Assembly: GCF_945952055.1 (NCBI RefSeq)
Contig: NZ_CAMFHB010000062.1
Coordinates: 1-32,829, forward strand
DNA from: an uncultured Alsobacter sp.
GTDB taxonomy: Bacteria > Pseudomonadota > Alphaproteobacteria > Rhizobiales > Beijerinckiaceae
Direction of reading: 5' to 3'
Length of the DNA: 32,829 bases
Under the pieces are notes generated by a model. It ran no database searches. It was not told the DNA's origin and was given only the letters and a program-made list of their open reading frames with translations. A program made the position numbers and the translations under genes. Positions 1-32,829 of the stretch are shown here, piece by piece. Position 1 is the first letter of the stretch. The number at the start of each line of letters is the position of its first letter.

Positions 1-39
1 TGAGCCACATCACTCGCAGTGTCTTCGCGCAAAGGTCTC

Positions 40-146
40 CATCCTGAGCCGGCCGTGCAGCGGCCGTGTCGAAGGACGCAGGATCGTAGAGCGGTGCGAT
101 TGTGCGTCCTTCGACTCACGGCCCAACGGGCCGTGGCTCAGGATGA
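40..146. repeat. Imperfect palindromic intergenic repeat downstream of hemJ
   Basis: The left arm (40-80) starts CATCCTGAGCC and ends GTCGAAGGACGCA. The right arm (103-145) is its imperfect reverse complement, starting TGCGTCCTTCGAC and ending GGCTCAGGATG. The right arm also holds its own small hairpin (ACGGCCC / GGGCCGT, 119-135). The RNA would fold into a long stem whichever strand is transcribed. It lies 3' of hemJ and may end or protect that transcript. The sequence differs from the three repeats near 19.5, 25.0 and 32.1 kb, so it belongs to another family. Bases 1-39 and 147-216 hold no gene that I can support. Confidence 0.6.
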
Positions 147-216
147 GGAGATTGGGTCGGTATCCGGGTCACGTCCAAGCCGTGGAGCATGGGGGCCAGC
201 CAACAACCCCGAACCC

Positions 217-639
217 TCAGAACGGCTTCACCACCACCAGGATGACGACGAGGATCATCAGCAGGGTCGGGACCTCGTTCCAGACGCGGTAGACGGTCGC
301 CGAGCGCGTGTTGCGATCCTCGGCGAACCCCTTGCGCCATGCCGCGAGGAGACCGTGAACGCCGGTCATACCGAGCACGAGCAGCAGCTTGGCGTGCAGC
401 CAGCCGGACTTGAGCCAGCCGCCCTGCCAGACCAGCCAGAGGCCCGCCAGCCAGGCGACGATCATCGCCGGCGTCATGATCGCCTTCAGGAGCCGGCGCT
501 CCATCACCTTGAACGTCTCCGACAGCTCGGAGCCCGGCGTGGCCGAGGCGTGGTAGACGTAGAGCCGCGGCAGATAGAGGATCGCCGCCATCCAGGCGAT
601 CACGGCGATGACGTGAAGGGCCTTGATCCAGTCGTACAT
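217..639 (-). CDS. hemJ: HemJ-type protoporphyrinogen IX oxidase (UPF0093 membrane protein)
   Basis: This 140-residue membrane protein is the oxygen-linked enzyme that converts protoporphyrinogen IX to protoporphyrin IX in many Alphaproteobacteria. The N-terminus reads MYDWIKALHV, followed by a hydrophobic helix (IAVIAWMAAILYLPRLYVYH), with the conserved early His at position 9. Three further hydrophobic segments follow, and the last runs to the C-terminus (TLLMILVVILVVVKPF). The frame is open for another 52 codons upstream, but that part overlaps hemE and does not look like protein. The ATG at 639 fits the family. The hemE stop lies 10 bp upstream, so the two haem genes are very probably co-transcribed. 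Family assignment is firm; the enzymatic role is taken from characterised members. Confidence 0.93.
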   Translation of the reverse strand: MYDWIKALHVIAVIAWMAAILYLPRLYVYHASATPGSELSETFKVMERRLLKAIMTPAMIVAWLAGLWLVWQGGWLKSGWLHAKLLLVLGMTGVHGLLAAWRKGFAEDRNTRSATVYRVWNEVPTLLMILVVILVVVKPF

Positions 640-649
640 CGCCCTGTCC

Positions 650-1705
650 TTACTGGCCGCGGACGCGGCGGACCAGCGTGGCCACGTGCTCCGGCGGGGT
701 CTCGGGCACGATGCCATGCCCGAAATTGAAGATGTGGCGGCCGCCGCCGAAGTCCTCGAGCACCCGGTCGATGCCACGCAGCATGGCGTCGCCACCGGCC
801 ACGACCGTCAGCGGGTCGAGGTTGCCCTGGACGGCGATGTGCGGCTGCAGGGTCTTGGCGGCCCAACGCCCGTCCACGCCCCAGTCCAGGCCGGCGGCAT
901 CCGCGCCGGTCTCGATGACCCGCGCATGACCGACGCCGGCGTTCCGCGTGAAGACGATGATCTTGGCCCCGGGGACCGCCTTCCGGACGCCCGCGATGAT
1001 CCGGGAGATCGGCTTGATCGACCAGCGGTCGAAGGCGTCGGGGGTCAGGGCCCCGGCAAAGCTCTCGAAGATCTGGACCGCATCGACGCCGGCCTGGAAC
1101 TGCCGGATGAGATAGGCGGTCGAGGCTACGACCAGCCGATCGATGAGGGTGTCCATGAACGCGGGATCGCGATAGGCCATCAGCCGCGACGGTGCGAGCT
1201 CCGGGGTGCCCTTGCCCGCCACCATGTAGCTGCCCACGGTCCAGGGAGCCCCGCAGAAGCCCAGGAAGGTGGTCTCGCGGGGCAGCGCACCCTTGATGCG
1301 CTCGATCGCCTCGAAGACCGGTCCCAGGCGCTCCAGATCGATCTCTTCGGAGAGCCCCTTGAGAGCCTCCATCGAGGTGATGGGAGGCAGGCGTGGGCCT
1401 TCGCCTTCGGCGAAGCTGACCTGCTGGCCCAGGGCGTCCGGGACGACCAGGATGTCGCTGAAGAGAATGGCCCCGTCGAAGCCGTAGCGCCTGATGGGTT
1501 GCAGGGTGGCCTCGGTGGCCATCGCCGGCGTGTAGCAGAAGTCGATGAAGGACTTCGCCTTGGTCCTCAGCTCGCGGTACTCGGGGAGATAACGACCCGC
1601 CTGCCGCATGATCCAGATCGGAGGCCTGGATTGGCGGTGTCCGTTCAGGACGTCGAGAAGCGGCTTTCCGGTCGGGCTAGGCACGGCTGTGGACGAAGGG
1701 GCCAC
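650..1705 (-). CDS. hemE: Uroporphyrinogen decarboxylase
   Basis: This cytoplasmic enzyme decarboxylates uroporphyrinogen III to coproporphyrinogen III in haem synthesis. Family signatures are visible: KPLLDVLNGH, then RQAGRYLPEY (about residues 34-43), GFDGAILFSDILVVPDALG with the catalytic Asp, and GFCGAPWTVGSYM. I choose the GTG at 1705 (351 residues) because AAAAGG lies 8 bp upstream and the length suits the family. The frame is open to an ATG at 1792, which would add 29 unconserved residues reaching into the presumed replication origin. hemJ follows 10 bp downstream. In Caulobacter this gene borders the chromosome origin and its promoter region is part of it; the same layout is seen here. 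Confidence 0.95.
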   Translation of the reverse strand: MAPSSTAVPSPTGKPLLDVLNGHRQSRPPIWIMRQAGRYLPEYRELRTKAKSFIDFCYTPAMATEATLQPIRRYGFDGAILFSDILVVPDALGQQVSFAEGEGPRLPPITSMEALKGLSEEIDLERLGPVFEAIERIKGALPRETTFLGFCGAPWTVGSYMVAGKGTPELAPSRLMAYRDPAFMDTLIDRLVVASTAYLIRQFQAGVDAVQIFESFAGALTPDAFDRWSIKPISRIIAGVRKAVPGAKIIVFTRNAGVGHARVIETGADAAGLDWGVDGRWAAKTLQPHIAVQGNLDPLTVVAGGDAMLRGIDRVLEDFGGGRHIFNFGHGIVPETPPEHVATLVRRVRGQ

Positions 1706-1843
1706 TTCATAGACCTTTTGATTCAAGGACTCTCTGAGTTTGTTTCTAGACCGGGAGATGCCGGGTTTCCAAGTCGTCCACAGGCCGTGCACAAGTTGGC
1801 CCTGTCAACGCCAAGCGCCCGTCCAGGCTCGCGCCGGATGGGC

Positions 1844-1859
1844 GTTAACACTTCCTTAA
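1844..1859 (-). promoter_or_regulatory. CtrA binding site, full consensus
   Basis: The minus strand reads TTAA-GGAAGTG-TTAAC, an exact match to the CtrA consensus TTAA-N7-TTAAC. The plus strand also reads TTAA-N7-TTAA. It lies in the middle of the hemE-ppsR gap. In Caulobacter, CtrA bound at such sites in Cori blocks initiation of replication in swarmer cells; the same role here is inferred. It could also affect hemE transcription. Confidence 0.75.
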
Positions 1860-2029
1860 GGATTCGCATGGGCTCTGGCCTCATGGATGCGGCGGATCGG
1901 GCCCGCCTCGGCGCGCTGTCCCCAGCTGTGGCCAAAACCGGCGGGATCGTGTCCCCCGCAAGAGCCCTGTTGATCGCGCGGTGGGTGCGCGCCACAGTGA
2001 CTCGGCGCTGCCGCGGCGGTGAGGGGGAG

Positions 2030-2058
2030 TCATCCACGCTCATCCACAGCCATCCACA
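2030..2058 (+). promoter_or_regulatory. Three tandem DnaA-box-like sites in 10-bp register
   Basis: TCATCCACG (2030-2038), TCATCCACA (2040-2048) and CCATCCACA (2050-2058) match the DnaA box TTATCCACA at 7, 8 and 7 of 9 positions. They start exactly 10 bp apart, so all face the same side of the helix. They lie 37 bp before the ppsR start. Caulobacter DnaA is known to use non-canonical boxes (such as TGATCCACA), so these divergent sites are plausible. Binding is not shown. Confidence 0.65.
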
Positions 2059-2094
2059 GGGCTGTCGAAGCACGCAAGGCATCGGGGGGCGCGC

Positions 2095-2925
2095 GTGAAC
2101 CGCAGCTATTTCCATCTCCATCTGGTTTCGGACGCGACGGGCGAAACGCTGATCGCGGTCAGCCGGGCAGCCGCGGCGCAATACCAGGGAATTTCGGCCA
2201 TCGAGCATGTCTATCCGCTGGTGCGCTCCTCCGCCCAGCTCGATCGCGTGCTGAACGAGCTGGAAGCCTCGCCGGGGATCGTCCTCTACACCCTCGTGGA
2301 ACCCGAGCTCGCCAAGCGGCTCGAGGATGCCTGCCAGGAGTATGGCTGTCCCTGCCTCTCGGTGCTCGACCCCGTGCTGATGCTGTTCCAGTCCTATCTC
2401 GGCACGGCATCGACCCAGCGTCCCGGCGCCCAGCACGTCCTGAACGGCGAGTACTTCAAGCGCATCGACGCCTTGAACTACACGATGATCCACGACGACG
2501 GGCAGCTTCCCCACGATCTCGACACCGCCGACGTCGTGCTCGTGGGCATCAGCCGCACGTCCAAGACACCGACCTCGATCTACCTCGCCAACCGCGGCAT
2601 CAAGACGGCTAACATTCCGCTCGTCCCCAACATCCCGCCTCCGCCCCAGCTCGAAACCGTCCGCAAGCCGCTGGTGGTCGGGCTGGTGGCCACGCCCGAG
2701 CGCATCGTCCAGATCCGACAGAACCGGCTCCTCACGCTCAACGCCCCGGAGGACAGCCCCTATGTCGACAAGGCCGCCGTCACGGAGGAGGTCGCTTTCT
2801 CCCGCAAGCTCTGCGCCCGCAACAACTGGCCGGTGATCGACGTCACCCGGCGCTCCATCGAGGAGACGGCCGCGGCGATCCTGGAGCTCTACCGGGCCCA
2901 TCGCATGCGGTTCATCGCCGAATGA
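2095..2925 (+). CDS. ppsR: Pyruvate,phosphate dikinase / PEP synthase regulatory protein (DUF299)
   Basis: This 276-residue bifunctional Ser/Thr kinase and phosphorylase switches PEP synthase or pyruvate,phosphate dikinase off (ADP-dependent) and on (phosphate-dependent). The N-terminus [18 protein letters not shown] is the family opening, and the P-loop-like motif [11 protein letters not shown] lies at residues 151-161, followed by the conserved [11 protein letters not shown]. The start is the GTG at 2095, with GGGGGG (2084-2089) as ribosome site. The stop overlaps the maf start (ATGA), so the two are translationally coupled. This is the RP001/DUF299 gene that borders Cori in Caulobacter. 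Neither target enzyme gene is in the window, so whether it acts on PEP synthase or on the dikinase is open. Confidence 0.93.
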
Positions 2926-3536
2926 GCGCCCTGTGGCTCGCATCCGAGCCCGTCATCCTCGCCTCGGGCAGCGCGACGCGCAGGCAGATGCTCGAGAAGG
3001 CCGGGGTCGCCTGCGAGGTGCGCCCGCCGGAGGTCGACGAGCGGGCGCTCGAGACCGAGGCTCTCCAGGCCGGGCGCGGCGCGCAGGACATGGCGGGCCT
3101 GCTCGCATCGGCCAAGGCGCTCGACGTGTCGCGCCGATGCCCTGGACGCCTCGTGCTGGGCGCGGACCAGACGCTGACGCTGGATGAAACCCCGCTGCAC
3201 AAGCCGCGCGATCGTGCCGATGCCGCCCGCCAGCTTGCGCGCATGGCCGGGCGACGCCACGTGCTGCGGTCGGCGGCCGCGCTGGCGAGAGACGGCGCCG
3301 TGGTATTCGAGGCCGAGAGCCTCGCCGTTCTGTCGGTGCGCCCGCTCAGTGGATCCGCCATCGAGCGCTACCTGGAGGTCGCCGGAGACGCGGTCCTGGC
3401 CAGCGTCGGCGGCTACCAGGTCGAGGGCGCCGGCGTGACGCTGTTCGATGCCATCGACGGGGACCACTTCACCATCATGGGGCTGCCGCTGCTGCCGCTG
3501 CTCGCCTGGTTTCGCGGGGAAGGACTGATGCCGTGA
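2922..3536 (+). CDS. maf: Maf-family nucleoside triphosphate pyrophosphatase
   Basis: This 204-residue cytoplasmic protein of the Maf/HAM1 superfamily hydrolyses non-canonical or modified nucleoside triphosphates to monophosphates. The N-terminal signature is [16 protein letters not shown] (about 13-28), a variant of the usual LASxSPRR in which SAT replaces SP. The conserved acidic motif LGADQTL and the C-terminal [10 protein letters not shown]...GLPLLPLL are present. It starts inside the ppsR stop (ATGA) and ends overlapping the coaE start (GTGA). The SGSATRR form suggests the Maf-like paralogue linked to the origin rather than the dTTP-specific one; substrate preference cannot be read from sequence. 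aroE would often come next but is missing. Confidence 0.9.
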
Positions 3537-4141
3537 GCTTCATCCTCGGCCTGACGGGGTCCATCGGCATGGGCAAGTCCGCGACGGCGGGCATGTTCCG
3601 CGAGCTCGGCATTCCGGTGCACGACGCCGATGCGGCGGTCCACGCTCTCTATGCGGGCGCCGCGGCACCGCTCATCGAGGCCGCCTTTCCGGGGACCGTC
3701 CGCGACGGCGTGGTGGACAGGCCCGCGCTCTCGGCCCGCGTCCTGCGCGACGAGGAGGCGATGCGCCGGCTCGAAGCCATCGTGCATCCCCTCGTCACCG
3801 CCCACAAGGCGGCCTTCCTGGAGCACTGGTCGGCGCGGCCCCTGGTCGTGCTCGACGTCCCGCTGCTGTTCGAGACCGGCGGCGAGCGCCGCTGCGACGC
3901 CGTCGTGGTGGTCTCGGCGGAGGCGGCTGTGCAAAGGTCACGCGTTCTGGCCCGTCCGGGGATGACGCCCGAGCGGTTCGAGGCGATTCTCGCCCGTCAG
4001 GTTCCTGATTCGGTGAAGCGACAGCGCGCGCACGCGGTGATCGACACCGGCCGGGGGTTCGACGCGGCCCGCCGCCAGGTCCTCGACCTGGTCCGCTGCC
4101 TGGCCGGTCGGCCGGGCAAGGTCGACGGGTCGAAAGGCTGA
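3533..4141 (+). CDS. coaE: Dephospho-CoA kinase
   Basis: This enzyme catalyses the last step of coenzyme A synthesis, ATP-dependent 3'-phosphorylation of dephospho-CoA. The 202-residue protein opens with a P-loop, GSIGMGKS, at residues 9-16. Next comes the family motif [11 protein letters not shown], and then [14 protein letters not shown], the acidic lid region typical of CoaE. The start is the GTG that overlaps the maf stop by 4 bp, which implies coupled translation. The last 15 or so residues ([11 protein letters not shown]) are a variable tail. coaA, for the first step of the same pathway, lies 6 kb away on the other strand in a different operon. Confidence 0.95.
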
Positions 4142-4195
4142 CCGGTCCAAAGGTCGACCGACCCGGGGCTGGCGCAAACGGAGAGACATGGGCCG

Positions 4196-4921
4196 ATGGC
4201 CGTTCGAGAGATCGTGTTCGACACCGAGACGACGGGCCTCCATCCCAACGGTGGCGACAGGATCGTCGAGATCGGTTGCGTGGAGATGCTGAACCACATC
4301 CCCACGGGCAACACCTTCCACGTCTACCTCAATCCCGAGCGGGACATGCCGGAGGAGGCCTTCAAGGTCCACGGCCTCTCCTCCGCCTTCCTCTCCGACA
4401 AGCCCGTGTTCTCGGCGATCGCCGACGCGTTCGTGGCGTTCATCGCCGATGCCCGGCTGGTCGCGCACAACGCGTCGTTCGACGTGGCCTTCGTGAACGC
4501 CGAGCTGGCCCGGCTGGGTCACGCGGCCGTCGAGGAGCAGCGCGTCGTCGACACGCTGGCTATCGCGCGGCGCAAGCATCCCTTCGCCCCCAACAGCCTC
4601 GACGCGCTCTGCCAGCGCTACGGGATCGACAACTCGCGCCGCACCAAGCACGGCGCCTTGCTCGACGCCGAGATCCTGGCCGAGGTCTATGTCGAGCTTC
4701 TCGGCGGCCGTCAGGCCGACCTCGGACTGGCGGAGGTGCGCAGCGCCGATCCCGTTCGGACCCGCACGGCGACTGCCCGGACCCTGGTGCGCCCGGCCCC
4801 GCTTCCGCCGCGCCTGAGCGAAGCCGAGATCCAGGCCCACAAGGCTTTCGTGGGGACCCTGGGCGGAACCGCGCTGTGGGCGACCTATCTCTCGGACGGC
4901 GAAGAACGCGCGGCTTCGTGA
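4196..4921 (+). CDS. dnaQ: DNA polymerase III epsilon subunit (3'-5' proofreading exonuclease)
   Basis: This is the proofreading exonuclease of the replicative polymerase. The DEDDh residues are all present: D9 and E11 (VFDTETTG), D96 (HNASFD), and H152 with D157 (KHGALLDA). The protein has 241 residues. The C-terminal part ([19 protein letters not shown]) follows a flexible Arg/Pro-rich linker and is probably the segment that binds the polymerase alpha subunit. The ATG at 4196 follows GGAGAG (4180-4185) by 10 bp; an ATG at 4188 is out of frame. It lies 54 bp after coaE and is convergent with secB. Placement near the origin is typical of Alphaproteobacteria. Confidence 0.95.
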
Positions 4922-5004
4922 GCCGCGTCCCGGGCGCCGAGCCCGGGCCGGACGACCGAGCGGGTCGCGTGCATTCAAGCCACCCCACCTTGACCCTCAC
5001 ACGA

Positions 5005-5030
5005 AAAAGCCGGCCACGAGGGCCGGCTTC
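5005..5030 (-). terminator. Rho-independent terminator of secB
   Basis: A perfect 9-bp stem, AAGCCGGCC (5008-5016) with GGCCGGCTT (5022-5030), has a 5-base loop. The A-run at 5005-5009 becomes a U-run after the hairpin on the minus strand, so it ends secB transcription. Read the other way for dnaQ, the hairpin has no good U-run. Confidence 0.85.
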
Positions 5031-5054
5031 AAACGCGTCCGCGATGCGGCAGGC

Positions 5055-5543
5055 TCAGGCGCTGACGGGAGCGCCCTGGCCCTGCATCTCCGAGATCCGC
5101 TGGCGGAACAGCGCCGCGAAGTCGATCGGGTCGATGAACAGGGGCGGGAAGCCGCCGTTGCGCACCGCATCGGCGACGATCTGCCGCGCGAACGGGAAGA
5201 GCAGCCGCGGGCATTCGATCATGACGACCGGATGGCGGTTCTCTTCCGGGATGTTCTGCAGGCGGAACACGCCCGAATAGACGAGCTCGAACGAGAACAG
5301 CAGGTTCGGGGCTTCGCCGGCCTTGCCCTCGAGCGTGAGGTCGACCTCGAAGTCCGTATCGGAGAGCTGCTTGGCGTTGACGTTGACCGAGATCCCGATG
5401 TTGGGAGCCTGGTTCTGCGGCTGCAGCGAACGCGGGGCGTTCGGGTTCTCGAAGGACAGATCCTTGATGTACTGGGCGAGGGCATTGAGAGAGGGCATCG
5501 CCTCTTCGCCGGCCGGAGGTGTGGTTCCGTTGGTGGTTGCCAT
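5055..5543 (-). CDS. secB: Protein-export chaperone SecB
   Basis: This tetrameric cytoplasmic chaperone keeps precursors unfolded and hands them to SecA for Sec export. The 162-residue protein carries the family core: [47 protein letters not shown] and the invariant [33 protein letters not shown] start at the ATG at 5543, preceded by AGGGAGA (5551-5557 region). The frame is open 20 codons further upstream but without family similarity. In related genomes fxsA often lies between secB and the Tim44 gene; here the 256-bp divergent gap holds no gene that I can see. Confidence 0.96.
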
Positions 5544-5799
5544 CGATTGGTCTCCCTGCCCGGGTCCCACCCGGTTCACCTTGGTGCGGACCGATGGGTC
5601 CACGTCGCATGCGGGCTAGCATGGAACCGGGGCCTGTCACAAGGCATCGCGACGTCCGCGGCCCCCCCGACGGATGCAAGCGGTAAACGCCCGGACGGCG
5701 TGAGGGTTGTGCCACCGGGTGGATAAGACGACAGTTCTTCCATATATGCTGCTGAGGAGTCGGCAAGGTGCCGGCCTTCGGGTGGACTGGACGGCACTC

Positions 5800-6519
5800 A
5801 TGCAGGATTCCTTCGATCTGACGACCATCATCTTCCTGGCGCTGGCCGTGTTCGTGATCTGGAAGCTGCGGTCCGTCCTCGGCACGCGCACCGGGCACGA
5901 GCGGACCCCGGCCGAGATCATGCGTCGGTCGGAACCGCCGCAGGCCCCGCCGCCGGCGAACGACACCAACGTCGTCCGCATGCCCGGTCGCGGCCAGGAC
6001 GACGCCCCGGGGGCCGAACCCGTCGCCGATCCCGACCGCTGGAAGGGGTTCGCCGAGCCCGGTTCGCCCTTGGCCGCCAACCTCGACGCGATCCTGGCCA
6101 CCGACCGCACCTTCGACCTGCGTGAGTTCCGCGAGGGCGCCAAGGCGGCCTACGAGATGATCGTCACGGCCTTTGCCCAGGGCGACAAGCGAGTCCTGAA
6201 GGACCTCCTGTCGAAGGACGTGTTCGACGGCTTCGTCGGCGCGATCACCGAGCGCGAGAAGCGCGGCGACCGCATCGAGACCACCTTCGTATCCATCGAC
6301 AAGTCGGACATCGCCGACGCCCAGGTCCGCGGCAAGGTCGCCCAGATCACCTTGCATTTCGTGTCGAAGCTCATCACGGCGACCTACGACAAGGCCGGCA
6401 CCGTGATCGACGGAGCCCCGGACAAGGTCGTCGACGTGACGGACATCTGGACTTTCAGCCGCGACCTGAACTCGCGCGATCCGAACTGGAAGCTGATCGC
6501 GACCGAGTCCGGACATTGA
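5800..6519 (+). CDS. Tim44/TimA-family inner-membrane protein
   Basis: The 239-residue protein has one N-terminal membrane helix (about residues 8-21, TTIIFLALAVFVIW), then KLRSVLGTRTG, which is typical of bacterial Tim44-like proteins, then a Pro-rich linker (40-80). A C-terminal Tim44 domain (about 90-235) includes FREGAKAAYEMIVTAFAQGD and DVTDIWTFSRDLNSRDPNWKLIAT. Bacterial members are thought to sit on the cytoplasmic face of the inner membrane; in Caulobacter, TimA is a homologue of the mitochondrial import motor anchor. Its bacterial job is not settled. The ATG at 5800 gives the family N-terminus (MQDSFDLTTIIF); the frame is open further upstream. The stop overlaps the TTG start of mltA. 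Confidence 0.88.
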   Translation: MQDSFDLTTIIFLALAVFVIWKLRSVLGTRTGHERTPAEIMRRSEPPQAPPPANDTNVVRMPGRGQDDAPGAEPVADPDRWKGFAEPGSPLAANLDAILATDRTFDLREFREGAKAAYEMIVTAFAQGDKRVLKDLLSKDVFDGFVGAITEREKRGDRIETTFVSIDKSDIADAQVRGKVAQITLHFVSKLITATYDKAGTVIDGAPDKVVDVTDIWTFSRDLNSRDPNWKLIATESGH

Positions 6520-7694
6520 TCGCCCGCGGCCCCGTTCTTGTCGGGGCCGCGCTTCTGACAGCCCTCGCCATGACCCAGCCCGCCGAAGCGACGTCGAGGC
6601 CCGGTCCGGGGGGCTCGACCCTGGAACCGGTTCGGTTCCGTGACCTCCCGGGCTGGGACGCGGACGACCATGCGGCCGCCTTCACGGTCTTCCGTGGTGG
6701 GTGCGAGACACTCCTGGGCACCGATCCCGTGCTCCGGCCAGGCCTGCCGCCGCCCGCCGGTCTCCTGAAAATCTGTCGCGAAGCGCTGGCCGAGCCTCCC
6801 GTCGGCGCGGACAGCCGCAGCTGGTTCGAGGCGCGGTTCAAGGCCTGGCGGGTGAAGCCCGCCGAGGGCAGCCCCTTCCTCACCGGCTACTACGAACCCG
6901 AAATCGCCGGCTCCACCACGCGCAGCGAGGCTTTCCCGATTCCCGCGCTGGGCCGCCCGGACGACCTCGTCACCTTGCGGCCTGGTGAAGCCCCTGCCGG
7001 TCTCGACCCCACGCTGCAGGCCGCGCGGCGCACGCCGGAGGGGCTTCGGCCCTATCCCGACCGGGCGGCGATCGAGGACGGGGCGCTCGACGGCAAGGGC
7101 CTTGAACTGCTCTGGCTGCCCGATCGCGTCGAACTCTTCCTGGCGCAGGTCCAGGGGTCCGCGCGCGTGGTCCTGCCGGACGGCGGCGTCAGGCGCCTCG
7201 TCTATGCGGGGCGCAACGGCTGGCCCTACACCTCGATCGGGCGCGTCATCGTCGCCGAGGGCCACATGGACCTCGAGACCATGACCCTGGCCAAGCTGAA
7301 GGCCTGGCTCCGGGCCCATCCCGACGACGCGCGCCGGATCATGCGGCTCAACCGCTCGTATATTTTCTTCGCGCTGGGGGAGGGCATGGACCCGGCCGCC
7401 GGACCCATCGGCGCCGCCTCCGTCCCGCTCACCCCATGGCGGTCGATCGCGGTCGACCGGACGCTCTGGTCGTATGGTCTTCCCGTCTGGCTCGATCTCG
7501 ACCTGCCGACCCCTGGCGGCTCCACCCGCAGCTTCCGCGCGCTCACCGTCGCACAGGACACCGGCTCGGCCATCCTCGGCCCGGCCCGGGCGGATCTGTT
7601 CTGCGGCTGGGGCGAGGAGGCCGGTGTCGTGGCCGGCCAGGTCCGCCACCGCCCCGGCTTCGTCGTGCTGTTGCCGGCCACGGACGGCGAGTGA
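6516..7694 (+). CDS. mltA: Membrane-bound lytic murein transglycosylase A
   Basis: This periplasmic enzyme cleaves peptidoglycan glycan strands to 1,6-anhydro products. The 392-residue protein has a signal peptide of about 25 residues (PVLVGAALLTALAMTQPAEA). The MltA domain is recognised by FLTGYYEPEI (121-130), QVQGSARVVLPDG, NGWPYTSIGR and the C-terminal 3D domain with VAQDTGSAI, where D348 matches the catalytic Asp of E. coli MltA. No lipobox Cys follows the signal, so it is probably soluble or held in another way. The start is an unusual TTG at 6516 that overlaps the previous stop (TTGA). It is directly followed by smr (TGATG). Confidence 0.92.
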   Translation: MIARGPVLVGAALLTALAMTQPAEATSRPGPGGSTLEPVRFRDLPGWDADDHAAAFTVFRGGCETLLGTDPVLRPGLPPPAGLLKICREALAEPPVGADSRSWFEARFKAWRVKPAEGSPFLTGYYEPEIAGSTTRSEAFPIPALGRPDDLVTLRPGEAPAGLDPTLQAARRTPEGLRPYPDRAAIEDGALDGKGLELLWLPDRVELFLAQVQGSARVVLPDGGVRRLVYAGRNGWPYTSIGRVIVAEGHMDLETMTLAKLKAWLRAHPDDARRIMRLNRSYIFFALGEGMDPAAGPIGAASVPLTPWRSIAVDRTLWSYGLPVWLDLDLPTPGGSTRSFRALTVAQDTGSAILGPARADLFCGWGEEAGVVAGQVRHRPGFVVLLPATDGE

Positions 7695-8275
7695 TGCGTC
7701 GGCGCCGTACACTCACCGGCGACGAGCAGGCGCTCTGGTCCCACGTCACGCGCCACGTGGCCCCCCTGAATGGCCGCCTCGCCGAGCCGGCCGTCGAAAC
7801 GCCGCCGCAGCCCGTCAAGGCCGAGCCCGCGCCGTCCGGGAAATCCGTCGCGCCGGTTGCCGCGGCACCCGTCCGTCCGCCTTCGCCGCCACCGGCTCCG
7901 CCCCTCGCTCCGATCGAACGGCGGCTCAAGCAGCGTCTCTCGCGGGGCAGCCAGCCGATCGACGCCGTGATCGACCTGCACGGCATGCGCCAGGCCGAGG
8001 CCCATGACGCGCTGCGCCATTTCATCCTGCGCGGCCAGGCGGCCGGCCACATGGTCGTGCTCGTCGTGACCGGGAAGGGCGGCAGCGCGCCGCAGGAGAG
8101 GGGCGGGCTCTTCGAGGAGCGCGGTGTCCTGCGCCGCGTGGTGCCGCATTGGCTGCGCCTGCCGGACCTGCGCCCGGCGGTGCTGGGCTTCGACGAGGCG
8201 GTGGCCCACCACGGCGGCTCGGGCGCCCTCTACGTTCGCCTGCGCCGGCGCAGCCGAACGGACGCCTGGTCGTGA
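7694..8275 (+). CDS. Smr/MutS2-domain protein (putative nuclease)
   Basis: This 193-residue protein has a disordered Pro/Ala-rich N-terminal half (about 30-75) and a C-terminal Smr domain (about 88-186). The domain shows DLHG (94-97), TGKGG (126-130) and the final GGSGALYVRLRR. Smr domains nick or bind DNA or RNA; in bacteria, members rescue collided ribosomes by mRNA cleavage or act with MutS2. The DLHG motif holds the residues needed for cleavage in studied homologues. The exact target here is unknown. The start overlaps the mltA stop by one base, and its own stop overlaps the next gene (GTGA). The mltA-smr pair is common in Alphaproteobacteria. Confidence 0.88.
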   Translation: MRRRRTLTGDEQALWSHVTRHVAPLNGRLAEPAVETPPQPVKAEPAPSGKSVAPVAAAPVRPPSPPPAPPLAPIERRLKQRLSRGSQPIDAVIDLHGMRQAEAHDALRHFILRGQAAGHMVVLVVTGKGGSAPQERGGLFEERGVLRRVVPHWLRLPDLRPAVLGFDEAVAHHGGSGALYVRLRRRSRTDAWS

Positions 8276-8637
8276 CGCCGTTCGGCGAGCGGCTGCGCGC
8301 GCTGCGCGCCGAGCGCGGGATCGCGCTGATCGACATGGCCCGCGCGCTCGACGTGTCGCCGACCTATCTGTCGGCGCTGGAGCACGGCCGGCGGGGTCGG
8401 CCGAGCTGGGGGTTCGTCCAGCGCGTCATCCAGTATTTCAACGTCATCTGGGACGATGCGGAGGCGCTGCAGCGGCTGGCCGACATGTCCCATCCCCGCG
8501 TCGTCGTCGATACGGCCGGCCTGTCGTCCCGGGCCACGCGGGTCGCCAACCGCCTGTCGCGCAGCATCGCCGAGCTGTCGGACGAGGACCTCGCGGCGCT
8601 CGAGGCCGTTCTGGACAAGGCGTCCGCGGCGCGCTGA
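8272..8637 (+). CDS. Small XRE/Cro-type transcriptional regulator
   Basis: The 121-residue protein has a helix-turn-helix in its first half: FGERLRALRAERGIALIDMARALDVSPTYLSALEHGRRG (about residues 4-42). After it come WGFVQRVIQYFNVIWDDAEALQRLADMS and a helical C-terminal tail (RLSRSIAELSDEDLAALEAVL) that may serve in dimerisation. I use the GTG at 8272, which overlaps the smr stop by 4 bp; upstream codons in this frame overlap smr and are not conserved-looking. It closes the Tim44-mltA-smr run, so it may regulate envelope functions or itself. No operator can be named. Confidence 0.85.
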   Translation: MTPFGERLRALRAERGIALIDMARALDVSPTYLSALEHGRRGRPSWGFVQRVIQYFNVIWDDAEALQRLADMSHPRVVVDTAGLSSRATRVANRLSRSIAELSDEDLAALEAVLDKASAAR

Positions 8638-8723
8638 CCAAGGCGGACCTTGACCCCCGGCGGTCCCGATGCCAGTGAGCGCAACCGAAGCGGCCGGTGC
8701 CCGGCCCGCCCTGAGGAGCATCC

Positions 8724-9722
8724 ATGACCGACCTTCGCTATGACGTCCTCGGCCTCGGCAACGCCATCGTCGATGTGCTGGCCCGAACGGACGAGGCCTT
8801 TCTCCTGGCGAACGAGCTTCACAAGGGCGCCATGCGCCTGATCGACGAGCCGGAAGCCGAGCGTCTCTATGCGGCCATGGGCCCGGCGACGATCATCTCG
8901 GGCGGCTCCGTCGCCAACTCGATCGTCGGCGTCGCGTCCTTCGGCGGACGGGCCGCCTATATCGGCAAGGTCAAGTCGGACGAAGTCGGCCGTCACTTCA
9001 CCCACGACATCCGGGCCAACGGGGTGCATTTCGCCACCAAGCCCGCCGAGGACGGCCCGGCAACGGCCCGCAGCTTCATCCTCGTGACGCCGGACGGCGA
9101 GCGCACGATGAACACCTATCTCGGCGCCTGCCAGAACCTGGCACCGGCCGACGTCGACCAGGAGACCGTCGCCGCCTCCGCCTTCGTCTATCTCGAGGGC
9201 TATCTGTGGGACCGCGAGCACGCCAAGGAGGCCTTCCGCACGGCGGCCGGCATGGCCCACGCGGCGGGCCGCAAGGTCGCGCTCACCTTGTCCGACAGCT
9301 TCTGCGTCGACCGCTTCCGCGACGAGTTCCTCGGCCTGATGCGGGGAGGGGCCCTCGACATCCTCTTCGCCAACGAGCACGAGCTGAAGAGCCTCTACCA
9401 GACGGCGGACTTCGACACGGCCCTGGCGGCGCTGCGCGACGAAAAGGTGCTGGGGGTCGTGACCCGCTCCGCCGAGGGCTGCCTGGTCGTCACCCGTGAC
9501 GAGACCCACGCCGTCCCGGCCTTCCCCATCGAGAAGCTCGTCGACACCACCGGCGCGGGCGACCTCTTCGCCGCGGGGTTCCTGTTCGGCCTTGCCCGCG
9601 ACCGCGACGCGGTGACCTGCGGCCGCCTCGGCGGCCTCGCTGCCGCCGAGATCATCCAGCACGTCGGCGCCCGTCCCGAAGCGAGCCTCAAGGCCCTCGC
9701 CGAGCAGGAAGGCCTGCTCTGA
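8724..9722 (+). CDS. PfkB-family carbohydrate/nucleoside kinase, adenosine kinase-like
   Basis: This 332-residue ribokinase-fold enzyme has VLGLGNAIVDVLA at the N-terminus, GGSVANSIVGVASFGG (60-75, sugar/nucleoside-binding glycines) and the PfkB signature DTTGAGDLFAAGF from residue 274, with D280 as catalytic base. The GGSVANS form and overall length match alphaproteobacterial proteins annotated as adenosine kinase, which would return adenosine to AMP. ahcY, which makes adenosine, lies 15 kb away, so a salvage link is reasonable but inferred. GAGGAG (8712-8717) precedes the ATG. It is 86 bp after the XRE gene and convergent with coaA. Ribokinase or another sugar kinase activity cannot be excluded. 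Confidence 0.82.
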   Translation: MTDLRYDVLGLGNAIVDVLARTDEAFLLANELHKGAMRLIDEPEAERLYAAMGPATIISGGSVANSIVGVASFGGRAAYIGKVKSDEVGRHFTHDIRANGVHFATKPAEDGPATARSFILVTPDGERTMNTYLGACQNLAPADVDQETVAASAFVYLEGYLWDREHAKEAFRTAAGMAHAAGRKVALTLSDSFCVDRFRDEFLGLMRGGALDILFANEHELKSLYQTADFDTALAALRDEKVLGVVTRSAEGCLVVTRDETHAVPAFPIEKLVDTTGAGDLFAAGFLFGLARDRDAVTCGRLGGLAAAEIIQHVGARPEASLKALAEQEGLL

Positions 9723-9757
9723 GGGTCAACGCCTCGCGCCAACGACGAGCCTTCCAA

Positions 9758-9780
9758 CCGACCGGGCCAGCCCCGGTCGG
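9758..9780. terminator. Hairpin between convergent pfkB-type kinase and coaA genes
   Basis: CCGACCGGG (9758-9766) pairs with CCCGGTCGG (9772-9780), a perfect 9-bp stem with a 5-base loop. There is no T-run on either side, so if it ends transcription it may rely on Rho or simply protect mRNA ends. The rest of the 153-bp gap holds nothing I recognise. Confidence 0.45.
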
Positions 9781-9875
9781 GAACATGTGCGAGGGGACGC
9801 GCCGGGGATCCGGGAGCGGATCGGCCCGCGTCCCGCCCGGGTTCAGCGCTCAGTGATTCACGTGAAACACAGCGC

Positions 9876-10844
9876 TCAGAGCTTGCGCAACGCGACCTGC
9901 TCGATGCGGTGGCTGGCGCCCTTGGTCAGCACCAGGTCGGCGCGGGGCCGGGTGGGGAGCACGTTGTCGCGCAGGTTGGGCAGGTTGGTGCGGTGCCAGA
10001 TCCCGCGCGCCGTGGCCTCGGCCTCGGCGTCCGTCAGGTCCGCGTATTTCTTGAAGTAGCTGCGCGGATCGCGGAAGGCGGTTTCGCGCAGCCGCATGAA
10101 GCGCTGCACGTACCACTTCTCGAGCAGATCCTCGTCCGCATCCAGGTAGACCGAGAAGTCGAAGAAGTCCGAGACGAAGGGAACGGCCTTGCCGTCCTTG
10201 CCCATGCGGCTCGGCAGAAGGACGTTGAGGCCCTCGACGATGAGGATGTCCGGCCGGTCGACGCTCACGGTCTCGCCGGGCACCACGTCGTACACGAGAT
10301 GCGAATAGACCGGCGCCTCCACATGGGCGCGGCCCGCCTTCACCTCGGACAGAAAGCGGATCAGGGCCGAGCCGTCATAGCTTTCCGGGAAGCCCTTCTT
10401 CTCCATGATCCCCTCGCGCGAGAGCACGGCATTGGGGTGGAGGAAGCCGTCGGTCGTGACCAACTCGACCTTGGGGGTGTTGGGCCAGCGCGAGAGCAGG
10501 GCGCGCAGCACGCGCGCCGTCGTCGACTTGCCGGCCGAAACCGATCCGGCGATCCCGATGACGTAGGGGACCTTGCCGTCCTCGGCCATCAGGAAGCGCT
10601 GCGTCGCCTTGAACAGGCCCTGCGTGGCGGCGACGTAGAGCGAGAGCAGGCGCGACAGCGGCAGGTAGATCGCCACCACCTCCTCGAGCGAGATCGGGTC
10701 GTTGAGAGACTGGATCCGCATCAGGTCGTCGACGGTCAGGGTGAGGGGCGTGTCGGCGCGCAGCGCCGCCCACTCGTTGCGGCTGAACACGCGGAAGGCG
10801 GAGTAGTCCTCCTGCCCCTGGCCGATGGCAACGCGGGCGTCCAT
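9876..10844 (-). CDS. coaA: Type I pantothenate kinase
   Basis: This enzyme catalyses the first and rate-setting step of CoA synthesis, ATP-dependent phosphorylation of pantothenate. The 322-residue protein has the P-loop GSVSAGKS (100-107), [25 protein letters not shown], and the region [13 protein letters not shown] typical of bacterial CoaA. The E. coli enzyme is feedback-inhibited by CoA; the same is likely here but not readable directly. It follows hisE by 27 bp on the same strand, so it is the last gene of the histidine operon, an arrangement seen in other Hyphomicrobiales. Confidence 0.96.
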
Positions 10845-10871
10845 GGGTACTGTCCTGATCGACGGCGGCGA

Positions 10872-11192
10872 TCAGCCGGCCGGGCGCGAGGCCTTTTCCT
10901 GAAGACCGGACTGCGCCGTGCGCCGCTCCAGCTCCGAGACCACATCCTGCAATGCAATACCGCGTGTGCGAAGTACGACCAACAGATGATACAGCACGTC
11001 GGCGCTTTCCATGACGAGCGCCTTTCGGTCGCCCTCGACGGCGGCGATCACCGCCTCGACCGCTTCCTCGCCCAGTTTCTTCGCCGCGTAGGCGGGCCCC
11101 TTCTGGACGAGCTTGGCCGTATAGGATTCCTCGGCCGATGCCGTGGCCCGGACGGCGAGGAAATTCTCGAGATCGGAGAGCGAGAAGGCCAT
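10872..11192 (-). CDS. hisE: Phosphoribosyl-ATP pyrophosphatase
   Basis: This enzyme performs the second step of histidine synthesis, hydrolysing phosphoribosyl-ATP to phosphoribosyl-AMP. The 106-residue all-helical protein shows the metal-binding [11 protein letters not shown] and [13 protein letters not shown] helices of the MazG-like fold. It is a stand-alone HisE, not fused to HisI; hisI is not in the window. The ATG overlaps the hisF stop by one base (TGATG). Confidence 0.95.
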
Positions 11193-11965
11193 CAGTCCAT
11201 CCTCACCGGCAGACCTGCGGACGCCAGGCGCTCCTTGGCCTCGCGGATCGTGTGTTCGCCGAAATGGAAGATCGAGGCGGCGAGGACGGCGCTGGCATGC
11301 CCGTCGCGCACGCCGTCGACCAGGTGGTCGAGATGTCCCACGCCGCCGGAGGCGATGACCGGGACCGGCACGGCGTCGGCGATGGCCCGGGTCAGGGCCA
11401 CGTCATAGCCGATCTTGGTGCCGTCGCGGTCCATGGAGGTGAGCAGGATCTCGCCCGCGCCCAGCTCGCAGACCTCTTCCGCATAGGCGATCGCGTCGAG
11501 GCCGGTCGGGCGACGCCCGCCATGGGTGAAGATTTCCCAGCGGTCGGGCTCGCCGTCCGCCGAGACGCGCTTGGCGTCGATCGCCACGACGATGCACTGG
11601 ACGCCGAACTTCTCGGCGGCGCGCCGCACGAACTGCCGGTCGTTCACGGCGGCCGTGTTGATCGACACCTTGTCCGCGCCGGCAAGCAGCAGGTTGCGGA
11701 TGTCGTCGACGGTGCGGACGCCTCCGCCCACCGTGAGCGGCATGAAGCAGGCCTCGGCCGTCCGGGTCACGACGTCGAGCAGCGTGCCCCGGTTCTCGTG
11801 GCTGGCGGTGATGTCGAGGAAGCAGAGCTCGTCGGCGCCGGCCTTGTCATAGGCGATGGCGCTCTCGACCGGATCGCCGGCATCCCGGAGATCCAGGAAC
11901 TGCACGCCTTTCACCACTCGCCCGTCCTTGACGTCCAGGCACGGGATCACGCGGACCTTAAGCAT
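11192..11965 (-). CDS. hisF: Imidazole glycerol phosphate synthase, cyclase subunit
   Basis: HisF takes ammonia from HisH to convert PRFAR into imidazole glycerol phosphate and AICAR. This 257-residue TIM barrel starts [21 protein letters not shown], with the catalytic Asp at position 11, and contains [28 protein letters not shown] and [14 protein letters not shown], which holds the second catalytic Asp. The ATG at 11965 gives the standard N-terminus; the frame stays open further upstream. It overlaps the 3' end of hisA by 8 bp and the hisE start by one base. Confidence 0.96.
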
Positions 11966-12695
11966 CGGCCGCCTCCCGGATGAGGGCGAGAGCCTCTGTC
12001 GGGTCGAGCCGGCCATCGTAGAGCGCACGGCCGGAAATGGCGCCCTCGAGGACGGCGCAATCGGGTTCGAGCAGGCGCTTCACGTCCTCGATCGAGGCCA
12101 ATCCACCCGACGCGATCACCGGGATGCCGACGGCATTGGCCAGCGCCAGCGTCGCCTCGATGTTGAGGCCCTTCAGCACGCCGTCGCGGGCGATGTCGGT
12201 GTAGACGATGGCGGCGACGCCGACGTCCTCGAAGCGGCGGCCGAGATCCTCGGCGGACATCTCCGACAGGCGGGCCCAGCCCTCCACGGCGACGCGGCCG
12301 TCCTTGGCGTCGATGCCGACGGCGATCCGGCCGGGGAAGCGGCGGGCCGCCTCGCGGACGAACTCGGGATCGCGCACCGCGGCGGTGCCGATGATCACGC
12401 GGCGGATGCCGTGGGTCAGCCAGCCCTCGACGGTCTTCATGTCGCGAATGCCGCCGCCGAGCTGCGCCGGCACGCCGACCCGCGCCAGGATGGCCTCCAC
12501 CGCCGCCGCGTTCATCGGCTTGCCGGCGAAGGCGCCGTCCAGGTCGACGAGATGCAGCCACGGAAAGCCCTGGTCCTCGAAGGCCTTGGCCTGCGCGGCG
12601 GGATCGTCGTTGAACACCGTGGCCTGCGCCATGTCGCCTTGTACCAGGCGGACGCAGCGACCCTCCTTGAGGTCGATCGCAGGAAACAGGATCAC
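11958..12695 (-). CDS. hisA: ProFAR isomerase (phosphoribosylformimino-AICAR ribotide isomerase)
   Basis: HisA isomerises ProFAR to PRFAR in histidine synthesis. The 245-residue TIM barrel begins at a GTG (12695) as [20 protein letters not shown], with the catalytic D8. Later motifs are [23 protein letters not shown] and [12 protein letters not shown], with the second catalytic Asp. The GTG overlaps the hisH stop (GTGA). Upstream codons in this frame belong to the hisH region and are excluded. Confidence 0.96.
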
Positions 12696-13345
12696 GGGCG
12701 CCACCTGAGGAAATTGGTGATGAGGGCGAGCCCGAGCTTCTGGCTCTTTTCGGGATGGAACTGCGTGCCGACCACGTTGTCGCGGCCAACCACGGCGGTG
12801 ATCGGGCCGCCGTATTCGGTCTCGGCCACCACGTCGGCGCGCTGCGCGGCCGCAAGATGGTAGGAGTGCACGAAATAGGCGTGCCACCCGTCCGGCCCGG
12901 TCGGAATGCCCGACAGCAGCGCGTGGTCGCGGCACAGGGACAGCGTGTTCCAGCCCATGTGCGGGATCTTGAGCGACGGATCATTCGGCTCGATCAGCGT
13001 CACGTCGCCGGGGATCCAGCCGAGCCCCGTGCTCGTGACGTATTCGAGGCCGCGGGCCGCCATGAGCTGCATGCCGACGCAGATGCCGAGGAACGGCCGC
13101 CCGCGCCGCCGAACGGCCTCTTCCAGCGCGTCCACCATGCCGGTGACGCCGTCGAGGCCGGCGCGGCAGTCGGCGAAAGCGCCGACGCCGGGCAGGACGA
13201 TACGCTCGGCCGCCAGCACGGCGGCCGGGTCGCTCGTGACCTGGATCGTGGTCGCGAGGCCCGCCTCGCGCGCCGCGCGCTCGAAGGCCTTCTGGGCCGA
13301 GTGCAGGTTGCCCGAGCCGTAGTCGATGATGGCGACAGTGCTCAT
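12692..13345 (-). CDS. hisH: Imidazole glycerol phosphate synthase, glutaminase subunit
   Basis: HisH hydrolyses glutamine and channels ammonia to HisF. This 217-residue class I glutamine amidotransferase shows [11 protein letters not shown] at the start, the oxyanion strand [10 protein letters not shown], the nucleophile C89 in GICVGMQLM, and H197 and E199 in TQFHPEKS, which completes the triad. It is coupled to hisA downstream (GTGA) and starts within the stop of the DUF2628 gene (4-bp overlap). Confidence 0.97.
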
Positions 13346-13839
13346 GACCGCCCTGCCTCCGGGAACAGCCCCAGCACGGCCGGCGCCGCATAGGTACCTC
13401 GCCCGGACGCCGGGGCGGCCGGGGCCACACCCGTCGGGACGGCCGCGTCGGTCGGCGAAGCCAGCCAGCGATCGGCGAAGCGGCGCGCCGCCTCATCCTC
13501 GTCGGCGCCCGTCGCGACGCCGGCCAGCGGCAGCCCGCGCCGGGACAGTCCACGGCTCTTCAGTTCGGCGGCGAACACGCCGACGCCGAGTCCCAGCAGC
13601 GCCTGCAGCGCGAAGGTGAGCTGATCCGGCAGGGAGAGGAGCGTATCCGCCACCGCGACAGCCACCGTGGCCGCCAGGACGACGAGGAACGGCAGCCAGA
13701 GCCGGTTGAACAGCAGCCAGACCAGCGGAACGAGGAAGGCAAGCCAGTGAAAGCGGTCCTTCACCAGGACCATGCGGTCCAGTCCGTCCGCGGAGCCGGG
13801 ACGCGCCTCCGCGGGAAGGTGGACGAGATAGGACACCAT
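13342..13839 (-). CDS. DUF2628 membrane protein within the histidine operon
   Basis: This 165-residue protein starts [35 protein letters not shown] and has two or three hydrophobic segments ([32 protein letters not shown], then [20 protein letters not shown]). The C-terminal 70 residues are Ala/Pro-rich, with [12 protein letters not shown]. The opening and the [14 protein letters not shown] segment fit DUF2628, a family found between hisB and hisH in many Hyphomicrobiales. Its function is unknown. It lies 9 bp after hisB and overlaps hisH by 4 bp, so it is made together with the histidine enzymes. Confidence 0.8.
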
Positions 13840-13848
13840 GACGACGCC

Positions 13849-14436
13849 TCAGAGACTGCCCTTGGTCGAGGGTACGCGACCCTCTTCGCGCGGATCGAGG
13901 GAGCAGGCCTCACGCAAGGCGCGGGCCAGACCCTTGTAACAGCTCTCCGCGATATGATGGGCGTTGTCGCCGTAGAGCGTCTCGACGTGCAGCGTGATGC
14001 CGCCGTTCATGGCGAAGGCCTGGAACCACTCGCGCACGAGTTCGGTATCGAACGTGCCGATCTTTTCCCGCGGGAACTCCGTCCGGAAGACCAGAAAGGG
14101 CCGGCCGGAGATGTCGATCGACACGCGGCTGAGAGTCTCATCCATGGGCAGGTGCACGCTGGAATAGCGGCGGATGCCGCGCTTGTCGCCGAGCGCCTGG
14201 AGGAAGGCCTGGCCGAGCGCGATCCCCACGTCCTCGACCGTGTGGTGCTGGTCCACGTGTAGATCGCCCGTGCAGCGGGCGGTGATGTCGAACAGGGCGT
14301 GGCGGGCGAGCAGTTCCAGCATGTGGTCGAGGAAACCGACGCCGGTCGCAATCTCCGACCGGCCGGTACCGTCGATGGCGATGCTGACCGAGACGTCCGT
14401 CTCGGCCGTCTTGCGCGACAGGCTCGCGGCACGCAT
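13849..14436 (-). CDS. hisB: Imidazoleglycerol-phosphate dehydratase
   Basis: This manganese enzyme dehydrates imidazole glycerol phosphate to imidazole acetol phosphate. The 195-residue protein is the monofunctional form, with no phosphatase domain. Metal-binding motifs are HHTVE (64-68) and AHHIAE (159-164), and [15 protein letters not shown] precedes them. The ATG at 14436 follows a strong GAGGAG ribosome site about 6 bp upstream; the long open frame beyond it runs antisense to hslV and is not used. It is the first gene of the leftward operon hisB-DUF2628-hisH-hisA-hisF-hisE-coaA. Confidence 0.95.
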
Positions 14437-14570
14437 GGAATTCTCCTCGCCCCGGGCTCGGGCCCGGCAGGAATGGGCAACGGACGGGCTTCTAGCAACT
14501 CGCGTGCCCGAATACCACCTCGGTTGCCTCATGACTGTGCAGCATGGCTGGTGTCCTGTCACCAAGCCTC

Positions 14571-14599
14571 CTTGGTGGCGCGGCCGGGCTTGCCTACAT
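14571..14599 (+). promoter_or_regulatory. Candidate sigma-32 (heat-shock) promoter of hslVU
   Basis: CTTG (14571-14574) and CCTACAT (14593-14599) are separated by 18 bp. This resembles alphaproteobacterial RpoH promoters, which have a CTTG -35 core and a CC-TAT-like -10. Transcription would start near 14606, about 40 bp before hslV. The -35 lies in a perfect 6-bp dyad (ACCAAG at 14561-14566 with CTTGGT at 14571-14576). Assignment is by pattern only. Confidence 0.5.
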
Positions 14600-14646
14600 G
14601 AAGGGCTCGCAGGTAACGCTCCGCCGGCGGGTGGAGGGAGAAAGCC

Positions 14647-15201
14647 ATGGCCGAACACGACGACAAGCGCTGGCGCGCCACGACGATCCTGATGGTGCGG
14701 AAGGGCGGGCGCGTCGTCATCGGCGGCGACGGCCAGGTGAGCCTCGGCCAGACGGTGATGAAGGGCAACGCCCGCAAGGTGCGCCGGTTGGGCAAGGGGG
14801 ACGTGATCATCGGCTTCGCCGGCGCCACCGCCGACGCGTTCACCCTGTTCGAGCGGCTGGAGGCCAAGCTCGAGCAATATCCCGGGCAGCTGATGCGGGC
14901 CTGCGTCGAACTCGCCAAGGACTGGCGCACCGACCGCTACCTGCGCCGCCTGGAAGCCATGATGCTCGTCGCCGACCGCAAGGTGGGCCTGGTGCTGTCG
15001 GGCAACGGCGACGTGCTCGAGCCCAACGACGGCGTCATGGCCATCGGCTCGGGCGGCAATTACGCGCTCGCCGCGGCCCGCGCCCTGGTCGACACCGAAC
15101 TCGACGCCGAGGCGATCGTGCGCAAAAGCCTGGGCATCGCCGCCGACATCTGCGTCTACACGAATTCCAATCTCACCATCGAGAGCCTGGACACGGAATG
15201 A
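14647..15201 (+). CDS. hslV: ATP-dependent protease subunit HslV (ClpQ)
   Basis: HslV is the proteolytic core of the two-component HslUV protease, a dodecamer that degrades misfolded proteins. The 184-residue protein carries [26 protein letters not shown]. By analogy with E. coli the catalytic Thr is T12, so an 11-residue propeptide ([11 protein letters not shown]) would be removed. [21 protein letters not shown] and [15 protein letters not shown] are standard family blocks. GGAGGGAG (14633-14640) precedes the ATG. The stop overlaps hslU (ATGA). Heat-shock control is suggested by the promoter upstream. Confidence 0.97.
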
Positions 15202-16505
15202 CCACCTTCTCACCGCGCGAGATCGTCTCCGAGCTCGACCGCTTCATCGTCGGCCAGCGCGACGCCAAGCGCGCGGTGGCCATCGCCCTGCGCAACCGCT
15301 GGCGCCGCCAGCAGCTCACCGGGCCGATGCGCGAGGAGGTGCTGCCGAAGAACATCCTGATGATCGGCCCCACCGGCTGCGGCAAGACGGAGATTTCCCG
15401 CCGTCTCGCAAGGCTGGCCGGTGCGCCCTTCCTCAAGGTCGAGGCCACCAAGTTCACGGAAGTCGGCTATGTCGGCCGCGACGTCGAGCAGATCGTCCGC
15501 GACCTCGTCGAGGTGGGCATCGGCCTCGTGCGCGAGGCGCGCCGCAAGGACGTCGAGGCCCGTGCCGAGAAGGCGGCCGAGGAGCGCGTCCTCGACGCGC
15601 TGGTCGGTCCCGGCTCGAGCGCTGCCACCCGCGACAGCTTCCGCCGCAAGCTGCGCGCCGGCGAACTCGACGACAAGGAGGTCGAGATCGAGTTCCAGCA
15701 GGCCTCGGGCGGGATGCCGATGTTCGAGCTGCCGAACATGCCGGGCGCCTCGGTGGGGGCGATCTCCATCGGCGACATCTTCGGCAAGGCCATGGGCGGG
15801 CGCACCAAGGCCCGCCGGCTGACCGTGGCGGAAGCCCGCGACCCCCTGGTGGCGGAGGAAAGCGACAAGCTCCTGGACCAGGACCAGATCGTCGCCGAGG
15901 CCATTCGGCAGGTCGAGGACAACGGCATCGTCTTCCTCGACGAGATCGACAAGATCTGCGCCCGCGAGGGCAGGGGCGGGGCGGACGTCTCCCGCGAGGG
16001 GGTGCAGCGCGACCTGCTGCCGCTGATCGAGGGCACGACGGTGTCGACCAAGCATGGCCCGGTGAAGACGGACCACGTCCTGTTCATCGCGTCCGGCGCC
16101 TTCCACGTGTCCAAGCCATCCGACCTGTTGCCGGAACTGCAAGGCCGCCTGCCCATCCGCGTCGAGCTGAACTCGCTCGACGAGGCCGATTTCCGGCGCA
16201 TCCTCACGGACACCGAGGCGAGCCTCGTGAAGCAGTACGTGGCGCTCCTGGCGACCGAAGGCGTGACGCTGGGCTTTGCCGACGATGCCATCGACGCGGT
16301 GGCGCGCATCGCCGTGCAGGTCAACTCCAGCGTCGAGAACATCGGGGCCCGGCGCCTGCAGACGGTGATGGAGCGAATCCTCGACGAGATCTCCTTCACC
16401 GCGCCCGACCGGGCCGGCGAAACGATCACCATCGATGGGACCTACGTGGACAAGGCGGTGGGGGATCTCGCCAAGAACGCGGATCTGAGCCGGTTCGTGC
16501 TGTAG
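15198..16505 (+). CDS. hslU: ATP-dependent protease ATPase subunit HslU (ClpY)
   Basis: This AAA+ unfoldase feeds substrates into HslV. The 435-residue protein shows [17 protein letters not shown] at the start, Walker A GPTGCGKT (57-64), the pore loop GYVGRD (90-95), the inserted I-domain (about 110-235) and Walker B VFLDEIDK (245-252). Sensor and C-terminal regions include [23 protein letters not shown]. The last residues (DLSRFVL) match the C-terminal tail that docks between HslV subunits. Its ATG overlaps the hslV stop by 4 bp, and both are made from one transcript. Confidence 0.97.
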
Positions 16506-16571
16506 CGGGTCCGCTCACGTTTCCACGATCGAGCTTACAATTCGGCAACCCATGGGGGCTATCCTGCCCTT

Positions 16572-16775
16572 ATGACGACCGGACCCGCCGATATCGCCGC
16601 CTCGCTGATCAGCGCCCAGCAGGACCTGCTCACGCAGCGGGCGGGCTATGCCGTGATCAAGGCCCAGAATCAGGCCGAGCAGCAGCTGATCGCGATGATC
16701 GACAAGTCCGTGGAGGCCTCGGCGCCGCCGTCGCCCGCTCCCGGCACCGGGCTCGTGGTCGACCGCCAGGCGTGA
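16572..16775 (+). CDS. Small YjfB-like protein (putative motility family)
   Basis: The 67-residue protein reads MTTGPADIAASLISAQQDLLTQ, then AGYAVIKAQNQAEQQLIAMID and a Pro/Ser tail ending GTGLVVDRQA. The layout (ISAQQ helix, AVIKAQ helix, PGTG...D..A end) resembles the small YjfB family, annotated as putative motility proteins without a firm function. There is no signal peptide or membrane helix. It lies 66 bp after hslU, with no clear ribosome site before the ATG. It could be co-transcribed with hslVU. No flagellar gene is in the window. Confidence 0.55.
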   Translation: MTTGPADIAASLISAQQDLLTQRAGYAVIKAQNQAEQQLIAMIDKSVEASAPPSPAPGTGLVVDRQA

Positions 16776-16816
16776 CGCTGCGGCGAAAGACGCGGCCACA
16801 CCCCCGCCGCACCGGC

Positions 16817-16844
16817 TTCACAAGGGCGTCACGCTCCTTATAGA
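16817..16844 (+). promoter_or_regulatory. Candidate sigma-70-type promoter of the HNH gene
   Basis: TTCACA (16817-16822) and TATAGA (16839-16844) are 16 bp apart and match the -35 and -10 consensus at 5 and 4 of 6 positions. Transcription would start near 16850. That is downstream of the ATG at 16847 and upstream of the GTG at 16895, which supports the GTG as the true start. Confidence 0.45.
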
Positions 16845-16894
16845 CTGTGAATCGGGACGGATATGTCCCGTCGCGGTCGAAGGAGTCGGTCTCG

Positions 16895-17464
16895 GTGACG
16901 ATCCACGTTCACCAGCCCGTATCGCCGGAAGCCTGCCCGGCGCTGGTGCTCAACGCGGATTATCGCCCGTTGAGCTACTACCCCCTTTCGCTCTGGAGCT
17001 GGCAAGACGCCATCAAGGCCGTCTTCCTGGACCGGGTGAACATCGTCTCGCACTACGACAAGACGGTCCGAAGTCCGAACTTCGAGCTCCGCCTCCCGTC
17101 CGTCGTTTCGCTCAAGACCTACGTCAAGCCCTCGCGCCATCCGGCTTTCACGCGCTTCAACGTCTTCCTGCGTGATCGTTTCACCTGCCAGTATTGCGGC
17201 TCGCGCGAAGACCTGACCTTCGACCACGTCATTCCCCGCTCGAAAGGTGGACAGACCACCTGGGACAACGTCGTCGCCGCCTGCTCCCCCTGCAACCTGC
17301 GCAAAGGCGACCGCATGCCCCGCGACGTCGGTATGTGGCCGGCGCAGCATCCCTACGCGCCGTCCGTGCACGACCTGCACCAGAACGGCCGCCTGTTCCC
17401 GCCGAACTACCTGCACGACAGCTGGCTGGACTACCTCTACTGGGATTCCGAGCTGGAGCCCTGA
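16895..17464 (+). CDS. HNH endonuclease family protein
   Basis: This 189-residue protein has two parts. The N-terminal part, ALVLNADYRPLSYYPLSLWSWQDA, is a block shared by alphaproteobacterial HNH proteins. The C-terminal HNH nuclease domain has zinc pairs CQYC (98-101) and CSPC (130-133) flanking FDHVIPRSKGG, with D110, H111 and N125 as the metal and catalytic positions. The end, RLFPPNYLHDSWLDYLYWDSELEP, is typical of this conserved type. The GTG at 16895 follows AAGGAG (16880-16885) by 9 bp; an in-frame ATG at 16847 lacks such a site. It is a stand-alone gene convergent with the amidase (4-bp gap). The cellular role is unknown; DNA cleavage is inferred from the domain. Confidence 0.88.
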   Translation: MTIHVHQPVSPEACPALVLNADYRPLSYYPLSLWSWQDAIKAVFLDRVNIVSHYDKTVRSPNFELRLPSVVSLKTYVKPSRHPAFTRFNVFLRDRFTCQYCGSREDLTFDHVIPRSKGGQTTWDNVVAACSPCNLRKGDRMPRDVGMWPAQHPYAPSVHDLHQNGRLFPPNYLHDSWLDYLYWDSELEP

Positions 17465-17468
17465 CCGG

Positions 17469-18878
17469 TCACGCCCGGTGGGGCGTCGTGGGCCACGGCC
17501 GCTGCGCCGGGCGCCGGGTCTCGATCAGGTGGGCGACCCGCAGCACGCCGAGATCGTCGAAGCGACGACCGGCGACCTGCATGCCGATGGGCATCCCGTC
17601 GGGATCGTAGGACCAGTTGACCGAGACGGCCGGGTTTTCGGCCATGTTCCAGGCAACCGTGAAGCCGATGTGCTCGAAGGGCTCCTCGGGATCGTGGACC
17701 GGGCTCGCCAGTTCGGCCCCCCAGGCGACGACCGGGCAGGTGGGCGACAGCACGAAGTCGAGATCGTGGAACAGCCGCGCCCCCGCGATCCGCATCGCAT
17801 GGGTCTGGTTGTAGCCGCGCATGACCTCCAGCCCGGACCGGGCCGCGCCCGATTCCGCCCACTGGCGGATATATGGCAGGATCAGCGCCCGCCGCTCCGC
17901 CGGCAGCTTCGACACGTCGTCCCAGGCCCGCACGCGCCAGAAGTCGTCGAGGCCGTCCAGCATCGCCCGGGTCAGGATCGGGCGCACCGGTACGATCTCG
18001 GCCCCGGCCTCCCGCAGCATGGCCGCCGTCTCCTGCAGCGCCGCCGCGACGGCCGGAGCGACGGGAAGGCCCGCCCCGGCCTCCTCCATCAGGCCCACCC
18101 GCAGGCCGCGCACCGCCCCCTCGGTGCCGACCGTCGCCTGGCGCCAGTCGATGCCGGACGGGGGCAGTTCGGTCGGATCGCGCCAGTCCGGCTGCGCGAT
18201 CGTCGCCATCATCAGGGCGGTGTCCGCCACGGTGCGGGTCAGGGGGCCGGCGATGCGGCCGAGATAGGCGGGGTCGATCGGCACCCGGCCGTGGCTCGGC
18301 TTCAGCCCCACGAGACCGCAGAACGCCGCCGGCAGGCGCACCGAGCCGCCGATGTCCGTGCCCAGATGCAGCGGCCCATACCCGACGGCCCCCGCGGCGG
18401 CCGCACCGGCGCTCGATCCTCCCGGGTTGCGATCGAGGTTCCAGGGATTGCGGGCGAGCGGATGGAAGCTCGACAGGCCCGACGTGAGCATCCCCAGGTC
18501 CGGCATCGTCGTCTTGGCGAAGATCACCGCGCCGGCGTCCCGCAGCCGCTGGGCCGGGGGCGCATCGGCCGTCGCCGGCGTGAGCTCGGTGGCGGCGCAG
18601 CCGAGCGGCACCGGAACACCCTGCGTGGCGATGTTTTCCTTGATGGTGACGGGAACGCCGTCGAGCGGCCCGCGCGCCTCGTCCCGCATCCACCGCACCG
18701 TCGACCGGTCCGCGGCGGCACGGGCGCCGTCCGCATCGAAGGCATAGAGCGCCTGCACCAGCGGTTCGCACGTTTCGATCTGGGCGATCACCGCGTCGAT
18801 GACCTCGCGCGGGCTCACCGCGCGCCTGGCATAGAGCGGCCCGAGTTCGGCGGCCGAAAGATCGATCAGGCTGGTCAC
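17469..18878 (-). CDS. Amidase-signature family hydrolase
   Basis: This 469-residue enzyme hydrolyses an amide bond with a Ser-cisSer-Lys triad. The Lys is K80 (GVPVTIKENIA), the cis-Ser lies in GGSS (S155/S156), and the nucleophile is S179 (DIGGSVRLPAAFCGLVGLKPS). The spacing and motifs are complete, so it should be active. There is no signal peptide. The partners expected for GatA (gatB, gatC) are absent and the nearby genes are unrelated, so it is more likely a catabolic or detoxifying amidase than the glutamyl-tRNA amidotransferase subunit. The substrate cannot be predicted. It is monocistronic and divergent from the DUF3072 gene. Confidence 0.87.
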   Translation of the reverse strand: MTSLIDLSAAELGPLYARRAVSPREVIDAVIAQIETCEPLVQALYAFDADGARAAADRSTVRWMRDEARGPLDGVPVTIKENIATQGVPVPLGCAATELTPATADAPPAQRLRDAGAVIFAKTTMPDLGMLTSGLSSFHPLARNPWNLDRNPGGSSAGAAAAGAVGYGPLHLGTDIGGSVRLPAAFCGLVGLKPSHGRVPIDPAYLGRIAGPLTRTVADTALMMATIAQPDWRDPTELPPSGIDWRQATVGTEGAVRGLRVGLMEEAGAGLPVAPAVAAALQETAAMLREAGAEIVPVRPILTRAMLDGLDDFWRVRAWDDVSKLPAERRALILPYIRQWAESGAARSGLEVMRGYNQTHAMRIAGARLFHDLDFVLSPTCPVVAWGAELASPVHDPEEPFEHIGFTVAWNMAENPAVSVNWSYDPDGMPIGMQVAGRRFDDLGVLRVAHLIETRRPAQRPWPTTPHRA

Positions 18879-19031
18879 GACAAGCTCCGGCGGGCGTTCG
18901 GTATCAGCGGCAGCCTAAGGCGCGCATCGCCGGCTGGGGAGGCCCCAATTGCATGGCCGGCACGCCGTTCGGGAACCGGCTCGCGGCGCAGCCGTTGAAA
19001 GGGCGAACAAAAAAGGAACAGGAGACGGCCC

Positions 19032-19349
19032 ATGGCCCGATCGTCGGCGAAAGCTTCCCCTGCCAAATCTGCCCCTTCCAAGTCTGCGCCTTCCATGTCT
19101 GCGCCTGCCAGCTCGGCACCGCCCCGGTCGGCCAATCCCAAGCAGGCGTCTGCTTCGGACGGCCCATCCAATCGGATCAAGGATCCGCAGGACTGGGTGA
19201 CGGGCGAGGAGCCCATGACCGGCGCCCAGGCGAGCTATCTGAAGACCTTGTCCGAGGAGGCTCACGAGCCGGAGGCGTTCGATCCCGCTCTCGACAAGGC
19301 GGACGCGTCCCTGCGCATCGATGAACTGAAAGAGAAGACGGGACGCTAG
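19032..19349 (+). CDS. DUF3072 protein with repetitive Ser-Ala-Pro tail
   Basis: The 105-residue protein has a low-complexity N-terminal half rich in Ser, Ala, Pro and Lys, with repeated SAPS/SAPA units (about residues 13-32). A conserved C-terminal block (about 49-105) reads DPQDWVTGEEPMTGAQASYLKTLSEEA and ends ADASLRIDELKEKTGR; this fits DUF3072, of unknown function. AGGAACAGGAG lies just before the ATG. The DNA of the tail contains imperfect repeats around TCTGCGCCTTCC (19065-19125). It is convergent with dsbB, with a palindromic repeat between them. Confidence 0.8.
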   Translation: MARSSAKASPAKSAPSKSAPSMSAPASSAPPRSANPKQASASDGPSNRIKDPQDWVTGEEPMTGAQASYLKTLSEEAHEPEAFDPALDKADASLRIDELKEKTGR

Positions 19350-19458
19350 AGCCGGCAAGACTGCGCCCGCGCCACGGCGAATGCGTCCATCGTGTCGTGA
19401 GACCTTGTGAATCAACCTCGCGGGTCGACCCGTGCCTCAGTTTTCGCGTTCACAACAC

Positions 19459-19563
19459 CCTCTCAGCCGTCCTGCCCGGGCTTGGCCCGGGCATCCACGA
19501 CTTTGCCGGGGCCATCCTGAAGTCGTGGATGGCCGGGCCAAGCCCGGCCAAAACGCGGAGAGG
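19459..19563. repeat. Palindromic intergenic repeat, copy 1
   Basis: The left arm runs CCTCTC...GCCCGGGCTTGGCCCGGGCA, then TCCACGACTT. The right arm runs AAGTCGTGGAT, then GGCCGGGCCAAGCCCGGCC...GAGAGG. It is one large stem-loop with smaller palindromes (GCCCGGGC) in the arms. It lies in the 277-bp gap between the convergent DUF3072 and dsbB genes. The same core occurs at 24986-25093 and 32089-32206. The rest of the gap shows nothing I recognise. Confidence 0.85.
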
Positions 19564-19626
19564 GAGGTGCAAGCCGGACTGAGACAAAGATTCAAAAGCT
19601 GTGAGATGCCGGGGACGCCCGAAGGG

Positions 19627-20169
19627 TCAGCGGGGCGCCGTGGCGAAGGCCCGCGCGGCGCCCGCCAGGGCGAGAGCGGCGAGGCCGGCCGCGATCACGG
19701 CGTTCCAGGCCGCGAGCGACAGACCGAAGATGCGCATCGCGACCTCGTCGCAGCGAACCACCTTCACCGTATCGAGCTGCTTCAGGAAGTCGGACATGGC
19801 CGCGGGCTTGGCGATGGTGCCCGTGCAATCGCTGGGACCCGCCCACAGGCCCCATTCGACACCGCTGTGATAGCCGCCCATCACCGCCCCCACGGCGAAC
19901 ACGAGCGCCAGGAGGCACAGGCCCACGGCCGGTCTCAGCCCGGTGCGGGCGCGCGAGGCGGCGACCGCCACGACGACCGCGAGCGGGACGCCGGCATAGT
20001 AGGGGATCCGCTGCTTCAGGCAGAGTTCGCAGGGCTTCACGCCCAGCACGTGCTCGATGTACAGGGCCCCCAGGATCGTCGCCAGGGCCACCGCCGCCAC
20101 CGTGGAGGCCGCGACCGAGGGCCGGGTGAGGGTGCCGGCCAGGCTGCGAAGGGACGTGGACTGGGCCAT
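19627..20169 (-). CDS. dsbB: Disulfide bond formation protein B
   Basis: This inner-membrane quinone reductase reoxidises DsbA in the periplasm. The 180-residue protein has four hydrophobic helices. The first redox pair is C47-C50 (KPCELCLKQRIPYY) and the second pair is C115 and C140 (PSDCTG and VVRCDE), which matches the DsbB pattern. It starts 15 bp after the DedA-family gene, so the two are probably one transcript. DsbA is not in the window. Length and cysteine layout are normal. Confidence 0.9.
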   Translation of the reverse strand: MAQSTSLRSLAGTLTRPSVAASTVAAVALATILGALYIEHVLGVKPCELCLKQRIPYYAGVPLAVVVAVAASRARTGLRPAVGLCLLALVFAVGAVMGGYHSGVEWGLWAGPSDCTGTIAKPAAMSDFLKQLDTVKVVRCDEVAMRIFGLSLAAWNAVIAAGLAALALAGAARAFATAPR

Positions 20170-20184
20170 CGGCGGATCTCCCGG

Positions 20185-20766
20185 TCAGGCGAGGCGGGTC
20201 AGCAGCCAGAAGCCCGCGACGATGAAGGCGATGCTGCCGAGGGCGACGGCCGTGAGATGTCGCTCGATGAAGGCCTTCAACGGGGTGCCCCACCGGTTGA
20301 AGATGCCCGCGAGGATGAAGAAGCGCGCGCCGCGGGTGAGCACCGACAGCAGCACGAACATCGGGAAATTGTAGCCCAACGCGCCGCTGACGATGGTGAC
20401 GACCTTGTAGGGGATGGGTGTCAGCCCCTTGATCAGGATGAACAGCGCGCCCCAGGCCGCGTACCAGGTGCGGACGGACTCGATCTTGTCACCCAGCCCG
20501 TAGAGGTTGAGGAGCCAGAGCCCGACGCTGTCGAACAGCAGCCAGCCGATCAGGTAGCCCAGCATGCCACCGAGCACGGACGTGACCGTGCAGACCGCGG
20601 CGTAATGCCACGCCCGGTCGGGCCGGGCCAGCGCCATCGGGGCCAGGACCACGTCCGGCGGGATGGGGAAGAAGGAGCTTTCCGCAAACGACACGAGGCC
20701 CAGGGCCCAGGGCGCGCGCGGCGACGCCGCAAGAGAAACAGTCCAGTCGTAGAGGCGCTTGAACAT
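20185..20766 (-). CDS. DedA-family (YqaA-like) membrane protein
   Basis: The 193-residue inner-membrane protein has about five hydrophobic segments and motifs of the VTT/SNARE-associated domain: FAESSFFPIPPDVVLAPMALARP, a glycine-rich segment GGMLGYLIGWLLFDS, and KGLTPIPYKVVTIVSGALGYN. DedA proteins are linked to envelope homeostasis and, in recent work, to undecaprenyl-phosphate or other lipid transport. YqaA-type members such as this are less studied. It precedes dsbB by 15 bp, suggesting joint expression of two envelope genes. Confidence 0.85.
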   Translation of the reverse strand: MFKRLYDWTVSLAASPRAPWALGLVSFAESSFFPIPPDVVLAPMALARPDRAWHYAAVCTVTSVLGGMLGYLIGWLLFDSVGLWLLNLYGLGDKIESVRTWYAAWGALFILIKGLTPIPYKVVTIVSGALGYNFPMFVLLSVLTRGARFFILAGIFNRWGTPLKAFIERHLTAVALGSIAFIVAGFWLLTRLA

Positions 20767-20975
20767 CGAAGCTCCCGTTTCGCCGCTCCTGTTACTGCAA
20801 GCGTGGCGATAAGGGAAATCGGCTTTCCGCGCCCTTGTGGCGCGTCCCGGGGAACCGGGTGATCGCGGCTGTCGTTCGCACCATGACGGACCGGGTTCCG
20901 AGCGATCGGACTCCGTGGTGATCCGATCCTTGACTTTTCCGTATTGGATTCCAGCACCGGGTAGAGGGCGGGGTC

Positions 20976-21845
20976 ATGGGCGAGATCGCAGGCGTACGAC
21001 GCAGGTTCGTCAAGGCAGCCATGGACGCGCCCTTCCTGACACGGGAAGACGAGCACGCCCTGGCCGTGCGGTGGAAGGACGAGGGGGACGAGGATGCCCT
21101 CCACCGTCTCGCCGCCGCCCATATGCGGCTGGTGATCGCGATCGCCGCCCGGTTCCGGCACTACGGACTGCCGATGGCGGACCTCATCCAGGAAGGCCAT
21201 GTCGGCCTGCTGGAGGCGGGAGCCCGGTTCGAGCCGGACCGGGAGGTCCGCTTCTCGACCTACGCCACCTGGTGGATCCGCGCCTCCATCCAGGACTACA
21301 TCCTGCGCAACTGGTCCATCGTGCGCGGCGGGACGAGCTCCGCGCAGAAGGCCCTGTTCTTCAACCTGCGGCGTCTGCGGGCGAGGCTGTCCCAGGCCGC
21401 GGCCGGCGACACGACGGTCGACATCCACCAGAGCATCGCGGACGCCGTCGGCGTGTCACGGGACGACGTGGCGGTGATGGATGCGCGACTGTCGGGCTCC
21501 GACATGTCGCTCAACGCGCCGCTCAGCGAGGATTCCGGCGGCTCGACCGAGCGCATGGATTTCCTCATCGACACCCAGCCACTGCCGGACGAGGCGGTGA
21601 GCGAGTCCATCGACACCGAGCGTCGCCTGAGCTGGCTGCGCTCGGCCCTGGGCGTGCTCTCGGACCGCGAGCTCAACATCCTGCAGGCCCGACGCCTGTC
21701 CGAGGAGAGCGCGACGCTCGAATCGCTGGGTGACCGGCTGGGCATCTCGAAGGAACGCGTCCGCCAGATCGAGAGCCGGGCCATGGAAAAGCTCCGGCGG
21801 GCTCTTCTCGACCGTCATCCGGAAGCCGCGATGGCCATGGTCTGA
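20976..21845 (+). CDS. rpoH: Heat-shock-type sigma factor (RpoH2-like)
   Basis: This 289-residue sigma-70 family protein directs RNA polymerase to stress promoters. Region 2 includes GLPMADLIQEGHVGLLEAGARFEP and FSTYATWWIRASIQDYILRNWSIV. The RpoH box QKALFFNLRR lies at 124-133, the hallmark of sigma-32. Region 4.2 is the C-terminal helix-turn-helix LGDRLGISKERVRQIESRAMEKLRRAL. The QKALFF form (not QKKLFF) looks like the second RpoH paralogue (RpoH2) known in Hyphomicrobiales, there linked to oxidative and singlet-oxygen stress; that sub-assignment is my inference. A TTGACT (20930-20935) is a possible -35. It is divergent from the DedA-family gene and ends 19 bp from the convergent M48 gene. 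Confidence 0.88.
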   Translation: MGEIAGVRRRFVKAAMDAPFLTREDEHALAVRWKDEGDEDALHRLAAAHMRLVIAIAARFRHYGLPMADLIQEGHVGLLEAGARFEPDREVRFSTYATWWIRASIQDYILRNWSIVRGGTSSAQKALFFNLRRLRARLSQAAAGDTTVDIHQSIADAVGVSRDDVAVMDARLSGSDMSLNAPLSEDSGGSTERMDFLIDTQPLPDEAVSESIDTERRLSWLRSALGVLSDRELNILQARRLSEESATLESLGDRLGISKERVRQIESRAMEKLRRALLDRHPEAAMAMV

Positions 21846-21864
21846 AGCCCCTCGGGGGCCTCGC

Positions 21865-23328
21865 TCATTCCACGACGATCTTGTACGACTGCCCGGGCTT
21901 CACGGCGCTCGGGCGGTCGAGCCCGTTCAGAACCAGGAAGCGGTCGACGGCCCTGTCCGTCGTCGCCATGCGTCCCGCAAGGCTTTCCGCCGTGTCGCCT
22001 GGCTTGGCCGTGACCAGCACCAGCCGAAGCGGCCGCGCGGTGGCGATCTCCGCCGGGGTCATGGCCCGGAAGCTGTCGATCGCCTGGCGGAAGGTCCTGT
22101 CGAGGTCCGGGGTCATCGCCTTCGAGGCCAGGATGAAGCGGTAGGTGCCCGCGCCGAGCTGGATCGCGGCCAGCCGGAAGCTCCAGTCCTCACCCTTGGC
22201 AAAGGCGGTGACGGCGGTCAGCCCGTTCACCGAGATGTCCTCGATGGGGCCGAGCTTGGCACCCTCGATCCATCCCGACGCCATGTAGGTGGAGAGAGTC
22301 TGGCCCTCGGGCAGCTTGACGCTGTCGAACCGCAGGGCCTGGGCACCGCCGGGCGTGAGGCCCACCACTGCGCTGGAGGAGTTCTCGAGCACGAATCCGG
22401 GCGGGGCGGAGAAGGTGAAGCCGAGCTGCGGGTGCAGGAACTTGGTGTTCCTGACCATGCCCTCGTTCGGATCGTCGCCGAAGGTGATGCCGTCGATGGC
22501 GGCAAGGTAGGACTGCCGGTCGCTCTCACCGATGCCCGGCCCGCCGATCGACCGCGCCGCCGACAGCGCCTGCGCAACGCGCTCGGGGGTCGAAGGATGT
22601 GTCGACAGGAAGTTCATGCCCTGCTGCCCGGGCTTCTCGCCGAGCATGGTCGCGCGCATCGAGGTCTGGCGCCCGAGCGACGCCAGGAAGCGGGCCGCGC
22701 CGAACGGGTCGAACCCGGCCTTGGCGATGCTGCGAACGCCGATCTGGTCGGCTTCCAGCTCCTGGGAGCGCGAGAAGCTGGCCAGCGAGAAGCGCGAGCG
22801 CGCCTGCACCACCTCGCCGGCGGCGGGGTCTTCGAGCACCTCGGACACCACGCGGCTCACGAGCTGGGAGCGGCGCTCGAGTTCCGCGCGCTGCATGGCA
22901 TGGTTGGCGGTGACGTGAGCCACCTCGTGCGCCATGACGGCCGCGATCTCGGACGTGTCGTTGGCCAAAGCCAGCAGGCCGCGCGTCACGTAGAGATTGC
23001 CGTTGGGCAGGGCGAAGGCGTTGACGACCGGCGAATTGAGGATGGTGACGCGATATCCCTGGTCGGGGCGCTCCCCCGCGGCCGCGACGCGGGCCATCAC
23101 CGCGTTAAGCATCTTCTCGGCCGCCGGCCAGGAATACTCGCCGCCGAAAAGCGCCACCAGGCGCTTGTGCTCTCGGGAGGTGATGGACTCGATGCCGGTG
23201 ATGCGTGGAACGGCCGCCGGGACCGAGACCGACGCGGTCTTCTCGGGCAGGCCGATCCGCTCCGCGGCGCAACCGGCCACGAGCAAGGCCAGGGTCACCG
23301 CGCCCGTGCGCGAGAGCCACTGCCGCAT
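21865..23328 (-). CDS. M48-family metalloprotease lipoprotein with C-terminal LysM
   Basis: The 487-residue periplasmic protein begins with a lipoprotein signal (LALLVAGC, lipidated C20). The zinc site is HEVAH (134-138) with a third ligand in SQELEADQIG (E192). A C-terminal LysM-like region (about 433-487: VTAKPGDTAESLAGRMATTDRAVDRFLVLNGL...KPGQSYKIVVE) probably binds peptidoglycan. The overall plan is close to BepA/YfgC-type proteases that survey outer-membrane assembly, but with LysM rather than TPR repeats. The ATG at 23328 gives the signal peptide; a GTG at 23361 is also possible. It lies 46 bp after the SNase-like gene on the same strand. Confidence 0.87.
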   Translation of the reverse strand: MRQWLSRTGAVTLALLVAGCAAERIGLPEKTASVSVPAAVPRITGIESITSREHKRLVALFGGEYSWPAAEKMLNAVMARVAAAGERPDQGYRVTILNSPVVNAFALPNGNLYVTRGLLALANDTSEIAAVMAHEVAHVTANHAMQRAELERRSQLVSRVVSEVLEDPAAGEVVQARSRFSLASFSRSQELEADQIGVRSIAKAGFDPFGAARFLASLGRQTSMRATMLGEKPGQQGMNFLSTHPSTPERVAQALSAARSIGGPGIGESDRQSYLAAIDGITFGDDPNEGMVRNTKFLHPQLGFTFSAPPGFVLENSSSAVVGLTPGGAQALRFDSVKLPEGQTLSTYMASGWIEGAKLGPIEDISVNGLTAVTAFAKGEDWSFRLAAIQLGAGTYRFILASKAMTPDLDRTFRQAIDSFRAMTPAEIATARPLRLVLVTAKPGDTAESLAGRMATTDRAVDRFLVLNGLDRPSAVKPGQSYKIVVE

Positions 23329-23374
23329 CGTCGTCGTTCCGCGTGGTGCCGGACGTGTCACCGTTCTGCGAATC

Positions 23375-24160
23375 CTAGTCGAGGCGCTCGATCTCCTCGG
23401 GCCGCCCGACCGCCAGCGTCGGACGCCCCGTTCCGGCCACGATGCCGCGCACCCGAACCCGGCGCCCCTCGATCGAGGACCACGTCATGCCCGAAGCCTC
23501 CAGCCTCTGCAAGGCTCGTTTCTGGACGGTAACGCTCAGGTCGTGCCGCGAGATCGTGCCAAAATTGAGGTAAATATTGACACGTCCGTGACCAAGCCGG
23601 CTCACCCGACCCTCGACGATGGTAAACCGTCCATGAAGGTCCGGCCGGCCCGCGACGGCGCCGGCGTCCAGCACGGCGTCGGCCTCGGCCCAAAGCCCCC
23701 GCCGGGCGCGGCGAGCCTCCTCCTCCAGGCGCAGCAGCTGGCGCAGGCATACGGGCGGCGTCTCGTCGGGCCGCACCCGGGCGAGCCCGTCCCGGACGAG
23801 CAGCGCCGCAAGCGGTTGGCCGGCCAGCGCCACCAGGGCCGGGATCCGGTCCCACCGGTCGGCCGGGCCCAGCGGTTCGACGGAGGCGGGGATGCCGGCG
23901 AGGCGGGCTTCGAGCGCGGCGGCCAGGGTCAGGGCCGCGATGCCGGCCCCCGGCGGGGGAGCCTCAATGCCGGCCAGCCTGACGGACCCGCCGCGGCCGC
24001 GCACCAGGTCGAGGCCGCCGGCCGGCGCCAGGCTTTCCGCCGTCGACCCCCGCCGCGGCAGGCAGGCCGACCACCCGGCCGGGGTCTCGGGCACCGCGGC
24101 GGATGCGTCGAGCGCGGCCAGCAGGGCGATGACGACAGGTAGGATCCGGCATCGTGGCAT
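23375..24160 (-). CDS. Exported SNase-like (thermonuclease fold) protein, possibly inactive
   Basis: The 261-residue protein starts with a signal peptide (MPRCRILPVVIALLAALDASA). An SNase-like OB-fold region follows (about 45-175): VRLAGIEAPPPG, PADRWDRIPALVALAGQPLAALLVRDGLARV and LLRLEEEARRARRGLW. A second C-terminal part (about 185-255: GRFTIVEGRVSRLGHGRVNIYLNF...IEGRRVRVRGIV) resembles a nucleic-acid-binding OB fold. The stretch where the catalytic Glu and nearby residues of nucleases usually lie is replaced by APPPGAGIAALTLAAALEARLAG, so activity is doubtful. The ATG at 24160 gives the signal peptide. It is probably co-transcribed with the M48 lipoprotein gene. Confidence 0.75.
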   Translation of the reverse strand: MPRCRILPVVIALLAALDASAAVPETPAGWSACLPRRGSTAESLAPAGGLDLVRGRGGSVRLAGIEAPPPGAGIAALTLAAALEARLAGIPASVEPLGPADRWDRIPALVALAGQPLAALLVRDGLARVRPDETPPVCLRQLLRLEEEARRARRGLWAEADAVLDAGAVAGRPDLHGRFTIVEGRVSRLGHGRVNIYLNFGTISRHDLSVTVQKRALQRLEASGMTWSSIEGRRVRVRGIVAGTGRPTLAVGRPEEIERLD

Positions 24161-24270
24161 CGCGCGAGTCTGGCCCGCGCCCGGGCGCGGTCTACGCACC
24201 ACGGATTGAACTCGCTGGCGCGCGAGACGGCTGCAAACGCTTTTCGACTGTGCTAGACGCAAATCCGTGC

Positions 24271-24347
24271 GGTTCCGTAGCTCAGCAGGATAGAGCAGCG
24301 GTTTCCTAAACCGAAGGTCACAGGTTCGAGTCCTGTCGGGACCGCCA
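24271..24347 (+). tRNA. tRNA-Arg (anticodon CCT)
   Basis: The sequence folds as a complete cloverleaf: acceptor GGTTCCG with CGGGACC, D-stem GCTC with GAGC, anticodon loop TTCCTAA (anticodon CCT, reading AGG), T-stem ACAGG with CCTGT around TTCGAGT, discriminator G and an encoded CCA (24345-24347). The top pair of the anticodon stem is G-A (27-43), a mismatch. It is divergent from the nuclease-like gene and 66 bp upstream of the DUF892 gene. No repeat of its 3' end is seen in the window, so no integrated element is indicated. Confidence 0.95.
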
Positions 24348-24413
24348 CTTTCCGGGAACTCCCCTCGCCACAAGCTGTTGTTCGGCCTCCATGATCAACC
24401 GGAGAGCACGACG

Positions 24414-24914
24414 ATGGCCGCAGCCGCCAAGGAAAAGACCCTCGAGGACCTGTTCCTCGAAACGCTGAAGGACGTCTATTCGGCCGAGAAGCAGATCCTG
24501 CGCATGTTGCCGCGCATGGCCAAGGCCGCCGGCACCGCCGAGCTGCGCAAGGCCTTCGAGACGCATCGCGACGAGACCGAGGGCCAGGTCGAGCGCCTCG
24601 AGAAGGTGTTCGAGATCATCCAGAAGCCGGCGCGCGCCAAGACCTGCGAGGCGATGCAGGGACTGGTGGAAGAGAGCAAGGAAATCCTGGAGGACTTCAA
24701 GGGCTCCGAGGCGCTCGATGCGGGCCTCCTGGCATCCGCCCAGACGGTGGAGCACTACGAGATCTCGCGCTACGGCACGCTGAAGACCTGGGCCGGACAG
24801 CTCGGCCTGAAGGAGGCCGTCAGCCTGCTCGACCAGACGCTGCAGGAAGAGAAGAAGACAGACGCGCTGCTGAGCCAGCTCGCCAAGCAGGCGGTCAACC
24901 AGAAGGCGGCGTGA
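24414..24914 (+). CDS. DUF892 (YciE/YciF-type) ferritin-like protein
   Basis: The 166-residue four-helix-bundle protein reads KEKTLEDLFLETLKDVYSAEKQILRMLPRMAKAA, then ETHRDETEGQVERLEKVFE, then AQTVEHYEISRYGTLKTWA and QEEKKTDALLSQLAKQAVN. Glu and His residues placed as in ferritin-like diiron sites (E37, E68/H64 region, E126/H127 region) suggest metal binding. YciE/YciF proteins are induced in stationary phase or stress in enterobacteria, but their function is not defined. The ATG at 24414 follows GGAG by 9 bp. It is convergent with ahcY, with palindromic repeat copy 2 between them. Confidence 0.87.
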   Translation: MAAAAKEKTLEDLFLETLKDVYSAEKQILRMLPRMAKAAGTAELRKAFETHRDETEGQVERLEKVFEIIQKPARAKTCEAMQGLVEESKEILEDFKGSEALDAGLLASAQTVEHYEISRYGTLKTWAGQLGLKEAVSLLDQTLQEEKKTDALLSQLAKQAVNQKAA

Positions 24915-24985
24915 TGTGACGTGGGCTTGCGAAGACGTGGGCTCGCGAAGAGGTCTCGATCGGCACCTCTTTATCGGGCCGAAAT

Positions 24986-25093
24986 ACCTCTGCGCGTCAT
25001 GCCCGGGCTTGGCCCGGGCACCCACGACTTCGGGATGCCCGCGGAAAAGTCGTGGGTCCCCGGGCCAAGCCCGGGGATGACGGCGGAGAGGGT
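24986..25093. repeat. Palindromic intergenic repeat, copy 2
   Basis: The left arm is CGTCATGCCCGGGCTTGG, then CCCGGGCACCCACGACTT. The right arm is AAGTCGTGGGTCCCCGGGCC, then AAGCCCGGGGATGACGGCGGAGAGG. It forms a long near-perfect stem-loop. It lies between the convergent DUF892 and ahcY genes and is the closest of the three copies to a full palindrome. It could end transcription from both sides, although it lacks a U-run. Confidence 0.87.
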
Positions 25094-25122
25094 GCAGTGA
25101 ACGCGAAGGCGTCCGCAGTACC

Positions 25123-26529
<1,407 letters not shown>

Positions 26530-26596
26530 GGCTCGGCTTTCGCTCCGGGAAATGGGTCGGCGGCTCTATACCACCGCGCCCGTCGGTGTTCAATAA

Positions 26597-26620
26597 AGAC
26601 ATAAAGAATTCTTTATGTCT
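26597..26620. promoter_or_regulatory. Perfect 24-bp palindromic operator upstream of ahcY
   Basis: AGACATAAAGAA (26597-26608) is followed directly by its exact reverse complement (26609-26620). An extra direct copy of ATAAAG lies at 26593-26598, overlapping the left edge. The site is AT-rich in GC-rich surroundings and lies in the 293-bp divergent gap between ahcY and the luxR gene, nearer ahcY. ArsR-family SahR regulators that sense SAH control ahcY and methionine genes in many Proteobacteria, so SahR is my first guess. I cannot verify the motif. The rest of the gap (26621-26822) shows nothing firm. Confidence 0.7.
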
Positions 26621-26822
26621 GGTTTCCACGGTCCCGGAAAAGCGTGACCGAGGCCATGACGGCCGCCGCGACGGTTTCATGCAGAGATTGCAGAGCGAAG
26701 GTATTACACTCGTAAAGAGGCGTCCTCATGCGGGATACGGCAGCGACGTCTTGTAAACTTGACAGAGATACAAAATCATAGTCCAGCTTGGGCCATGCCA
26801 CAGCGGACCGTAAGACATTCCA

Positions 26823-27560
26823 ATGGGAGAGATTTTCGCGCCAGCCATGGGTCTTGAGCGCCTTGATCGTGCTCGGAGTCTGAGCAACCTCAGGGTTGCG
26901 CTGCGCGACATCGTCCACGAATACAATGTCGAGCATGCAGGCTATTGGGGTGTTCCTCCCCTCGCGGAAGGCGACACGCAAGCCTGGGTTCCGGTATCGA
27001 CCCTCCCCGAAGCCTGGCTGCGCCACTACGCGGCGGCCGACTACGTCCGGATCGATCCGGTGGTGCGGGCCGCGCGCCAGGCCATCGGGCCGGTCGACTG
27101 GCGCGATCTGCCGCCCGCCGACGCGGCGGGCCGCCGGATCGCGGCCGAGGCTCGCGAGTTCGGCATCCCGCGCCAGGGCCTCTCGTTTCCCATTCGTGGC
27201 TCGGGCGGCGATTTCGGCGTCTTCTCGGTGATGGCCGACGTGGCCGACGCGGCCTGGGACGCGCTGAAGCAGGGACGGCTGCTCGACTGGCTGACCCTGG
27301 CACAGGCCATCCACCGGCGGGTCCTCGACATCGGAGCCGCCCAGATGCGCGGCGGGCTCGGCAAGCTGTCGCCCCGGGAGCGCGACATCCTGCAACTGAT
27401 CGCTCACGGCCTGACGAGCGACGAGGTCTCGGCGGAGCTTGGCATCTCCGAGCGCGTGGTGCGCGGCTACCTCCAGGGGTGCCGCAACAAGCTGAATGCC
27501 CGGAACTCGACCCACGCCGTGGCGCGTGCGGTCAAGCTCGGCCTGGTCTCGGCGAACTGA
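26823..27560 (+). CDS. LuxR-type quorum-sensing regulator (solo)
   Basis: The 245-residue protein has an N-terminal autoinducer-binding domain (about 20-165) and a C-terminal GerE/LuxR helix-turn-helix (about 180-240: LSPRERDILQLIAHGLTSDEVSAELGISERVV). The pocket residues of TraR (W57, Y61, D70, P71, W85) have exact counterparts at a constant offset of eight: W65, Y69, D78, P79 and W93. GLSFPI follows at 119-124. An acyl-homoserine lactone or similar ligand is therefore likely. No luxI-type synthase occurs in the window. No clear ribosome site precedes the ATG at 26823. It is divergent from ahcY and convergent with the SMP-30 gene (15-bp gap). Confidence 0.88.
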   Translation: MGEIFAPAMGLERLDRARSLSNLRVALRDIVHEYNVEHAGYWGVPPLAEGDTQAWVPVSTLPEAWLRHYAAADYVRIDPVVRAARQAIGPVDWRDLPPADAAGRRIAAEAREFGIPRQGLSFPIRGSGGDFGVFSVMADVADAAWDALKQGRLLDWLTLAQAIHRRVLDIGAAQMRGGLGKLSPRERDILQLIAHGLTSDEVSAELGISERVVRGYLQGCRNKLNARNSTHAVARAVKLGLVSAN

Positions 27561-27575
27561 CCGGCGGGGGCCACA

Positions 27576-28463
27576 TCATAAGGCCAGCGGTTCGCCGAAC
27601 CGTGCGATCGGCGCGCCGGCAACGCCGACGTCGAGCACCATCAGGGTCCCGAACTGCTTGGGTCCCAGCCGATCGGTGGCCAGCGAGGTGACGTAAAGCG
27701 TCTTCAGGCCCAGACCGGCAAAGCACGGCATTGTCGGCGCTGCGGCCGGCATGGCGATCTTGCGCACGATGGTCCCGTCCGGCGCGATGCGATTGAGCAC
27801 CCCGGCCGACACCCCGGCCGACCAGTAATGGCCCTCCGCGTCGCACGCGGCGCCGTCCGGGCGTCCGTCCTGCTCCTCCAGCATGCGGATCCGCTTGCCG
27901 TTGGCCAGCGCACCGGTCCGGGCGTCGAAGTCGAAGGTCTGGACGAACCGCTGGCGGCTGTCGGAGTGGTACATGGTGCGCCCGTCGGGCGTCCACGCCA
28001 GCCCGTTGGAGACCGTGAGGCCGGTCAGGACCTTGTCGCAGCGGCCCTTGATGTCGATGCGGTACAGGGCGGCCGTCGGCTCCTTGTCGCCAGGCCGGTC
28101 GTCCATGCTGCCCACCCAGAAGCAGCCGTCGGGGCCGATCTTCCCGTCATTGTAGCGGTTGCCGGGAATGTCGGCCTCCGGATGGACGAGGAACTCGAGC
28201 TTGCCGCTCTTGGGGTCGAAGAAATGGATCCCGTGCTTCAGCGCCACCACGAGGCGTCCGTCGGGCACCAGCCCGAAGCTGCCGATGGCGCTCGGCATGG
28301 CAAAGCGCTGGAGGTCCTTCGTCGCGGGGTCGTAGCGGAAGAGGGTCGGGCCCGGAATGTCCACGAACCAGAGCACGCCCTCGGCGGCCGACCAGCAGGG
28401 ACCTTCGCCGCAACCGAGCGGAACGTCGATGAGCTGCGTGACGACGGGGGTCTCGATCTGCAT
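27576..28463 (-). CDS. SMP-30/gluconolactonase-family sugar lactonase
   Basis: The 295-residue six-bladed beta-propeller enzyme hydrolyses aldonolactones to aldonic acids. The metal ligands expected for the family are present: E20 (GCGEGPCW), N153 (VSNGLAWTPDGRTMYHSDS) and D203 (GRPDGAACD), with N105-D106 (YNDGKIGPDGCFWVG) as substrate-site residues. The ATG at 28463 follows GGAGGAAC. It is divergent from gntR across an operator-like palindrome and probably belongs to the same regulon as the DHDPS-family and IlvD/Edd genes. In that setting it would supply aldonate, such as L-arabinonate, to the dehydratase (inference). Confidence 0.9.
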   Translation of the reverse strand: MQIETPVVTQLIDVPLGCGEGPCWSAAEGVLWFVDIPGPTLFRYDPATKDLQRFAMPSAIGSFGLVPDGRLVVALKHGIHFFDPKSGKLEFLVHPEADIPGNRYNDGKIGPDGCFWVGSMDDRPGDKEPTAALYRIDIKGRCDKVLTGLTVSNGLAWTPDGRTMYHSDSRQRFVQTFDFDARTGALANGKRIRMLEEQDGRPDGAACDAEGHYWSAGVSAGVLNRIAPDGTIVRKIAMPAAAPTMPCFAGLGLKTLYVTSLATDRLGPKQFGTLMVLDVGVAGAPIARFGEPLAL

Positions 28464-28502
28464 GGCGTTCCTCCGGACAGTGCCGATTGACTCGGAATGG
28501 AT

Positions 28503-28514
28503 TTGATATATCAA
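28503..28514. promoter_or_regulatory. TTGATATATCAA operator between SMP-30 and gntR genes
   Basis: A perfect 12-bp palindrome lies in the 121-bp divergent gap, 40 bp before the lactonase start. It overlaps a candidate rightward promoter (TTGACT at 28487-28492, TATCAA at 28509-28514, 16-bp spacing). GntR/FCD regulators commonly bind short palindromes of this type, so the adjacent gntR product is the natural candidate, repressing both directions until a sugar acid releases it. Confidence 0.65.
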
Positions 28515-28584
28515 GTTTCAACAGCGAGGCAACGGGCCGCCGGAGAAGGCTGCCGGACCCGCAGAGCACGGAACCGCCGGTCCC

Positions 28585-29313
28585 ATGTCCGCAAAGTCCG
28601 ATCCGGCCGATCCGCTCCGCGTCCCCCGCCCCAGGCTCGAGCCCGTCGATCCCATCTTCCTGAAGGGCCTGCGCGAGCACGTCCACGAGACCTTGCGCCG
28701 GGCCATCATCGCCGGCGAGATCGCCTCCGGAACCGTGCTGAACGAACGCCAGGTCGCCCACGAGCTCGGCGTGTCCACGACACCGCTGAAGGAGGCGCTG
28801 CGCCGGCTGGAGGGCGAGGGCCTCGTCATCACCGAGCCGCGGCGCGGCGTCCGGGTCACCTTCGATGCCCGCCAGGCCGAGGAGATGGCCCTCGCGCGCG
28901 CCGCGCTGGAAGGCATGATCGCCCGCGTGGCCGCCGGCCGCATGGATGCCGAGGGCGCCGCGCGCCTGCGCGCCTGCGTCGCCGACATGACGCAGGCGAC
29001 CGCCGACGGCGACACGGACCGGCTGATCGAGCTCAACGAGCGCTTCCACGATGCCATCCACGAGCTTTCCGGCTGCCGGTACCTGCAGCGGATTCTCGTC
29101 GGACAGCGCATCTACGTCCACACCGCCCGCGCCCTCATCCTCGGCGACCCCGAGGAGCGCCAAAGGGCGCTCACCGAGCACACGGCCATCTGCGAGGCGC
29201 TGATCCGCGCCGACGCGGACGCCGCGGAACGCTGCATGCGCGACCACGTGGTCCGCTCGGCAAGCCAGCACGTCAAGACGGCCTTCGAACACCGCAGGGA
29301 GAGCACATCATGA
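28585..29313 (+). CDS. GntR-family regulator (FCD/FadR subfamily)
   Basis: The 242-residue protein has an N-terminal winged helix (about 28-92): LREHVHETLRRAIIAGEIASGTVLNERQVAHELGVSTTPLKEALRRLEGEGLVITEPRRGVRV. An all-helical FCD ligand domain (about 97-230) follows, with metal/ligand residues in ELNERFHDAIHELSG and TEHTAICEALIRAD...MRDHV. FCD regulators usually sense an organic or sugar acid from the pathway they control. The stop overlaps the DHDPS-family start (ATGA), so regulator and enzyme are coupled. No strong ribosome site is seen before the ATG. Confidence 0.92.
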   Translation: MSAKSDPADPLRVPRPRLEPVDPIFLKGLREHVHETLRRAIIAGEIASGTVLNERQVAHELGVSTTPLKEALRRLEGEGLVITEPRRGVRVTFDARQAEEMALARAALEGMIARVAAGRMDAEGAARLRACVADMTQATADGDTDRLIELNERFHDAIHELSGCRYLQRILVGQRIYVHTARALILGDPEERQRALTEHTAICEALIRADADAAERCMRDHVVRSASQHVKTAFEHRRESTS

Positions 29314-30230
29314 GCCAGTCCATCCGCACCGCCCTCGCGGGCATTTCCGGCGTCCACGTCACACCCTACGACGCCGACGGCCAGATCGACCGCGCCCTCA
29401 TGGCCCGCGTCGTCGACCGGATCGCCGTCGCCGGGATCCACAATATCGTCTCGGCCGGCAACACCGGCGAATTCTACGCGCTGACGCCCGACGAGGTCCG
29501 CCTCGTGCACGACACCGCCATCGAGGCGAACGCCGGTCGCTCGAAGCTGACCGCCGCCGTCGGGCGCTCGCTCAAGGAGGCGCTCGAGCTCGGCCGTCGG
29601 GCCAAGGCCCAGGGCGCCGACGCCATCATGGCGCACCAGCCGCTCGATCCCTTCGCCGCCCCGCAGTCCCAGGCGGCCTATTTCATGGCCATCGCCGACC
29701 AGGTCGACCTGCCGCTCGTCGCCTATGTGCGCTCCGACGCCATGAGCCTCACCGACCTGCTCGGCATCGCCAACCACCCGAACGTGGCCGGCGTGAAGTT
29801 CGCCACCACCAACCTGATGATGCTGTCGGAGGCCGTCCGCTCCTCATCGGCCACCACGGCGCTGTGGGTCTGCGGCCTCGCCGAGGGCTGGGCCGCGCCG
29901 TTCTACGCGGTGGGCGCGCGCGGCTTCACCTCCGGCCTCGTCAACGTCGATCCGGCCCGCTCGCTGGCGATCCATGCGGCGCTCGAAGCCGGCTATCTCG
30001 ACCGGGTGCGCGACCTCGTCTCCACCATCGCCCGCTTCGAGACCATGCGGACCAAGTTCGGTAACGGCGCCAACGTCACCGTGGTCAAGGAAGCCCTGCA
30101 GCAGATCGGCTTCCCGGTCGGCCCGGTGCGCCTGCCCGGACTGCCCGAGCTCAGCGGCGCGGATCGCGAGATCCTGGCCGACGTCCTGCGCAGCTGGGGC
30201 CTGCTCGCCGCGCGCGCCGCCGCCGAATGA
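29310..30230 (+). CDS. DHDPS/KDG-family aldolase or dehydratase
   Basis: This 306-residue class I aldolase-fold TIM barrel has Schiff-base Lys K163 (AGVKFATTN), Tyr Y139 (LPLVAYVRS) and GNTGEFYALTPDEV (50-63). The TGEF form resembles 5-dehydro-4-deoxyglucarate dehydratase and related 2-keto-3-deoxy-sugar-acid enzymes rather than the lysine-pathway DapA (TTGES). Together with the lactonase and IlvD/Edd dehydratase it would act on a 2-keto-3-deoxy acid, either splitting it or dehydrating it to an alpha-ketoglutarate semialdehyde. The exact reaction is not decided by sequence. The ATG lies inside the gntR stop. The gene for ilvD/edd follows after 99 bp. Confidence 0.85.
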   Translation: MSQSIRTALAGISGVHVTPYDADGQIDRALMARVVDRIAVAGIHNIVSAGNTGEFYALTPDEVRLVHDTAIEANAGRSKLTAAVGRSLKEALELGRRAKAQGADAIMAHQPLDPFAAPQSQAAYFMAIADQVDLPLVAYVRSDAMSLTDLLGIANHPNVAGVKFATTNLMMLSEAVRSSSATTALWVCGLAEGWAAPFYAVGARGFTSGLVNVDPARSLAIHAALEAGYLDRVRDLVSTIARFETMRTKFGNGANVTVVKEALQQIGFPVGPVRLPGLPELSGADREILADVLRSWGLLAARAAAE

Positions 30231-30329
30231 ACGACGCCGGCGGGTGACACCGCCGCCAAGCCGCTTATGCTGGCGGCCGGCTCCCGCCGGCTCGCCGGCC
30301 CATGATCGATCACGACCGGAAACGCTCCA

Positions 30330-32057
30330 ATGACCCGCAAGAAGACCCCCGAAAGCCTGCGCAGCCAGCGCTGGTTCGGCGCCTCGGACCTCCGCGCCTT
30401 CGGCCACCGCTCGCGCACCCTGCAGATGGGCTACCGCTACGAGGACTTCGTCGGGCGGCCGGTGATCGGCCTCATCAACACCTGGAGCGACATCAATCCC
30501 TGCCACACCCACCTGCGCCAGCGCGCCGAGGAGGTGAAGCGCGGTGTCTGGCAGGCGGGCGGATTCCCCATCGAGCTGCCGGCCATGTCGCTGGCCGAGG
30601 TCATGGTGAAGCCGACCACCATGCTCTACCGCAACTTCCTGGCGATGGAGACCGAGGAGCTGCTGCGCTCCCACCCCATCGACGGCGCCGTGCTGCTCGG
30701 CGGCTGCGACAAGACCACGCCCGGCCTGCTGATGGGCGCCATCAGCATGAACGTGCCGGCGATCTTCCTGCCCGCCGGTCCGCTCCTGCGCGGCAACTGG
30801 GGCGGCAAGGTGCTGGGCTCCGGCTCCGACGTCTGGAAGTACTGGGCCGAGAAGCAGGCCGGCCGCATCACCGAGGCCGACTGGCAGGAGATGGAGGCCG
30901 GCATCGCCCGCTCCTTCGGCACCTGCATGACCATGGGCACCGCCTCCACCATGGCGGGCATCGTCGAGGCCATGGGCATGATGCTGCCCGGCGCCGGCTC
31001 GATCCCGGCGGCCGACAGCGGGCATTCCCGCATGGCGATGGACTGCGGCAGCCGCATCGTCGACATGGTCTGGGAAGACCTGACGCCCAAGAGCATCCTC
31101 ACCCGCAACTCGTTCCACAATGCCATCGTGGCGCTGATGGCGATGGCGGGCTCCACCAACGGCATCATCCACGTGCTCGCCATGGCGCGCCGCGCCGGCA
31201 TCAACCTGACGCTCGACGATTTCGAGGCGCTGTCGAACGAGGTCGGCGTCATCGCCAACCTGCGTCCGTCCGGCGACTGGCTGATGGAAGACTTCCACTA
31301 CGCCGGCGGCTTCAAGGCCTTCTTCAAGACGCTGATGCCGCACCTCAAGCTCGACGAGCTGACGGTGACCGGCAAGACGATGCGCGACAACATCGCCGAC
31401 GCCAAGGTCTGGAACGAGGACGTCATCCGTCCGCTCGACAATCCCATCGCCAAGGGCGGCGGCATCGCCGTGCTGCGCGGCAACCTGGCGCCCGGCGGTT
31501 GCATCATCAAGCCGACGGCCGCCGAGCCGCGGCTCCTGAAGCACACGGGTCCCGCCATCGTCTTCGACAGCTACGACGCCATGTCGAAGGCGGTGAACGA
31601 CGAGAGCCTCGACGTGACGCCCGATCACGTCATGGTGCTGCGCAACGCCGGCCCGGTGGGCGGTCCCGGCATGCCAGAATGGGGCATGCTGCCGATCCCC
31701 AAGGTGCTGCTGAAGCAGGGCGTGCGCGACATGGTGCGCATCTCCGACGCGCGCATGAGCGGCACCAGCTACGGCGCCTGCATTCTCCACGTCGCGCCGG
31801 AGTCCTATGTCGGCGGTCCGCTCGCCGCGGTGAAGAATGGCGACATGATCACCGTCGACGTGCCGGCCCGCACCATCCGCCTCGAGATCTCCGACGAGGA
31901 GCTCAAGACCCGCCTCGCCGCCTTCACGCCCAAGCCCCGCCCGGAGCTGCGCGGCTACGTGAAGCTCCACGCCGAGCACGTGAAGCAGGCCGACGAGGGC
32001 TGCGACTACGACTTCCTGGAAGGCACCGCGCCCATTCCGGAGCCGGAGATCCACTGA
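30330..32057 (+). CDS. IlvD/Edd-family sugar acid dehydratase (L-arabinonate dehydratase-like)
   Basis: This 575-residue Fe-S enzyme turns an aldonate into its 2-keto-3-deoxy acid. Cluster cysteines are C58 (INPCHTH), C126 (GGCDKTTPG) and C199 (FGTCMTMGTAS), with K128 as the carbamylated Lys. These positions are each one less than I recall for the [2Fe-2S] L-arabinonate dehydratase of Rhizobium leguminosarum (C59, C127, K129, C200). The C-terminal catalytic Ser is in ARMSGTSYGACILH (S477). Opening motifs (QRWFGASDLRAFGHRSR) also fit sugar-acid rather than branched-chain-amino-acid (IlvD proper) dehydratases. D-fuconate, D-galactonate or xylonate remain possible substrates. Confidence 0.88.
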   Translation: MTRKKTPESLRSQRWFGASDLRAFGHRSRTLQMGYRYEDFVGRPVIGLINTWSDINPCHTHLRQRAEEVKRGVWQAGGFPIELPAMSLAEVMVKPTTMLYRNFLAMETEELLRSHPIDGAVLLGGCDKTTPGLLMGAISMNVPAIFLPAGPLLRGNWGGKVLGSGSDVWKYWAEKQAGRITEADWQEMEAGIARSFGTCMTMGTASTMAGIVEAMGMMLPGAGSIPAADSGHSRMAMDCGSRIVDMVWEDLTPKSILTRNSFHNAIVALMAMAGSTNGIIHVLAMARRAGINLTLDDFEALSNEVGVIANLRPSGDWLMEDFHYAGGFKAFFKTLMPHLKLDELTVTGKTMRDNIADAKVWNEDVIRPLDNPIAKGGGIAVLRGNLAPGGCIIKPTAAEPRLLKHTGPAIVFDSYDAMSKAVNDESLDVTPDHVMVLRNAGPVGGPGMPEWGMLPIPKVLLKQGVRDMVRISDARMSGTSYGACILHVAPESYVGGPLAAVKNGDMITVDVPARTIRLEISDEELKTRLAAFTPKPRPELRGYVKLHAEHVKQADEGCDYDFLEGTAPIPEPEIH

Positions 32058-32088
32058 GGGATCGGACTTTCTCGAGGACCTCTCTCTC

Positions 32089-32206
32089 TCTCCGCGCGTC
32101 ATGCCCGGGCTTGGCCCGGGCACCCACGACTCTGCCGGGCAAGGCTCAGTGTTCTGCCCGAAGTCGTGGATGGCCGGGCCGAAGCCCGGCCAGGACGGCC
32201 GAGAGA
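32089..32206. repeat. Palindromic intergenic repeat, copy 3
   Basis: The left arm is CGTCATGCCCGGGCTTGG, then CCCGGGCACCCACGACT. The right arm is AAGTCGTGGATGGCCGGGCC, then GAAGCCCGGCCAGGACGGCCGAGAGA. A longer central loop than in the other copies contains TGCCGGGCAAGG...TTCTGCCCG. A CT-rich run (32080-32092) precedes it. It lies between the convergent IlvD/Edd and DUF3303 genes. Confidence 0.85.
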
Positions 32207-32237
32207 TTGCGGGGAAAAGGGGAGCGGAGCAGCGCCT

Positions 32238-32540
32238 CTAGCGACCCGCCAGTCCCTCTTCCCTGTCCAGCACCGGCTCCACGAGCGCCCGCGTTTTCGC
32301 CGACGGCACCACGGGCACGATCTCGAATGTGACGCCCGTGCCGCGCCAGCCGAGCACCCATTCCTGCAGGAGCGCGGCGTCGTCGCACTCCATGAGCTGG
32401 AAGCAGCGGCCGAAGCCGGGCTCGACCCAGCTGTCGCGATAGACGAGGCCGTCTGGCAGCATGCGGCCGCGCTCGCGCAGCCGCCGGTAGACCGGCACCA
32501 TGTCGGCGTCCCTGAACGTCTCGATCACCATGAACAGCAT
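32238..32540 (-). CDS. DUF3303 small protein
   Basis: The 100-residue protein reads MLFMVIETFRDADMVPVYRRLRERGRMLPDGLVYRDSWVE, then GRCFQLMECDDAALLQEWVLGWRGTGVTFEIVPVVPSA. The MLFMVIE start, the YRR and RCFQLMECDD blocks and the length fit DUF3303, a dimeric alpha/beta-barrel-like family of unknown function. It lies downstream of pckA on the same strand but beyond pckA's strong terminator, so it probably has its own promoter. It is convergent with the IlvD/Edd gene. Confidence 0.82.
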   Translation of the reverse strand: MLFMVIETFRDADMVPVYRRLRERGRMLPDGLVYRDSWVEPGFGRCFQLMECDDAALLQEWVLGWRGTGVTFEIVPVVPSAKTRALVEPVLDREEGLAGR

Positions 32541-32558
32541 CGGCGTGCTCCGGCCACG

Positions 32559-32590
32559 AAAAAGGGCCCGGCATGGGATGCCGGGCCCTT
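32559..32590 (-). terminator. Rho-independent terminator of pckA
   Basis: A perfect 13-bp stem (AAGGGCCCGGCAT at 32562-32574 with its complement at 32578-32590) has a 3-base GGG loop. The A-run at 32559-32563 gives a U-run after the hairpin on the minus strand. It lies 25 bp beyond the pckA stop. Confidence 0.92.
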
Positions 32591-32615
32591 CATCATAGGC
32601 GAACGCGCGGTGCGG

Positions 32616-32829
32616 TCACTGCGCCGCGAGCTGGCTCACGGGTGCCGCGGCCTTCACGTCCGCGTCCACATGCTGCTCGAACTTCTCGAAGTTCTTGTTG
32701 AACATGGCGACGAGCTTCTTGGCCGTCTCGGCGAATTCCGCCTTCGAGGCCCAGGTCTTCACCGGATAGAGGATGTGGGGCTCGACGCCCGGCACCGAGG
32801 TCGGCACCGCGAAGCCGAAATAGGGGTCG
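32616..32829 (-). CDS. pckA: Phosphoenolpyruvate carboxykinase (ATP), C-terminal part
   Basis: Only the last 70 or so codons are in the window; the gene enters from the right edge. The visible protein reads [22 protein letters not shown], then [39 protein letters not shown]. This is the conserved end of ATP-dependent PEPCK, which turns oxaloacetate into phosphoenolpyruvate in gluconeogenesis. It ends at the TGA at 32616-32618, just before a strong terminator. The active-site region is outside the window. Confidence 0.93.

Follow-up and report, generated by a model that had tools for sequence, protein, structure and literature searches.

A probable hemE/ppsR-type replication origin with a single CtrA box in an uncultured Alsobacter genome

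The 410-bp gap between hemE and ppsR (positions 1685–2094) in the draft genome of an uncultured Alsobacter sp. is, judged from its sequence, very probably the place where chromosome replication starts. It appears as an ordinary origin of the hemE/ppsR (Cori) type, already described in Caulobacter and Rickettsia, with one modestly interesting regulatory trait, a CtrA box. The DNA analysed (the window) is the entire 32,829-nt stretch constituting contig C62 of a 6.62-Mb assembly in 106 contigs. These contigs are unordered, which precludes a cumulative GC skew of the genome itself, so that an origin is here placed in a draft genome whose own skew cannot reveal one, and a short fragment becomes available for origin plasmids and replication-timing work. 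The first-pass annotation had proposed an origin at this place, and the proposal is supported because rare boxes, the position of a parS-like site, an architecture that recurs in relatives, and skew turns in two of those relatives (genomes G012 and G021) converge on the gap. The relevant features are as follows.

650 to 1684, minus strand: hemE, uroporphyrinogen decarboxylase, left flank of the origin (TIGR01464, 382.8 bits against a cut-off of 302.95)
1685 to 2094: hemE-ppsR gap, proposed chromosomal origin (410 bp; box content compared with shuffles and genome rates; architecture recurring in relatives)
1688 to 1696, minus strand: DnaA-type box TCGTCCACA, exact TNRTCCACA
1701 to 1753: AT-rich stretch, candidate DNA-unwinding element (60% AT in 50 bp)
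1720 to 2031: five GANTC (CcrM-type) sites, at 1720, 1728, 1861, 1999 and 2027
1774 to 1782, plus strand: left DnaA-type box TCGTCCACA, exact TNRTCCACA
1845 to 1859: CtrA box TTAACACTTCCTTAA, perfect TTAA-N7-TTAA
1967 to 1998, plus strand: promoter-like CTGTTGATCG element reading to ppsR, TTGATCG-N14-GCCACAGT
2030 to 2058, plus strand: right DnaA-type array, three boxes head-to-tail at 2030, 2040 and 2050 (10 bp spacing)
2095 to 2925, plus strand: ppsR (DUF299/COG1806), right flank of the origin (NF003742, 346.5 bits against a cut-off of 225)
9854 to 9869: parS-like site TGATTCACGTGAAACA, one mismatch from the parS consensus

The divergent arrangement of hemE and ppsR described in the first-pass annotation is correct, both genes scoring above the cut-offs of their models, while the narrower PpsR model NF049928 scores under its own cut-off. 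The bounds of the gap depend on the start of hemE, assumed to be the GTG at 1684. Gene order in the region is hemJ and hemE, followed by ppsR, a Maf-like gene (scoring under the curated cut-offs of the models it matches), coaE, dnaQ, secB, and a TimA-type gene. Among named species in the genome collection, Microvirga flavescens has the best-scoring ppsR (74% identity), and some metagenome-assembled genomes reach 77%. With Microvirga and Chelatococcus among the hits, the family would be Beijerinckiaceae as defined by GTDB. Two other elements were observed in the window. A REP-like palindromic element at 36–166 shows strong single-stranded DNA folding (z -9.56), and among the 40 of 208 candidate genome places that were scored, nearly all are long copies with 79–89% identity; contig C22 opens on this repeat too, at an identical offset, which may mean that the contig broke within the repeat. 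A perfect 22-bp palindrome, GACATAAAGAATTCTTTATGTC, lies at 26598–26619, about 70 bp upstream of ahcY (25123–26529, minus strand), and is a candidate operator, perhaps that of a SahR-like regulator.

DnaA-type boxes were defined by the pattern TNRTCCACA, and the DnaA-box-like sites that had been noted in the gap are indeed present as three exact and three one-mismatch copies. The exact copies lie at 1688, at 1774, and at 2040–2048 on the plus strand in the middle of the right array; the boxes at 2030 and 2050 each carry one mismatch, as does an additional box at 1927 on the minus strand. Only one further exact copy occurs elsewhere in the window. As the whole genome contains 250 exact copies, 0.0155 would be expected per 410 bp, so the three observed exceed chance, with a probability of 6e-7 per 410-bp window and about 0.01 genome-wide. 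The 6.62-Mb genome has a single copy of the triple pattern TCCACR-N4-TCCACR-N4-TCCACR, and five columns of the box at 1774 are invariant in an alignment of 15 sequences. No match to TTATNCACA, the stricter DnaA box of PMC1914354, was found in the gap. None of 12,567 windows of 410 bp in 133 sampled stretches held four TCCACA, a scan that says little on origins in general because those stretches include the gaps of G002 and G012, which hold three and none, respectively.

The gap as a whole is 35% AT (65% GC), and the AT-richer stretch previously noted near the hemE start lies at 1701–1753; it ranks 15 of 32,780 50-mers, is equalled or surpassed in AT content by one other region of the window, adjoins a partly conserved block in the alignment, and is a candidate unwinding element by its composition and position. 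The GANTC sites are likewise present, five of the 45 in the window lying in the gap against 0.56 expected at the window rate. Their enrichment is the weakest of the points, because shuffles of the gap itself give an expectation of 1.48, and 12 of 1000 such shuffles reach five. Across the window (1–32829), GANTC is strongly depleted (45 found against 167 expected from shuffles), which would fit avoidance of CcrM sites. The IHF consensus WATCAN5WTR had no match in the gap or in the whole window; an IHF site is taken here as usual and not required, because diverged or absent IHF sites are reported for Anaplasma and Neorickettsia in the part of PMC1914354 cited.

The parS-like site TGATTCACGTGAAACA is the only match to the parS consensus in the window at up to three mismatches (0.00 expected) and lies 7.8 kb from the gap. 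The pattern TGNTTCACGTGAANCA matches nowhere else in the genome, and the exact parS consensus had no match in the genome at all. Thirteen genomes, counting this one, were screened for either or both of two patterns, and matches were obtained in nine; the patterns applied to G001 and G002 (both of the same genus), G015, and G021 gave none there. In eight of the nine matched genomes the site is on the ppsR contig (that of G003 is on another contig), and in seven of these eight (G000, G007, G012, G014, G017, G022, and G053) it lies within 20 kb of ppsR, the site of G011 being 90 kb away. In four loci (L004, L006, L008, and L009) parS falls within the hemE-ppsR gap itself, and the variant of the present window does so in L091. 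A parS-like site with two mismatches was also observed in the gap of L106.

The architecture of the gap was compared across 110 loci (L002–L111). The 54 genomes with a ppsR match were followed further except for G041, G043, G045, and G048. Two loci, L045 and L103, were excluded as too short; hemE stands beside ppsR in 39, and the other 69, mainly from Bradyrhizobium, do not show this arrangement and stand outside the gap statistics. Removal of two near-duplicates left 37 gaps, including the present one (L082), which are not fully independent because several remain close kin. These contain 79 TCCACA against 6.9 expected from shuffles, distributed over 35 gaps (6.2 expected); the exact hexamer is absent from L005 and from L109, the latter being the locus of G012, the best skew fit. 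Exact CtrA boxes number 24 against 0.1 expected, and 22 of the 37 gaps hold at least one (0.1 expected), mainly in the host's family; the 15 gaps with no exact box include L083, the nearest same-genus relative by ppsR. Positions recur as well. Among the 39 gaps, a plus-strand TCCACA lies 60–135 bp from hemE in 27, a TCCACA lies within 110 bp of ppsR in 27, and both hold in 22, while TCCACA flanks the CtrA box on both sides in 14 of the 22 gaps that carry one. In 20 further genomes, five of the same family and 15 of other families (raw counts with no shuffle control, some gaps being AT-rich), hemE adjoins ppsR in 18, 19 contain TCCACA, and six have an exact CtrA box, one among the five and five among the 15. 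The Bradyrhizobium-type loci (L012–L081) were observed to have no hemE upstream of ppsR within the DNA covered and nonetheless to carry TCCACA boxes upstream; where their sequence extends far enough, nearly all of them also have parS-like sites about 4–5 kb away.

GC skew was sampled in G002, G011, G012, G021, G022, and G053; G015 and G017 stand outside this sampling. In G012 the gap coincides with the best skew-derived candidate origin (rank 1 of 212), based on 40 samples of 20 kb that are denser near the gap because 19 of the 20 extra samples fall within about 240 kb of it. In G021, for which positions were computed by treating contig C1 as circular, skew is positive in each of the seven samples to the right, against values from -0.033 to 0.0005 in the seven to the left. 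In G022, G053, and G011, 20 samples of 20 kb each were too noisy for the skew to single out the gap, which ranks 28 of 268, 24 of 225, and 37 of 240, respectively. In the same-genus genome G002 the skew does not flip at the gap, being -0.0218 to its left and -0.0157 to its right; the final 9 kb of the contig are an exception to the negative sign, and the right side spans just 102 kb to the contig end. The preferred strand of GGGCAGGG switches at the gap in two genomes, with forward/reverse counts of 12/1 on the right and 0/12 on the left in G012 and of 23/5 and 3/29 in G053. The corresponding counts, again right then left, are 8/0 and 1/5 in G021, 11/3 and 7/12 in G022, and 24/8 and 13/8 in G011; G002 (5/1 and 3/12) leans the expected way despite its skew. 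For the first 100 plus-strand places of GGGCAGGG in G011, the best change point in density is 1.22 Mb (1.14–1.315 Mb within 2 log units), with the gap at 1.15 Mb.

From this arrangement we infer a course of initiation in which DnaA most likely occupies the box at 1774 on the left together with the phased triple array at 2030–2058, and most likely opens the AT-rich stretch at 1701–1753 beside hemE, where the helicase would be loaded. The two DnaA groups are separated by the site at 1845–1859, from which a CtrA dimer probably delays initiation for as long as CtrA is present. Methylation of the GANTC sites by CcrM may mark the replication state, and ParB bound at the parS-like site 7.8 kb away would segregate the new origins.

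The CtrA box that the first-pass annotation had listed is a perfect copy, and it is the sole TTAA-N7-TTAA in the window even when one mismatch is allowed (0.16 expected); given a genome total of 17, 0.001 would be expected per 410 bp. The genome has its own ctrA gene, truncated at the edge of contig C33 and scoring over the curated cut-off. CtrA that occupies the Caulobacter origin is described as excluding DnaA (PMC8959179). It can be suggested, tentatively, that much of this Rhizobiales-type family, along with some other families of the order, kept direct silencing of the origin by CtrA and that the Sinorhizobium, Brucella, and Bradyrhizobium lines lost it (a CtrA box is found in two of the 69 upstream regions, mainly from Bradyrhizobium), with the single box between the DnaA groups forming a minimal one-site version of the Caulobacter switch. 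A CtrA box at the origin common to many relatives would be mildly new when set against the non-binding reported for Sinorhizobium and Brucella. No published description of a conserved CtrA box at origins of the host's family was found among the matches listed, by titles and abstract openings and with most subscription papers outside the scope, and the claim of novelty is restricted to "not found in print" because literature coverage was limited. The distribution of the exact CtrA box makes it testable where direct control of replication by CtrA was kept or lost.

A real possibility, though somewhat short of probable, is that the site is the origin while the CtrA box acts in transcription, of ppsR, of hemE, or of a small RNA encoded at the origin and comparable to CcnA of Caulobacter, rather than in silencing replication. 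CcnA is described as a transcript of Cori whose promoter carries a CtrA box (PMC8959179), and the passages cited report the origins of S. meliloti (PMC4433202) and B. abortus (PMC2877005) as unbound by CtrA. Against this, a CcnA-like RNA was sought with Rfam in 1600–2200 with zero matches up to E = 1, conservation just downstream of the box is poor in the 15-sequence alignment, and the box sits between the two DnaA groups. A promoter role would be compatible with all of these points.

Much less probable, and indeed very unlikely, is that the gap serves only as a divergent promoter region for hemE and ppsR, its TCCACA and CtrA motifs being transcription-factor sites, with the origin located elsewhere. 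DnaA also regulates transcription, and about 100 promoters in Caulobacter are targets of CtrA (PMC7200025). The skew of G002, G022, and G011 lends no support to an origin at the gap, and the promoter-like element toward ppsR recurs in relatives, CTGTTGA being found in 17 of the 39 hemE-ppsR gaps, several of which have a second block 17 bp on. This element, TTGATCG-N14-GCCACAGT, is the only match in the window to a pattern drawn from the consensus of alphaproteobacterial housekeeping promoters, and resembles such a promoter. A promoter region alone would not, however, account readily for a box density far over the genome rate, for parS in or near the gap, or for the turn of the skew there in G012 and G021. 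Moreover, at least two TCCACA persist within 700 bp upstream of ppsR in all 69 loci with no adjacent hemE (mainly Bradyrhizobium; a raw count, not dereplicated and with no shuffle control).

As the first-pass annotation had stated, dnaA is not nearby, being placed on contig C5, separate from the hemE-ppsR contig. In the seven relatives with both genes on one contig, dnaA and ppsR are 147 kb to 2.0 Mb apart (measured the shorter way round in the single-contig G022). In G015, fifteen weak matches to the DnaA model were observed besides the true gene, ten of them sharing one score; they perhaps represent a repeated transposition ATPase. An origin adjoining dnaA, as in many other bacteria (342 of 568 chromosomes according to PMC2275245), is extremely improbable here and was rejected on the absence of strict boxes within 6 kb of dnaA: although two TCCACA lie in the 600 bp upstream of this gene, the best 410-bp window in the 14 kb around it holds three TCCACA and one strict box and lies more than 6 kb from it, and the skew of G012 turns at the hemE gap, 166 kb from dnaA. 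The related warning that software relying on dnaA could miss the origin was only partly right: Ori-Finder already takes hemE as an indicator gene (PMC2275245).

Sinorhizobium meliloti and Brucella abortus, relatives within Rhizobiales, possess CtrA, as does the present genome. The S. meliloti origin is described as having no CtrA motif and as unbound (PMC4433202), and CtrA is reported not to bind that of B. abortus (PMC2877005), whereas the present gap carries a perfect box common to many relatives. The predicted oriC of Methylocystis sp. SC2 is similar in being an Ori-Finder call with three DnaA boxes, situated away from dnaA and with no clear GC-skew inversion; the section of PMC3794950 cited describes no CtrA box for it, unlike the one found here. 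In Hyphomonas neptunium, ChIP-seq shows CtrA binding next to the origin (PMC7200025), whereas in the present case the site is known from its motif alone. Experiments located the hemE/COG1806 origin of Caulobacter, and that of Rickettsia has been assigned to this gene pair as well (PMC1914354); in R. prowazekii the pair is hemE / RP001, and the origin is 82.55% AT (PMC1914354 Table 1) against the 35% of the present gap. The closest comparison is with the Cori of Caulobacter crescentus, and the equation of the two gaps in the first-pass annotation stands, the hemE/DUF299 flanking pair being identical (PMC1914354). Cori has five CtrA sites (PMC1914354) where the present gap has one perfect box, and differs from this gap, in which boxes are of the TNRTCCACA type and the IHF consensus was not found. 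The two are of similar length, 404 bp (PMC1914354 Table 1) and 410 bp, and share the gene pair (hemE / CC0001, DUF299), DnaA boxes, a CtrA box, and an AT-rich stretch.
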